Source of the DNA: Jaminaea rosea
Taxonomy: Eukaryota; Basidiomycota; Exobasidiomycetes; Microstromatales
Length of the DNA stretch: 64,000 nt
Assembly (NCBI RefSeq): GCF_003144245.1
Contig: NW_020289988.1
Coordinates: 124,001-188,000 of the forward strand
Direction of reading: 5' to 3'
A program made the position numbers and the translations under genes. This document shows, one piece after another, positions 1 through 64,000 of this stretch. Below the pieces are notes generated by a model, which saw only the letters and a list, made by a program, of their open reading frames with translations, was not told the origin of the DNA and did no database searches. Every line of letters starts with the position of its first letter. Positions within the stretch are counted from its first letter, which is position 1.

Positions 1-3000
1 TTTGAGGACCGCCGCATCAACCTCGTGCAGCTCGAGCCTGGCTCCTCGGATCTTGACCTGGGATCCATCGATACGCCCAAGGTACATGGCTTCGTCATCG
101 ACAGTGAGGCGCGCCAGGTCTCCTGTACGGTATGCTGGTTGCCCACCCCATGTAGTGAAGGCTGCAGATGCCTCTTGCCCCAGGTAGCCAGCACCGACTT
201 GAGGACCGAGGATGCAAAGCTCACCGGGCTCACCGCGCAGCGTAGGTACGAGGGAATTGCTGCCTGGCTTAGTGATCAAGTATCGCGTTCCGTGAAAAGG
301 GCGACCAATGTTGCTCGCCGAGGATTCAGGCCGGACACGAGCCATCGAGGACCCAATCGTCGCCTCAGTAGGCCCGTACGCGTTCAGCAAAGGCACCCTC
401 GAGCCGGCCCACAAATCAATGACGTCCTGGCTGATCTTCTCTCCACCGACGATGAGAGCTCGAAGGGCAGGCAAATCCTGAGGAGCGACGCGCTTCCCCT
501 GACTGAAGAAAAGGGACGGCACGACGGCTGCATGCGTGACCCTCATCCGTGCCATAGCTCGCCCGATATCCTGAAGAATCTCGGCGCGAGGAGCCGTCAC
601 AATTGTGCCTCCTACGCGCAGCGTGAGGAACACCTCGAGAAGAGCGACGTCGAACGCCTCAGCTGATCGGGCAAGAAAGCGTACGCCTGAGTCTAATGAG
701 CTGGGTGCTTCGTGCTCGAAGACAAGGCGAAAGGCTTCGACGGCGACGGCGAGATTGCGACGCGTGAGGCGGCAGCCCTTTGGCTTGCCCGTGCTGCCAG
801 AGGTGTAAAGGATGTAAGAGAGGTCGTCTGGTGAGACACACGGGGGCTGATAGCTGGATGACGGGGGGAGACGGCGAGTGAAGGGATCGTCGTCACAGAC
901 GAAGACCTCAGGGCCAGAGGGAAAACGATGGGCGAAGAGTGTTTCGGTGATCACGCCGGCTGCAGCGCTGTCTTTGACCAGCAGTTGCTGGCGCTGCTCC
1001 GGTAGGTTCTCGTCAATGGGTAGGTATGCCATGCCGCTCAGCTGCGTGGCCAGTAGGGCGACGTAGGAATATGGGCAGCGGCGAAGGCAGACTGCCACAA
1101 CCGAGCGCGACGGAAGAGCGGTGCTGAGGAGAGAGGCGAGGCGGCGGGCGTCCTCGTAGAGTTGACCGTACGAGACAACGCCTGGAGCTGTTGCATCGCC
1201 GAGCCCGTGCCAAAACTCGAGAGCAGGGGCATTGCCATGAGAAGCAGCTCCTTTAGCCAGCCACACCTCTACGCTCGCCTCTTGGTCGGCTGCTGCAACC
1301 GCTTTGTGGTGGCGATCTTGCGTGACTGAAAGTAGCCGCTGCTCCACTGAGCCCGTCATCCACCTTTTCACCTCGTCATCTAGGCGCTCAGTGAAGGCCT
1401 GAAGCGCCGCATCATACTGACTCAGCAGAGTCTCTGCGTGCCTGCCGTCCATCAGGTCGCTTCTCCAGTACAGGCCCAGCTCGAGGTTCCCCTCTGCATC
1501 GAGTAGAATCTCGATCGCTAGGGGATGCTCAACCGAAAGCTCCAAGTCGCGCACATGTTTCAGCGTCGTCGTTTTCTTGGGCGACGGGCCTCCCTCGAAG
1601 ACGAAGATGGACTGAAAGAGGCTCGCCGACGGCGAGAGCTCGAGGTGCTGTCTGACCCAGCTGAGCGAGACGTGTTGATACGCCAGCGTCTTGCGATGGA
1701 AGCCGTCGAGCTGATCCACCATCTTTCGCTTCGTGTTCTTCGGGTCCACGTGGATGGGCACGGGGACCGTAGCGTGTAGTGGGCCCCAGACATCGTCAAG
1801 TGCAGGCCCAACCGTACGGCCCGAGACGGAGTCGCCGAGCATGATCCATTCTGTCTCGAGGTATGAGGAGAGGATGAGAGCCCAGGCACACTGCGCTAGC
1901 GGACGAGCAGATGTGCCCAGTGATTGGGCGACGCTCGAGAGGGTGGCCCATGTGACGCTTGCTGTGCGGGAGACGCGGCCGAAGGTGGGCGCTGCACTTG
2001 AAGAGGGTATCATAGAGCCTAGACGTGGGAAGTGGACGTCGTGGTTGTGAGGAAAGGGGGAGAGGGCGTCCTGCCACAGAGCCTTGCGAGACGCGCTCTC
2101 CGATCCATCGAGAGGGATAATGTAGGGGAGTGCGGATCGAATATCCAGCAATGAGGCTGCACCAGAGATGTTCGGATTGGTCAAGGCCTCGGTCAGACGT
2201 TCTGACAATAGCTCTAGGGTCCTTGCATCGTAGAGAGCGTGGTGCAGTCGAAGCAGAAAGAAGGTCTTGCTCGGCATTTGCGCGACGACAATTGCGACAG
2301 GGGCAACGCCGCTGACCGGATCGTGGCCCGTGATGCGCTTGCTTTCCTTTACCAGCTGTTCCAGAACGTCCTCGTTTTCACCCAGGCTGAAAAGGGATAC
2401 GAGATTGGGCCGTGCACGCAGTAGGACCTGAAGGAAAGGGGAGTCGATGCTGTCGTGGCCTTGCTCGGCGGAGCTGCCGCTGAGCGAGCCAGCCTGAGCA
2501 AAGGCAACTCGGAGCGCCGAGACATTCTCGATTGCGATGTGCACTCTCTCTACCATGTCCTCGCCAGACATCCCGTTGGCTTCGACCTCGAAGAGACGGT
2601 TGAGCCAATATGCTCGATGCCGTGAGTCACGAAGCGTCTCTGCTAGCATTCCCTGCTGGAGCGGCGTTGTCGGAAGGACCGCTTCGATGTCGCCGCTGCT
2701 AAGGCGAAGATGGTGCGCCACGCTTTTGCAATGTTTCTCATCAAAGTCCCGCAGACATCGCTGTCCTTTCCCTTTTCGATCTCTTGCTCCACCTGCTGAC
2801 ATCGCGCCATTGCTCTCCCCTCGTATTCTGCGGGAAAGCTTACGCAGGCTGTCGTGCTCAATGATATCAACGACGGAGACGGCAATTCCAGCTTCGTTGT
2901 TCAGATGGCGAGCGAGGACCATTGCCTTGATAGAATCGAGACCCAAGCTAGGAAAGGGCGTGGTGGAGCCGACGTCTTCTGTGCGGAGAGAGCAGAGTTG

Positions 3001-5376
3001 CGCGACGAGGTGAAGGAGCTGCGAGTCGACCTCCTCGGAGTCTTCATCGTCGCCGTCATCAGTACTTGAATCCGCAGCGATGCTGTGCTCCCAATCCTTG
3101 ACGTCCAGCCTGCTGAGCGCCTGTTTCAGTGCTACACGATCAATTTTCGCGCTCGAGGTGCGCGGGAAGCGAGCGACAATGACAAAGAGGGAGGGGACCA
3201 TGTAGCTGGGTAGAGAGCGTTGCGCTGACGCTCGGAGCTCCCTTGCAACACGAGCGGCGTCTTGGTCTACCCTGAGGACGTCTTGACTGTCGCTTTCGCC
3301 CGCATGCGGCACAACAGAGAAGTTGATGATGCGCAGCTGCTCGTCTTCCCTGCCACCAAGGGCAAGCGCAAGCGTCTCCGAGTCTTTGACCTCTGCGTGC
3401 GAATTGCGCACAATTGCGCTGATCTCCAATGTCTCGATCCTGATGCCGTTGATCTTGATCTGGTCGTCCTCCCTCCCCAAGTACTCAAAGGAACCATCAG
3501 CCAATTGGCGAACCAGGTCGCCTGTCATGTAGACTCGGCCCAGCTGCGGGTGCTCACGAAACTTGTCGCGGGTCTTGTCGTCGTCCCCAATGTAGCCGCG
3601 TGCGCATTGGTAGCCACCGAGCGCGAGCTGACCGACTGCTCCTTTGAGTACGATGCAGCCCCGCGAGTCGAGGGCGTGGCACGAGACTGTTGGAAGGGCA
3701 ACGCCGATGTTCGGCGCCTTAAACACGTCGCCTGAAGGGACACGTCGCTGCATTGCGATGAGGGTAGCCTCTGCAGGCCCGTAGAGGTTGAGCAGCGTGC
3801 AATCGTCGCTCCACAGATCCGCGACTACCTGCGTCAACTTCTCGCCGCCATTGATGACGACGCGTAGCGAAGGAATCGATGAGCGCGGTGTCATGGCCAT
3901 GACTGCTGGCGTGAGGAGGGAGTGCGTGACCTTCATTGCATTTGCTGCGCCGATGAGGTCGCTGAGGAGGATTTCGCGTGGGCAAGCGCAGAGCGTACCG
4001 CCGAGACCCCAAGTGTAATAACAGTCGAGAATCGAGAGGTCAAAGACGTACGCTGAGAATTGCAGGTATCGCAGAGAGGTGGCGTCGGATGGGTGAGGAA
4101 TTGCACTTTGCAGGGCGCGAAGCGCTTGTACGGCGGCACGGTGCTCGATGCCCACTGCTTTGGGGAGCCCGGTGGTGCCTGAGGTCCAGATCTTGTAGGC
4201 GAGCGACGAGGACTTTGTCGTGCCCGGAGTGAGGCTGGTGGGACCTGCCCAGTCCACGTCTTCGATGCTGATGAGGGCAACGCCAGCGGGCAGCTGAGAT
4301 GATGCGTCTTGCCGCGTTCCAATGACGACTGCAGCGCTTGACTTGGCGAGCAAGGCCGTCTTTCTCTCTTCTGGCCAGCCGCGATCGATTGGACACCATG
4401 CTGTGCCAGCGTACAGGCAGGCGAGCTGAGCAACATACGAGCCTGGACTTTTGTCGAGGCAGAGCGCTACGATGGGTTCCTCAGAGGATTCTGGGAGGCG
4501 TTGCTGAATCTCCTTGGCCAGACGGCTTGCTCTACGGTCGAGCTCAGCATAGGTCCAAAGGGTGTTGCGACCTTGCCCAGCCCCTTGTTGAAGATCGGTG
4601 CGAAAGTCGAGTGCGATGGATTGGGGAGACTCGCGCACTCGTCGTTGCAGCTGATGGTGGAAGAGCTCCGCATCCAGAGGGGCATCGTCTGCGAGGCTGA
4701 TCGGTTGCGGCATTGAATTGTCGCCGGCTAGGAGCTCTGACGTGAAACGCTGTGGACTGAGCGCTGGTAGGTGACGTTGTGTACAGAAAGAGGCGAAGAG
4801 AGTGCAATATTGCTGAAGGAGGAGTGTGGCTGAAGAGCTGCTATGTATGCGGCCTTGGCTGCGGAGGACGCAGTGGAGTGGTTGGGTCGGACTCGAATTG
4901 ATGCTAAGCGTCATTTCGTGCCCTTGGAGCGGGGCGTCTTCAAGCCAGGACAGGTATGTAGCACGAAGTAGCCCGTCTACTTCACAGCTTGCCTCGAGCT
5001 GACCAGCCACGATGCCGCAAAGTTCGGAGACAGATATCTCCTCGCTGGGAGAACCAGGCAGCCGCACCGTTCGTCCTGATCTCGCTGCGAAAATGATGCC
5101 ATGGCTGTCGGTGCTCTCCTGCGGAATGTAGTGGTAGAGCAACACCGCCCAGACGGCAGTTGCGACAGTACCTGATGGCCAGCTATGCTTGATCTCTAGC
5201 CCCTCGACCTGGCTTGGCGAGACAGCATCGGTGCTAAGCGTCACCTCGACGGGAGCATCGCGGGAGGGAGCATTCGTTCGGAGACCAGAAACGTCAGGAA
5301 AGGGAGTGTGGGTTTGTGACGATGATGCTGATGGTTGGTCGTCGTCATTGACGCCATTACTGGCCGAGGCCCTCAT
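1..5376 (-). CDS. Non-ribosomal peptide synthetase, siderophore-type, 3' end outside window
   Basis: One open frame of 1,792 codons from the ATG at 5376 runs off the left edge, so the C-terminus is missing. An N-terminal stretch of about 255 residues precedes adenylation domain 1 (about 260-770; A3 motif YKIWTSGTTG from residue 394, later DDQIKINGIRIE). A carrier domain follows (LGLDSIKA, phosphopantetheine Ser815), then a condensation domain starting with LPTTPLQQGM and carrying HHALYDA from residue 1045, then adenylation domain 2 (YILYTSGSTG from residue 1521) cut by the edge. The enzyme would activate amino acids as AMP esters, load them on the carrier and join them. KING-x-RIE in place of the usual fungal KLRGQRIE, and the LPxTPLQxGM condensation start, point to ferrichrome-type hydroxamate siderophore synthetases. 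That product call is inference; the NRPS call is firm. No intron is needed in the visible part. Confidence 0.93.
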   Translation of the reverse strand, partial: MRASASNGVNDDDQPSASSSQTHTPFPDVSGLRTNAPSRDAPVEVTLSTDAVSPSQVEGLEIKHSWPSGTVATAVWAVLLYHYIPQESTDSHGIIFAARSGRTVRLPGSPSEEISVSELCGIVAGQLEASCEVDGLLRATYLSWLEDAPLQGHEMTLSINSSPTQPLHCVLRSQGRIHSSSSATLLLQQYCTLFASFCTQRHLPALSPQRFTSELLAGDNSMPQPISLADDAPLDAELFHHQLQRRVRESPQSIALDFRTDLQQGAGQGRNTLWTYAELDRRASRLAKEIQQRLPESSEEPIVALCLDKSPGSYVAQLACLYAGTAWCPIDRGWPEERKTALLAKSSAAVVIGTRQDASSQLPAGVALISIEDVDWAGPTSLTPGTTKSSSLAYKIWTSGTTGLPKAVGIEHRAAVQALRALQSAIPHPSDATSLRYLQFSAYVFDLSILDCYYTWGLGGTLCACPREILLSDLIGAANAMKVTHSLLTPAVMAMTPRSSIPSLRVVINGGEKLTQVVADLWSDDCTLLNLYGPAEATLIAMQRRVPSGDVFKAPNIGVALPTVSCHALDSRGCIVLKGAVGQLALGGYQCARGYIGDDDKTRDKFREHPQLGRVYMTGDLVRQLADGSFEYLGREDDQIKINGIRIETLEISAIVRNSHAEVKDSETLALALGGREDEQLRIINFSVVPHAGESDSQDVLRVDQDAARVARELRASAQRSLPSYMVPSLFVIVARFPRTSSAKIDRVALKQALSRLDVKDWEHSIAADSSTDDGDDEDSEEVDSQLLHLVAQLCSLRTEDVGSTTPFPSLGLDSIKAMVLARHLNNEAGIAVSVVDIIEHDSLRKLSRRIRGESNGAMSAGGARDRKGKGQRCLRDFDEKHCKSVAHHLRLSSGDIEAVLPTTPLQQGMLAETLRDSRHRAYWLNRLFEVEANGMSGEDMVERVHIAIENVSALRVAFAQAGSLSGSSAEQGHDSIDSPFLQVLLRARPNLVSLFSLGENEDVLEQLVKESKRITGHDPVSGVAPVAIVVAQMPSKTFFLLRLHHALYDARTLELLSERLTEALTNPNISGAASLLDIRSALPYIIPLDGSESASRKALWQDALSPFPHNHDVHFPRLGSMIPSSSAAPTFGRVSRTASVTWATLSSVAQSLGTSARPLAQCAWALILSSYLETEWIMLGDSVSGRTVGPALDDVWGPLHATVPVPIHVDPKNTKRKMVDQLDGFHRKTLAYQHVSLSWVRQHLELSPSASLFQSIFVFEGGPSPKKTTTLKHVRDLELSVEHPLAIEILLDAEGNLELGLYWRSDLMDGRHAETLLSQYDAALQAFTERLDDEVKRWMTGSVEQRLLSVTQDRHHKAVAAADQEASVEVWLAKGAASHGNAPALEFWHGLGDATAPGVVSYGQLYEDARRLASLLSTALPSRSVVAVCLRRCPYSYVALLATQLSGMAYLPIDENLPEQRQQLLVKDSAAAGVITETLFAHRFPSGPEVFVCDDDPFTRRLPPSSSYQPPCVSPDDLSYILYTSGSTGKPKGCRLTRRNLAVAVEAFRLVFEHEAPSSLDSGVRFLARSAEAFDVALLEVFLTLRVGGTIVTAPRAEILQDIGRAMARMRVTHAAVVPSLFFSQGKRVAPQDLPALRALIVGGEKISQDVIDLWAGSRVPLLNAYGPTEATIGSSMARVRPESSASNIGRPFHGTRYLITKPGSNSLVPTLRGEPGELCILGPQVGAGYLGQEASAAFTTWGGQPAYRTGDLARLTVDDEAMYLGRIDGSQVKIRGARLELHEVDAAVLK

Positions 5377-6051
5377 GGAAAGAACGAGGAGTGAAGGAGA
5401 GGAAGTGAAAATGATGGGAAGCAAGCAACAACCCTCCCGCTCAAGCCAATTATTAAGCCCGACGTCTCGACGCCAACGACGCCCAACTTCTTCCCCTTCC
5501 GCTCTGTCGGTTCTGCCAGCCACGTGGACCGAGAGCGGAGAGCTCGCCTTGCGGTTGGTAGCGACCCCTCGTCACTTTGCGCTCGCGTTTACGGGAATGA
5601 ATGAGTGCGTGCCCTTTCCGGAGCCACTGGATGTCGCCATTGGTGCAACACGTGCTAGGAGGGTCATATGCGCTGATAAGGTCAAAGCTGACGACCCTCT
5701 CTATGGGACCACCTCGCTGCCGCGACACAACGAGGGAGAAGGGCAGAAGGGGGCGACTGAGAGCAGATACGGATCAGCGCGGCAGCGGGTGCAAACCCGT
5801 CTCTGATACCATTTTACTGCTCGGCGACCCTTCGTGACCCCACCGTGAGAGAGCGCGTGCGCCGTTGCTATTGCCCCCCGAACTGAGTGTACCCATGGGC
5901 TGCGTCTAGCAATGTCGAGTAAGGTGGTCTGTCAGCTAGACGGAGTGTGGGCGAAGGGCGTGGTTTGCGAGCCCCCACGAGTCTCGAGTCATAAGGGGAC
6001 TGCTTCTTAGTCCCTACATACGTCTGCTGCAACACCATCACAGCCTCTACC
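5377..6051. promoter_or_regulatory. Divergent intergenic region, NRPS / secreted protein copy A
   Basis: This 675-base gap separates the start codons of the NRPS (minus) and secreted-protein copy A (plus), so it should hold both promoters. I see no convincing gene. Reading frames here lack coding features, and a GC-rich inverted repeat near 5780-5800 does not fold as a tRNA. Confidence 0.5.
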
Positions 6052-6561
6052 ATGCTCGCCCAGAAATGCGCCATTTTCCTCCCTGTCGCTGCACTTGCTG
6101 TAATCTGGACACCTGTCTGGTCCGCTGTGACGGGATCTGTCGGCTACTGCTCGCCCACGGTGGGAGATCGGTGAGTGGTATTCTGTGCAAAATCAGCATG
6201 CTCTTACGCTGACCGACCGCTTCGGTACCTAGCAACTGTACCGAGGCCACCGACGCGCATGACCTCATCGGCTATCCTAAAGGGGGAAAGGTCAACACAG
6301 GACAGACATGCTACGCCTTTCGTCCGAAAGTCTTGGTGTCGAAGATCTGCGAGAATGAGGGGTGCATTGGAAAGGGCAAGTGTGCCGACATCAATTCAGG
6401 CGATGGGTCTTGCATCTACTTTACTAATCCAGCCGATGCGCCTATCAGTGAGTCGACACAAAGGGCATCCCTGCACTGCGGCATGACTGACGACCTGCCT
6501 CTCCTTTGGCACGTCAACAGAGTGCCTCGTCACGGCCTCAGGCCAGATTGACCTAGAGTAA
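6052..6561 (+). CDS. Small secreted cysteine-rich protein, cluster copy A
   Basis: Exons 6052-6170, 6233-6447 and 6521-6561 give 124 residues. Residues 1-24 form a signal peptide (MLAQK start, hydrophobic core, end near WSA). The mature part has eight cysteines spaced C-x8-C-x23-C-x12-C-x4-C-x5-C-x9-C-x12-C. Intron 1 (phase 2) falls just before cysteine 2 and intron 2 (phase 1) just before cysteine 8, as in most other copies. The tail after the last cysteine (LVTASGQIDLE) is longer than usual. It is probably exported and disulfide-bonded. I do not recognise the family, so function is unknown; an effector or antimicrobial role is only a guess from size, secretion and cysteine content. Confidence 0.85.
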
Positions 6562-6683
6562 CCGTCGCGACGAACGCGACGCGGTTCAAACGTCCAAAAG
6601 CAACCGGTGAAGAACAACATGGTATCATTGTCGACTACATACGTCTTGATGTCTTTCCCTACTCTGAGATATGGTATATTCAA

Positions 6684-7415
6684 CTACAATCTCTTGACTC
6701 CCCGCTTGACACCAGTCGCGCTTTTCTTGACTGCGGTCGTCTTACTGACAGGAGCTGATGGCGGAGGCGCAGCGGTATTGAGGCTGCTCTGTCCAAGAGG
6801 GAGTACAGCTGCTGCTACCTCTACACCTGATGCTGATGCTGGTGCTGATGGCTCCTCTGACGCGAATAGTTCTGCAATTCTGGGATTGGCAGCGTGCACG
6901 CTTGTCCACAGAGTGGCCGTCGAGGCATAGTCATCGTATGCTTCTTGAAGGAGTCGCCCCGCTTCAGGATTGAGTGCTGAGTCTGGGTTGGGTGAAATGA
7001 GGAGGCACTTGACTGTGGTCAGGATGTGCGCGATGCCGTAGTGCGGCTGCCAGTCCTTCTTGAGGGTTGAGACGCAGATCTCGCCGGAGGAGGAGACGTT
7101 TGGGTGGAAGACTGCGCGGCGAGAGGATAGGAGGGATGGTCAGCTGCGATCATCCACTTGTACTGATGTTCCCCCGCGCTCACTCTTTGTTGGCATGCGA
7201 CATTGCGGCGGCACAGCTGGGAATTCGCTGGTGAAAGCAAAAGTGACGAGGAAGAAGCCTCCCTCGAAGGGCGTACCAGGCGGACCCTGCACCCAGCCCT
7301 TGATTGCGAGAATATCCGCTTCATCGACTTCGATGCGGACGCAGTCTGGGGGGTTTGATTGGATCTGTCGGATCTCCTTGACTAAGCGACGAGTGGTCTG
7401 AGGAGGGAGGCTCAT
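6684..7415 (-). CDS. UBE2S: Ubiquitin-conjugating enzyme E2, UBE2S type
   Basis: Exons (minus) 7415-7184 and 7111-6684 give 219 residues, against 222 in human UBE2S. The UBC fold runs from about residue 3 to 160, with catalytic Cys90 in [12 protein letters not shown] and the UBE2S-like stretch [14 protein letters not shown]. The intron is placed so that the junction reads KIFHPNV, the family motif. The start at MSLPPQ matches UBE2S N-termini; an upstream in-frame codon would add about 23 residues without homology. In animals UBE2S lengthens Lys11-linked ubiquitin chains on anaphase-promoting-complex substrates. After the fold comes an Ala/Ser/Pro linker and a basic tail ending VKRL, comparable to the LRRL end that docks human UBE2S on the complex. 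It is divergent with the DUF1917 gene (180-base gap). Confidence 0.92.
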
Positions 7416-7595
7416 GTTGTTGTTGGTGTTGGTGTGGAGAGAAGTCAAGCTGTGCATTCGCTCGCGTCGAGCCTCAACCAACACTCAGAGTTGGACGGGC
7501 GGAGAGCGAAATCTCAAACGACGGAGACGAGACGCGGGTGGAGCGAGTCGCGACTCCACTTGATCACTCTTTCCATCCCTTCAAAGAAAGCCACG
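7416..7595. promoter_or_regulatory. Short divergent promoter, UBE2S / DUF1917 gene
   Basis: Only 180 bases separate the two start codons on opposite strands, so the two housekeeping genes must share or overlap their promoter region. No specific operator motif was recognised. Confidence 0.55.
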
Positions 7596-9181
7596 ATGGC
7601 GTCTGGCAGCGCATCCACAGCTGTTGCGCCAGCGAAAAGTGCAGACGACCTTCTCGCCCAATACCGCGCCGAGTCAACGCCAGCACCGAATGCTCCCTTC
7701 GTCTGGAAGCCATCCTCACCCGGCAACGCCGATGGCTTGAGCGACTTTCTCGAAGCCCATCTGCCTTCGACGACCACTTCACGCGGCGGCAGCAGACACA
7801 TCTGGGTCACTATTCCATACAAGCGTCAGTCATCGTCTCGCTCAGACAATGATATGAAGTTCGCCCTCGCTCAAGCACACCACGCCTTCGCGGAGCTGAG
7901 CACTTCTTGCCAGGCGATCGAGGACAACGACAAGATTCCTCAACGCCAGAACAGAAAGCAGGGAATGAGCAAAGGTCAGAGGAAGAAGGTCCTCATCGAC
8001 GACTTTGGCGCTTCGTTGCCGCGCTGGGCGGATGAGGGTGGGTTACTCACGGGCAAGTGGCTGATGTTCAAGGATGACAAGTGGGTCGACTACGGGTTTC
8101 GTACATTGGCCTACTCCATCATCGATGGGCCCCTTTCGCAGTGCAAGAGCGCCAATGTCCACACCGTCAAAGTAGACTGCGCGGATCATCGCAAGAATGG
8201 CGAGCAACTGATCAGCCTCTTCTATGAGGATGTATGGGACGAGGCGGCATCGACGGAGATTGCGAGGATCATGTTGCGCCATCACTGCCAGTACTCGCGA
8301 GCGGCCAAGACAGACCTTCATTCCGCGCTCGGGATCAATAGCAAGGTGAAAGGCGTGGCTATCAGTGGGGATTCGACTCGTCTTGCTGATCTTTCTCCTC
8401 TTTGCGCCCATAGCACTGGACCAACCTCCCCTCCTCGATCCATCGCTTCGACTCGCTCATTCCTCGCGAAACGCAGGAAGAGCTCAAGGAGCAGTACCGC
8501 GTCGAAAAGGCGCAGCGGGACAAGGAGAAGAAGAAAAGGGGAGAGAAGTCCAGTCACAGCCCGGAAGCGAGTAGATCGGCAGGTGGAAAGAAGGTGACAG
8601 CAAAGGGTGCACCCATGCAGGCGGCTGACTTCTGGCAAGAGACCGATGATGACGGCGACGAGGAGGAGGGGATGATGGGGGATGATCTGAGCTCCAGACA
8701 ACAGCCAGCGAAGCCTACGACGCTGGCTCCGTCTGCGCCTGCGACGGACCAGCCTGAGGCAGCGATGCGATCCCACGCCATTACGCCCGCCGCACCGAAA
8801 AGCGCTGTAGCCGGCGAAGTAGACGACAGCGAGACGGAGGACGAGGAGGAAGAGATGGTCAAGAGCGCTCCTCTTCGAGCTCCGAGCCATCAAGCGTCTG
8901 TCTCGTCCACCTCCACCGCCGTTCCAGCCTCAATTGCAGCCACAGCTTCGACATCAACTACTGCCCCCGCCTCGAGAGCAGATCCAGTTCCACCGCCCAA
9001 CGTGATCCCTGCAAAGCGGTCGTCCACCGGCGCTACTATGTCCACGCCCGCCGTAGGATCCGCAGTCGTTGCCGTGCCTGCGTCCTCCTCAACTCCTATC
9101 CCTGCGCCTGTCCGACCTACCTCTGCCGCCGACATGGCCAAGGCCAAGCAAGCGCGGAGAGGCGGCAAAGGCGCCTTCTGA
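7596..9181 (+). CDS. DUF1917 (Bles03-like) protein
   Basis: Exons 7596-8345 and 8414-9181 give 505 residues. The intron follows GINSK and the second exon resumes HWTNLPSSIHRFDSL, restoring a single frame. The N-terminal half (about 20-290) has features of the DUF1917/Bles03 family: IWVTIPYKR, GKWLMFKDDKWVDYGFRTLA, and a region where lysines, histidines and VDCAD alternate. The family fold resembles eIF4E-like cap-binding proteins, but its cellular role is unsettled. The C-terminal 210 residues are low-complexity Ala/Ser/Pro/acidic sequence, including an EDEEEE stretch, and end KARRGGKGAF. The position inside the secreted-protein cluster seems incidental. Confidence 0.8.
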
Positions 9182-9577
9182 TTCGCATGCGCCTGTCAAG
9201 ACGGTCTCAGGGCCTGACTGCCCTTTCCATATCCGGCTTTGCCCATCATCAAGGCTCCTACGCCTCTCTTGTATCACTAGCCACAACAGCGAGCTCGGCT
9301 CCGCATTCTTCGCTCATTGTCGTCACCTCAACCTTCAGTTGATATCCACATTCAACGTTGGACCCCTGCCAGACAATCGGTCTTCTTCCTCCCGGCCTTG
9401 CCCTGCTGTCCGCATGAGCGGCGGGTGGACTCATCGTACGTGGCTCAAGTGATGGGCCACAGGGCAGGCCGAGGGCGGCAATGCAGCGCACGTCCGTCGG
9501 TCAAGTCATTTCGACGTTTGCCATTTCTCAAGCAGTACTTGCGCTCCATGCTGCCACGCTAAGATCTCCCTTCTCAC
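9182..9577. other. Intergenic region
   Basis: 396 bases between the DUF1917 gene and secreted-protein copy B. It presumably holds the terminator of the first and the promoter of the second. I see no gene or repeat. Confidence 0.4.
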
Positions 9578-10126
9578 ATGATCATGCTCGTCGCCGTCTT
9601 CATCGCCGTTGCGCTCACGCTTGCTCCTCAGTCCTCAGCTGGGGGCAACAGGTTTGTTGGCGTTGGCTACACGAACCCAACCGATCAGTGAGTCCACTCC
9701 GCCTACGTCCCGCGCATCGCCTGCATCTCATCGAGCTCAACCCGCCGACTCCAAGACGCTGCTTGAGCGAAGAGGAGACTGTCAACGCCATTGGCCCCGC
9801 TTCGGGCCAGGTGGTAATGCAAGGTTATGTCTACTCCTTCTGGACCAACGTGCCCATCTCTCACATCTGTGAAGATACAGCGTGCTCCAAGTGCGATGAC
9901 GCCGACCTTGACGTTGGAGATTGCTTTTGGTTCAAGACGCCCGGCCTTCCCATCAGTTAGTAGTTGCGCGAGTGATGGCCGGCAGGTTTCTGCGACTGAC
10001 ATCATCGCTCCTGTATGGCTCGCAGAGTGCATCGTAACATCTGATTCCGAGGAGGAGAGCTGGCTACTGGACAGGGCAGAGAGCAGTGACCCGGTGAGCC
10101 GGGGACCGGCGATGCTGAGGCTGTAG
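9578..10126 (+). CDS. Small secreted cysteine-rich protein, cluster copy B (six cysteines)
   Basis: Exons 9578-9687, 9756-9955 and 10026-10126 give 136 residues. The signal peptide (MIMLVAVFIAVALTLA, about 20 residues) is clear. Intron positions and phases (2 and 1) match copy A. The mature part keeps cysteines 2 and 4-8 (C-x4-C-x2-C-x9-C-x11-C for the last five). Where other copies have cysteines 1 and 3 it has Gly and Val. The C-terminal exon is unusually long (about 33 residues, acidic then basic). Paralogy rests on exon structure and on the ICEDTAC / PIKC landmarks. The two losses together suggest that cysteines 1 and 3 normally pair. Confidence 0.78.
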
Positions 10127-10233
10127 GTCTCCTGTAATGGCATCTCGAGTCTGTGGCACTCAATCACACAGCAATTGGCAGATCTGTCATTGTCCGCACG
10201 TTCTCGAATTACAAACAGTCCTGCTCGCTTCAC

Positions 10234-10714
10234 TCACGCCATCACGACGCACTCTGCGTAGGTGCCGTATGGTGCGTCAGCAGCGAAGCGCAACACTCGC
10301 TGCGAACTCACGAATGTTGGCATCAGCGCGGTCAGAGAAGCGAAGGCACGAACCACGCCCCAAATTGGTTTTCTTGCAGCGTCCTTTGCAGAGCTTATCC
10401 TCGCAGACTTTTGCCATCCGGTATTGGGGCTTGAATGCGAAGCAGTCACGATCAGTGCGTACGGCTCCAGGAGCCCGGTAGCCGAAGACAGGCATAGCTT
10501 CAGTCGCATTGATACAGGTGCTGGCGGGCGTGAGGGGCGCGGTCAGCATGCCTTGTAGCCCCGGAGCTACAGATGAAACTCACGTATCGCCTTTCGTGGG
10601 AGAGCAAGTCCCTACCTCTCCATAGGTGAGAGTGGACGATGCTGGCAGCCAAGTGATGGCTAGGAGGACAATGGCAATTGAAAGGATGAAGGCGATCCTT
10701 GAGAAGAACATCAT
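10234..10714 (-). CDS. Small secreted cysteine-rich protein, cluster copy C
   Basis: Exons (minus) 10714-10584, 10520-10312 and 10253-10234 give 119 residues. The signal peptide covers about 1-28 (two Met codons at the start, hydrophobic core, then LPASS). Eight cysteines are spaced x8, x23, x12, x4, x3, x9, x12, nearly identical to copy A apart from the fifth gap. The last exon is only 20 bases and encodes the end of a Gln codon and CVVMA-stop. Intron phases are 2 and 1 as in the family. It is convergent with copy B (107-base gap) and divergent from copy D, which shows the array contains inversions as well as direct duplications. Confidence 0.85.
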
Positions 10715-11326
10715 GGCAGACTCAGCGTGAATGAAAGAAGTACGGAAGGTAGTATGCTGACTGGGCGCTGCACCGGCTTATCTCGATGTTGTATAGCCAA
10801 TTTACTCCTGAGGCGACCTTCAGAGCGAGACAAACCTCTCACGCTCGGAGGTTTGGCCGACCATCAACAGCTCGTTGCTCTTGCCCGCGCGTGCAAATAG
10901 CTAAGGGAGGAGTAGGCTGCGCGTGATGGCACTGCGGTAAGAAGCGTCCATGGCCGACTTTGATTCGGCGTTTTTGTGGGTCGCGGGCTCGGGAGCTGGC
11001 ACCGCGACAGTATGTACTTTCGCTGAAAGCCGGCCCGGCTGGCTCTGATCTTGCGCTTTACCTCAGCTCCCTGATATGCATCCGCCAGCCGTGATGGCAA
11101 TGCGGGCCAGTGAGGAAAGGATTTGACGCACGCCGGCGCGGCAATAAAGGTGAAGCCCTCGCTCCGTGATGCGGCGTGGTATCTGCCGCCTCGTAATGCC
11201 AGGTGCGCAGCGGGCCGTCGTGCCGTCGAATTACGCACAAAGGGCTTTGAGAGCCTTCTGGAGATGTACTCCGACCATCTTACATCTTGTCGTTCGATTT
11301 ATCACTTCGCTTTGCCAACTTTCGAA
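10715..11326. promoter_or_regulatory. Divergent intergenic region, copies C and D
   Basis: 612 bases between two start codons on opposite strands; it should contain both promoters. No gene recognised and no obvious shared promoter box found by eye. Confidence 0.45.
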
Positions 11327-11819
11327 ATGCTCGCCAAGAACCTTCACCGCGTCCTCCTCGCCGCAGCCGTTATCCTCACCACGGCGTGGGCCCCCTCTGC
11401 GTCTGCTCAGACCTTCAACATCGGTTTTTGTAGCAGCCAGCCCAACGATTAGTGAGCCACCATTTCAGCCGACAATCTGATTTACTGCTGATGTCGCCTT
11501 TCGCCCGCAACACCAGCTCTTGCAAGGCTGCATGCAACGCTACGGTGGTCGTCGGTAATAAAGGAGCTGCTGCCAACACTAAATTGCCATGCCTCAACTT
11601 CTTGATTCAGCGGCCCATCACCAAAATCTGTGAGGACCCAGGCTGCGTTGGGAAATGCGCCGACATCACCGCAGCCCCTGGGCAGTGCGTCCACTTCAAG
11701 TATCCCCTGAATCATGACATCAGTGGGTTGCAATGCAGGAATTCCTTGCCAGCGTAGGTAGTAGCTGACGCCCATACTTTCGTTCAAACTTGGCAGAGTG
11801 TGTTTTCACGGCAGCGTAA
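11327..11819 (+). CDS. Small secreted cysteine-rich protein, cluster copy D
   Basis: Exons 11327-11451, 11517-11722 and 11797-11819 give 117 residues. Signal peptide about 1-27, ending ASA before QTF. The eight family cysteines are present with gaps x8, x22, x12, x4, x3, x9, x12; one further cysteine lies three residues after cysteine 2 (SCKAAC), making nine. The last exon encodes KCVFTAA. Mature N-termini of D and E are alike (QTFNIGFCSS, QTYHIGDCSS), as are their signal peptides (MLAKNLHR, MLANNFHR), so these two look like a recent pair. Confidence 0.85.
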
Positions 11820-12619
11820 GCAACGTCGCATCGCCAGAAGGTCCGGGTCAAAGCTGCTCGCCGCGTGTGACACTGCCTGCTTGTCTTGCTTCCAATCAAG
11901 CGGCGCCGTATGCGTGATTGGTACCATTTCGCGCTCGTCGTGTAGGACATTGTCATTCTGTGCGAGCTGTGTACCAAATCTCATCGGCTTGTCATATCTT
12001 TCAAGAGGCGTGGCTGATGATAGCGACCGTCGGCTGAGCTTTCGGCAATTTTCGATGCACGGGCCGCCGCCGCACAAATGAGATGCCGCAGGTTCTCGCC
12101 TGCACGCGTGTGGCTCGAAAGTGCCTCGGTCAGGTGGGCCGATTGAGCGGGCCGTCCAACCATTGCTTTGAACATTTCCGATGCCACCTCACAATCTCAG
12201 TCTCGCCATCGTTTCATGGCCGTGCACGTCATCACCTTTGGGCATGCGGTCACAGCAGCTGCCGTCATCCGTCCCGCCTGTACCGTACTGCGGCTGCCCC
12301 GGCACTCCTTGCCAGACTGTATGCGGTCAAACGTTGCAGCGCAGTCATACGCAAGCGTTGTGGCCAGAGCTCAAAACGTCTGTCTGCCTTCTGTCCTCGC
12401 GATATGTCGTCGATCCGGAAGTTCTTTCCCCACTAGGCGCAAAAGGACTCTGCCGACGCCAATGTCCGGTCTACGGTCCGCTTTGTCGTGACGTGATCGT
12501 GGGCGCTTCATCTCGAGACGTACAAATAGGGGAAATCTGGGCAGAGGGTCGGCCGGGTCGATCTGAGCAGCTCGATGTCTCCATCTTTTCTTCTTGCGCC
12601 TGAACATCGCATCTTGACC
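11820..12619. other. Intergenic region between copies D and E
   Basis: 800 bases without a supported gene. Several overlapping frames stay open, some cysteine-rich by chance, but none has a signal peptide plus the family spacing. It should include the copy E promoter. Confidence 0.4.
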
Positions 12620-13112
12620 ATGCTTGCTAACAACTTCCATCGCACCATCTTTGCCCTATCCCTTGCTCTTGCCGTGAGCTGGACACACACTTGTTCTGCT
12701 CAGACCTATCATATTGGAGACTGCTCGTCGACAAACGCTGATGTGTTAGTACGTTCTCGCTTTCAGATACTGGCTTCCTGCGAGGCAAATGTGCTGAACA
12801 AGCGCGTCGCCTCACCGTGAATAGTACCTGTAAGCATGCCACCACCATGGTCGTAGGCATCAAGAACGGGTCCACCAACACCGACACAGATTGCAAGGAG
12901 TTTCGGACGAAGTTTCCCATCAAGGCCCTTTGCCTGGAAATAGGCTGCAGCAAGTGCACCAGCTTTGACCGTGGGGCTGGAGAGTGCGTCTACTTCACCA
13001 ATCCGTTGCTTGCCCAGATCAGTACGTACGTGATGAAGTCATTCGCTGGTGAGATGGTCACTGACAGGTGGACCCTCTACATTTGCCCTCAGAGTGTGTC
13101 ATTATGGCGTAG
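12620..13112 (+). CDS. Small secreted cysteine-rich protein, cluster copy E
   Basis: Exons 12620-12744, 12825-13021 and 13093-13112 give 113 residues. Signal peptide about 1-25 ending TCSA before QTY. Eight mature cysteines are spaced x8, x20, x12, x4, x2, x9, x12. The landmark ECVYFTNP before the last intron resembles CIYFTNP of copy A. Intron 1 uses a GTTAGT donor; frame and phase agree with the family. The last exon is 20 bases (KCVIMA-stop). Confidence 0.85.
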
Positions 13113-13659
13113 AAAGCAAGGGCACAAGGAAGCGTGGGTGACGCAGTCGAAGATGACTACACTCTGACCTTTGTAGTCGACACGGCCTTTAACACTTGAC
13201 CCGGTCTTAACACATCTCTGCTCATCGCTCGCCTGCTAGAGTCATGCCTTTGCCACAGAAAGAAGCCATCTTCACCATCCTCTGCTTTCATTGCGCGAGG
13301 CTCGCTGCAGCCAGTATTCTCGACTTGCTCTGACTTGGTCAAAGTGACTCCTGCGTATGCCTGTGATCACGATGAAGCCTCGAATGTGTTTCGGTGCCAA
13401 AGTGGGCGCCTGAAACTTGACGGCATTGAAGTGCCTCTTCTGTGTGTGCTGCCTGGGATTTGGTTGTGCTACAGCACAGTCGACGCCTTCCCACGTAACA
13501 CAGCACAGCCGCAATCCTCCCACGATGCACTTGCTGTACCCGGTGAGATTGCTCCTTATGAGCGGCATTGCGGTGCCGGAGAGCTGGGGCGAACGTATCG
13601 TCGTATTGACATCGGTCTGTTGGCGCCTGTCCTCTCACCCCTTTCCCTCCATCGCCACC
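13113..13659. other. Intergenic region between copies E and F
   Basis: 547 bases with no supported gene. The frame of copy F stays open upstream, but extension would need a non-ATG start and would bury the signal peptide, so it is treated as non-coding. Confidence 0.4.
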
Positions 13660-14144
13660 ATGTTGTTCTTCAGCCGTGCCTGCCACCACACGGCCGCTTT
13701 GGCGGTTGCCCTTTTGCTGTCCACTGTTACCTGCCTTCCCTTTGACCCACCGCTGATCACCTATCTCGGATCGTGTTCACCCCGTCCTGGCGACAAGTGA
13801 GAAAGCAGACAGGCAAGGGCGAGAAGACGCTGAACCTCCGCCTACATCACTCCTTACCCGCAAGCGCCTGCCTCGCGAGCGACGCCAAGCCCATCGACGG
13901 CCCCAGTGAGGGAGCCAGCCCAATCTATCTCCCGTGCTACAACTTCCACACCAACGTCTTCATCTCCAAGATTTGCCAAGATCATGCTTGCCAGATATGC
14001 GCCAACGCCAGCCACGGTAAAGGCAACTGTCTCCGCTTCACGTGGCCCGTGGACGCGACCATCGGTGGGTTTGGGCGAGGTGACATCTATGTTCTGGCAC
14101 GACTGACCATTCACGCTCCCTCAGGCTGTGTCATTGCGGCCTGA
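13660..14144 (+). CDS. Small secreted cysteine-rich protein, cluster copy F
   Basis: Exons 13660-13796, 13865-14064 and 14125-14144 give 118 residues. Signal peptide about 1-26 (MLFFSRACHH, then a long Ala/Leu core). Mature cysteines are spaced x8, x21, x12, x4, x2, x9, x12. The 20-base last exon encodes CVIAA after a split Gly codon. Intron phases 2 and 1 match the family. The start was chosen because only this ATG puts a signal peptide at the N-terminus. Confidence 0.85.
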
Positions 14145-14825
14145 GCCATTGAGGGGGTACTGGAGTATACGGGCAAGGGGGGCTTTCACGGATCAGCGAG
14201 AAAGAGGCGACATGAGAGCTCTGATCAACAGACGAGGTGGCATGGCAAGCAATGTGCTTAGTGCGGTCATGGACAGACAGGCGACGCCCAGCCCAGCTGC
14301 GGTCAGGCACCGTTGACCATCGAGCTCTCACTGCGAGTCTACAGTATCATTGCGATTGCGCATGACCTGACCAAAGCCAGTGTGACAGCTAAAGTAGCCG
14401 CGGACATGCGTAGAAAGGTGTGAAGAACACATCAGGCAGATTGATGTGGGCGGTGTGCGATGATGAAAAGCGACTGTTCAGCCTTTCTGAGCGTGATGCT
14501 CGACGAATGTGCCATTGGCGAAGAATCTTGCCTCTTGTTCCGGGATGCCATGTGCAAGCAACGCCACATACCTTACTTCCATCCATCTCGGAATTATCGC
14601 CGCTTGCGAAGTGGCTATAGAGGGCACGAGGCAGTCGTCAGCAATTTATTGGCCCCTGCGGCCGACCCTCATGCCCACCGGAGTTTCGACAATTGCCCTG
14701 CGCCGCCGAATGTCGTGCTTCACACTTGAGGTACTGTAGAGCTTCGTGCGGACAAGGAGATCATCATCAATCAATTGTGACCTCCCGAAAATCCCTTAGC
14801 CCTCCCTCAAGTATAATCCACTACT
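14145..14825. other. Intergenic region between copies F and G, possible gene relic
   Basis: 681 bases. A plus-strand frame from 14460 (about 89 codons) carries DCSAF and, later, SCLLF, reminiscent of landmarks around family cysteines 3 and 7, but it lacks a signal peptide and the full scaffold. I would not call it a gene; it may be a chance frame or a decayed copy. Confidence 0.3.
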
Positions 14826-15405
14826 ATGATGCTCCTGAAACCGTTTATCAAGCTCGCTGCTCTCGCTGCGGTGCTCTGCTGCGGTGTCAGGGGAGACGAG
14901 GCAGATGAGAAGCTCTTGGGGTGAGAAGCATAAGTACAATCTTTGCTCGAGCTGTGCCTAACGCACTTCGGCTCATCGCACGCAGGTCTTGCTCTGTGGG
15001 GGTCAAAGATGTCAGTAATGACAACGCTGACACTATCCCCACAGGAGAGAAAGGCCCGCTGACAGGCCTCTGCTTTTACCATCAGTGTACTGCGGACATT
15101 CAAGTTGGAATCAACGGACCTTCCAATGGGTCTACTTCTATCGACGTAGACTGCGCCTCTTACAAAACTCTCTTCCCCATGAAGGCAGTGTGCGGCAACC
15201 GCGACTGCAAGACTAAGTGCAGGTACTTCCACCGAGCCCCTAGCGCTGGAGAGTGCATCAACGCAGACGACGTCAGGGGTATCCAGCCTCGTGAATCTTC
15301 GCAAGGGAATGTGGAGACGTGACGGAATGATACGCTGATGCATCTCAACTTTTCTGTCCAACAGTCTGCGTCATTTACGTGAGACTCATGGTCATGGTAC
15401 CGTAG
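14826..15405 (+). CDS. Small secreted cysteine-rich protein, cluster copy G (extra intron)
   Basis: Predicted exons 14826-14920, 14986-15010, 15086-15278 and 15365-15405 give 117 residues. Signal peptide about 1-21. Cysteine gaps are x6, x21, x12, x4, x3, x11, x8. One intron lies just before cysteine 1 and another (15011-15085, 75 bases) just before cysteine 2. The second has no stop and a length divisible by three, so keeping it would add 25 residues with one more cysteine. It is called an intron because its removal gives the C1-x6-C2 spacing of neighbouring copy H and it has good branch and acceptor signals. The tail after the last cysteine is longer and hydrophobic (VIYVRLMVMVP). Confidence 0.72.
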
Positions 15406-15815
15406 GCTAGCTTCTCCCTCCCGCTGACTCCTCCTTCTCGCCTGGCACAGGAGTTTTGAGCTGAGCGATGCGGCACAGGCGGGCTAGTCCAGCGCTGCTG
15501 AGAGACTTTTGTCAAAGAGGGGCTTTCAATTCACCATCTCGCCTTTTGCAGTAACACCCACGATGCATAAGCATGTGTTAGTGTAGTACAGTGAGAGTCC
15601 ATCGTCTGAGCGTGCGGGACAGAAGCGAAGAAGAGGCCCATCGATGTCCAAATGTGCCAGCTATTGAGCACGAGATAGGCCGAGCGAGGCCGCGGAAAGC
15701 TGAGGAAGCAAAGAGACAAGATGTAGAGGTGGACGACGAGTAACAGCCAGGTACTGTACGAGGGTCGGACGGGACCATAGCCTGCTGTACGTGGCATTCA
15801 GGACGTGCAAGCGCA
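15406..15815. other. Convergent intergenic region, copies G and H
   Basis: 410 bases between two 3' ends. A minus-strand frame encodes a hydrophobic run near 15700, but it belongs to a chance frame that begins after copy H has ended. No gene supported. Confidence 0.4.
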
Positions 15816-16277
15816 TCACATGAAGACGAGGCAGCCTGTGAGGAAGACGAGGGCGACAATGTCAATGAGAGATCACAGGCTTCCGTGGCTTTGCAAGGCA
15901 CCGACGCAGCCTTTTCTTTGTGCCTACGCATTGACCAGGTACTGCGTTGACAGAGGCACACTCCTGAAAGCAATTGTCTTGAAGACAGACGCCCGAGAGG
16001 TCCCAGTATGGCTTGAAGCTCTGACAGTTCACCAACCAATTTCCAGGGTATCGGGAGGCGTATACTGGAGCGGAGTCTGAGCCGTGACAGGTTTGACTCG
16101 ACTGATAACATGTGCCTACGAGCAGAAGAGGAGCGGCAACAGTGAGAGATGCAGGTGAAGTACAGATAGCGCAAGCGTGGGGCACACACCGATGAAGACC
16201 TTGAGACCTGTATCGGCGTCGACTTGCGTTGCACAGATGAACAAAAAGAGAAGCTGAACTGAAACTGCGACAAACAT
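15816..16277 (-). CDS. Small secreted cysteine-rich protein, cluster copy H
   Basis: Predicted exons (minus) 16277-16190, 16115-15906 and 15835-15816 give 105 residues. Signal peptide about 1-20 (MFVAVSVQLLFLFICA). Cysteine gaps are x6, x20, x12, x4, x3, x9, x8, sharing the short first and last gaps with copy G. Its first intron (phase 1) lies two codons before cysteine 1; the intron other copies have before cysteine 2 is absent. The last donor (GTCGGT) is weak and was chosen because it restores phase 1 and yields the family-like 20-base last exon (CLVFM-stop). Another donor 22 bases upstream would change the frame. Confidence 0.7.
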
Positions 16278-17191
16278 GGCGCTTGGGGGATGAAAGTAAA
16301 AGTCAAAATCTCGCTGCCGGTGTCAAGATTGCGATGAACACGATCAGCGATCATACCTGCGGTAGCGGGCGAGGCTAGCAGGATTGATGAAAGTCCGAAT
16401 ATTGCCACTGTACGGTACAGAAGCAGCCCATGTGATGCGAGGGCTGCCCAAGGCTGAGGCGGCACGCGAACCGGTTCATTGGACCGATCTAGGGCGCTGA
16501 CCTTTGCAAGAGAGGCCAGGAGCGGTGGAGCATGAGCAATTTCGCAGAGGAGCGAGGAAGTTGAGGGGTGGGACCTCCGGGCAGGTCCTCTCGCCTCATT
16601 TGGCGTACAATACAGCAGGGCGAGATGGGAGGGCACAAGCTTCGCGAAAGTGGTTCAGCAGAGCCGGCGTGAGGTCAAAAGGGCAGGCAGAGGTCGAGAC
16701 GGGATTTGATGTGGCGGATGGCCACACAGTAGTAGCTGAATCTACAGACCGAAAGTGGAAAAGAGCAATTGTAGCTGCAGCTGCCACGACCTGCTTGTGG
16801 GTGATTGTGGGTGCCATAATGATTCCAAGGCGATGCTGCGCCTGCAAAAGAGGAGGTGTCGAGGAGTGTGCTTGTGGGGGCGAGGAGAAAGAGCTGAGCT
16901 GAGCTGAGCTGGCGTGAGCTTGCACTCTCCAAGGTACATGCGCTCGCGGTCACCCTCATCGTTGGCAATCTCGAGGTCAAATCGAAGTGTGCGAGACGCA
17001 CGGACCTCCGCCAAAATCAACAAAGGGGGCCAAGCGCTGCCCATCTGTCGTCCGTCTTCAAAGGATCGTTCAAATATGCTACATTGATGTGAACTCCCAT
17101 GGGTTCGACGCAAAAGCTGACAGCTTCTCAGGGCGGGTAGAGGGCCTTTAGCTTGCTATCACGCTGCGCTTCCATCCGCTTCTTCCTCGAT
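16278..17191. other. Intergenic region with a doubtful small ORF pair
   Basis: 914 bases. On the minus strand 16817-16596 encodes 73 residues starting MAPTITHKQVVAAAATIALF, which could be a signal peptide, but no cysteine scaffold follows. The opposite strand over 16504-16902 is also open, with one hydrophobic run and a CCAC motif. At most one is real and neither is convincing. A run of four GAGCT units lies at 16891-16910. Confidence 0.35.
16891..16910. repeat. GAGCT microsatellite, four units
   Basis: Four perfect copies of the five-base unit GAGCT in tandem, within intergenic sequence. Confidence 0.8.
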
Positions 17192-19360
17192 CTACCTCGT
17201 CTGTCTCGCTTGCCTCTCGACCCTCCTCCTCTCCCTTCTTCTCTCCTTACTCTTCTTCCTCGCGTGGATCAGCTCGTCCTCGACCTGGGACAGCGCAGCC
17301 GCCAGAGCCTCCTTTCTTTCCTGCGTTCTCCTCCTTTGCACCGATGGAGGGAGCGCAGAGTCGAGAGAGAGCTCGAGGCGTTCGAGCAAGGCTTCTTCGA
17401 GAAGGCGTTGAATTGCTGTCTTCTTGGTGGATGGCGAAGAATTGAGATCGATTCGGGCGGCAGCATATCCTTGCGCAGTAAGGTATTGCCTCACTTCTGC
17501 TTCGCTTATATGGCCCGGTGCCAGCTGCTGCTGCTCGCCGTTCTCCGCATCCGGCAAGACGTCAAGCACGTGCCCATATCCCCAGACCTTGTAGCTGCTC
17601 AGCACGAACAGGGCTGTGGCCAAGTCCTGGGCGGAATGAGCGCAGCGTAGGGCTGCCCAGAATGCCGAGCGCAGGGTAGTCGCGGAGCGCAGGTAGCGGG
17701 TAGGTCTGGGCGTGGGCGCGGGGTAGTAGCGTCCCGTGCCTGCTGCTCCTGATGGCGAGTCGGAGTGAGAAGCCTCCTCGACTCTCTTTTTCCATAAAGC
17801 ACGATTGTGTAACTGGGCAAGGGAGGTGAGAAGCCACCGCAGGGTGTGCTTGTCCTGCGACGGTGAGCTTGCTGCGTCGACGCCAAGGTCTTCGAATGCT
17901 GTCTGAAACTTGTGACCGTCCCACTGATTTGCGCGGGGCTGCTTGCCCTCTTCTACCAGTCGTGCAAGCGTGCAAATCCGATGGGAGGCGACTGACGAGG
18001 CTGCAGGCTCGCATCTTCTCTCGAAGCCGATCAGGAAGTTGAGCATCGCCGTGGAGGGGCGTACACTGTCGCTCCGCATGGTGGCCACGATAGAACGGAC
18101 GTTACGCTCCGTCTCCACGTCGAGTCCACGGCGCTGGACTCTGGTTGCGTGCACTTCCGCCTCGTCGCATCTCACCGCCGGCTCAGCTTGCAGAAAGCCG
18201 ACCATGAGCGTCAGGTAGACCTTGTCGTGCAGCTTGCCCGGTCTCGCCTCCAGCGGAAGTGACCCATCATGATAGATGTCACGATAGAGTCCCAACCACC
18301 TCTGTGCGCCGGCCATGTCCCCCGCCAAGCATCGGCTCCGCACCAATGCGCACCAGATTGCATGGTCCCTCGTCCAGCCGCCGTCAAGCGGCAAATCTAG
18401 CGCAGCGTGCTGTAGAGGCTCCCCTTTGGCGCAAGCATGGGCACACCTAGCTAGTAGCCACTCGCCCGAGCCTGGCGAGCCCAGTCGTCCGTACCCTACA
18501 ATGGCGGCCGAAAGCATGGCTCGCGGTAGCTCCTCTCTCTCTCCTACCTGGCCCTCCCGATACGCTTGGAATGCCAGTTGCACAACTTCGTCGTAGTCTC
18601 TGACGGAGAACATGCTGTGCGCTAGCACTGAAAGTAGTACAGAGATCATTCCTTCCTCGGGAGCGTAGCCCAGCGCGTGGTGGGCGTCAAAGATGTTGGC
18701 TAGGGCGAAAGATGCTAGTGTGGCTGCATCGGTGCAAGTGGAGGCACAGCTCATCGCGCTTGAATGACCGGACGAGATCGGGGCCCTTGACTGGATGCCG
18801 CCGCTTTTGAGAAGGTCTCGTACCTGATAGGTCCACCGGACGAGGTCGTCCGCCGAGGGGACTTGGTTGCTGAAGCTAGACGATCGGGAGGGGAGCAGCG
18901 AGCTGCGTGACACTTTTGCAGTGGCATCATATGTGCGGAGACATTTGATGAGATGCCGGACGTCCCCGCGGTGGAGGGCGCGATCTATTGATGCGATGGC
19001 GGAGAAGCGGCGCTGGCGAGTATAAGGGGGAGACGCAACCTCGATGCCCTCTGCCGCTCCCGGCGCCGCAACAGGAGTTGGTGGTACGCTGAAAGGCGCA
19101 GGCAGCGACGCAAACTCGTTTGCTTGTTCCTGCTCTTGCCGTTGCTGCTTTTGCTTGAAGTAGTCGAAGAGAAGCGCGCTGAGCTCGCCTGTGACAAGCG
19201 GCGACGAGGAAGAGGATGAGGAACAAGGGCGAGGCGCGAAGGAGGAAGAAGCAGCCGCCGATGTTGTGGCCATACTGCGCCGGGCTGGTGGGGCAGAACC
19301 AGCGATCGTTGGCCTCATGGCTGCATGAAAGGCGATATAGGCCCCTCGTCGAGCGTCCAT
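17192..19360 (-). CDS. PPR-like helical-repeat protein, probably mitochondrial
   Basis: A single exon of 722 residues from the ATG at 19360. The N-terminus (MDARRGAYIAFHAAMRPT) is basic, hydroxylated and nearly free of acidic residues, as in mitochondrial presequences; an in-frame GTG farther upstream is unlikely to be used. The body is mostly helical, with stretches resembling pentatricopeptide units, for example DHAIWCALVRSRCLAGDMAG with the following residues, and RPSTAMLNFLIGF. The end is strongly basic (KKSKERRRERRRVERQARQ). PPR proteins bind organelle RNA, so a role in mitochondrial RNA processing or translation is plausible. No specific orthologue is recognised. It is divergent from STR2 with a 230-base gap. 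Confidence 0.75.
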   Translation of the reverse strand: MDARRGAYIAFHAAMRPTIAGSAPPARRSMATTSAAASSSFAPRPCSSSSSSSPLVTGELSALLFDYFKQKQQRQEQEQANEFASLPAPFSVPPTPVAAPGAAEGIEVASPPYTRQRRFSAIASIDRALHRGDVRHLIKCLRTYDATAKVSRSSLLPSRSSSFSNQVPSADDLVRWTYQVRDLLKSGGIQSRAPISSGHSSAMSCASTCTDAATLASFALANIFDAHHALGYAPEEGMISVLLSVLAHSMFSVRDYDEVVQLAFQAYREGQVGEREELPRAMLSAAIVGYGRLGSPGSGEWLLARCAHACAKGEPLQHAALDLPLDGGWTRDHAIWCALVRSRCLAGDMAGAQRWLGLYRDIYHDGSLPLEARPGKLHDKVYLTLMVGFLQAEPAVRCDEAEVHATRVQRRGLDVETERNVRSIVATMRSDSVRPSTAMLNFLIGFERRCEPAASSVASHRICTLARLVEEGKQPRANQWDGHKFQTAFEDLGVDAASSPSQDKHTLRWLLTSLAQLHNRALWKKRVEEASHSDSPSGAAGTGRYYPAPTPRPTRYLRSATTLRSAFWAALRCAHSAQDLATALFVLSSYKVWGYGHVLDVLPDAENGEQQQLAPGHISEAEVRQYLTAQGYAAARIDLNSSPSTKKTAIQRLLEEALLERLELSLDSALPPSVQRRRTQERKEALAAALSQVEDELIHARKKSKERRRERRRVERQARQTR

Positions 19361-19590
19361 GCTCGCGGAGAGGATGTTGATCGTGAGATGCGAAGGTGCG
19401 AAGTCAAGCTGCGCCTCGGGCGACTTTTGCTCCTCGACTCGCCTCTTCCGCTCCACGTGGTTGAGAGCTTCCCCGCTCGGCCTCCCGGAATCGGCTGCAG
19501 CTCGTCCGAGTCCGCGAGTCAGCTCGCAGCTCGCGGCTCGCAGCTCGACCCTTCTTCCACTTCTTCCTCCCCCTCCATCACCCCGCCAGC

Positions 19591-21870
19591 ATGTCCACTG
19601 CCACTCTACCTCCCGCTGACCCCTCTCTCGTGGGTCCTAGCGGCTACGACTTCTCCGTTGGGACTGCCATTCCAGCCAATATGGCGCATGCGGTCTCGGT
19701 CAGCCTGCCCAAATGGCAGGATAATGTCGACTACGAGGAAGGAAGATTAGGAGATGTTATGCAGATTGGATATCCCCGATTCTTTGTTCACAAGAGCATA
19801 CAGAAGGTGAGCAGACTGAGATCTTGCATCGTACCGCAGCTGAAACGTGTCACTGACCCACCCCCTCGCACAGCTCGCCTCTGTCCTCCTCCGCAAGTTT
19901 GGTACCCCAGGCCAGGCTGACCAAGAGCCAGAAGCGTGCTACCTCTTCCCCTCGTCGCGCGTAGCAGACCGATGTCGCTCCTTCATGCGTGCGCAGCATG
20001 CCCAGCAACACCCCGACGGCCCGGCTCTTGCGGTGAGAGTCGTTCAATTCAGCCTCGTTCTCCCCTCTGCAAGCGTAGCGAGTGGCTCAGCGGAGCAGTC
20101 GCTAGCTGCCGCACCAGTGCAGCTCTTCGTCGTCCTCTTCCCGGCCTCAGCGGGGTCACTTGCCAAGTCATATTGGCAGCACACGGGTGATGGAATCAGT
20201 AGTCGACTGGCGGAGCATTGCCTCAACATCCTCGAGGAGACGGGGAGACTGGGCGCCGACGATGGACCTGCAACGCCTACCGCAACAAATGGCTCATCGG
20301 ACGACTCTCCCTCCTCTTCGACCATCCTCACCCCACCTTCGACCGCCGAACCAGTGCACAGGCGATACTCAAAGAATCGCCACTACTCACGCGCAGCACC
20401 TGCATCAGGGTCCACCACACCCGGCACCGCCACTCCCTCGGTCACGACGACTGCTCCGCCCACGAGCTCCTCCGCAGCCTCCTCTGTACCGCCGGTACGA
20501 ATGGCAGATGCCGCAGACCCTGATGCCGAGCTCATGGCGTCGGATCAATCCAGTTACCTCGAAGAACGCTACGGCCGAAACTTGCCCGCCAGCTCTGCCC
20601 CGCTAGCCAAGGCCGCTCTGCGCCGTCGAATCGCGGGGACCTTGCTGAGCGACCGTTCTGACCTCCCTTCCTTGGGCGATGTTGGCCCAACGATGCGCTC
20701 AGGTACAGCTCTGAGCGAGTCCGACGTCTTCCTCTTCCCCTCGGGCATGTCCGCAATCTTCCACGCGCATCAGACTGCCCTCAGATGGCGTGGCGACTCG
20801 GCGGGCAAGAGCGTTTGCTTTGGTTTTCCTTACACGGACACGTTGAAGATTCTACAAAAGTGGGGTCCGGGATGTCACTTCTACGGCAAGGGCAACGATG
20901 CTGAGCTGGACGAATTTGAGGCCCTCCTGCAAGCTCAAAGCTCCTCAGGCGAGTCTCGTATTCTCGCCCTCTTTTGCGAATTTCCCTCGAACCCGCTGCT
21001 TCGCTCCCCTGACCTGCCCCGCATTCGTCGTTTGGCGGATAAGTACGACTTCCTCGTCGTGGTGGACGAGACGATTGGCAACTTCTTGAATGTAGAGGTT
21101 CTGCCGTATGCCGACATGGTTGTCAGCAGCTTGACCAAGGTCTTCAGTGGGGACGCGAATGTGATGGGTGGGTCGATGGTCGTGAACCCGAAAGGGAGAC
21201 ATGCGGAGGAGGTGAGGCAGGTGCTGCTCGGTCAAGGAGGAGCTGGAGGGGAGTACGAGGACAATTACTGGGGTGTGGACGCGGTGAGTGTCACGCTATT
21301 CCATCAGCGAGAGGGTCAGCTCCCTCACCCTCGACCTCCCACTTACCCTTGGCCCCGCTCCTGCAGGTCTTCATGGAGCGCAACTCCCGCGACTTTGCCC
21401 GTCGCGTGCAGCGAATAGATGCAAATGCCGAGGCTCTCGCGAGCATGCTACACGCCCGGCTCAATAGCAGCCCAGTATTGAAGGGGGTCTACTATCCCAA
21501 ATTCGAGACACGCTCTCACTACGACGCTTGTCGCCGCAAGATTGCTCTTCCTTACCCTCGCGACGCTGAGGAGCAGAAAGAGCAACAGGGCGGCTTCGGA
21601 GGCCTCTTCTCCGTCATTTTCACCACGCTCTCTGCCTCGCAAGCATTCTACGACGCCCTATGCTGCGCTAAAGGGCCGAGTCTGGGCACCAATTTCACGC
21701 TGGCTAGCCCTTACACGCTGCTCGCGCACTACTATGAGCTGGACTGGGCGAAGCAGTTTGGTGTCGAGGCTAGTTTGGTCAGGGTGTCCACAGGATTGGA
21801 GGAGACGAAGGGTTTAGTAGAGATGTTTGAGAGGGCGCTCAGAAAGGCAGAGGAGAGCGAGAAGAAGTGA
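19591..21870 (+). CDS. STR2: Cystathionine gamma-synthase, STR2 type
   Basis: Exons 19591-19806, 19874-21283 and 21367-21870 (all phase 0) give 709 residues. The N-terminal motif AHAVSVSLPKWQDNVDYEEG and the GYPRFF motif match yeast STR2. The PLP lysine is Lys494 in SSLTKVFSGD. The enzyme joins O-acylhomoserine and cysteine into cystathionine in transsulfuration, presumably in the cytosol. Compared with other fold-type I PLP enzymes it carries an inserted Ser/Thr/Pro-rich linker of roughly 100 residues (about 205-310) between the N-terminal module and the catalytic core, plus a short GGFGG-containing loop near the C-terminus. Exon ends have ordinary GT-AG signals. Confidence 0.92.
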
Positions 21871-22191
21871 GAGGACAGAGCATTGAAAGTCCGCGATCAC
21901 GGCGTCCAACACGCTGCTGATTGGGGCGAGAGAAGAGAATACAGGAAGCATGGAGCCCAGCTGGCTCGCCCACGTAGCATGACATACTAATAGGCTTGAC
22001 ACCGCATCGCCGTTACCCTTGTACAATCCAACTTGTACCCATATCCCCTCGCTATCACAACGCACATTGCAATACACGCGTTCACACCGTGCAAGTGCAG
22101 TAGCCAATGATGGTTGCTTTTCGCGGAGAGGACAGTACATCTCTAACTCTGTACCTTTGTTCCCGCACATGCTTTGTCCTGAAGTTCAGGC
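21871..22191. other. Convergent intergenic region, STR2 / eIF2-alpha
   Basis: 321 bases between two stop codons on opposite strands; holds both 3' ends. Nothing else seen. Confidence 0.45.
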
Positions 22192-23235
22192 TCATGCCTC
22201 CCCCTCAGAGTCATCATCATCACCTGCCACCTCTGCGTTCTCCTCACCCATCCTCTCCAACAATCGCTCCAGCTCCTTGTCCTCCGTCTCACTGACCGTC
22301 TTTGGCATCATCTTGACATTGACCTGCCCTCCGTCCCCCTTGATCTCAGCCTCGACAGCCTTGAGCGCCTCTTCCATGCGGGCAATGGCCGCCACCTTGT
22401 CCGTCGAATGGCTGACCAGAACATAGAGGGGCGGTGCGACGAGCTTGACTCGGATGGGGACGAGCTCGGTGGAGTGCTCCTCTGCCTTACCCAACGCTCG
22501 ACGAATTGCGTCAATCCCCTGGTAACCGAAGCAAGTGACTTCAACATCCGAACGGATCTTGACGGGTTGCGGTGTCAATCGTCGCGCAATATTGGCCTGC
22601 AGCTCCTTCAAGACGAGCGGGTCCAACTTATCCTTGATCTCAGGGATGCCGAATACTGCGTCGCTCTCGCTGACGGCAAGCTTGAATGCATCGTAGGAGT
22701 GGCCGAACTTCTTGTCGAGGGGCCATGCGATTTGCTGATAGAGTTCGAGGAGCTTTGCCTCGCCTTGCTCTGATACGGCACCTGCGCCTGCGGAGAGCTC
22801 TCCCGTTGAGATCTTGCCTGCTACGTGTGCGAGGATCGAGTGGACGGCCTGTGAGCGGCGAGAGGGTTCAAGATCAAGAGTCAGCTTGTAAGATGCGGTG
22901 GAGTGGGTTGCTCGTCGGCATTCGTGACGCACCTTCGACTTGTTGTATCGCTCTTCGCACTTGATGACATCATCTGCCGAGACTCTTCGCTTTGACAGGT
23001 CGATGTAGCCCTTCTCCTTGTCTACCCTCAACACTACAACGACCTCGTTCCTCCCTACCCTGATCAACTTCTGGATCGACCTAATACGCCTTCTGCTCAG
23101 CTCGGAAAGCAAGATCATCCCCTCGGCATTGTCGTATTCGAGGAGCTTGACGTAGGCTCCCATCTCTGCTATTTGGCGGACCTGGCACATGACGACCTCG
23201 TCTACGTCCGGCAGCGTCTTTTCGTAGTAGCGCAT
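22192..23235 (-). CDS. SUI2: Translation initiation factor eIF2 subunit alpha
   Basis: Exons (minus) 23235-22933 and 22848-22192 give 319 residues (yeast 304, human 315). The S1/OB domain (about 10-85) contains AEMGAYVKLLEYDN and SELSRRRIRS; Ser47 here corresponds to the regulatory serine 51 phosphorylated by GCN2-type kinases. The C-terminal domains contain RRLTPQPVKIRSDVEVTCFG and the protein ends in an acidic tail (GDDDDSEGEA). The 84-base intron lies between KSK and AVHSIL; it is in frame without a stop, so simple ORF calling would wrongly retain 28 residues. The family alignment (KSKTVHSIL in yeast) shows it must be removed. Confidence 0.97.
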   Translation of the reverse strand: MRYYEKTLPDVDEVVMCQVRQIAEMGAYVKLLEYDNAEGMILLSELSRRRIRSIQKLIRVGRNEVVVVLRVDKEKGYIDLSKRRVSADDVIKCEERYNKSKVRHECRRATHSTASYKLTLDLEPSRRSQAVHSILAHVAGKISTGELSAGAGAVSEQGEAKLLELYQQIAWPLDKKFGHSYDAFKLAVSESDAVFGIPEIKDKLDPLVLKELQANIARRLTPQPVKIRSDVEVTCFGYQGIDAIRRALGKAEEHSTELVPIRVKLVAPPLYVLVSHSTDKVAAIARMEEALKAVEAEIKGDGGQVNVKMMPKTVSETEDKELERLLERMGEENAEVAGDDDDSEGEA

Positions 23236-23717
23236 GGCGGGCGAGAGGTTTGGGGGCGTGTTGAGGAGGAAGAAAGAGAAGGGAAGGGCTACTGCGTAGG
23301 GCGATGCAGTAGTGAGTAGGCGCGAAGCGATGTAGCTAATGCCTATGCGTTGGTGGCTCGCTCTTGATTAGTGGTTGGTTGTTCGGGACGATCTTCTCAA
23401 CGTCGACTGAATGTCGCTCGCTGCCTCGGCCTGCAGAATCCCAAGCGGGCGCAGAGTCATCATCTTGTCGACAAAGTCGGAACGGAACCACGAGGCGGCG
23501 TTGTCGTCGGACCGCCCAGCCTGTCCGTCCCAACTCATGCAATTGGCCGGCACTCGGCAATGACGGACCAGGAGGAAGCGGGCGGCGGGCAGCGGGGTGG
23601 GCCCTGCATCGCCTTGAGTGCGGGGGTTCCTTGCTTCAGGGCCGCGATAGCGCTCACTGACTTCTTCTTCTTCTCCCTTTCCCTCCTTCTCATCTCGCTC
23701 CCTTGATCCACATCGCA
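23236..23717. promoter_or_regulatory. Divergent promoter region, eIF2-alpha / GGT-like gene
   Basis: 482 bases between two start codons on opposite strands, so promoters of both genes lie here. A pyrimidine-rich tract precedes the plus-strand ATG (about 23660-23700). No gene seen. Confidence 0.5.
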
Positions 23718-25693
23718 ATGTCCTCCTGGCAGCCACCAAGCGATGCCCACTCCCTTCATCCCTCTCAGCTGGGGGAGCAGGGCCTCCACCCCACCTTCAC
23801 CCATTACCCTTCTCGTCGCTCCCAGGTAATGTCCATCAAGGGTATCGCAGCTTCAGCTCAACCCTTGGCCTCGCAGTCAGGCGTTCGCATCCTCGACCAG
23901 GGCGGTAACGCAGCCGACGCCGCAGTCGCGATGGCTGCCGCGCTCAATGTGACCGAGCCATGCAGCACCGGCATCGGCGGTGATGCCTTCTGTCTCTACT
24001 ATGATGCCAAGACCAAGGGGATTCGAGCTTTCAATGGCTCAGGGCGTACGCCGAAAGCCATGACGTTGGACAAACTACGTGCAGCAGGTATCGAGGGACA
24101 GAACATCCCTTTGCTCAGCATTCATGCTGCGACGGTGCCCGGAGCACCGGCGTTGTGGGTCGACGCGGTTGAGAAGCTGGGCAGTGGCAAGGTGGACCTG
24201 AAGCAGGTCCTCGCCCCTGCGATTGACCTGGCAGAGAATGGCTACCCAGTGCACGAGATTGTTTCCCACGCTTGGCAGCGTCAGGAGGGCCAAATCCGCG
24301 ATGCCAGCCCTTCGGGTGGGGAGATGCTGCTAGACGGCAAAGCTCCTCTCCCAGGCGAGGTAATGAGCATGCCCCACCTTGCCCAGACTTTCCGCGACTT
24401 GGCTGCAAAGGGAAAGGATGGCTTCTACAAGGGGCGCGTAGCAGAGGCCATTGTGGAGCTGCACAAGAGCAAGGGAGGCTTTATGACGATGGAGGACCTC
24501 GAGGAGCACGGCAGAGTGGGATCCGAGGAGGTCAAGCCCATCTCGTACACGTACACCTCTGGCACCAAGAAAGACACGGGAGGTGTGACGCTGCATGAGT
24601 GCCCGCCCAATGGACAAGGCTTGACAGCGCTTATCGCCCTAGGCATACTGGACTCCCTACAGGAGTCCGGCACAATCCCACCCTTGTCAACAGTGGACCA
24701 CAACAGTGCCGAGTACCTGCACCCGATCATCGAGGCTTTGCGCTTGGCTTTTGCGGACACAATGTGGTACGTTGCGGATGAACAGCATGTCCACGTTCCC
24801 GTCAAGGAGTTGTTGAGTAAGGAGTACCTAGCCAAGAGAGCGAAGATCTTCGACCCAAAGAAGGCCAGCGAGATTGAGCGGGGGCACCCGACAAGCAGTA
24901 GTGATACCGTCTATTTCTCTGTGGTCGATAAAGAGGGAAACGCATGTAGCTTCATCAACTCGAATTGTACGTGCGGCGAGAGATCCAGCAGATGAAGAAT
25001 GCGCATAGCTGACGCTACGCCCCTCCGCCTTCGCCCGCACAGACGCGGGCTTCGGAACATGCGCTGTACCCAGGGGCTGCGGCTTCACGCTGCAGAACAG
25101 AGGAGCGTGAGTACCGAGCGAAGCCATTGTCCACTGCTCTCCGCCTTTCTCACGCCGCTACCGATTCTTGCACCCACAGTGGCTTCATCCTGTCCGAGGG
25201 CCATCCAAATTGCGTTGCCCCCTCAAAGCGCCCATACCACACGATCATTCCCGCTCTGACAACCTGGGCATCCACCGGCGACCTCCACCTCTCTTACGGC
25301 GTAATGGGCGGCTGGAATCAACCACAAGGCCAGCTTCAAGTCCTCCTGAACGTACTCCGCGGTTACAACGTCCAATCAGCGCTCGATGCGCCGCGCATCT
25401 GTATCGGCCCGGGCATGCCTGATAATGAGAAGAAGAAGGACTTTGGTGGGCCAGAGGGGAAGGGCGAGAAGACGACTGTCAGTCTCGAGGAGGGAATTGA
25501 TGCAAAGGTCGTCGAGACGCTCAGGGGGATGGGTCATGATGTTGATCTAGTGACAGGGTGGGGACGCGGTGTCTTCGGGAGGGGTCAGGTAATCCAGAGG
25601 ATGTACCCACAGCCAGGGAAGAAGGACGGAAGGCATGCTTGGGTTGCAGGGAGTGACTTGAGGGCAGATGGGGCAGCCATCCCGCAGGTGTGA
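23718..25693 (+). CDS. Gamma-glutamyltransferase family protein, YwrD-like
   Basis: Exons 23718-24966, 25043-25106 and 25180-25693 give 608 residues. The N-terminal nucleophile hydrolase fold shows GGNAADAAVAMAAALNV and STGIGGDAFCLYYD. The expected autocleavage site and nucleophile is Thr397 in SSDTVYFSVVDKEGN. The joined exons read SFINSN-YAGFGT and TLQNRGA-GFILSEGHPN, both family motifs. No signal peptide is present, so unlike the second GGT in this window it is probably intracellular. The likely reaction is hydrolysis or transfer of gamma-glutamyl groups (glutathione or relatives), but substrate specificity of the YwrD branch is poorly known. The middle exon is only 64 bases. Confidence 0.9.
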
Positions 25694-25817
25694 GCATGGC
25701 GAAAGAGGAGATGAATATCACGCTACGATACAGTGAAAATGTCGTTGACGATTAAAGTACGCCTATGATGCTGGGCCAGCGTGCTGCCTGCCTATGAGTC
25801 CTCTACATCAACGGCCC

Positions 25818-28800
25818 TCATTCTCCATTAGATGTATCGCTCCCGCTATCACTACTGCTATCCTCGCCGTACACGACGAGTGCCGTCCCGCCTCCTCCAC
25901 TACCGCTTGCAGCCTCTCCGCCCTGCTGACCCTCCGTGCTCTTGCTAGTGGCCTCATTGCCGGAGCGACGTTTCTCCCCTCTGCCCCGACGCTGTGATGA
26001 GCTCCCACTCTTCGCCCTTCCGCCAGCTCGCCGCCCCTCCGCACCGCCAGTAGCCTCGCCACGAAGCATCCTGGCTTCCTCCTCCAGCTCAGCGATGCGG
26101 GCTCGTGCGTCTGCCAGCTCCTGAGTCGGCGAGCCAGCTTGCATCCTGTCCTGAGGCGTAGAGGATAGTGAAGCTGCAGGAACGCCTCCGCTACCACTCG
26201 GCTCGATGGGCCTATCCAATACTTTCACCGCACCCTTGACTGCAGCCTCTGCCCGCTGTAAAGCGCCGGACATCTCCGAAGGGGTCGTTGGGGTGGGTGT
26301 TGTCACACTTCCGCCCTCGCCCACGCTCCCTCCTCCCGCCTCGCCGGTCCCGCTGCTTCTTGCCTTCTCTTTCGACTTCGCTTTGCTAGCTGGAGCAGCA
26401 TCGTCTAATCTGAAATCTGCGTTGGCCATATGGCGACCCGAGAGGGCGCACGGCGGGGCAGGAGGTCCTGCGGCGCTGAACCTGTCTGGGGAATTGAGTA
26501 GGGACGAGGACGATTGTTGAGGCTGCTGCGGCTGCTGCTGGGACCGAGCAGAACGACTGTGCACCCCTTGCGCCGCCGTTGAGGCGGATTCGCCAGTATT
26601 GGCAACAGCAGCGCTGCCACCGTTGCTCGACTCGCGTCGGGAATGTGCCGGCGAGTCATCGTCGAACTCGATTCTCGACCCGTCTCTCGCGGTGAAAGGT
26701 GCGAGCATAGAAAGGTGGTCGAAAGAGGGACGATGTGATACCGGAGCCGAGTGGCCGTGATTGTGATGATGGCTGTGGCTATGCGCACGATGGTGGTGGT
26801 GAGAGTGGTGATGATGGTGATGTCCGGAATTGTTGGAGGCACTGTTGGAGCCAGCGTTGGGAGTGGAAGCACCGCTCTTCGCTTGCCCGGAGGAGAAGCG
26901 ACGAGTCATCGCAAGAGCGGAAGGCAGCGCTGCAGCATCCATGCTCTGTCCCACCGACGAAGAGGAGCCACCTGCCTGCTGTTGAGGCGAAGGCGCCCGA
27001 GTAGCGGCTGTGCTCGTATCGTCGATATCGAAAGCCTCATCCTCCGGCTCCTCGTCACTGTCTTCGTCATCATCGTCATCATCGTCGCCACTACGCCCAT
27101 CTGCGGCGTTAATCGCGTCCGCCTTCGCCGGTCCACTCAGGTGATCCATCAACACCCCTCTGCCGCCCTCAGTACGTTCCGCGCTAGCCTGCACCGCTCT
27201 GCGCTCACTCCGCTCGGTAGGCGACATATGCTGAGCAGCCTCCTCGTCTTTGCCTATGTCTATCATCTCAGGCTTGTCCCCGTCGTGATCTGCAATCTTG
27301 TTGATTCGTCCCTCCTCTCTGCGTCGCCACTCTCGTAGCGCCTCCGTCTCGCCGGCACGACTCTTGTCTTGACCTGACTCTTGCTTGGCTTTGGCGCTTG
27401 GTGACGAGGAGGAGCGGCCCTTCTTCGATGAGGCCACAGGGGCGGCATCCGAGCTCACAGTGTTGGCGGCAGGCTGCTCCCGGTCCTCCTCCAGGACAAC
27501 GAAGCTCTTCTGCCTCTGCCTTTCGTTCCACTTCAGTGTGCGCGAGATGCTCTCAAACCAGTCGGTGCTTTGTGTTTGGTTGCAGATGGTCGGGAATGGG
27601 TAGCGTGACGCAGTGACCTTGATGTGGTCTCCTTGCCTTAATTCGACCCTTCCACGCCCATCAAAGGATGCCCAGGCGGTGGAGCGCGAGTTGTACGGCA
27701 CGGCGATCCTCAACTCCATCGAGTCTGGAAGAAGCATAGGACGGAAGGAGAGGGTGTGAGGGCAAATAGGCGTGATCAAGATCGCCGGGATTTCGGGGTG
27801 GACCAACGAGCCGCCTGCCGAGAGAGAGTAGGCGGTGGAGCCTGTGGGAGTGGAGATGCACAGCCCGTCGGCTTGCGCTGTAGTCATGTGATGCTCGTCG
27901 CCGAATACTTCCAGCAAAGAGACGTAAGGTGAGGGCCCGCGATCGACGACGAGATCATTCAGGACTTCAAACGTCTCAACGGGTCGTGTCGAGAAGCACA
28001 TGACCTCGCGATCCTTCTTGGGCGGTGCCGTCGATGGGCCCCCGCTGTCTTCGTCTTCTTGAGGGCCACAGGCCATTCCACCTGGTCGCTCGATGCGCTC
28101 CCATCCGCCCTCGCGAACATTCCGCATGATAATCTCTCCCGTCCTCCCACTCTTGATTGCGCGACGCCTCTGCCTATCCCTCCTTGTATTTTCCGAGGGG
28201 AGGGTGGCTCGGTACACCGTCGCCGTGAACCGCATTCGCAAGTTGACGCGAATCCCTTGCTCCAAAGCAGACTTCATGACTGATTGATAGTCCGAGAAGT
28301 CAAAGTTGGTCAAAAAGCCCAGCGATCCCAGCGCAAATGGCATCACGGGAGGTACGATGCGTTGGAACAGCCACGAGCAGAAGAGGACGGTCCCATCTCC
28401 TCCAAGAGTGACGACAAAATCAAAGAGGTGAGGGGAGCGCGAGCACATGTCCGCTGTCCAGTAGCGAAGACGACCGCTCTGTGTTGATGAAGAGGAGGTC
28501 GAGGCTGCTGGGGCATCCGGCGAGGAGCGGGACGGGCTGGTACTATTGTTGGAGCTGGCGAACAATTCGGGATGACAGCGCTGCATTCCCTCGGCATCGA
28601 AGCGCTTGCTGTTACGCAGCTGTGAGTCCACATAGACGATGACGCCGCGATCGCTGCCATTGCGTGGAGTCAGCATAAGCCACAATGCCAACTCGCGGGT
28701 TAGCTTGATGAGATTGTTGTCCCGCGCTTTCGTGATGATGAGGACCGAGTTGATCGTCGACTTGACGCGGGCCCGTCCTAGCTGTTTGGACATCTCGCGC

Positions 28801-29354
28801 ACGCCGACGGCCGTCTCTGCGAGCTGGCGGGTAAGGGAGCGCACCTTGTCCTCGTCATCACCATCGTCGGCATCGTAGTCGCCTTGGCTGCTGGTACTCG
28901 CGCTCGTGGCTGAGGTTCCATTGCTGGTTGAGCTGCTCGAGGATGCTGCGCGATGAAGAGGGGGCGGCTGATGGTATTGCGCCTCCTTTTGCTGTGTGAC
29001 TCGGTCGTCATCATCCCCTTCATGGTCCGACTCTCCCGATTCTGGCTCAGCTGCGCCTCGAGGTCCGCGGTGAGAGGGAGCCTTACGTTGACGAGGGCGC
29101 CGTCGTCGTGATCTTGACGGGGAGATGCCCTGAGTGGTTGCATCCGAGTCTCTGCTGCCACGGCGAGCGCTAGTGATGGCGTTCGAGGAGCTGTTACCTA
29201 CGGCGCTGTGCTCGAAGTAGCTCTGTGCGTGCGAGTGGGTCGTCGTCACTTGAGGCGTCTGAAGTCCAGAATGGATCAAATAGGGCGATGCTGATGAAGA
29301 CGACGTCGTTGCGAGGGAGCGAGAGGATGATGAGGGGGGAGGAGAGGACGACAT
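25818..29354 (-). CDS. NAD kinase with long disordered N- and C-terminal arms
   Basis: One exon, 1,178 residues, versus about 400-550 for typical fungal NAD kinases. The kinase core lies at about 170-640: VLIITKARDN, the catalytic and ATP-binding GGDGT at residues 318-322, GSLGFLTNFDF, and the NAD-site stretch TAQADGLCISTPTGSTAYSL. It phosphorylates NAD(H) to NADP(H). Within the core, an insert of about 45 residues separates RRAIKSGRTG from the stretch VMCFSTRPVETFEVLNDLV. The N-terminal 165 residues are Ser-rich and acidic. The roughly 530-residue C-terminal arm is low complexity, with an acidic run (DDDDDDED), a His-rich block near residue 850, poly-Gln/Pro, and a short coiled-coil-like segment (ELADARARIAELEEEARML). 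The arms may regulate or localise the enzyme; that is inference. Confidence 0.94.
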   Translation of the reverse strand: MSSSPPPSSSSRSLATTSSSSASPYLIHSGLQTPQVTTTHSHAQSYFEHSAVGNSSSNAITSARRGSRDSDATTQGISPSRSRRRRPRQRKAPSHRGPRGAAEPESGESDHEGDDDDRVTQQKEAQYHQPPPLHRAASSSSSTSNGTSATSASTSSQGDYDADDGDDEDKVRSLTRQLAETAVGVREMSKQLGRARVKSTINSVLIITKARDNNLIKLTRELALWLMLTPRNGSDRGVIVYVDSQLRNSKRFDAEGMQRCHPELFASSNNSTSPSRSSPDAPAASTSSSSTQSGRLRYWTADMCSRSPHLFDFVVTLGGDGTVLFCSWLFQRIVPPVMPFALGSLGFLTNFDFSDYQSVMKSALEQGIRVNLRMRFTATVYRATLPSENTRRDRQRRRAIKSGRTGEIIMRNVREGGWERIERPGGMACGPQEDEDSGGPSTAPPKKDREVMCFSTRPVETFEVLNDLVVDRGPSPYVSLLEVFGDEHHMTTAQADGLCISTPTGSTAYSLSAGGSLVHPEIPAILITPICPHTLSFRPMLLPDSMELRIAVPYNSRSTAWASFDGRGRVELRQGDHIKVTASRYPFPTICNQTQSTDWFESISRTLKWNERQRQKSFVVLEEDREQPAANTVSSDAAPVASSKKGRSSSSPSAKAKQESGQDKSRAGETEALREWRRREEGRINKIADHDGDKPEMIDIGKDEEAAQHMSPTERSERRAVQASAERTEGGRGVLMDHLSGPAKADAINAADGRSGDDDDDDDEDSDEEPEDEAFDIDDTSTAATRAPSPQQQAGGSSSSVGQSMDAAALPSALAMTRRFSSGQAKSGASTPNAGSNSASNNSGHHHHHHSHHHHRAHSHSHHHNHGHSAPVSHRPSFDHLSMLAPFTARDGSRIEFDDDSPAHSRRESSNGGSAAVANTGESASTAAQGVHSRSARSQQQPQQPQQSSSSLLNSPDRFSAAGPPAPPCALSGRHMANADFRLDDAAPASKAKSKEKARSSGTGEAGGGSVGEGGSVTTPTPTTPSEMSGALQRAEAAVKGAVKVLDRPIEPSGSGGVPAASLSSTPQDRMQAGSPTQELADARARIAELEEEARMLRGEATGGAEGRRAGGRAKSGSSSQRRGRGEKRRSGNEATSKSTEGQQGGEAASGSGGGGTALVVYGEDSSSDSGSDTSNGE

Positions 29355-29646
29355 GGCAACGTCGTCGGCGCTGAGAGGAGCTCTTTTGGTCGAGACTACG
29401 ACGAGTGGAAAAGAAAAGTCGCAAGTGATGGCTTCAACGGCTGCCCCGCTGAGCCAACGTTGGTTGGTTGATGTCTTCCGCCGCGCCGCCTCGACCTCGA
29501 GTGGAGTCGAGTCGGTCCGGCGGAGCGGCCAGACAGTCGACGGCAGCGCTGCGAGTCAGGCTTGTGCGGATCAGCCGAAAGCGCCGAAAGTCTGCATCCA
29601 ACACAACGTACAGCCTTGACATCTTAGCCTCGTTCCATCTTCGACC
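29355..29646. promoter_or_regulatory. Divergent promoter region, NAD kinase / membrane protein
   Basis: 292 bases between start codons on opposite strands; should contain both promoters. No distinct motif recognised. Confidence 0.45.
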
Positions 29647-30377
29647 ATGGCCAGAGGGACCAGCTTATATGCGGTGGCTGTCCTGACACTACTCATCGTG
29701 GGGTCACTACTCGCTAGCACCGCCTCGGCATCTGCTCCCTATCTGTGAGTTACGTCGGCGAGGCAGTGAGGCTGCGCAAACTCCCTTCTCACGTTGCCGC
29801 TCACTCCACCGCCCAGCTGCAAATGCACCTGCTTCACGACGAACACGACAATCCTCCCTCTGTACAAGCCCGTCGACCCTGCCAACCCATGTACGACCTG
29901 CACACGCCAGTTCTGCATCGACTCCAACCTCGAGGGGTGCAAGGGAGCAACCCTCGAGAATCCGAATGCTGATACGGGGACGGGATGGGAGGGTGAAGTG
30001 TGGGCGAGGTGTTTTCGTGAGTGTGCGAGAGGGCGAGGAGCTCATGAGAGAAGATCCATCGCGCGACGATGCTGATGCGCATTCATTCATCTACCAGAGC
30101 GGGACTCGGGCAAGGACCAGACCATCGTCACCCTCTACGTCATCGTCGTCCTTTCGCTTCTTGTCACGGCGGCCATGCGCGATCACTTTACGTTGTGGTG
30201 GGAGGTCAGTGCGAGGAGTGAGAACGAGATTCGTATGCCCTTCATGATCTCACTTCTTCCCCACCTCGCTCTTCTCTCTGCTAGGAGTTTCGCACAGGTG
30301 GGCCTCAAGGCCTGATACGAGCAGTCAAGGGCTCTGTAGCCTCATTGCAGTCAGGCGTGAGGATGCCGAGAAGATGA
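29647..30377 (+). CDS. Small cysteine-rich single-pass membrane protein
   Basis: Exons 29647-29744, 29817-30016, 30098-30204 and 30285-30377 give 165 residues. A signal peptide (about 1-29) is followed by a compact cysteine-rich segment at 34-98 (CKCTCF, NPCTTCTRQFC, GCKG, ARCF), then a transmembrane helix at about 108-126 (TIVTLYVIVVLSLLVTAAM) and a short basic tail. The predicted topology is lumen/outside cysteine domain and cytosolic C-terminus. I cannot name the family, though the strict cysteine pattern and regular exons suggest a conserved fungal protein of the secretory pathway. It is not a member of the 6-16 kb cluster: cysteine spacing and the membrane anchor differ. Confidence 0.8.
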
Positions 30378-30466
30378 AGACAAAGAGCACGCAGCCCTCA
30401 CGCTGTGGCATGTATAGATAGCTTGTAACATTACGAAAGAGAGATCGCTTGCCGTCCCAAGTCATA

Positions 30467-31636
30467 TCAGGGGATCACCATCACGATCTTTCCGGTATTC
30501 TTATTCGCCTCCATCATATCGTGCGCCTCCTTGATCTTATCCCAAGGCAGCACATCATGGATGATGATGGGGTGCGGCCCATCCTTGTCATTCTCCTCGC
30601 GGGCAATCTCCTCCAACATGCCTGTCTCCAAGAAGCCCTGAACCAGGTCACTCTGGTACTCCAGACTACGCGAGCGGAGCGTCGTGCCCTCCAGGCGAAG
30701 ACGTTTGAAGAGGAGTTGCGCCAAATTGAAGTTTTGTTGGATCGCCCCGCCCATGAATGCTAGGAAGACGAGACGTCCGTCTTTCTTGAGCGACTTGACA
30801 TTGTCCTCCAGGTAGGGCGCGCCAATGAAGTCGACCACCACGTCTACTCCTTCACCTCCCGTGGCCTTCTCAAGCCCCTCTGCCCAAGAGCCAGCCTTAT
30901 AATTGAAGCCCTCTGTCGCGCCCATCTTCTTGCACGCTGCAATCTTCTCTTCACTGCCTGCGGTCACGTAGATGCCCCGCGCTCCGAAGCGTTTGGCGAG
31001 TTGGATGGCCGCGAGACCCACTCCCGAGGCGCCAGCGTGAATTAGGACGTCTTCTCCCTTCTGGATGTTTGTGATGACACGCAAGGCTTGGAACGCTGTC
31101 AGCCATACTTCGGGGATGGCGGCTGCCTGCTCGTGGCTGAGCGTCTTCGGCTTGTGCAACAGCATGTTAGCCGGACCTTTGACGTATTCTGCGTACGCTC
31201 CTCCAGTCACCAGGCCAAACACCTCCTCTCCTTCTTTAAATTTGGAGCTGTTGCTTGTAGCGACGAGACCAGAAAATTCGACGCCCATGATATCCTTAGG
31301 GGCCGAAGGAGGCAGTGGGTACTTGCCTTGGCGTTGCATGCTGTCCATGCGGTTGAGACCAAAGGCTTTCACCTTGACCAAGACCTCGTCCGCGCCTGGC
31401 TGAGGGACATCATGGTCTGACAAGTAGAGATTCTCCGACGGGCCTTTGCCGTCCTTGATCAGGATAGCCTTCATGCTAGACGGGACGGAGCTGGTGGACG
31501 CCATTCTAGGCAGGGTGAAGGCGGGACAGATGCGAGCTGATGGCGCGGCAAGATGGGTTGAACGGAGGGGGAAAGCTCGAGCGGATGTGGTGAGGAGCGA
31601 GCGAAAATGTCTTGGAGCAGCAGATGCGGTAAGCAT
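30467..31636 (-). CDS. Zinc-independent quinone oxidoreductase-like MDR protein
   Basis: Single exon. From the ATG at 31636 it has 389 residues; a farther ATG at 31807 would give 446, and one at 31504 would give 345. The chosen start gives a basic, Ser/Arg-rich N-terminus that looks mitochondrial. The GroES-like domain (MKAILIKDGK, GLNRMDSMQRQGKYP, GVEFSGLV) is followed by a Rossmann domain with the NADPH motif HAGASGVGLAAIQLAK. Catalytic zinc ligands are absent, as in the TP53I3/PIG3 and zeta-crystallin branch, which reduces quinones or enals with NADPH. The end reads NKNTGKIVMVIP, a family signature. Same strand as the downstream-coordinate regulator but no evidence of co-regulation. Confidence 0.9.
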   Translation of the reverse strand: MLTASAAPRHFRSLLTTSARAFPLRSTHLAAPSARICPAFTLPRMASTSSVPSSMKAILIKDGKGPSENLYLSDHDVPQPGADEVLVKVKAFGLNRMDSMQRQGKYPLPPSAPKDIMGVEFSGLVATSNSSKFKEGEEVFGLVTGGAYAEYVKGPANMLLHKPKTLSHEQAAAIPEVWLTAFQALRVITNIQKGEDVLIHAGASGVGLAAIQLAKRFGARGIYVTAGSEEKIAACKKMGATEGFNYKAGSWAEGLEKATGGEGVDVVVDFIGAPYLEDNVKSLKKDGRLVFLAFMGGAIQQNFNLAQLLFKRLRLEGTTLRSRSLEYQSDLVQGFLETGMLEEIAREENDKDGPHPIIIHDVLPWDKIKEAHDMMEANKNTGKIVMVIP

Positions 31637-31851
31637 GCGAGCTTCTGAGGGTGAGGATTCAAAGGTAGAAAAGAGAGACAAGACGCGTTCGGCCGTACGC
31701 CTGGGACTCGACGAGTGGAGGCGCTGGTCTGCGTTGGCTCCCGGCAATTCCGCGCTCACACTTCGCGCCACGAAGATCAAGAATTGGCTCGCATTCAAGA
31801 AGGTCATTGTTCATACAAGAGTGAGAAGAGAAGCATGTTGGAGCATGGAGA

Positions 31852-34453
31852 TCAGTGAAGAGTGTCCATCGCGCCCTCGGTCTGGTCAGTCGGCTTCTGG
31901 CCTTCCTCTGCTGCCGAAGTCAGGATCATCGAGTCCCAACTGGTCCAGGTGGACGTGGCGGAGGGAGACTGGATGGCAGAGGAGGTCGCAGAGGATGAGG
32001 ACATCGAGGTCGAATGTTGATGCTGATGCTGATGCTGGGACGACGGGCCAGGCATGATGTTTGCGCTGTACTCGCCAATGCTGCGGGGAAAGGCTGAGAA
32101 GCCATGCGGGGTGGAAGGCTGGAAATTGAAGGAGGTAGTGACGCAAGGCGACGTCAGGGGGTATTGAAGGTCGAAGCCCAACCCTAGGAGATTGCTAATA
32201 TCATCACTGGACTGCGTAGTGTCTGCCGAGGCCGAATGGTCCTCCGCTTTCGCGGTGTCTACCTGGATCTCGGGTACGTGAATGGCTGCACTGTCGTCGG
32301 CTTCCCCATTCATCTGCTCGAGCAGGCTGGTCCAGTCCTGTGCAAGCGGCGTGGCTACTCTCGACGTCGAGGTGACCAACTCGGAGAAGAGGCGATGCGC
32401 AGGCGTCATGGGCAGGCCGAGCGACTCCATCACCATGGCTGTGTTGATGACAGGCAGGTGACTAGTGCTGGAGGTAGGCTTCGACTGGCCGAGAGCCAGA
32501 GGGGCAGGAGCCCTCTTCTTGCTAGCGCCAGCCAGCGCACCGCTGTTGGCTACGGAGCCTCGGCGCTCGGCAAAGCCTTCGGTAGCCGGCAACTGAGTAG
32601 GCTGAGCAGGCTGCTCGGGCGTCGTTTCTGCCTGTTGGCCCTGCGGCACGAAGTTGAAGACCCCTTCCCCGTCGCACCATCCTGCCCAAGCCATGCTCAG
32701 GAAGCGTAAAAAGATGGCGCCACGATCGGCGAGGAAGATGTCAAAGGTCATCGGCGTCGTAGCAGGATGGAGCTTGCTGATTGCCTGCGTGAGTGCGGCA
32801 ACTCGATTGCTGGCCGCCGGCGAGCTGCTGCCCCTTCGCACGAGGTGCAAGGACGACTCGATGGACCCCACCAGGGCCTTGAGATTCGCAGACCCAAATG
32901 TGATGGGAAAGATGCCGCTGGTAGTGAGAGTTGCCTCGAGCCGCAGAGGGAAGGAGTAGAGCTGCAGCTGGACAAGGTGAAGCAGGCTGATGACCGAGGC
33001 AGCCATCCGACGAGTAAAGGGCGTCTCGCCCTGCGCAATGATGCTGCGGCTGCTCTTGCACCATTCCTCTAGCTGCTGCTCCAGCGGCTGGATGATAGCT
33101 TGAGCAGAAGCGACCGTGGGGAAGTTGAGTGCTGTCGCAGCCCCGTACAGATCGCGCTGCACCGTCTCGAGAATGCGCATCAGGTCGAGAGTGGCGAGCG
33201 CGAGGCCGTGCGCCGTAGTCGCCTCGTCGCTGCCCACGCCAAGCATCTCCATGTCGCCAACGGCGAGGAAAGGCATCTCGCACATTGGTAGCATCGCCGT
33301 AGACTCGTGCGCAACGGCAATGACCTTGTCGACTACGTAGAGGATCCAGAAGACTTGCAGACGCTGAGCTCTTTCGGAGGGGTGACAAGCCTCGTTGTGG
33401 TGGCGCGACATGAGTTGAAGGGACTGAGCGAGACCGAGGGCCGTTTGGAAGCTGGTCAGGCGCTCCGCAGCGGCTGGGCTGCCGGCCGATGTGACGGTGA
33501 GGAGGAGCAGAGCGCGGATAACATCGAGGTCCGGGGCGATGGGAGCGGAGAGTCGCGCCTGTACGGCCTCGATTGCATCTCGCCAGGCGGGGACTGCCCA
33601 AGCTCGCAGCTCTGGCTCTGGCTGCCATCCTGTAGCAACGGCGCATGCGGCCACGACTTGAACTAGATAGAGAGGTAGCGGGGAATTGTGACTGCGTCGG
33701 AAGCGCCCCATCATCTCGGCGCGGTGTGGCGCAATGGCGACCGCGAGGCTGATGGACGTGTTGTCGTAGAAGCGGGCGAGGAGCAGCTCGAGGATTGCCT
33801 CCGGGGTCGTCGGAGTCGAGTGGAGAGTCGTGGGGACGGCGAAATAGCCATTGACGGTCTGCAGGCCAGCTTGGTGGAAGCCAGGCAGAGACATACTGCG
33901 ATTGTGCTGCCCACCTGCCCCTGCTCCCCATAGCCAGGGTGGGTGGTCGTAGGCTTGCGCGGCGTCGAAGCTTGCACGCTGGTGGAATGCGGGACGCGAG
34001 GACGTCGATCCCTCACTCCACGCCGAAGGATCGCACTGATTCAGCGAGGCCGAGGAAGAAGAGCGGTTGCTGCGTGAGCGGGGACGATTGGCCTTGAGCT
34101 GCTGCTGCTGGAGCTTGGAAGCCATGTCGTTTTCCTTATCTCGGAAGGTGCACTTGCGCTTGTATCGCTCGCAATTGGCGCACGTCTGGCCGTGAGGACG
34201 CTCTTTGGCATCGCACTTCATCTTCTTGACTCGGCATTGATCGCAGGATGATACGGGGCTGCGTCATGCGAGAAGAAAGTCAGCTCCTCGCCGTGGGCTG
34301 GCCAGTAATCGTATCGCGCACTCACACCCTGCGCACTCGACGGACGGGCCCACCAGGGTAACCCAAGTAGGGCTGAGATACTTGCTGCTGGTAGTGAGCA
34401 TGAGCAGCAGGCCCGCCAGGAGACTGAAAGTGTCGCGAATCCATCGCCAGCAT
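31852..34453 (-). CDS. Zn2Cys6 transcription factor
   Basis: Exons (minus) 34453-34326 and 34258-31852 give 844 residues. The binuclear cluster spans Cys48-Cys79 (C-x2-C-x6-C-x10-C-x2-C-x6-C) and is completed only by the splice, since exon 2 begins just before the first cysteine. A basic linker follows (RPRSRSNRSSSSAS). The middle homology region of fungal regulators covers about 190-560, with LYLVQVVAACAVATGWQPEP and VFWILYVVDKVIAVAHEST. The C-terminus is Ser/Gln/His-rich and could activate transcription. It binds DNA in the nucleus; targets are unknown. No specific orthologue recognised. Confidence 0.92.
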
Positions 34454-35813
34454 GGAAGGCGAGCTCGGAGGGTGGAGACGCAAAGACGATGACGAGGTAA
34501 GTTGTAGAAGGAAGAGAGCAGCGTCCGTTACTCCTTTACTCGAAAGGAACACTTATGAGGTCTTCGGAGGTTGTTTCGTCAGCGCCCTCCCGTCTAGACT
34601 AGCGCGATATCGACGCCGGCTCTCTCCACGATGAGACCGATGATGGTCGCGCAAAATCATCCGTGAGAGTGGGCAAGAGGCTTTCGACGCCCTCGCCTCT
34701 GTGGCCGTTGAGCGCAGCAACGCAGCCATCGACGTGCTAATCGCATTGTTTGATGGGACCCGCTGCAACGAGCGAGGAGCCAGGCAGTCGAGGGCGAAGA
34801 CTCATCGAGGCCGCGTACGCCCGACGCAACGGTATGGCAAATCAGGCCACGCCCAGGGGCAAAATGAGCCAGATTAGAGCGACGAGGTAGCGCGAGGCGC
34901 GAGGCGCGAGTCTGAGCTACGAAGGGCACGATGCGACGATGAGTCTATGCGAAGCGAGGGCGCAGCATGAGAAGGGAACAAAGGGTGTGAAGTGAAAAGT
35001 GGAGAGGAGCCAAAGCGAGAGAGACAGTGAGGCGGAACAGCCGTCAATTGATTCGGGGCGGCCGTGTCTCTCGCCTTCACACGCCGACGTGACGCCCACG
35101 GACCAGCAGCGAGCGGAAATGAAACCGGGGCGCGGCGCCAGAGGAGCCCTGAGCTGCGCCATAGACGACGCCAACGACATAACGGCGGCATCGGGCGCCC
35201 TGGCAGCGAGCTTCCCATCGCTCCTCCGACGTCGATCATCGAGCTCATCGAGCGAGCTACAAGCAAACAATGTGCAGCCATTGTCGCGCCATCGCGCAGC
35301 GACCGCAACAGCCATCGACTCAATCAATGCGAGACCGTATCATATTGACCCTCCCGCCGCACACTGTTGAACCGGTACCGGTCACCACGCCACGCTAAGG
35401 TAGTCGCTACCCGGCCTCTGCCGTCCGGAACCTGCAAGATCTATCAACATCGGAAGGCCTTTGTCACGCTAGCGTCGCATGGAACCCATTGGCTGCTCGT
35501 TGAATCCCACGACCGCGAAAGATTCACCCTAGCACACGCTCTCACGGCTAGCACAACTAGCGCGGGAAGCGCGGCTTATTGGCGGTATCACACCCTCGTG
35601 TCCGCTTTGTGTTCCCTGTTCGGCCCTTAATCTGGGTGTGCTCACGCCGAACGCTCAGACACCGTTCCATTCTTCGGACGTCCGAATCTTCCCATTGACA
35701 GCAGCCTCCGTGACAGGCAGACAGAGTCTAGGCCGACTCCATCTTCACACGCCCGCGCGGACAGATGCGCGTTTCCCTCCACGCACCCTGCCCTCCTCCC
35801 ACCCTGTTCGCCA
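34454..35813. other. Long intergenic region
   Basis: 1,360 bases between the regulator's start and the metallo-hydrolase's stop. It should contain the regulator's promoter. Open frames here use non-ATG starts and biased composition; none is supported. A short tandem run of GCGCGAG-like units lies near 34890-34910. Confidence 0.4.
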
Positions 35814-36960
35814 TCACAGCTTCTGCAGCTCGTCGTGCCTCTTCTGCCCCAAGTCGGCCTTCATCTTCTTCAGCCCATCGCGACCGTATTCGGACAGATT
35901 ATACGTCCCTCCCAGCTTTAAGTTGACGGCATTTGTGGCCTCAATCTCATGAGCAGGCAGTACGATGACATTCTTCTCCATCTCGAGGCGAGTGAGCGAG
36001 CTCAACGTCTTGAATGCCTTTTCAGGGAAGTCTTGCATGCACGAATATGTCGTTGCATCGGGTGAGAATTTGAATTGGCCGGGGACGGAGCGTAGGTCCT
36101 TCTCCACTGAGTAGGGGGCGGGCGGCGCAGGCCAGTAGAGGGACTGACTGTGCGCTGCGTCCCCCGCCAGCAGGGCCCAGTCGCCGTTGTCGTTGACGCG
36201 AACGAGGAGGCAGAGGTGGCCGGGGCAGTGACCCTCAGCCTTTATAATATAGGCGGAGCCGTCGCCGAAGAAATCCCACGCCTCCTCGAAGGGTCCAATC
36301 GATGTCTTCTTGAACTGCTTGTTCGAGGCGCCGATTTCGGTATACTTCCAGCCGCCGGTGAGGAAGTGAGAGGGGAACGACGCAAGGCCCCCTTCAGCTT
36401 CGTCACCGCCATTGAGCCATGAGAGAGACCCTTCGCCTACGTAAACGGGGACGTGCGTCGGGTAGTCGTCCAGGTTGCCGTAGTGGTCGACGTGGCAGTG
36501 GGACCAAATGATGCCCTTGAGCGAGGCAGGGTCAACGCCATGCTTGCTAATCAGCTCGGCGGCAGTTGCACTTTGGGGCAGTTCAGGTTCGCCTAAGATC
36601 TTTGGCAATCGCTCGTTCTTGGGATCGAAGCCTGCGTGTGGGTCCATGAAGCAGATCAGCCTGGGTTCAAGGTCATACTGGTTGTTCATGCTGTCGCCGC
36701 TCACCAAGATCCCAGGTGTAGTAGTCATCGCCATGCTTGATCAGCGCACAGCAGATGGGCAGCGACACAGGTGCATTCTTCTTGGCCGCTCTCCTCCTCT
36801 CATCCTTGTCCCATGCATCGTCGGCCCAGTACTCGCGCGTGCTATGGAGCCAACCGGTGTGCAGCAGCGTCACCTGGCACGAGGGCCCACTTCTAGGCAG
36901 CTCGTGGAATGGCAGCGAGTGAGGGTCGTGATGAGAAGATTGTGGGAAGATGTTTTCCAT
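35814..36960 (-). CDS. Metallo-beta-lactamase-fold hydrolase, lactonase-like
   Basis: Exons (minus) 36960-36705 and 36631-35814 give 357 residues. The splice changes frame and produces DDYYTWDLG-FDPKNERLP. Metal ligands H130, H132, D134 and H135 lie in SHCHVDHYGN; later ligands are the His in EGHCPGHL, the Asp in LLAGDAAHS, and the His in VLPAHE. The overall form resembles N-acyl homoserine lactonase-like and related fungal hydrolases, which hydrolyse lactones or esters at a two-metal site. Substrate unknown. The start was taken at MENIFPQ, the first in-frame ATG. The gene is divergent from the secreted GGT. Confidence 0.88.
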
Positions 36961-37903
36961 AGCGAGGGCGAAGATTGGGAGGTGTGATGCAGTGAAGGTG
37001 CCATCCAAACCTTGATGTCGTGTGCCTCTAGGCTTTTATCCTCTCTTCAATCGCCATTGTGGAGGACCCCACTGCACGGGCCGCCCTCGTTCCCGCGGTC
37101 TGGTGACCTGACCTTCGCCCCGCGTTTGCCGTGTGGGAGCAACGGGCAAGCCAGCGAATTTGGTAGGATGTGCTCTGGCTCACATCGACGCCGAGGAGCT
37201 CAACAGGTTACGATAGACCTTGCGATGATGCGGAAAGGCTTGGCTGCGAGCGAGGACCGACCTGCTGGCCGCGCTGCCTTTTGCAGGGTCGAAAGCAAGA
37301 TAGCGCATGGCTTAAGGTTATGGCCCGACCTTCACTTGGCCCACGGAGTACCCCACACATGCCGACGTCTCCTTCCATATCCCATAGAAGATGCTCAATC
37401 GACGGAACAGGATATTGACTCAGTTCCTTCTTCATCGAGGTGGCCTCTCCTTGACATCGTCGTTGTTATCGCCTCAGACCGCTCACGAAAATTGCTCCCA
37501 AAGTCGCTCTCTGTTGCACCCGGAGCGCTCGCCGCCCACTCCTTCGCCGCGCTGCCCGTCACCTTCCTTGCTCAAGCAGGTCCAAAAAGAAGCGAGGTGG
37601 CCCACACGCTCGACCAGCTCTCTGGGGAAAGCTGTGCAGCTGCGTCTGTCTGCAGGGCGGATAGCAGCGAAAGGAAAGCTCCCGGCTCTCTGACGGCCGA
37701 GCATCCTTTCCTCCGTTGCTTCCTTGCTTCCTTGCCCTCTTATCGGGAGCAAAGGGGGCCGACGCAAATAATAGAGCGATCAGGCACCGCCGACGAGGCA
37801 AAAAGGTACAAGAAGACGGTAAGGCGTGGGCTTCCGAGGGCGCTCGGATCCTCTTCCTCATCCAGACCTTCCTGTGCGACCATCCTCACCCTCATTGCCC
37901 AAG
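36961..37903. promoter_or_regulatory. Divergent intergenic region, hydrolase / secreted GGT
   Basis: 943 bases between start codons on opposite strands. A plus-strand frame stays open from about 37015 through the GGT start in another frame; it shows no recognisable domain and is considered chance. Confidence 0.4.
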
Positions 37904-39753
37904 ATGGCGCGCATGCTCCTGCTTTCGTACGTCCTCATAGCTTTTGCCCTCGCTGCAAATGCATCCGTTCTCCCTGCCCTTAACGCCCCTTCGCAAGGAC
38001 GCAAGGACGAGCATGGCGTCAGCGGCAAGCACGGTGTCGTCACATGTGAGGTCGATGTCTGCTCCAATATTGGTGCCGACATCCTCAAGCAAGGAGGCAG
38101 TGCAGCTGATGCCATCATTGCGGCATCGCTTTGCGTCGGTAGCATCGAGTCAGTGGCACGGTACTTCAATCGTCTTCTGCCGCAGCATGATGCTGACCTT
38201 CCTACCTTCCTCCTCCCGCCAATCACAGCGCCTTCCACTCTGGGCAAGGCGGAGGTGGTCATCTTCTCGTCCGCTCACCCAATGGCACGGTCGAGCACAT
38301 CGACTTCCGCGAAACGCTCCCTGCGGCTGGCTATCCCACGATCTTCAAAGACCACGGCGCCAACTCCTCTGTCGTCGGAGGTCTAGCCGTCGGTGTTCCG
38401 GGTGAAGTGCGTGGCTTCGAAGCTCTGCACAAGGCGTACGGTAAGCTGCCCTGGTTCAAGCTGTACAAGCCCTCCGTGAAATTGAACAAGGCGGGCTTCA
38501 AAGTGACCAACCAGCTTGCGACTGCTATCAAGGAGCAGAAGGAGTACGTCTGCAAGGGCTACTTCAAGGAGTCGTACTGCCCTGGCGGTAAGATCGCCAA
38601 GGAGGGACAGACGATTCGTCGCGTTCGTTACGGCAATGCCCTCGCCAAGATTGGCAGCAAGGGTCCCTCTGCCTTCTATCACGGTCCCATCGCTCGCAAC
38701 ACCATCCGTGCAATCAACTCCACGGGCGGCGTGATGACCTTGAAAGACCTTGCGGGCTATCACGTCATCCACCGTCAGCCAGTCAATGCCTCACTCAACG
38801 GATATCATCTGTACGCAACGGCTGCTCCTTCCTCTGGCCCTGTGGTGCTGAGTTCTTTGCAGACGCTCAATCAGTACGATGACCGAGAGGAGGCAGGCTA
38901 CAATCTGACGACGCATCGCTTCATCGAGGCAACCAAGTTCGCGTACGGCGAGCGGGCCAACTACGGTGACCCGGCATTCGTCAAGAATGTCTCACGCCTG
39001 CAGAGCGAGTATCTGCAGGTCGACTACGCAAAGGAGAAGCGACACCGAATCGAAGATGATGGTGTCCTTCCAAAGGAGGCGTATGACCCCTCTCGCTTCG
39101 ACATCCTGACCGACGCCGGCACGTCACACCTCGTCGCTATCGACAAGCACGGGCTCGCCGTCACCATGACCACGACGGTCAACACGTTCTTCGGCAGCAA
39201 AGTCATGACCAAGGACGGCATTGTTTTGAACAACCAGATGGACGATTTCTCTACGCCTGGGGTGGTGAACAGCTACGGATATGTGCCCACTGTTGCCAAC
39301 TACCCTGCGCCTGGGAAGCGACCTCTGTCCAGCATCTCGCCTTTGATTGCTGTCGACTCGCATGGCAAGCTCGTCTTGGCCACGGGCTCCGCGGGCGGGT
39401 CGCGCATCCCTACCGCAGTCATGATCGTGACGTACGGTGTGCTGCAAGACGGACTCGACATTCAGTCCGCACTGAACCGTCCACGCTGGCACGACCAGCT
39501 ATCTCCTAACGCCACGTACCTGGAGTGGGCCGCTCCGGCTGATGGTATCACTGCGTCGCAGGCCGTGGGGTCGAAGGAATGGCACGGATTCAGCAACGCT
39601 ACGGCAAGCTTCTTGAAGGGGCTGGGACACAATATCACCTTTACCGCCCCAGGGAGCTCGACGGCGCAAGGTGCGCAGTACTTTGCCAAGAATGGCACCT
39701 TCCTGGGCGGTGCCGAGGTCAGGCAGCTCGCTGCCAGGCCGGCAGCCCCTTGA
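37904..39753 (+). CDS. Secreted gamma-glutamyltransferase (glutathione hydrolase)
   Basis: Exons 37904-38160 and 38229-39753 give 593 residues. A signal peptide (MARMLLLSYVLIAFALAANA) opens the protein. The family motifs are KQGGSAADAIIAASLCVG, the spliced AFHSGQGGGGHLLV, VGGLAVGVPGEVRGF, and the nucleophile Thr384 in DAGTSHLVAIDKHG. NNQMDDFS and RPLSSISPLI correspond to the substrate-binding segments of canonical GGTs. The proenzyme should self-cleave before Thr384 into two subunits. It acts on extracellular or vacuolar glutathione and gamma-glutamyl compounds. The donor GTACTT was chosen because it alone gives the right phase. Several N-glycosylation sequons support secretion. Confidence 0.93.
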
Positions 39754-39852
39754 GAAGAGCGCGAGGACGATACAGTGGTAATGACTGCCTTGCTTCATCT
39801 TGATTGCTGTACTCTAGATGTCAACCTAATGTCATTGGTGCAGGCCCTTGCC

Positions 39853-41026
39853 TCACGCGAACTTGTCGCTCTTCATTTTGACGCGGCGATCAAGCAGCTC
39901 CTCTGCCGCCCTCCCCTCCTTCTGTGCCTTCTTCAACGCCTTGCGGTCACTCCTCGCGTCGCCCGACGAATATGTCATGACCTTGCCTAGCGAGTGACCC
40001 TGGCGAGACTTGCTGAGCGAGGCCTCGTCCACCTCCCCTTGATCGATCCTCAACTTCTTCCCCACACCCACAAGCCCGCCCTTGCCGATCTCCCTCGCCC
40101 GCTCAGCCTTGCGAGCATTGTGCCGAAACTTCCATTGCACCTTGGCGCTCCAAGCGTCACCTTCCCCATTGAGGTCCTGCGAGTCACAGCGCAGCACGAG
40201 CTTCCCACCTGCGATCTCATCCCATGAGAGATAGGTACCGTGTACATGATTGCGGAACGCTAGCTTTGACCCGTAGCCTGCGCTGACAACTGCCCATTCT
40301 TCTTGCGGACCGCGGGCTTCCGCGGAACAGAGTACAGCGCCATGCTTATCCGCGCCTACGAAACGGTGCTGTGTTGTCCTCAGCGTGAAGCGGGGCGGAT
40401 CTACCGTATCCAGCACTCTGTTGGCTACGAGAACCTGCTGCATGGACGAAGGGCCGATGCCAGCGTCTTCGCTGCCATCTCCAGTTGCTACCCCCTCAGC
40501 CGAGTCGACGATCGTGGCTCCCTCTACGGCCTCCGGCGGTAGGTCAGCTAGCGAGGTGGAGAGGGAAGGGGGAGGAGGGAGCGTGCTGAGGTCCATGCGA
40601 GTGATAGTGGGATTGAGGGTGACTGCGATGAGCCGTGAGGAAGATGTCAATCGTTGGTACAGGAGCAGAGGGCCTGTGAGATCCTCAGGACGCTGCGCGA
40701 GGACCCAAGCTGAGAGGGCGTGGCGAGCGGGGAGAGATGGTCAGCGAGAGTCGCTCAGGATAGCGACGTCGCGCTTCTCACCAGTCTCGTCCCCTCCTAC
40801 ATCCTCTACGTCAGACTCGGCGCTATCATTTTCATCCCTCTTGCTCTTGCGCCTGCGAGACGATCCCTCGCCTCGATCTTCATCTTCGTGCCTGTGGGAG
40901 CGCTTCTTCTTCTTCTTATCCGGCTGCAATCGAGCGAGACGAGAGCAGAGGTCAGCGAATGCGAACGGAAGTCGTTAATCGTGCATCGCGCACCTTGTCG
41001 CCTTTGAAGTGTAGGCGCATTGACAT
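39853..41026 (-). CDS. FRG1: FRG1-like protein
   Basis: Exons (minus) 41026-40994, 40923-40782 and 40709-39853 give 343 residues. The start MSMRLHFKGDK, a lysine-rich stretch (DKKKKKRSHRH), a fascin-like beta-trefoil (AVLCSAEARGPQEEWAVV, SGYGSKLAFRNHV-type strands) and the C-terminus EELLDRRVKMKSDKFA match FRG1 proteins. FRG1 is found in nucleoli and spliceosome-associated complexes in animals; its exact role is not settled. The second intron is placed at GAGACTG/GTGAG so that the frame rejoins at WVLAQRPEDLTGPL. An acidic, Ser-rich insert sits between the lysine-rich region and the trefoil. It is convergent with the secreted GGT (99-base gap). Confidence 0.9.
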
Positions 41027-41247
41027 GTTCGGGGATGTGATGGTTGGGTTGGCAAGAAAGGGTGAGAGCAGCTACAGTCCGCCTCCACCCCTCTTTCTTT
41101 CCGTCTGTCCGTCGTCGAAAAAGCGGCGAGTCAGTCAGGCGAGCTCAGTCGCGATGCTCGCTGATGCCAAGCTGGTAACAGCGTTGGAAGGATCTATAGT
41201 GAGACGACAGTGATACAAATACAAAGCTAGCCCATCACCAGGTACAT

Positions 41248-42093
41248 TCAGACAGCAATGCCCATCTCCTTGGCCAGCTCATCCGCCTTCCTGGCCCACT
41301 CGTCCTCCGTCGCGCCCCTCCTCGACGCGCTCTCCAAGCAACCCTTGACTACGCCGAAGAGATGCTCATTCTCCAGTGCAGCAGCCACACGCTCCTTGTC
41401 ATTCAGTTGCTTGTTGATGGCCATCTCTGATTGATGGGTACCGGGGCGGATGAGAATGTCCACTTTGTAGGCAGGAGGGAGAGCGTGTAGGAGGCGGACG
41501 CGAAGGGAGAGGCCTACCAGAGATGGAAGAGAGAGGGAGACATGAGCTTCCAGTCACACTGAAGATAGCTTGTGGGGGTAACTCACCGATCAATGTAGCC
41601 ATACTGCAATGCGGGATTGTGGGCGTGAACTCGAGTCGTACGCAAGGGTACTTGGGCGCCCCCGGGTGGTCCCCTGGCCTCGTGACGGTGATGTGCGCTG
41701 CGTTCACTACCGCGAGCTCTTCGAGAGTCAAGGGATGCTCCGGATCGGTGACTGATCGGATGAGGTCTGCCAAGGCATGGAGGAGGATCATAGGTCAGTC
41801 GGCCGTCTAAACAGGAGTTGCCACCCTCCAGCGCCTTTGCACTCACCGAAGACCTCGTCCGCGTCAATCTCCTCTCGCAGCTCAGCGTCTTGGCCATCGA
41901 TCTCCATGCCATTGATGGCCACAGAGGTTGCCGGATCTCCACTACGGTAGAAGGGCGCCTTGCTGTCCGCCACATGCACAGCGTCGTCTCGCCACCAGTC
42001 CTGAGATGACGAGGTTGAACCTGAACCAGCCGCCGCGGCAGCAGGGCGGTAGACAGTGGGGTTGGCGTTATCCTTTGTAGCTGTCGCGTTCAT
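41248..42093 (-). CDS. CIA2: Cytosolic iron-sulfur assembly component, MIP18 family
   Basis: Exons (minus) 42093-41847, 41766-41587 and 41513-41248 give 230 residues. The MIP18 (DUF59) domain reads [20 protein letters not shown], then [15 protein letters not shown] with the reactive Cys, then [20 protein letters not shown]. The N-terminal motif NPTVY is also family-typical and fixes the start at [18 protein letters not shown]2 works with CIA1 and MMS19 to place Fe-S clusters into cytosolic and nuclear enzymes such as DNA polymerases and helicases. Both introns are phase 1 and lie inside conserved blocks (DEVF-D and TLIG-L). The middle N-terminal part is poorly conserved Ala/Ser-rich linker. 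Confidence 0.95.
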
Positions 42094-42527
42094 CTTAAGA
42101 TCAGAAAGAAGTAGCGTGGAGGGGCGAAGAGGTGCGAAGTTGAAACGCTGCAAGCCTCAAAGCAAGCGGATCGAAATCAATGTGCGTCGCTCATCTCCTT
42201 CTGTCCGCTCCGCCCTCGCTCTGCCATTGCCCACAAGCCGCGTGGCTCGAGCGGGGCGTCGACGCCAGACCAACGCCAAGGGCGGGCAGCTGCAGCTCAG
42301 CGAGGCGGCAAGGGCGGAGGAGGCTTTTCGGCCCTTGATGTACTTCTCACTTCCTCACCAAATCCAATCAGCACCTCGGGCGGGCCCGTCGCAACCAGCA
42401 TTACACCATCGGGGTTCTCCTCCCCCCAGCATGAGCCAGTAGAAGAGCACCTACGGCGGACTAACCAAAGCGCGGCGCAGCAGACTCTGCAGCCTGGCTC
42501 ACCTTACCCCGCCCTTCTCGCTCGACG
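42094..42527. promoter_or_regulatory. Divergent intergenic region, CIA2 / OPT transporter
   Basis: 434 bases between start codons on opposite strands; contains both promoters. No gene or repeat recognised. Confidence 0.45.
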
Positions 42528-45047
42528 ATGTCGCACCTCAGTAAGCCCTCGACCTCGCGGTATCAGCCCGTACCAGACGTAGAGACGACAGAATTGCCCT
42601 TTCGAGCTGCCACATTAGCACGCTCTCCCACTGTGGCAACACCAACATCATCTGCAGCATCATCGTCCACCTCCCGGTCTCACTCGGAGCGAAGAAGGCG
42701 TCATTCTTCTTCGCTCACCGATGACGGCGTCGATGGTGATGACGGCAAGGACGGGGCCAAGCTGGAGGATGGAGGACTCAGTGACGACGAAGAAGGTGGG
42801 GCACTGGAGATGGACACCTTCTTACCATCTGGCTCACGGCGCGAAGGCAAGCCTACGCCCGACATCGGCGGCATCGACGAATCGGCGGCTGGCGGGACGA
42901 GCGACCTCCTTGCCCTCGTCAAGAAGGCCGTACCAGAGACGGACGATCCGACGCTCCCTGCTCTTACCCTGAGAGCAGTCGTCATAGGATCCTTCTTCGC
43001 AGCTTTGGGCGCAGCAGTCGCGCAGCTCTTCTTCTTCAAGTCCAACTCGCCTGGCTTTTCAGCCTACTTTGTCATTCTCATCACCCTGCCTCTTGGCAGA
43101 TGGTGTGCACGTACACTGCCAGAGAGGACGATCAGAATACCGTTGCTGGGCGATGTCGATCTCAACCCGGGCGACTTTAGCATCAAGGAGCACCTCTTGA
43201 TTGCCATCATCGCTTCGTCGGGCGCCACGTCCGCCTATGCATCGGATATCATCAACATTCAAATCCTCTTCTTCCATCATCGCATGTCGACGATCCCCTC
43301 TCTGACGCTGCTTCTCACAACCCAGCTGCTGGGTTTCGGCTTCGCGGGGCTGGTCCACCGCCTACTCGTCAAGACGCCCTCGATGGTCTTTCCCTGGACG
43401 CTCGTTTCGACGAGTCTGTTCCACACGCTACATGGCTCCCAGTCCCTCGACATGCGGAGGCGTTTACGCTTTTTTACCCTCGCCTTTCTTGCCGTCTTCT
43501 GCTACCAGTTCCTGCCAGCACTTATGGCTCCCACGCTTAGCTCCGTCGCGCTGCTCTGCCTTTTCGGCGGGCCCACCTCTGCGATGCGCGTGCTAGGCTC
43601 GGGGTACAAGGGTTTGGGGCTGCTCAACATCAGCTTTGACTGGACGGCTGCCGGATCTAGCGGCCCGCTCTTTCAGCCTTGGTGGGCGGCAGTCAACTAT
43701 TACGCGGGATTCATCCTCATGATGTGGATCGTCATGCCCGTCCTCTACTTCGGCGTCAACTTCTGGGACGCCCAATCCTACCCGTCTGTGCTCTCTTCCG
43801 CCCTCTTCACCGCCACCACCCCGCGCGAGAAGTTTGATGTGGCTTCGGTGCTCACGCCCGATAACACGCTGGATTGGACCAAGTGGGCGACCAAGGGGCC
43901 AATTCGGCTCACACCCTACTTTGCTCTCACTTACGGGGTGTCCTTTGCGATCCTGACCTCGATGCTCACGCACGTCTTCCTCTGGCATCGTGACGACGTG
44001 AAGCGAGCGCTGCGTAATCAAGTGCACGACGACTACCACAACCGGGCCATGCGCAACTACGAGGAGGTGCCGCGAAGCTGGTACTACATCACACTGGGCG
44101 CGTCGCTCGGCGCTGCAATTCTGCTCGTTGCTCTCACCCCCGAGCTTCAGCTCCCCGTCTGGGCCCTCCTCATTGCGGTCCTGATCGCACTAGCCTTTCT
44201 TGTACCCGTTGGAATCGTCAAGGCCGTATCGGATACTGGCGTTGGCCTGAACGTTATCACCGAGTTTGTGGCGGGGTACATGCTTCCCGGCCGGCCGATC
44301 GCCAACGTCTGTTTCAAATGCTACGGATACATGGCGATGAGCCAGGCCCTGAACCTGGTGGCGGACATGAAGCTGGCGCTCTACATGAAGATCCCGCCAC
44401 GCGCCATGTACAAGGCACAATTTCTGGGGACGGTGATCGGGTGCGTGGTCAACTACATGGTCCTATCCTTCGTCTTGAGCCCCACGAGCGGCTATGTCCC
44501 CTTCTTGAGCGGTGAGGTGGAGGATCCGACTGGGCAGTGGGATGGACGCAAGATTCACATCTTCTACTCAGCCAGCATTATTTGGGGAGCTGTGGGACCT
44601 CAGGTCTTCTTCGCAGGCACGTATCGCAGCCTCTACTGGGGCTTCGTCATCGGTGCCTTGGCGCCCGTCCCCTTCTATCTCGTCCACCGCCGCAGCAACG
44701 CCAGAGCTTGGCTGGCCAAGTACGGCATACATCTCGACTGTGTCGCGATGCCCGTGTTCATTCACGCTCTCGCTGAAGCTCCGCAGGTGCCAACGAACGT
44801 CATCCTCTCCGGTGCGTTGGTGGCCTATGCTAGCCAGAAGTGGGCTCGCACCAAGCATCCAAAGTGGTTCGAAAAGTACAATTACGTTCTCTCTGCGGCC
44901 TTGGATGCGGGGACCTCCATCAACGCTCTGGTCGTGTTCGTGATGTCGGTCACGCTGCTGAAGATAGCCCCAATGCCGCATTACTGGGGCAATCCCGCGA
45001 CCGACTCAGAGTATTGCTCTGTCCCAGAAGCGGCGATCAAGTCTTAA
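42528..45047 (+). CDS. OPT-family oligopeptide transporter
   Basis: One exon, 839 residues. A Ser-rich acidic cytosolic N-terminus (1-130) precedes the OPT signature VPETDDPTLPALTLRA and the loop motif NPGDFSIKEH. About 14-16 hydrophobic helices follow, for example LTLLLTTQLLGFGFAGLVH and LLIAVLIALAFLVPVGIV. Other landmarks are GSGYKGLGLLNISFDW, GYMLPGRPIANVCFK and the conserved MKIPPRAMY. OPT proteins import small peptides, glutathione or metal chelates with protons across the plasma membrane. Substrate cannot be read from sequence. The last residues, after MPHYWGNPATDSEYC, match the usual C-terminal end of the family. Confidence 0.94.
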   Translation: MSHLSKPSTSRYQPVPDVETTELPFRAATLARSPTVATPTSSAASSSTSRSHSERRRRHSSSLTDDGVDGDDGKDGAKLEDGGLSDDEEGGALEMDTFLPSGSRREGKPTPDIGGIDESAAGGTSDLLALVKKAVPETDDPTLPALTLRAVVIGSFFAALGAAVAQLFFFKSNSPGFSAYFVILITLPLGRWCARTLPERTIRIPLLGDVDLNPGDFSIKEHLLIAIIASSGATSAYASDIINIQILFFHHRMSTIPSLTLLLTTQLLGFGFAGLVHRLLVKTPSMVFPWTLVSTSLFHTLHGSQSLDMRRRLRFFTLAFLAVFCYQFLPALMAPTLSSVALLCLFGGPTSAMRVLGSGYKGLGLLNISFDWTAAGSSGPLFQPWWAAVNYYAGFILMMWIVMPVLYFGVNFWDAQSYPSVLSSALFTATTPREKFDVASVLTPDNTLDWTKWATKGPIRLTPYFALTYGVSFAILTSMLTHVFLWHRDDVKRALRNQVHDDYHNRAMRNYEEVPRSWYYITLGASLGAAILLVALTPELQLPVWALLIAVLIALAFLVPVGIVKAVSDTGVGLNVITEFVAGYMLPGRPIANVCFKCYGYMAMSQALNLVADMKLALYMKIPPRAMYKAQFLGTVIGCVVNYMVLSFVLSPTSGYVPFLSGEVEDPTGQWDGRKIHIFYSASIIWGAVGPQVFFAGTYRSLYWGFVIGALAPVPFYLVHRRSNARAWLAKYGIHLDCVAMPVFIHALAEAPQVPTNVILSGALVAYASQKWARTKHPKWFEKYNYVLSAALDAGTSINALVVFVMSVTLLKIAPMPHYWGNPATDSEYCSVPEAAIKS

Positions 45048-45259
45048 TCGATGATATTTATGAACCATCGTATAGCACTTGCGGGAAGTTGTGAACGCGT
45101 CGGGTACTGGAGCGAGAGCTGCCACGTGGGCTGTTCGCTCCTTCCGCCCTTAGCTCGCCTCTCTCCGTCGTTGCGTCTCTCCATATTGACTTTCCCTTCC
45201 CTTTCCCCACACGATCCTAATCTGTCCTCCTCGGACGCCTCGCTCGAGCGTACGCCGCC

Positions 45260-46750
45260 ATGGCGCAAACCTCGGCGACGAGGGCTCGCGAGAGCAGTAG
45301 CGACGAGCGCGACTCTGCTACGCCTGGCACTCCGCCGCCTCCTAGCGTCGCCCCTCTGTCAACGGCCACTCAGACGACAGCAACGCCCGCTCAGCCGCCC
45401 GCTGCTGGCGTCTCTGCCTCCATGCGCACGGCAGACGCTGTAGCATCATCATCCTCTGTCACTCTCGACGCAGCTCCACCCGCTGCGGCCGAGGATCCCA
45501 TGGCCTCCCTCGGCCTGCCATCCCCAGAAGCTTTCGACGCCTGGCTGCCCAAGTGCGAGTTTGAGTCACAAGAAGCGGCCGAGCTTGCTCTCAAAACATT
45601 TGCCCTCACTCACGGCTTCTCCATCGCCACGCAAGTCTCCTGGCCGAATCGCCGCTACCCATCCAAATGGAAGCGCTGCACCAAAGGTGGGGCCCCGCGA
45701 AATCGCGTCCCCGTCGACGACCGAGTACGCAACCGCAAATCGCGCAGGACTGAGTGTCCCTTTGTGGCCGAGATCCACCAGACGAAGAAGAGGACGTGGA
45801 CTCTCCACATCCAGAACGCTCATCATAATCATGCACGCGACATGGCGGGGAGCGGGTTGGCTATTCATTCTTCTCAGCGCGGCTTCACAGCAGAAGAGAA
45901 GGCGCACATTGCAATGGAGGTGCGCAAGGCTGTTGCAGAGGGTAATATCCCGCCAAGCAAGCCTCTCTTTGATTGGGTTCACGAGAACAATCCTAACTCG
46001 AGAACTACCATGCGGGACGTGCTGAACGCGATTCAGAAGGTCAAGGACGCCCTCGTCAAGGAGGATCCGGAGAAGTGGACCGACTTCTTCGACAAGCAGC
46101 GCGATCGCAAGTGTGGGTATTGCGATCAAAAGGGCCACACTAAGCTCAACTGTGAGAAGCGTCTGCAGGACAGGGCCAATGGAGTGGAAGAGGGGCCCGA
46201 GATCGGCAAGAGGAGACAGAAGGCTGCGCAGCGTGCCAAAGAGAAGGAGGCGGCGAGGAGGAAGAGGCAGCAGGAGGAAGAGGAGGCCAGGATGGCGGCG
46301 GCGGCAGCTCGGACAACGGCACAGGCGCAGCAGCAGGACCGTAGTGAGCATCAGCCGCCTCAGCAGCAATCTCAATCAAGCACTCAGGCTCCTCGCGCAC
46401 CCCGTCCAACCTCTCCTCCCCGTGCTTCTGCTTCTCATCAGCAGCCAACCCACTATCAACAGCCCTGGCCAGGTCATCACACTGCATTCGACCCTCAGTT
46501 GGCCAACTCGTCGTCCTTGTCAGGGGAGGGCAGCCTATCTGCCGCCTGGAGACACAATGCGCATCCACATCACCACGGCCACCAGAATGGGAGCGGCCAC
46601 GAGCGCATCTACGCCGGGCAGAACAATGGTGCGGGCCTGACGGGCTTTGGAGGTACTGCGATGCCGATGGGCGGGGCATGGCCTCAAGCTGCACCGCCTA
46701 GCTATCTGTCGTCGTCTGCTGTTCAGAGAGGGTACGGCAGGGAGGGATGA
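45260..46750 (+). CDS. FAR1-like DNA-binding protein with CCHC zinc knuckle
   Basis: One exon, 496 residues. After an Ala/Ser/Thr-rich N-terminus, a FAR1/WRKY-GCM1-like domain lies at about 95-205 (FESQEAAELALKTFALTHGF, then RRTECPFVAEIHQ, then HIQNAHHNHARDM). This fold is shared with the N-terminal DNA-binding part of Mutator-like transposases. A CCHC zinc knuckle follows at Cys285-Cys298 (CGYCDQKGHTKLNC). The rest is charged coiled-coil-like (KEKEAARRKRQQEEEEARM), then Gln/His/Pro-rich. No transposase catalytic core is present. This looks like a host regulator derived from a transposase, or a protein related to one; target genes unknown. No terminal inverted repeats are seen around it. Confidence 0.8.
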   Translation: MAQTSATRARESSSDERDSATPGTPPPPSVAPLSTATQTTATPAQPPAAGVSASMRTADAVASSSSVTLDAAPPAAAEDPMASLGLPSPEAFDAWLPKCEFESQEAAELALKTFALTHGFSIATQVSWPNRRYPSKWKRCTKGGAPRNRVPVDDRVRNRKSRRTECPFVAEIHQTKKRTWTLHIQNAHHNHARDMAGSGLAIHSSQRGFTAEEKAHIAMEVRKAVAEGNIPPSKPLFDWVHENNPNSRTTMRDVLNAIQKVKDALVKEDPEKWTDFFDKQRDRKCGYCDQKGHTKLNCEKRLQDRANGVEEGPEIGKRRQKAAQRAKEKEAARRKRQQEEEEARMAAAAARTTAQAQQQDRSEHQPPQQQSQSSTQAPRAPRPTSPPRASASHQQPTHYQQPWPGHHTAFDPQLANSSSLSGEGSLSAAWRHNAHPHHHGHQNGSGHERIYAGQNNGAGLTGFGGTAMPMGGAWPQAAPPSYLSSSAVQRGYGREG

Positions 46751-47163
46751 CGGTGCGCGTTTCGAGCCGCTATCATCGTTGGTAAAGAAGCAAAGGCAGC
46801 ACGAAGATGCGCACGAGTGAACTACATCGATGTGACCTCACTTTCTCCCCGAGATTCCTGAAGCATCCATTCTAGCACATCTTTACCTCCATTCTAGCAC
46901 ATCTTTACCTCCATTCTAGCACATCTTTACCTATCTCGTCCATCATCATCATATACCTTATCTTTGTTGGAATGGCCCCCTCTATCTGCAATCCATTACC
47001 ATCGCGATCTGACTGACCACTGACAACCGGCATGCTTCAGTCTGTCGAGCAGCAAAGCAAAGAAAAGTGTCTATCGTATTCGCATGCGAATAATTTTAGG
47101 GCAAAGCAACAAATGACAGTGACGCAAAGCAAGCATTGATGTCGTAAAGCGGCGTCCTTCCGC
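46751..47163. other. Convergent intergenic region, FAR1-like gene / lipase
   Basis: 413 bases between two stop codons. It holds a perfect three-copy tandem repeat (described separately), a CATCATCAT run and otherwise nothing recognised. Confidence 0.5.
46867..46932. repeat. Tandem repeat, 3 x 22 bp
   Basis: Three perfect head-to-tail copies of a 22-base unit beginning CCATTCTAGC and ending TTTACCT, in the 3' region of the FAR1-like gene. Perfect identity implies recent expansion. No coding or known regulatory role is evident. Confidence 0.95.
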
Positions 47164-48492
47164 TCACCCATTGAGCGTCTTGATCACCTTCTGTAGCGCC
47201 ATGAAACCAAACGATCCCATGAGCTGCATCGCCTCGTGACTGTTCGGACTGACCGGCAGATGCCCCAACTTGGTACATTTGCCAGTTTCCGGAACCCCCT
47301 CAAAGAGCTCGAGCAACTTCTGTACAAAGCTGGGAACAGCCTCTACTCCCGTGACGCTGTGTTTACCGGTGGGGAGGGAGACAAATTTGATCGTCGCGCC
47401 TTGGCTGCATTGCGACTTGACGTATTGCGCAGCTTGTGTGTAGGGGACCGTCTCGTCCGTCCTTGAGTGTAGCAAAAGGGCAGGAAACTTGTTAAGAGGA
47501 GGCTGGTTCTTGCCCAGAGTCTCATGTTTGAGAATGTCCTTATAGACGGGGGCTTGCGTTATATTGGGCATGGTGAAGGAGTCGCTGAACGTCTTGTTTG
47601 CGAATACGGCGGACTGGTCAACGCAGATGCTGCCATTGCGCATGGCTTCGAAGTAGGCTGTGGCATTCGGTCTCATTTTGGATTGAAGAAATTTGCGCAA
47701 CTCTGGGTAGGCGTTGCTGAGCCCCGCAGCACCGAGGAAGTCTAGCCCTGCGCCTGGAGTGCCATCGAGATAGGCGAAGTTAGCATTGATGTTTGCAGGG
47801 AGACCGCCAGCCGTCCAGCCGACGATGTTGAGCTCGGGAGCATAGCTAGATGCGAGCTGGGAGGCCCATCCTGAGCCGTGAGCTCCACCGCTGTACCCAT
47901 ACAGGGCTACTTTAGCGTTTTCGGCATTCTCCAGGTAAGCGCCAAAGCCGAGCGTAGCACGAATGCCATCCAGGATGGCTGGTCCCTCGACGCGACCGGC
48001 AAGGAAAGCGGCTTTGCTTCCTCCGAGGTCGGGGATCGTGATGAACCATCCTTGATGAAGCGCAGCGAAGTGCATCGTGTCCAGAGCGTACTCTTGCGAA
48101 TTGTTTGTCTTGCTGTTGGGGGTGAAGGCATATGAGGGGTTGCAGTTCAGACCGGCAGAGTCCTGCGGTTGGGCAATAGCGAGGAGGCGGGGCACGCCAC
48201 GAGTCGGCTGCTTGGGCACTACGACCGTGGTCACTGTCCCATCCGGCTGACCTTGACCAGTAGTGCGGTAGAAGAGCTGGTAAGCGGCTTGCGCGGCAGG
48301 GCCGAAGTAGGCGGGAGAGATGGCTCGTTCACGCAGGACATGGCCTGGCTTGTACTTGGCTATATCTGCGTCGACGCGGTAGAAGGGATCCTGCGAGGGG
48401 GGCGGAAACTCGTTGTAGGAAGCTACGGGTGGGCGGGGGGCCGCGTAGATGCTGGGCGCGATCAGCAGGGCTAGCAGGAAAGCGAGGAGCAT
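47164..48492 (-). CDS. Secretory lipase, Candida/Moesziomyces lipase A family
   Basis: One exon. The ATG at 48492 gives 442 residues with a clean signal peptide (MLLAFLLALLIAPSIYA); an upstream in-frame codon would bury it. The alpha/beta-hydrolase catalytic triad is visible: Ser201 in GYSGG, Asp346 in SRTDETVPY and His378 in TGKHSVTG. Length and motif order fit PF03583-type lipases such as CAL-A, which hydrolyse triacylglycerols and bulky esters outside the cell. Conserved landmarks include WFITIPDLGGSKAAF and GWTAGGLPANI. Several N-glycosylation sequons (NATAY, NGSIC, NKTFS, NITQ) agree with secretion. Confidence 0.94.
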   Translation of the reverse strand: MLLAFLLALLIAPSIYAAPRPPVASYNEFPPPSQDPFYRVDADIAKYKPGHVLRERAISPAYFGPAAQAAYQLFYRTTGQGQPDGTVTTVVVPKQPTRGVPRLLAIAQPQDSAGLNCNPSYAFTPNSKTNNSQEYALDTMHFAALHQGWFITIPDLGGSKAAFLAGRVEGPAILDGIRATLGFGAYLENAENAKVALYGYSGGAHGSGWASQLASSYAPELNIVGWTAGGLPANINANFAYLDGTPGAGLDFLGAAGLSNAYPELRKFLQSKMRPNATAYFEAMRNGSICVDQSAVFANKTFSDSFTMPNITQAPVYKDILKHETLGKNQPPLNKFPALLLHSRTDETVPYTQAAQYVKSQCSQGATIKFVSLPTGKHSVTGVEAVPSFVQKLLELFEGVPETGKCTKLGHLPVSPNSHEAMQLMGSFGFMALQKVIKTLNG

Positions 48493-49408
48493 AGTTGGTG
48501 GCAAGAACGAGAGTGCTACTGGATGACGTTGAGTTGAAGAGGAAGAAGAGAAGCAACGTGCCAGCAGGACAGTCTCAGATGCGGGTGGTCGGCTGGATGG
48601 CCGGAAATGACGATGTGATCGCGGCAAGGAATAAGGTGGGCGAGCGGGCCGAAGGATCAAGGTCGGAGAAGGAGCAGTAGCGAGTAGAAGGCAGAGCGAG
48701 CAGTCGATAGGAAGTAAATGGTGGTGATGGAAGGAGAGAGGCGTCGTCGAATGGCTGCCCTTTTTGATTCAATATCTTGTCCGTCTCATCCCCATCGATG
48801 CGAGGTCTGAGCTCGAAGCTGACAGCTGACCAAAAAGACGACATCGGCGGGCCCAAGCTCGAATCGATCGCGATTTCAGGGCGGCCAGTGCGGCCTCGCA
48901 GCGGGCCGCGGCATTCGCGGCGTGGGGCATTCGCGGCGTGGGACTGGACTAGCGTGGGTGTGCGGGGGACCGAGGCAAGGCTTTGGGCCGAAAGCAACCA
49001 GCTCCGCGCCTGTTGATGTGTTGGTTGTTGCGCAAGAAAGTTCAACAGGGGGAGCAGCTACTTCCTGTTTCTTGCAATGAGGCGACCGGCTGACCGGAAG
49101 ATGACGCGGCGCTCACCTTGACATCATTTGAAAGGGAAGAGTTAGCACGGAAACGTCACGCTGCCCTTGCCTGCGTGCTGCACTTGCGCTGCTCGATGAC
49201 TGATTGATGCCTTTGCCTCGCAACTCATTGCCTGCTTGGCCTGCTTGGCTGGCTGCCGGCGCGCTCGGCCCCCCCCCTATGTCATTTGTCTACGCGACCC
49301 ACGCACCTTTCGGCAGTCGGCGATGTCTCATAGATTGGGTGCCGCAACAGATCAATCTATCCTCCTGACTCTGACATTCAACTCTCTCTCTTCGAACGTG
49401 CGACCGTC
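48493..49408. promoter_or_regulatory. Divergent intergenic region, lipase / conserved fungal gene
   Basis: 916 bases between start codons on opposite strands. It presumably holds a regulated lipase promoter. A C-run (nine bases) lies near 49270 and a short duplicated GCATTCGCGGCGTGGG stretch near 48911-48940. No gene recognised. Confidence 0.45.
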
Positions 49409-51675
49409 ATGAGCTGCGAATTTACTCCCGATGGCAGCACCAGTACCGACTCTGGTTCAACTCTGTGCGAGAAGGAGAACGATCTAATCGCCACATCACC
49501 ACCTCGTCACCATGATCCACTGCTGAAACAGAAGCGCTCGACCCGCTTCTATGCACCTGGAGCTACATCGAAATTCAATCAAGCGCCATTCGCTGGTAGC
49601 GCTGCCAAGAGGGAGAGTCTTCAGTCATTGGGGTCGATTGTCCATCTGCAAGACTTTTACCGTAGACAAGGCTTGTGAGTGGGTTCTTCACTGAACCTGA
49701 GCTGCGCAGCTGATCGAGCCGCGCTGTCCTTTCCACAGAGCCGCTCGTCAGTCGCCACTCAGCAGTCGTCAGCTTCAACCAGCTCTCGGCCCTGCTGCGC
49801 TGGCCGAGTCTGAAGCCGACGATCATGGTGTACTCGCCGCCAAGCTGGCTGCGCTGCGTGCGAGTGACGACGATACGACTGTCGTCGACACGCTCGCAGC
49901 TCTTGAGGGAAGGTCGGCCCCCGTTGAGGTCCTTGAGCAGCCTATCACGCAGTCAACGTGGAAGGGCAGGGCCTATCCCGATATAGCCAAGCCAGTTGAG
50001 GCAGACCTCAAGAGGCTGAGGCAGACGATGCTGAGCTGCCTTGACCAAACGTAAGTGCTCGAGACGGCACAGGCACTAGGCAAGCATAGGCTGATCAGCT
50101 TCACTACGGGGCCCCTGACCACGCAGCTGCCGCCACTGGGATCTTCACGGCTCCTCCGGCCCCTCTCAACCGACCTCACGATCGATCGACGTCCTCGACC
50201 TGATCAATACCACAACCCAAGCGATCCGTGCAGTCCGCAACTACCTTTTCGCCCTTCCTCCCTTGGTTGTCGATACGCAGCCATCAGATCTACAACAAGC
50301 CAGCAACGGTAACCTCTCGGCTCCACCCTCGCTACGCAAAAAACCCTCCTCCAATCTCAAGGCGCAGCACCACGCGGGTAGCGTAAAGGCCAAGGATGCC
50401 TTCAAGCGGCAAAGCAGTTTCTTTGGCGTTTCGAGAGGCACTCTTCCCCAGCGGATCCCGTCCGGCTCGTCAACGCCTTCAAGTGCGGAGCAGCATCAAC
50501 CCTTTCAGATGATTCAGCGACGTCAGGCGTCTCAGGATGGGTACGAAGCAGGCGCCTACTCCGTCTCGCCGCCGCAGGATTGGCCAAAAGACGAACGTCG
50601 TCGTCCAAGCGACGATCAGTATAATGGTAGAAACGAAGCTTCACGGGATCCCCTCGTCGTGGTACGCTCCTCTGCCCTCGAGGTGCTCGGCATGTTGAGA
50701 GTCCTTGAGGAGAGGAGTCGCATCGAAGGTCATTCCGAAGCGGTCACGTCTCACGACCCTCTCCCTCCTTCTTCTTCCCTCACCAGCACTCGAATGCTGC
50801 GAGGAGACTACAACGAGTCATGCCTCTCCATTGACGGAGACAGTACGACAGACGCCGGATCTCTAGACGGGGACATAGCGTACCGCAGCGACCTGACACT
50901 CGCAGAGCTCGGAGAGCAACGCAGCCTTGTGAGCAGCTACCTCGCTACAGTCAATGGAGTGATGGGCGAAGTCGGGAGGGCGGGAGCGAGAGAGGGCCGC
51001 TTGTCGCAGCATGGGAGCGGAGACGCGGCAACGGCGAGTGACGGTGGAGCAGAAGAGGGTTTTCCCGTTTGGGCTAGAGCAGTGTTGCCTGCGAACAGCC
51101 AAAGCGAGCACGTCTGGCTGCCCCGTCTCCGCCTCCTCATCGACGATCTGATCCCATCTGAATCTTCAACACTAGGCTCCATAGCCTCGCCGTCACTGCA
51201 CTGCAGTGCTGCACTGCATCGCCTGGCGACGGGACACCTTCTCTGCCACGCCTACAACGCCGCCTTACGGTCTTCCAGCAAGCCGTGGGGCTTCATTGAT
51301 CCGGCAAGCGTGCACGATGACGTTGGCGATGCGAAGGAGCATGATCATAGCAATGAGGAGCCACTGGTGCAGGGCCACGCAAAGGAGGTTACTACGGCGG
51401 GCACAAATGCCACCAGCACGAGTAAAAGGGGTGGACAGTGGCGACGCACAGACAATCTCAGGCGCTTCGCTGCGGCAGTGCAGTTGCGCTATGGCGGGAG
51501 CGGCAGTGGCAATGAGGCGGCCGTGGGTCGAGCAGTGCGCGTCTTCGATGCGAAAGTTGTTGCCAGGAGGCATGACGAGGACACGGGATGGCAGAGGCAG
51601 CTCGAAAGCCTCATAGAAGCGTGGCTAGGGGCGGTTGTGTATGAGGGAAGGCAAGGTGATGAGGAAATCGCATAA
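49409..51675 (+). CDS. Conserved fungal protein of unknown function
   Basis: Exons 49409-49674, 49739-50050 and 50127-51675 give 708 residues. The N-terminal 90 residues are polar (KRSTRFYAPGATSKFNQAPF). A helical region with DVLDLINTTTQAIRAVRNYL spans the third exon's start, a pattern seen in uncharacterised fungal proteins. Another helical block reads PLVVVRSSALEVLGMLRVLE. The rest alternates low complexity and predicted helices, ending with RQLESLIEAWLGAVVYEGR. No enzymatic motif, signal peptide or membrane segment is present. The second acceptor was chosen to keep phase 2. Function is not proposed. Confidence 0.72.
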
Positions 51676-51905
51676 TCGCGAGCGTCAGAGAACAAAGCAG
51701 CTCGCCGCGAGGAGGGAGACGCCCTGTTGATACCCAAAGCATTTTATCAATCAGGTCCATGAGTATGAGGGCGCACCTGCCTTTGAACACCGTGGTCAAT
51801 GCAAGCGATGACGCGAAAACAAGATCAGCGCGTGGGTATCACTCCAATGAACATTTGCAAGCGAGGCGCCCCGTCCTTATATGTACACAAAATACCCATC
51901 TCAGC

Positions 51906-54736
51906 TCATTCACTCCCGCCTCTCCTATGCTGCTGCTGCTCTGCCTGCTTCTCAGCAGCCCTCTTCTCCCATCGATCTCGATTCTCCCGCATCGCCGCTG
52001 AAAAGCTTGCAAAACTGTTCGGGGGCCCAGACGGCTGGAGCAGGCCATTGCCAACAGGACTGAGTGGCCCGTTCAGGGCGGACGCGATGGGCGTGCTGGC
52101 CCCACTGGTCCAGGCAACAGCGGGGGCATTGTGTTGGAAGTAGGCAGGACTGTTAGAGCGGCCCAATCCCGCATTTGGAGGAGAAGCGTAGCCACTTCCG
52201 GCGGCCACGGGCGTATGTCGTCCCGAAGCAGCTCTGCTCGCCGGTCTGCTGATCGCCGCCCCTTGCCCAGCAGCAGCGTTCAGCACGATACTGGACGGCA
52301 TCGTCGCAAGAGAGGGGGAAGAGCTCCTTGACTCCCGCATCAGGGCGGGCGAGACGGCACGGCGGATGTGCGCAAGCCGTACAAGGTCGTCTACGCTGCT
52401 TGTTGCTGAAAGTTGAGGGGTGAAGTCTTCTCCAGCGCCGCCGTTGGCTGCGTGTAGCTCATTGGCGTTGGCCTGGGAGGCGAGCATAGAGGTGCGTCGC
52501 TTGTTTCTGTCGCGACGCGCGCGACGTGCCGAGGACTTCGATGTGCTGCGACTCCCACCGGGTAGGAAAGATGTGGCCTTCAACACCCAACGACGTGCCG
52601 TCACTGGTAGCCAGGAGGTGATGCTGCGGCTGGTAGGAGACGATCGACGCTTCCGCCTCGCTTCGCCTCGCTCACCGATGAAGAGGGCGTCTTCCTCACT
52701 GCTCGACGTGCCTTCCTCCGAATTTGACGTGCCCACGCCGTTCGCCGCGTCGTCCGCTCCTTCCTCCATGTTGGCTAGACTGTACTCCCCAGCACCCGAG
52801 CGGCCGCCGCGACCTCCCTTGCCGAAAAGGCCACCACAGCAAAGGGCAGAGCGCAAAGCCTTCCGCCTTCTGGCAGTCGCAGGCGAATGGCCGCGAGTAC
52901 AAGCCAAGAGAAGACCGAGTAATAGCAGTGCTACAAGGAAGAAGGCGAACGCTGCGCCGCCTGAGGCCCGATCCGTCTTGAGGCTGGAGGGCAGATGGGA
53001 TCCGATTGCCCCGCCAGGCGCGTACCAAGGCGGCAGCGGGCGTCCTGACTTTGGCGGCGTGGCACCGTCGATCGTCTTGACACTCTCGATATCCTTCGTA
53101 GCTTCAAGCACGGCCTTGCCCAACGTCCAGCTGACACTTGTTCCGTCCACCTCATTGACACTCTGGAAGACCCCGCCTTCGTCGTCAAGATTCTTCTGCC
53201 CGGCCTTGTCCGCCACCTGGTCAGCATGATGCTTCCCATCTCCCTTTCCCTTACTGTCGATAACACGTGGCAAGCCTATCCCGTCGTGCAACACCGTAAC
53301 CATCCAAGCCGCTTTGAAACATTGCATCTTCAATCTGCCTTCGTCCACCTGCTGGCTGAAGCCACCATTCTTCAAGCCAGCGTCTAGCTCGCTCCAAGGT
53401 CTACTACAAAATTTCTCTGCCGCGCGTTGGAATTGTACGTAGTCGTAAGCCCCCCCTAGCTGGAAGACGTCGTGGCTCGAGAACCAGTATTCAGATACGC
53501 CAATGAAGTGGTTGAGGCTGAAATCGATGGGGGGGACGTGGATGCCGTGGAAGAGGCATGGAGGTTGGGCGCATGGTGCGCTTTTGTCTAGAAGGGGAGA
53601 GAGGGAGTGTAGGCAAGAGGTGAAGGAGCCTGTGCCTGTGAGGGTGTGGGAGGATGAGCTAGTGATGGCACCGGTTGGTAGACAGGGATCTTGCAAGGAT
53701 ACACCAGTAGAGTTGCGGATGAGAGCCTCCTCGTAGCGTTCGCGCGCTTTGTTGGTGCCGAAGCCGAGGAAGGTAGTGACAAAGACGTCGTGCGTGACAT
53801 CTGTGCCGTCGAGGAGCTTCAATTTGACCTGAGTGAGCTCTTCCTCTGCAGTCCCAGGCATCGTGTCCGTCGCACTATCACTCGTCTTCTCAGCGGCAGA
53901 GAGCGCCTTTCTACTGGGCTCGAAGGCAATCTGCGTGCTCGCCCCACCCATGTCCAAAAATCCGTACGTCGAGCGGCCTTTGGAAGGCTGCAGCCCTCCC
54001 GCGACATCGATAGATTTTGCATCCTCGTCCGGCTTGAAGTGAAAGCCATCCATCAGGTAATTGATAGCGATCCACCCCAGCAAGCCCTCCTCGTGTCCCG
54101 AAATGACTTGGACATGATCGCTGCAGCTCCCCTGTAGATTGAACGGGGTCCGAGAAGTCAAGAAGTCGCATGTTGCAGCGATGATGGCAGATTGGTCCGA
54201 GGAAGAGAGAAAACGCATTCCCGCTGTGGCCATTACGTAGACTGGAGTCGAGGCGACAAGGTGGGGCGGAACAACTTCCAATGCGTGGGCGAAGAGGGGC
54301 TCCAAGTAGCGACCGAGATCAGCCGTATGGCCGGCGAAGCTGGGAACACGATCCTTCTAGTCAGCATTTCGGTCTCTGATCCGGGGACACCGTAGCGCAC
54401 TCACGATGAGATGCCCGGCTCAACCTTCCATTGCCACTCTCTCCCGCTCCCCTCTTGTGTCCCTTTTTCCACCTTGGGGAGCACTTTCATCTTCTTTCCC
54501 TTGCGAAGTCGCTCTTCGCGAGTGACGGATGGCTCCTTCCAGGAGTAGACTTGCAGACGGGAGCCTGAAGAGCCCGCATCTACGAGGATGGCGTAGCGAC
54601 GGGAGGTGGACCATTCGCTATCCACTGCTGGAGGCGGGCGTGGGCGACGGGGTCGAAGGCGAAGGCGAGGCGTAGTCAGAGCGGGAGGCCGCGATGGACC
54701 CGGCTCGCTCCATTCTTGTGACGGGGAGGGCGACAT
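51906..54736 (-). CDS. YND1: Golgi apyrase (GDA1/CD39 family), YND1-like
   Basis: Exons (minus) 54736-54405 and 54339-51906 give 921 residues. The apyrase conserved regions are present in order: AILVDAGSSGSRLQVYSW, VYVMATAGMRFL, VISGHEEGLLGWIAINYL and FLDMGGASTQIAFEP. There is no N-terminal membrane anchor; a single transmembrane helix (FAFFLVALLLLGLLLAC) lies at about 572-592, followed by a roughly 330-residue basic, Ser-rich cytosolic tail. This topology matches yeast YND1, not GDA1. It hydrolyses nucleoside di- and triphosphates in the Golgi lumen, clearing the GDP or UDP released in glycosylation. The splice restores EPGIS-SFAGHTADLGRYL in one frame. Confidence 0.93.
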
Positions 54737-55081
54737 CTTGTTGAGGTGCAAGGAGTGTGGCAGTTCTTCAGTATGATGAGAATGAGCGTTGTGCGAGAAA
54801 AGGCATCCTTTTGATGTTAGGAGACGCAGATGCAGGAAGGGAAAGAAAGTGAAGCCGAGCGAGGCCGCCAGTCCGCCCTGACTTTGCACGAATCCAGCCA
54901 CTCCCGAAGCCACACGCATTTCGTCCCCACGTCCGGGGCAGATGAGAACGAGGGGGAGAACAGACGCGATCTGCAACAGTGGTCGGATTGCGAAGCAGAG
55001 ATGGGGTAGTACAGACGATTGCATCGGTGAAGTAGTGATAGAGTCACAGAGAGGATTGATCCCTCTTCCTTCTGTCACGGC
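54737..55081. other. Intergenic region, roadblock 3' end to apyrase 5' end
   Basis: 345 bases; both flanking genes are on the minus strand, so it holds the apyrase promoter and the roadblock gene's terminator. The apyrase frame continues upstream but lacks family similarity. Confidence 0.4.
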
Positions 55082-55603
55082 TCACGGCGCAATCGTCGGA
55101 TCCTGCAGCACGACGAGCAAGTACTTGTCGCTCGGGCTGATCATCATCTCGTACCTCTTCGTCCGGATCCTCACAAACCCGACCTCATCTCCTTCGTCCA
55201 CCCCTCCCACACCAGCGGAGAGCGTATCCATGCTTTGTCGCACTAGCTTGACGATCCTTCTCAGCCTCTCACTGCGATCGTGTGCACCAGGCCCGGACGG
55301 CTCAAAGTCTCTCCCACCAGCGCGGATGATGAGGGCGTCTGGACGACTGAGGATCAGGCAGCCGGTGACGTTCTTGTGAGATGTGAGCTTGGAGAGAGTG
55401 GCTTCTACCTCGGGTGGCGGTGCGGGCTGAGATGATGAAGAAGCTGCGAAGGCCTGGGCTGCTGTTGATGGAGAGGAGGCTGATGGGGTTGACGCTTCCT
55501 CTGCTCTTGAGGCTAAGGAGGCAGCTGGTGGCATGGGCGAGCCTGGTGGTGGCGGGCTCGTTGAGAGATTGTGCGGCTTTGCTGCGAGGGAGGAAGGATC
55601 CAT
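55082..55603 (-). CDS. DYNLRB: Dynein light chain, roadblock/LC7 type
   Basis: One exon from the ATG at 55603 gives 173 residues. The roadblock/LC7 domain occupies about 70-173: VEATLSKLTSHKNVTGCLIL, then RIVKLVRQSMDTLSAG, then FVRIRTKRYEMMISPSDKYL and LLVVLQDPT. The family protein is about 96 residues, so this one has a roughly 65-residue Ser/Ala/Pro-rich N-terminal extension and a Gly/acidic insert (VGGVDEGDE). It binds dynein intermediate chain in the cytoplasmic dynein motor. A true start inside the extension (at MPPAASLAS) or an undetected upstream exon is possible. It is divergent from ATG13. Confidence 0.9.
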   Translation of the reverse strand: MDPSSLAAKPHNLSTSPPPPGSPMPPAASLASRAEEASTPSASSPSTAAQAFAASSSSQPAPPPEVEATLSKLTSHKNVTGCLILSRPDALIIRAGGRDFEPSGPGAHDRSERLRRIVKLVRQSMDTLSAGVGGVDEGDEVGFVRIRTKRYEMMISPSDKYLLVVLQDPTIAP

Positions 55604-56231
55604 CCGGGCGTGGAGGCTTGGTGAGCCTGAGGAGGAGGAGGGGGAGAGGGACTGCGAGGCGAAGGAGCGCGAAGGGGGGTTGGTCCAAGATCTAATGGGT
55701 GCATATAGGCAGGGGCCGTCGCTACTCACCATGTCTGCGAGCGTGTATCTTCACACAGCAATGGCTCACGATGGATGCTGATCTTTTCTTTCCGCTTGAT
55801 GAGCTCGGAAACTTCTTTCGTCTTGACTGGTCGAGATGAGGTGATGGAATCAACGAATGGTTGTTCGCCCTCGTTATCGATTGGTGTGAGGCTGCTGCAC
55901 GCCTGCATCGTCGAAGCCAGCCCGTCCGCCTTGCCTTGCCTTGCCTTGCGTACGCAGCCGCTCCGCACTCCACTCCCGCCTGACTCTGCCGGTCGATCCG
56001 ACGCCGCTAGCTACGCCCAGGGTGCCGCCCTCGTTGAGGTGGACTGAGCACACATACACACGCTCGAGTCAGCTCCCTGATCCGCCTCCTCATCCATCAC
56101 TATCCGGCAGCGACTGCGTCATCTACGTATAGCGAGGCTGGCTGTTGTGCACGCTCAGCATGAGTCCATCGCTACCAGATTCCCTCTCATCTCTGCAGCC
56201 TTGCTAGAACTGCTCACCTCGCCGCGATAGC
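55604..56231. promoter_or_regulatory. Divergent intergenic region, roadblock / ATG13
   Basis: 628 bases between start codons on opposite strands. It contains four CCTTG units in tandem at 55929-55948. Both promoters should be here. Confidence 0.45.
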
Positions 56232-59200
56232 ATGGCGATGCCATCAACGACTGAGCCTCGCGACAGCCGCGAGGCCACTCCAGGCCCATCGACGATTCTC
56301 GACCCCTCATTCTCCTCCGGCTCTCCGGCCTCTTCATCTACCTCTTCGTCAATGCGCCTCGACGCCGTACTTTATAACTTCTACTCGAAATCCGTCAATC
56401 TCGTCGCCGCCAACCGACTGACCCACTCGACGTTTACGGCGCTCACGGACAGCGGCAGCGTGGGCCACGTCAATAAATGGTTCAGCCTGCCACTGCCAGA
56501 TATCGACATTTTCAAGGAGGAGCTGAGACTGTGGCGCTCCCTCTCTGCCTTCGTCCCACCCTCGGCGTTAGAGGCGTCCATTGAAACACCAGCAGATGAT
56601 GCTGCAGGCGCTCCACTCGTGGCTCGCGTCCCTCCCCTGGTCCTTGAAGTCATCTTCGAACCAGTCAAGGGTCCTACAGCCACGTCTCCTCGCCCTGTTG
56701 TGCTTGAAAGATGGCGCATAGACTTCACCGTCTTCCAGCCAGAGTCGGCCCCTGAGCTCCAAGACCTCTACAAGCGTTGTTCTACTCACCTGCAGGCCTT
56801 CGATGCAGCAACGCGCAACTTGCCCGCCTATAAGCTATACAAGAGGATACGCACAGGCGATGGAGCAGCCGTTGGACAGATTGGCTGCAGGCTGGGGACG
56901 GGCGAAGCACTCGATGTAGGGACGCCGAGCGGTGATCGCAGGGAGATTGGATTGGGAGGTGGCGACGAGGAGAATGCTTCGTCATCACAGACGGGGCTGC
57001 ATGGTTTTGCACCTCTCGTAACGCCACTCGGGTCGCTCACTGTTTCTGTCGAGTATCGAGAAAATCTTGCGCTCGCGGGCAATGTGAGACCGGATGATCT
57101 GCGGCCGGACGAGGACTACTTCAAGCCGCCGATTACAACGACGAAGCCAACGCCGAGCGCGCCCACTTCATCTAAGGTCTCAGCGCCGGCGGGTGGCAGC
57201 AGCTTCAGCGACCGGCCTTCTCCTCCTCCTCAGCCGCAGCCCAGCATCTCCTCATCACCTAGCTCCTTTGGCCGTATGAACACGTCAGGACCACCACGCG
57301 CCGGCCTATCAGCGTTGCGCAGCCAGCCGACGCCCACTGATCCTCCACTTTCCAGCTCGCCAGGGGCGGGCGAGCCGGCGTTTCTGACTTCTCACGCACG
57401 ACGCACAAGCTCAAGCAGCCTTTCCTCGACGCATAGCGAAAGACGCTTCCGTACTGCAAGCACGCTGGGTCCAGCAGGGTCCAGCGGATCAGGCATCGCC
57501 GAGCATCCTGCGGGCAGCGTGGGCATCGGTCGCCCAGCTTTGCCTCAGCAGATGCGCTTCGGCTCGTATTCACCTTCATCACCGAGCCCGCTTGCTCAAC
57601 AGGCTGCAGGTGCAGAGAGCGGAGCCTCATCGAGAAGCATCAGACCCACTGCGGCGTCCGTAGCCAAGCCATCCTCCACACCACCAACGCACAGCTTGCG
57701 TAACATCTTTCAGCACTACGCGCCCACCAATGTGGCCTCGTCTTCTTCGCCCGCGTCAAACAGCTCCATCGTCTCCTTGAGCGGCACTTCACGCCCGACA
57801 TATCGGCGTGCAGGATCGGGAGGCAGCAGTGGTAGTCACGAGCTCCCACGCGTGACTGAAGCGCCTGCTCCAGCCTCGTCTTCTTCGGGAGCATCTCGCC
57901 CATCCGTCTCTCCTCAAATGATACAGCGCTACTCTCGCACGCCATCTTATCGGTCACAGCACCCAGGCCAACAGGCTGGCCGAAACAGCTTGGAAGGTGC
58001 TGAGGGGCGCGCTTCGACGAGCAGTGGTGAAGTGCAGTCGGGAGGGGCAGGCCGCTCACCATCATTCAGCCGCTCATGGCAGGCACGCACCGAGGCAAGG
58101 CAGCAAGCAATGATGGCCATGGCGGGCAGCAGTGCGAGTAGGGGAAGCCCGAGCTCGCTCCTTAGTCGTGCAAGCCCCGGGTCACTGCTTAGCAGGGAAA
58201 GCCCGCCGGCGCAGCAGAAGCGGGCGAGCGGTGTCGGAAGGAGGGATTCGATCGATGATCTTGTCTCCCTGATCGAGTCGCGGCCGATGCTGGCGGGCTC
58301 GAGCTCTCCGAGACCGCAGGCACCGCAGGCACCTCCAGCCGCGACGGGCGGCTTCGTTCCAAGTCAATCGCCAGCCTTGGGCAGCTCAGCACTTGCCTCG
58401 AGTGGCAGCTCACGCGTCATGCTCTCCACGAGCGCAATGGATGACATGTTGGCCAAGATGACGCAGAGCGTTATGCGGCTTACTGCCCCGCCTGCGCCAA
58501 TGCCGGTCGCACCTGACGAGGCGGCAACATCTGCACCTGCTCTGCCGGCTGTATCGTCAGGCCACACAGGCGAGCCAGTCAATAGCTGCTCCTCGCCCTC
58601 GGCTGCCGCAGGTCAAGTCCTCAGACCCCCTACCGCGCCTCTCGCCCCCGACTTCGACGACTCTTCCTCCTTTGAAGGAGGGCGCGGCGCCATGTTACGA
58701 GGTCGGCTGTACCCCCGCAGTGCTGGTGCAGGACGAGGCGCTGGTGCCACTCGCGGCGGCCACTCCTCACATGAAGAAGTGGACGCCATCCTTCTGCAGG
58801 CGCATGACGATGACTACCCCACTGCGATCGGACCAGAACAGCAATCGCAACGAGAAACGAGGCGTCAAGCGTCCGATGTTGGAGCGGCACTGGCGCCGCG
58901 AGGGAGGCACTCCTTCGACTACGAAGATGAGGAAGAACATCCAGCCGGGAGGTTGGAGCTGCACTCTGATCCGAACACGCCTACGAGCCTGCGCTTCTCC
59001 TCTTCGCCCCTCCTCTCTCAGCCGCAGACCGCGTTGACTGGCGCCGCACCAGGTGCCGCCGGATATTCGCGCTTCGCTGGTCGTACGTCGACTGCTGCTG
59101 CCGCTGGTGCTACTGCCGGTGGGGCCCTTGGGTTGGGTAGGACGCTGCGCGCCAGTGCTGGCAGCGATGTAGACGAAGCTGCCTCTCCTTCTAATCTCTT

Positions 59201-59819
59201 TGCGCATCGTACTCCAAGTGGTGCTGCGGGAGTGGAGCGGGTGCGGAGCTCGAGTAGCGCTGCAGACCCCTCTGCCGCGTCCTCGGGAAGGAGATTCAGA
59301 CGATACGTGTCTGGATTCGATGTTGGCACTGGGGCAGCTGGAGGGAACGCTGCTCAAAGGGAGGGAGAGGATCAAGAGCCAGACGATGCGCAGCGTCTGC
59401 GATCGTTCGGTGCAGAGTTAAGCTCGATGCGCGGCCGAGGTGGGGCGCCTTGGTCCTCGTACGGCTTGACGGCCACGGCCACTACCACAGCTGGCAGCAC
59501 GACCATCACCGGTGGGCACGGCGTCGGATCTTCAAGTCCATGGCGTACCCGTCGTCCTCCCGTGCCGCCTTCCAGTGGTCGAGGCTTGGGAGGTCCACCA
59601 GCTGCTGGGCTGGGAAGGAGGGCAAGTCCCGGCCATTTGAGAACGCTGCAGCACCGCGGGGGAGAAGACACGACGATGAGCGGTGGAGGGGGAAATGGGA
59701 ATGGGTACGGTAGCGGTGAGGAGCGTGGCAGGACTGGCGCACCAGCAACGACGACGCCGACGAGCTCGAGGCAGCGATGGTGGGAGTATCAAAATGAGAG
59801 AGGTGGAGACGAGGACTGA
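56232..59819 (+). CDS. ATG13: Autophagy protein ATG13
   Basis: One exon, 1,195 residues. The N-terminal HORMA domain (about 40-285) shows LYNFYSKSVNLVAANRLTHS, KWFSLPLPDIDIFKEELRLW, LVLEVIFEPV, VVLERWRIDFTVFQ, YKLYKRIRTG and SLTVSVEYREN, matching fungal ATG13. The remaining 900 residues are Ser/Pro/Ala-rich and disordered, where phosphorylation sites and ATG1- and ATG17-binding segments lie in yeast. DSIDDLVSLIESRP (about 675) is a plausible short linear motif. The protein assembles the ATG1 kinase complex that starts autophagy and is held inactive by TORC1. Yeast ATG13 is 738 residues, so this tail is long. Confidence 0.92.
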   Translation: MAMPSTTEPRDSREATPGPSTILDPSFSSGSPASSSTSSSMRLDAVLYNFYSKSVNLVAANRLTHSTFTALTDSGSVGHVNKWFSLPLPDIDIFKEELRLWRSLSAFVPPSALEASIETPADDAAGAPLVARVPPLVLEVIFEPVKGPTATSPRPVVLERWRIDFTVFQPESAPELQDLYKRCSTHLQAFDAATRNLPAYKLYKRIRTGDGAAVGQIGCRLGTGEALDVGTPSGDRREIGLGGGDEENASSSQTGLHGFAPLVTPLGSLTVSVEYRENLALAGNVRPDDLRPDEDYFKPPITTTKPTPSAPTSSKVSAPAGGSSFSDRPSPPPQPQPSISSSPSSFGRMNTSGPPRAGLSALRSQPTPTDPPLSSSPGAGEPAFLTSHARRTSSSSLSSTHSERRFRTASTLGPAGSSGSGIAEHPAGSVGIGRPALPQQMRFGSYSPSSPSPLAQQAAGAESGASSRSIRPTAASVAKPSSTPPTHSLRNIFQHYAPTNVASSSSPASNSSIVSLSGTSRPTYRRAGSGGSSGSHELPRVTEAPAPASSSSGASRPSVSPQMIQRYSRTPSYRSQHPGQQAGRNSLEGAEGRASTSSGEVQSGGAGRSPSFSRSWQARTEARQQAMMAMAGSSASRGSPSSLLSRASPGSLLSRESPPAQQKRASGVGRRDSIDDLVSLIESRPMLAGSSSPRPQAPQAPPAATGGFVPSQSPALGSSALASSGSSRVMLSTSAMDDMLAKMTQSVMRLTAPPAPMPVAPDEAATSAPALPAVSSGHTGEPVNSCSSPSAAAGQVLRPPTAPLAPDFDDSSSFEGGRGAMLRGRLYPRSAGAGRGAGATRGGHSSHEEVDAILLQAHDDDYPTAIGPEQQSQRETRRQASDVGAALAPRGRHSFDYEDEEEHPAGRLELHSDPNTPTSLRFSSSPLLSQPQTALTGAAPGAAGYSRFAGRTSTAAAAGATAGGALGLGRTLRASAGSDVDEAASPSNLFAHRTPSGAAGVERVRSSSSAADPSAASSGRRFRRYVSGFDVGTGAAGGNAAQREGEDQEPDDAQRLRSFGAELSSMRGRGGAPWSSYGLTATATTTAGSTTITGGHGVGSSSPWRTRRPPVPPSSGRGLGGPPAAGLGRRASPGHLRTLQHRGGEDTTMSGGGGNGNGYGSGEERGRTGAPATTTPTSSRQRWWEYQNERGGDED

Positions 59820-60317
59820 GGGAAACAGCGGAAAGACGAGATGGACAGAGACAAAGGACCAGCATCACCAAGACAATCATTACCCTCAGACACATCACTC
59901 ATTCCTTGTTCATAAACACTCTCTTGCAATCACGATTGACACTTATACGTTCCATCACTTTGCTCGTTGTGCGCGGTGCGCCAGAAGTCGAGCCAATGGA
60001 GGAGCCAAGAGTATTCGCGACTGAACGATTCGCGGACAGTCTTTCCAGCGCGCATAGGTGCTCGTGCCTTGTCAAGTCGCTGCCACCGTCATCATCAGCA
60101 TGGTCAAATCGCCGGGCTTTTGACAAAGCAGGTGGCGAGGCTCACGACCTCACCGATCAGGAACGCCCTCGAACCAGGGTTGCGAGCTTGCTTGAACCGG
60201 GCCAGCCAGCTGAAGGACGGGTCAAGGTGCGTTTGCTACGCTTGCTGCGCAGGAAGCGTACACCTAATGTTCGATTGGTGAACGATGACTCAATGAGATT
60301 GCGTGGCGATCACGGGC
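59820..60317. other. Convergent intergenic region, ATG13 / voltage-sensor gene
   Basis: 498 bases between two 3' ends. Short open frames exist on both strands but none has recognisable features. Confidence 0.4.
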
Positions 60318-61332
60318 CTACAGCTCCTCCTCCTCATCGTCGTCTGCTCCGCTCCCGCCACTGTGCATGAGATGTTGTCGCTCCGGCGCTGCTGATCCTC
60401 CGCCTTGTCGCATTCGATTCCTCGTCGCAGCCGCATCGTCTTCAAGATCGATGTCCAGACTGAAGTCGTTGGCCGCCCCGGCCCCTCCTTGCCCTCCTGC
60501 ACCTGCGGCGCCGCCTCTTCTCCTCTGCTCCTGCTGGACCTGTCCTGCTCGACTCCCGCCGTAGGCTCCAGCCCCTCCTGCTCCTATAGCTCCTGGGTCA
60601 AGCTCAATACCTCTCGGCCTGCCAGTCCATGCATTGCGTCCGCTCCTCCTCACCACCGCCAGCAGTCTCATCAACTGCATCCCGTTCCTGAACACGAGCA
60701 GGAAGGAGTCGAAGAGCTCCTCCGATTTGCCAGTACGACCATGCTTTGCCTTCGGATTGTTTCGGTTGTAAGGCGAGCAGGTGTGGGAGAAGAAGATGAT
60801 AAGGAGGGTGAGGGTGCAGAGTAGGACGAGGAAGAGGTCCAAAACATTGAATGTTGAGTGCCAGAATTGCTGCCAAACGCACCGCAAAGAGATGAATGAA
60901 GTGCTGTTAGTATGCATTCATGCTCTTTCTTCGCTACTTCTGCTGGGAACTCACCCTACCAAAGGCGACAAAGCGGACCCCGACCTCAACCACCAACACC
61001 ACATTTACCAGCATCTCCACTATGTAGAAGACGTCACCCGGGCACTCATTGATCAGGCTGAGCAAGACGGTGAAGAGGGAAGCCAACGCCATGCTAGCAT
61101 ACAGGTAGAGGTAAGCCGTCGAGTGAACGAAGCGGTTTGCCACTCCCTTGAGAACCTCTGAGTTCTTCAAGCGATATTGTGAGGCTGAGCCTGACCATTG
61201 TGGGAGGGTGGAGGACGAGGAGGCTGAGGTGGTGGGTTGGTGCATGGCAGATGAGTCGAAGATGGTACCGTGACCCACTTGCTCGTTGCCTGGTGTGGAG
61301 CCGGGCATGCCGAGGGAGACGTGAGCGGCCAT
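60318..61332 (-). CDS. Voltage-sensor-domain membrane protein without a pore
   Basis: Exons (minus) 61332-60955 and 60869-60318 give 309 residues. Four hydrophobic helices form a voltage-sensor module: S1 about 73-93, S2 about 101-124 (FYIVEMLVNVVLVVEVGVRF), S3 about 134-154 (FNVLDLFLVLLCTLTLLIIFF), and an S4-like helix about 178-203 with Arg187, Arg194, Arg200 and Arg201. Acidic partners Glu106, Glu116 and Asp137 are present. No S5-pore-S6 follows; the rest is Gly/Ala-rich and ends in a run DDDEEEEL. It could be a proton-channel-like or regulatory voltage sensor, but the sparse S4 charges leave gating uncertain. The splice (FGR-QFWHSTF) joins loop S2-S3. Confidence 0.82.
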
Positions 61333-61743
61333 GTTCGGCTCTTAGTAGCAAGCTTTGTTGTGTTGAGGAGGATTGGATGGCAAGGGAAAGAGGGCAAATC
61401 GACATCGCCTCCCGTCCGTCCGCCCATCCGCACTTCGAGTCGAGTTGAGGTCTGTGCGAGAAAGTCGCGTGAGGCCCGAGATACGATTCAAGCTGCATCG
61501 AGACTACTGTATACGCCAGAGCTTGATGAGCACCTTCTCTGCGTCAATGCTGAGGCAACAAATGGTCCGAGAGATGGGAACAGAGAGCGCTTGGAACGCA
61601 ATGAGAGACGAGCACAATGCAGAAGTGGAGATCGATACATTCTCCCGCCGTCTGTTTCTACTGAATTGGTATTGCTGATGCACAAATGGCTGCCGGAACG
61701 ACTTGAGTCACCTCCTTCTTCTCTCCTCTCTCCCCCTCGTCAT
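61333..61743. other. Intergenic region, ISA1 3' end to voltage-sensor gene 5' end
   Basis: 411 bases with both neighbours on the minus strand; it should contain the voltage-sensor gene's promoter. No gene recognised. Confidence 0.4.
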
Positions 61744-62789
61744 CTACACCATCCACGACTCTCCGCATCCACAGCTCGCTGACACGTTTGGATTGTCGAA
61801 GACGAACTTGGCGCTCAAAGAGTCCTACAATAGCGCACAGGAGGACAAGGAAGCACAGTCAGCGATGCCCTGCTTTCACTATCATCTTTGGTTTCGTGAC
61901 TCGAACTCACCTCTTGCCAATCCATTACACTGCCGATGATACTGAAGAGGGCCTTCGAGTCGATGAGTACCTCAACGCCATCCTGCTTGACCTGTTCGTC
62001 GAACTTGCCCTTCTCCTGCGGTGTGATATACTCCAAATGGTAGCTCATACCTGCGCATCCCTTCTGCTTGACACCGATTCGGATCAATCGTGGACCTTGA
62101 TCGGACTCAAGGAGGTCCCGTAGACGTTCCACGGCGGTTGGGGTCAGAGTCAGGGCGGCCTTCTTTGCACGGAAGGCACGGCCAGAGGTGGGCTTGGAGG
62201 TCGCTGGGGAGGGAGAGGAGGGGGTTGTGGACGCAGTCGCTTCTGGTGCTACGGCTTTCGGTGCTGATGATGATGCCGTGTCGGTCTCTTTGCCTTTAGT
62301 GGGTTGTTGAGTTCGAGGCCCGGCGGGGGAAGAGGTGGAGAGGGTTGCGCACGCTCCGTCCTCCTGTGAAGACGCAGTCGCCTTTGCTGCATTGCTTCTC
62401 TGCTCCCTCTCGATAGCAGCCTTGCTACTTTCTGCCGCTGGCTGCTGTTGGTGCGCATCAGCGTCCAGCCCAGCACCGAGCTGCGAAAAGGGGCTGTTGC
62501 TGCCGCTGCCTCGCGTCGACTTCTGCTTTCCTGGCCAAGACGCAGGGTTGGGCGGATCTGATGGTGACTTGACCACTGCGGGCTCGGCTTCCATGTGAGG
62601 TACCGTTGAAGGCTGTGACGGGTGAGGCTTGCGAAGCGCAGAGGAGGTGCTAAGAAGACGAAGGCAGGTGGCGGGAGTGGATCGCTGCGCTACCACTCGT
62701 CGTGTGGAGGAGGCGGCTGAGCAGCGCATCCACGCCGACAGTGAGGAGGATGCTGTCGCTGTGCGTATTGAAGATGAAGCGGCGGCCAT
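61744..62789 (-). CDS. ISA1: Mitochondrial iron-sulfur assembly protein ISA1
   Basis: Exons (minus) 62789-61911 and 61824-61744 give 319 residues. A basic Ser/Arg N-terminus looks mitochondrial. About 150 residues of low-complexity linker follow, then the IscA-type domain (about 210-319): LTPTAVERLRDLLESD, Cys245 in KQKGCAGMSY, and Cys311 and Cys313 in SCGCGESWM, the three cluster ligands. The second exon of 81 bases supplies the CGC pair; without it the protein would lack its active end. ISA1 works with ISA2 and IBA57 in making 4Fe-4S clusters in mitochondria. The linker is much longer than in yeast ISA1 (250 residues in total). Confidence 0.93.
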
Positions 62790-63738
62790 CGTCACGATGT
62801 GAGATCAAGGGCAGGCGCGGAGTGATGGTGGTATTGATGGGAAAGAGGTGCAAGAGTGAATGAATCGTTGATTTGTCCCAGCCGGGCCTCCGCTTCGCCC
62901 GCCCGCCCGGACGGGTGGAGAGGGCGCGCGGCAGATGAGAAATGCAACCAGCGAGCCGCCTGTGGCCGAGAGATTGGCTCTGGCTTGCGAATCGACATTG
63001 GTTGTGCTCAGCGCTGAGAAAGGATTCCCACAAGTCAATTGTATGCTTCAATAAACAAGGAGAGACGGTGCCCTCTTATCGCGAAGGATACTTATTTGCC
63101 ACTCTGTTGAGTCTGACGACAGTGGTGCTCCGTGGCCACGCTGTTGCCACCTCGAATAGCTGACTCGTCTTCAGCACTTCGTCAGCTCATTATTCATCGC
63201 AGCTGCCATGACGACCCAGTCATTCTACCTTCTTGTTGTCGCGCTCTCGCGCGGTTGATATCGTCTAGACGACCTTGGTTGGCTCGTATGAGCTGCTGGC
63301 TCGTGGCGTTTTGAGCCCCTTGCTCGGCATTCGGCGCTCGAGCTCGTGCTCTCGCTCGCTCTTCTGACACAGGCTCTCACGGGGCGGGGCCAAAGATGGA
63401 GCTTGCAGCTCTGCCGCCTCGGCCGCCCGCCAGACCGGCAATCCCGTTGCGTGACCTACTCAACCCTCCTCGTCACCAATAGCAAAGCGACTCTTGTTTC
63501 GTCATCCTCTCATCCTCCTTTCTCACCGTCGAATCAGGCACCAGCCCCCGCAGCTTCCGACGCCCGCCGAGTTGACGCCAAGAAACATTGCGGTACCTTT
63601 GCTCTCTCGTCACCCCGACGCTGCCCTCTCTACGCATCCCGCTATCAGCATGGCCTTCCTCCTTCCCTCCTCGCTCGTCGTCCTATCATAGGCTAGGCAA
63701 AGGCTCCGTCCTTTGCTTCGCATCCTGCCATTCGCGAT
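62790..63738. promoter_or_regulatory. Divergent intergenic region, ISA1 / right-edge gene
   Basis: 949 bases between start codons on opposite strands. Both promoters lie here. Open frames at 63346-63696 have non-ATG or weak starts and no features, though a 5' exon of the right-edge gene cannot be excluded. Confidence 0.4.
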
Positions 63739-64000
63739 ATGGCAGCTACTATGGCTGATAGACCCAAGAGGGGCCTGCCAGGCGGCGGCTGGCTGAGCAT
63801 GGCCCCTTCGGATGAGGCGCAGTCTCAGCCGGCAGCCTCATCCTCGTCATCGACGTCGTCTCCTCGCCGATCCAGCATACCCAAGCGTGCCACCTTCCAA
63901 GTTGGCGCTGACACCTCAACCATCAATACTCCAGTCACACCAGCATCCCCCTCCTCGAGCACAGCCCTGACCCCAGCCTTCGATGTACGAGCCAGCTTTG
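63739..64000 (+). CDS. 5' end of an unidentified gene, cut by the window edge
   Basis: The frame opens at ATG 63739 and stays open for 87 codons to the edge. The visible part starts MAATMADRPKRGLPGGGWLS and continues as Ser/Pro/Thr-rich disordered sequence. Nothing identifies the family. Composition and third-position bias resemble neighbouring genes, and the ATG follows a pyrimidine-rich leader, so a real gene is likely. Confidence 0.6.
   Translation, partial: MAATMADRPKRGLPGGGWLSMAPSDEAQSQPAASSSSSTSSPRRSSIPKRATFQVGADTSTINTPVTPASPSSSTALTPAFDVRASF

Follow-up and report, generated by a model that had tools for sequence, protein, structure and literature searches.

Small, probably secreted cysteine-rich proteins with a predicted betagamma-crystallin-like fold form a multi-copy family in Jaminaea rosea

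The locus analyzed here raises the question whether short, intron-rich reading frames with recurrent cysteine spacing, located between positions 6052 and 16277 of a 64-kb stretch of Jaminaea rosea DNA (the window), are genes of one protein family, and which fold and function their products may have. J. rosea (Ustilaginomycotina, Exobasidiomycetes, Microstromatales) has been placed among the phylloplane fungi (PMC7766764, in the part of the article available).

Gene models, cysteine scaffold and annotation

All eight genes proposed in the preliminary description (A to H) were rebuilt from the DNA with complete reading frames and GT-AG introns of 58–80 bases. Gene A (6052..6561, forward strand; exons 6052-6170, 6233-6447 and 6521-6561) was modelled with a product of 124 aa carrying all eight scaffold cysteines (Cys C1 to C8). 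Gene B (9578..10126, forward; exons 9578-9687, 9756-9955 and 10026-10126) encodes 136 aa, or 134 aa if the second ATG is the start, and lacks Cys C1 and C3. The products of gene C (10234..10714, reverse; exons 10714-10584, 10520-10312 and 10253-10234), gene D (11327..11819, forward; exons 11327-11451, 11517-11722 and 11797-11819), gene E (12620..13112, forward; exons 12620-12744, 12825-13021 and 13093-13112) and gene F (13660..14144, forward; exons 13660-13796, 13865-14064 and 14125-14144) comprise 119, 117, 113 and 118 aa, respectively. In C, E and F the final exon measures 20 bases and carries Cys C8, as previously noticed. Genes A to F possess three exons each; intron 1 (phase 2) lies immediately 5' of Cys C2 and intron 2 (phase 1) immediately 5' of Cys C8, at identical positions in all six. 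Gene G (14826..15405, forward; exons 14826-14920, 14986-15010, 15086-15290 and 15365-15405; 121 aa) has four exons, with introns preceding Cys C1, C2 and C8, of which the one before C2 features the less usual donor GTCAGT and is the least certain. Gene H (15862..16277, reverse; exons 16277-16190 and 16115-15862; 113 aa) contains a single intron immediately 5' of Cys C1. The exon structure described as conserved is therefore uniform in A to F and differs in G and H, and the two exons of H depart from the three or four expected for every copy. Intron 2 of gene F (60 bases) is open in frame, and its retention would yield a longer protein keeping Cys C8; the environmental homologue of F, P0004, is read with this intron retained.

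The cysteine scaffold of the preliminary description was recovered in the models with some amendments: the C7-C8 gap amounts to 12 residues in six copies, 11 in B and 9 in H, and B is devoid of C1 and C3. The segment C3-x12-C4-x4-C5 is indeed constant in all seven copies retaining Cys C3, and the C5-C6 gap is 2, 3 or 5. A six-frame scan of the 64-kb window for C-x12-C-x4-C-x(2-6)-C-x(7-13)-C returned seven matches, all inside genes A to H; the reversed window gave none and 30 local shuffles a mean of 0.03. Mature proteins share 22–47% identity (14–41% at non-cysteine positions), and 26 of the 28 pairs score above at least 199 of 200 shuffles with fixed cysteines, the exceptions being B-G, matched by 33 of the 200 shuffles, and B-H, matched by 14. 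Sequences between the cysteines, formerly regarded as almost unrelated, are thus recognizably related. With E as query, a plain protein search recovered A, B, C, D, F and G, but not H.

A hydrophobic N-terminal stretch, assessed by hydropathy only, occurs in all eight products, in line with the signal peptides postulated before, and the proteins are probably secreted as predicted from sequence. The product of gene G has a C-terminus almost equal to its N-terminus in hydrophobicity. Direct inspection of the eight gene models revealed neither a membrane anchor nor a wall-binding module.

Genes A and B are separated by two genes unrelated to the family, namely a ubiquitin-conjugating enzyme gene (6700..7415, approximate limits, reverse; Pfam PF00179, E 1.4e-17) and a gene for a Bles03-domain protein (7596..9181, approximate limits, forward; Pfam PF08939, E 1.1e-11). 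Downstream, the region 19847-24992 has ordinary content, i.e., genes for a Cys/Met metabolism PLP enzyme, eIF2-alpha and gamma-glutamyltranspeptidase. No upstream 7-mer common to the eight genes was detected; the commonest occurs in three of the eight genes, no more than in random segments.

Regarding public annotation, BDZ90DRAFT_262158 is identical to gene B from its second ATG, both introns included, and BDZ90DRAFT_262161 is a fusion, reproduced exactly by the large exon of E joined to exons 2 and 3 of F. In profile searches of a large protein set using up to 100 words per query, C was matched only as an environmental homologue, and no public protein was obtained for A, D, G and H; given this limit on words, the missing matches suggest, rather than prove, that these four genes are unannotated. 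Short-exon genes of this kind are accordingly fused or missed in public annotation. The earlier expectation that standard ORF callers would miss most copies agrees with the four unmatched genes and the E-F fusion, while B is correctly modelled.

The family across the Jaminaea rosea genome

The family comprises at least 29 copies in J. rosea on contigs C14, C1 and C8: eight in the window, six at 10-17 kb of contig C14, ten at 1,863-1,998 kb of contig C1 and five at 456-467 kb of contig C8. Copies were counted by genome searches with single members, pattern scans and reading frames of retrieved DNA; the figure is a lower bound, with 459.5-463.5 kb of contig C8 and other parts of the genome lying outside the count, and the contig C8 copies at 456.9 and 466.1 kb were identified by pattern match only. 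Hence, the locus is not the self-contained eight-gene cluster initially assumed, since two unrelated genes interrupt it and further copies are located elsewhere. Four copies outside the window have public hypothetical-protein models (P0007, P0008, P0010 and P0012). Like H and G, P0007, P0008 and P0012 feature an intron immediately 5' of Cys C1, and P0010 is one uninterrupted open frame. Downstream of the signal region, the copies on contig C8 seem to lack introns.

Homology extends across the clusters. A profile of A to G compared with one of 20 copies from the other clusters resulted in a probability of 98% (E 2.4e-13), compared to at most 1.24% in ten controls with permuted non-cysteine columns; against the five contig C8 copies alone it falls to 83%. 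A glycine two residues before Cys C1 is present in 27 of 28 cores, and S and F after Cys C3 in 18 and 20 of them, respectively. In a tree of 28 of the 29 cores (the copy at 1873.9 kb of contig C1 was omitted), A to G are set apart from the rest with a support of 0.79 (inner nodes 0.51–0.95), the contig C8 copies cluster (0.96), and so do four of the six copies from the contig C14 end (0.98). Gene H sits among the other clusters, in an unsupported placement, and is closer to copies of contig C1 and the contig C14 end than to A to G. From this topology, A to G look like a local expansion of seven genes beside an older relative, H. As no telomeric array was found in the first 300 bases of the contig C14 end, the term 'subtelomeric' is not claimed for these copies. 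The copy at 1865.4 kb of contig C1 is missing one scaffold cysteine, diverges from its environmental homologue P0013 at the end of the frame and may be decaying.

Among the 28 cores, Cys C1 and Cys C3 are each absent once, both times in B, and this joint loss suggests that the two probably form a disulfide. Six copies on contig C1 (1863.5, 1864.3, 1865.4, 1968.6, 1969.6 and 1970.8 kb) possess an additional cysteine beside Cys C1 together with another after Cys C2. The contig C14 copy at 13.2 kb has the former without the latter, which contradicts a strict pairing rule.

In order to evaluate selection, environmental homologues were compared at the protein level only. The large exon of C is identical in P0003 (no changes), whereas the read-through introns show three. 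For F, two changes in the large exon compare with seven in about 20 residues of read-through intron 2 and about one in intron 1. The low number of exon changes in C and F, with more in the read-through introns, supports the gene models as well as constraint. Between E and its homologue P0005, three of 65 residues of the large exon (12826-13020) and one in the stretch behind it are changed; in E, unlike C and F, exon changes exceed those behind the exon, and their number is too small for a claim on selection. As far as such counts can be read, the E pattern does not fit simple constraint. The contig C1 copy at 1872.8 kb differs from its homologue by one change in the core and many in the N-terminal part. 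Changing selection on the family, as envisaged in the preliminary description, is unproven by these comparisons.

Database matches to the family stemmed solely from J. rosea itself and from environmental sequences of close similarity. No relatives from other organisms were found in the large protein set at E-values up to 1 or 10; this search requires shared 5-residue words, and distant relatives in other Microstromatales are therefore possible. In the literature accessible in part, no published account was found, and the family itself, its size, its eight-cysteine scaffold, both of its intron layouts and its presence in a host group within the Ustilaginomycotina were not found described. This is in agreement with its earlier designation as an unrecognized family of small, probably secreted cysteine-rich proteins, as is the lack of an accepted Pfam domain.

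Predicted fold

Structure models of B and H, built from overlapping alignments, both resemble betagamma-crystallins, consistent with the single fold anticipated for the family. Each is predicted as a compact all-beta domain, with eight strands in B and six in H and no helix in the core, that can be aligned over its full length to solved betagamma-crystallins. On the basis of these models, the family very probably represents duplicated, secreted, disulfide-rich betagamma-crystallin-like proteins.

Sequence-based searches provided no crystallin assignment. No Pfam crystallin profile exceeded its cut-off in A to H; Crystall_2 on P0006 stayed below threshold (E 0.073, 13.3 bits versus a cut-off of 25), and a crystallin profile reached one of 17 family members, also below threshold (E 0.087). 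The signature [ND][ND]xx[ST]S, characteristic of calcium-binding betagamma-crystallins, is absent from all 36 sequences inspected (some rows being duplicates), and the family sequences lack a Greek-key signature. Other Pfam matches below cut-off, including DUF3586 (best E 0.00036), Auts2 (best E 0.0033), YncO and TgMIC1, were rejected, as they are scattered over single members and give no consistent domain. Searching PDB sequences, one profile yielded no match and another solely a weak one to a scorpion toxin. A viral structure library provided nothing at E up to 0.001, the best match being an uncharacterized algal-virus protein (E 0.085).

The models nevertheless predict, for small secreted cysteine-rich single domains, the fold shared by the killer toxin WmKT/HM-1 of Williopsis mrakii and the Streptomyces proteins SKLP and AFP1, to which profile searches of PDB sequences indicated no sequence homology. 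Structural alignment of WmKT (PDB 1wkt) to a family model gave 13% identity. SKLP (1f53), AFP1 (1g6e) and the Umb1 umbrella toxin chain (8w20, 8w22) are bacterial and showed 7–13% identity in such alignments. WmKT is a single protein, in contrast to the at least 29 paralogues in J. rosea. Titles cited in PMC2801674, seen in part, associate the toxin of W. mrakii with inhibited cell-wall synthesis; this target is not claimed for the J. rosea family.

Putative function

The proposed explanation combines a lineage-specific family, the predicted fold and antimicrobial action outside the cell, and as a whole we give it an even chance. Each protein would consist of one betagamma-crystallin-like all-beta domain stabilized by as many as four disulfides, among which C1-C3 is probable. 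Duplication, both in tandem and dispersed, followed by divergence around the fixed framework would have generated a repertoire of proteins, which most likely function extracellularly against fungi or bacteria competing with J. rosea on leaf surfaces. A very stable fold could display variable loops binding a cell-wall or surface target, as for WmKT/HM-1, SKLP and AFP1. The genes, their shared introns, the family and its homology between clusters are demonstrated here, secretion and fold are predicted, and we infer disulfide pairing, target and activity. The fold also occurs in lens and other proteins besides killer and antifungal ones, so that it does not settle the function; as modelled, it favors a killer or antifungal role but is no proof of one. 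A secreted cysteine-rich single domain, many divergent copies and life on the leaf surface together fit microbial antagonism best, against which the wide range of net charge among the eight proteins (−10 to +7) was counted; that the family is directed at other microbes is proposed tentatively. The accessible part of PMC7142645 contained nothing on antagonism by Jaminaea. Of the effector, antimicrobial and allorecognition readings offered at the outset, the antimicrobial one is considered the most probable.

Plant-directed apoplastic effectors of the same family and fold, which could help the fungus persist on leaves or inside them, e.g., through inhibiting plant hydrolases or masking the fungal wall, appear unlikely. 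The eight proteins do fit the usual description of orphan candidate effectors (predicted signal, short, cysteine-rich, no accepted Pfam domain). Moreover, according to the part of PMC10462633 available, the betagamma-crystallin/WmKT fold is one of those frequent among secreted orphan proteins of the Pezizomycotina, whose candidate effectors are likewise small, secreted and without Pfam domain, their own predicted fold being a double Greek key; these belong to another subphylum in the Ascomycota, and the likeness is by description only. On the other hand, J. rosea is named a phylloplane fungus and is not called a pathogen in the literature found, as far as accessible, and WmKT, a characterized fungal member of the fold, targets yeasts. 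Mig1 and Mig2 of Ustilago maydis, from the same subphylum, are also clustered small cysteine-rich secreted proteins; they were absent from the results of the family's profile searches, which sampled up to 100 words per query.

A self-directed role of the same family and fold, be it in the surface or matrix, in adhesion or in distinguishing self from non-self as yeast and hyphal phases alternate, is considered quite improbable, as the gene models include no anchor or wall-binding module and structural matches pointing to such a role are weak.

Very little probability is assigned to CS-alpha-beta peptides (defensin- or scorpion-toxin-like) with an N-terminal extension, despite Pfam SLR1-BP on C (E 0.00039; weaker on A, F and H), gamma-thionin on H (E 0.18) and P0006 (E 0.44), and scorpion toxin BmK37 over Cys C4-C7 (E 0.33). 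All these matches are below curated cut-offs, the variable C5-C6 spacing in the window deviates from the fixed helix motif C-x3-C, the closing C-x-C pair is absent in A to H, and the modelled cores are helix-free; this reading was rejected based on predicted fold and cysteine spacing. Finally, fortuitous open frames whose cysteine spacing agrees by accident, to which nothing but the short length and many introns could point, are refuted by the pattern-scan and column-permutation controls, the conserved introns and phases and the agreeing public model of B, and their probability is negligible.

Returning to microbial antagonism, a diversified arsenal of some 29 chromosomally encoded betagamma-crystallin mycocins in a free-living basidiomycete yeast is a doubtful extension. 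If true, it would be comparable to bacterial polymorphic toxin repertoires: one disulfide-locked fold in locally expanding clusters, with surfaces diverging to hit different competitors. The analysis unites poorly annotated orphan genes in a family that has a likely fold and can be tested, and suggests that the secreted betagamma-crystallin/WmKT-type fold has also expanded in a leaf-surface yeast of the Ustilaginomycotina. The roughly 29 naturally occurring versions of a single scaffold provide material for asking what such proteins do.
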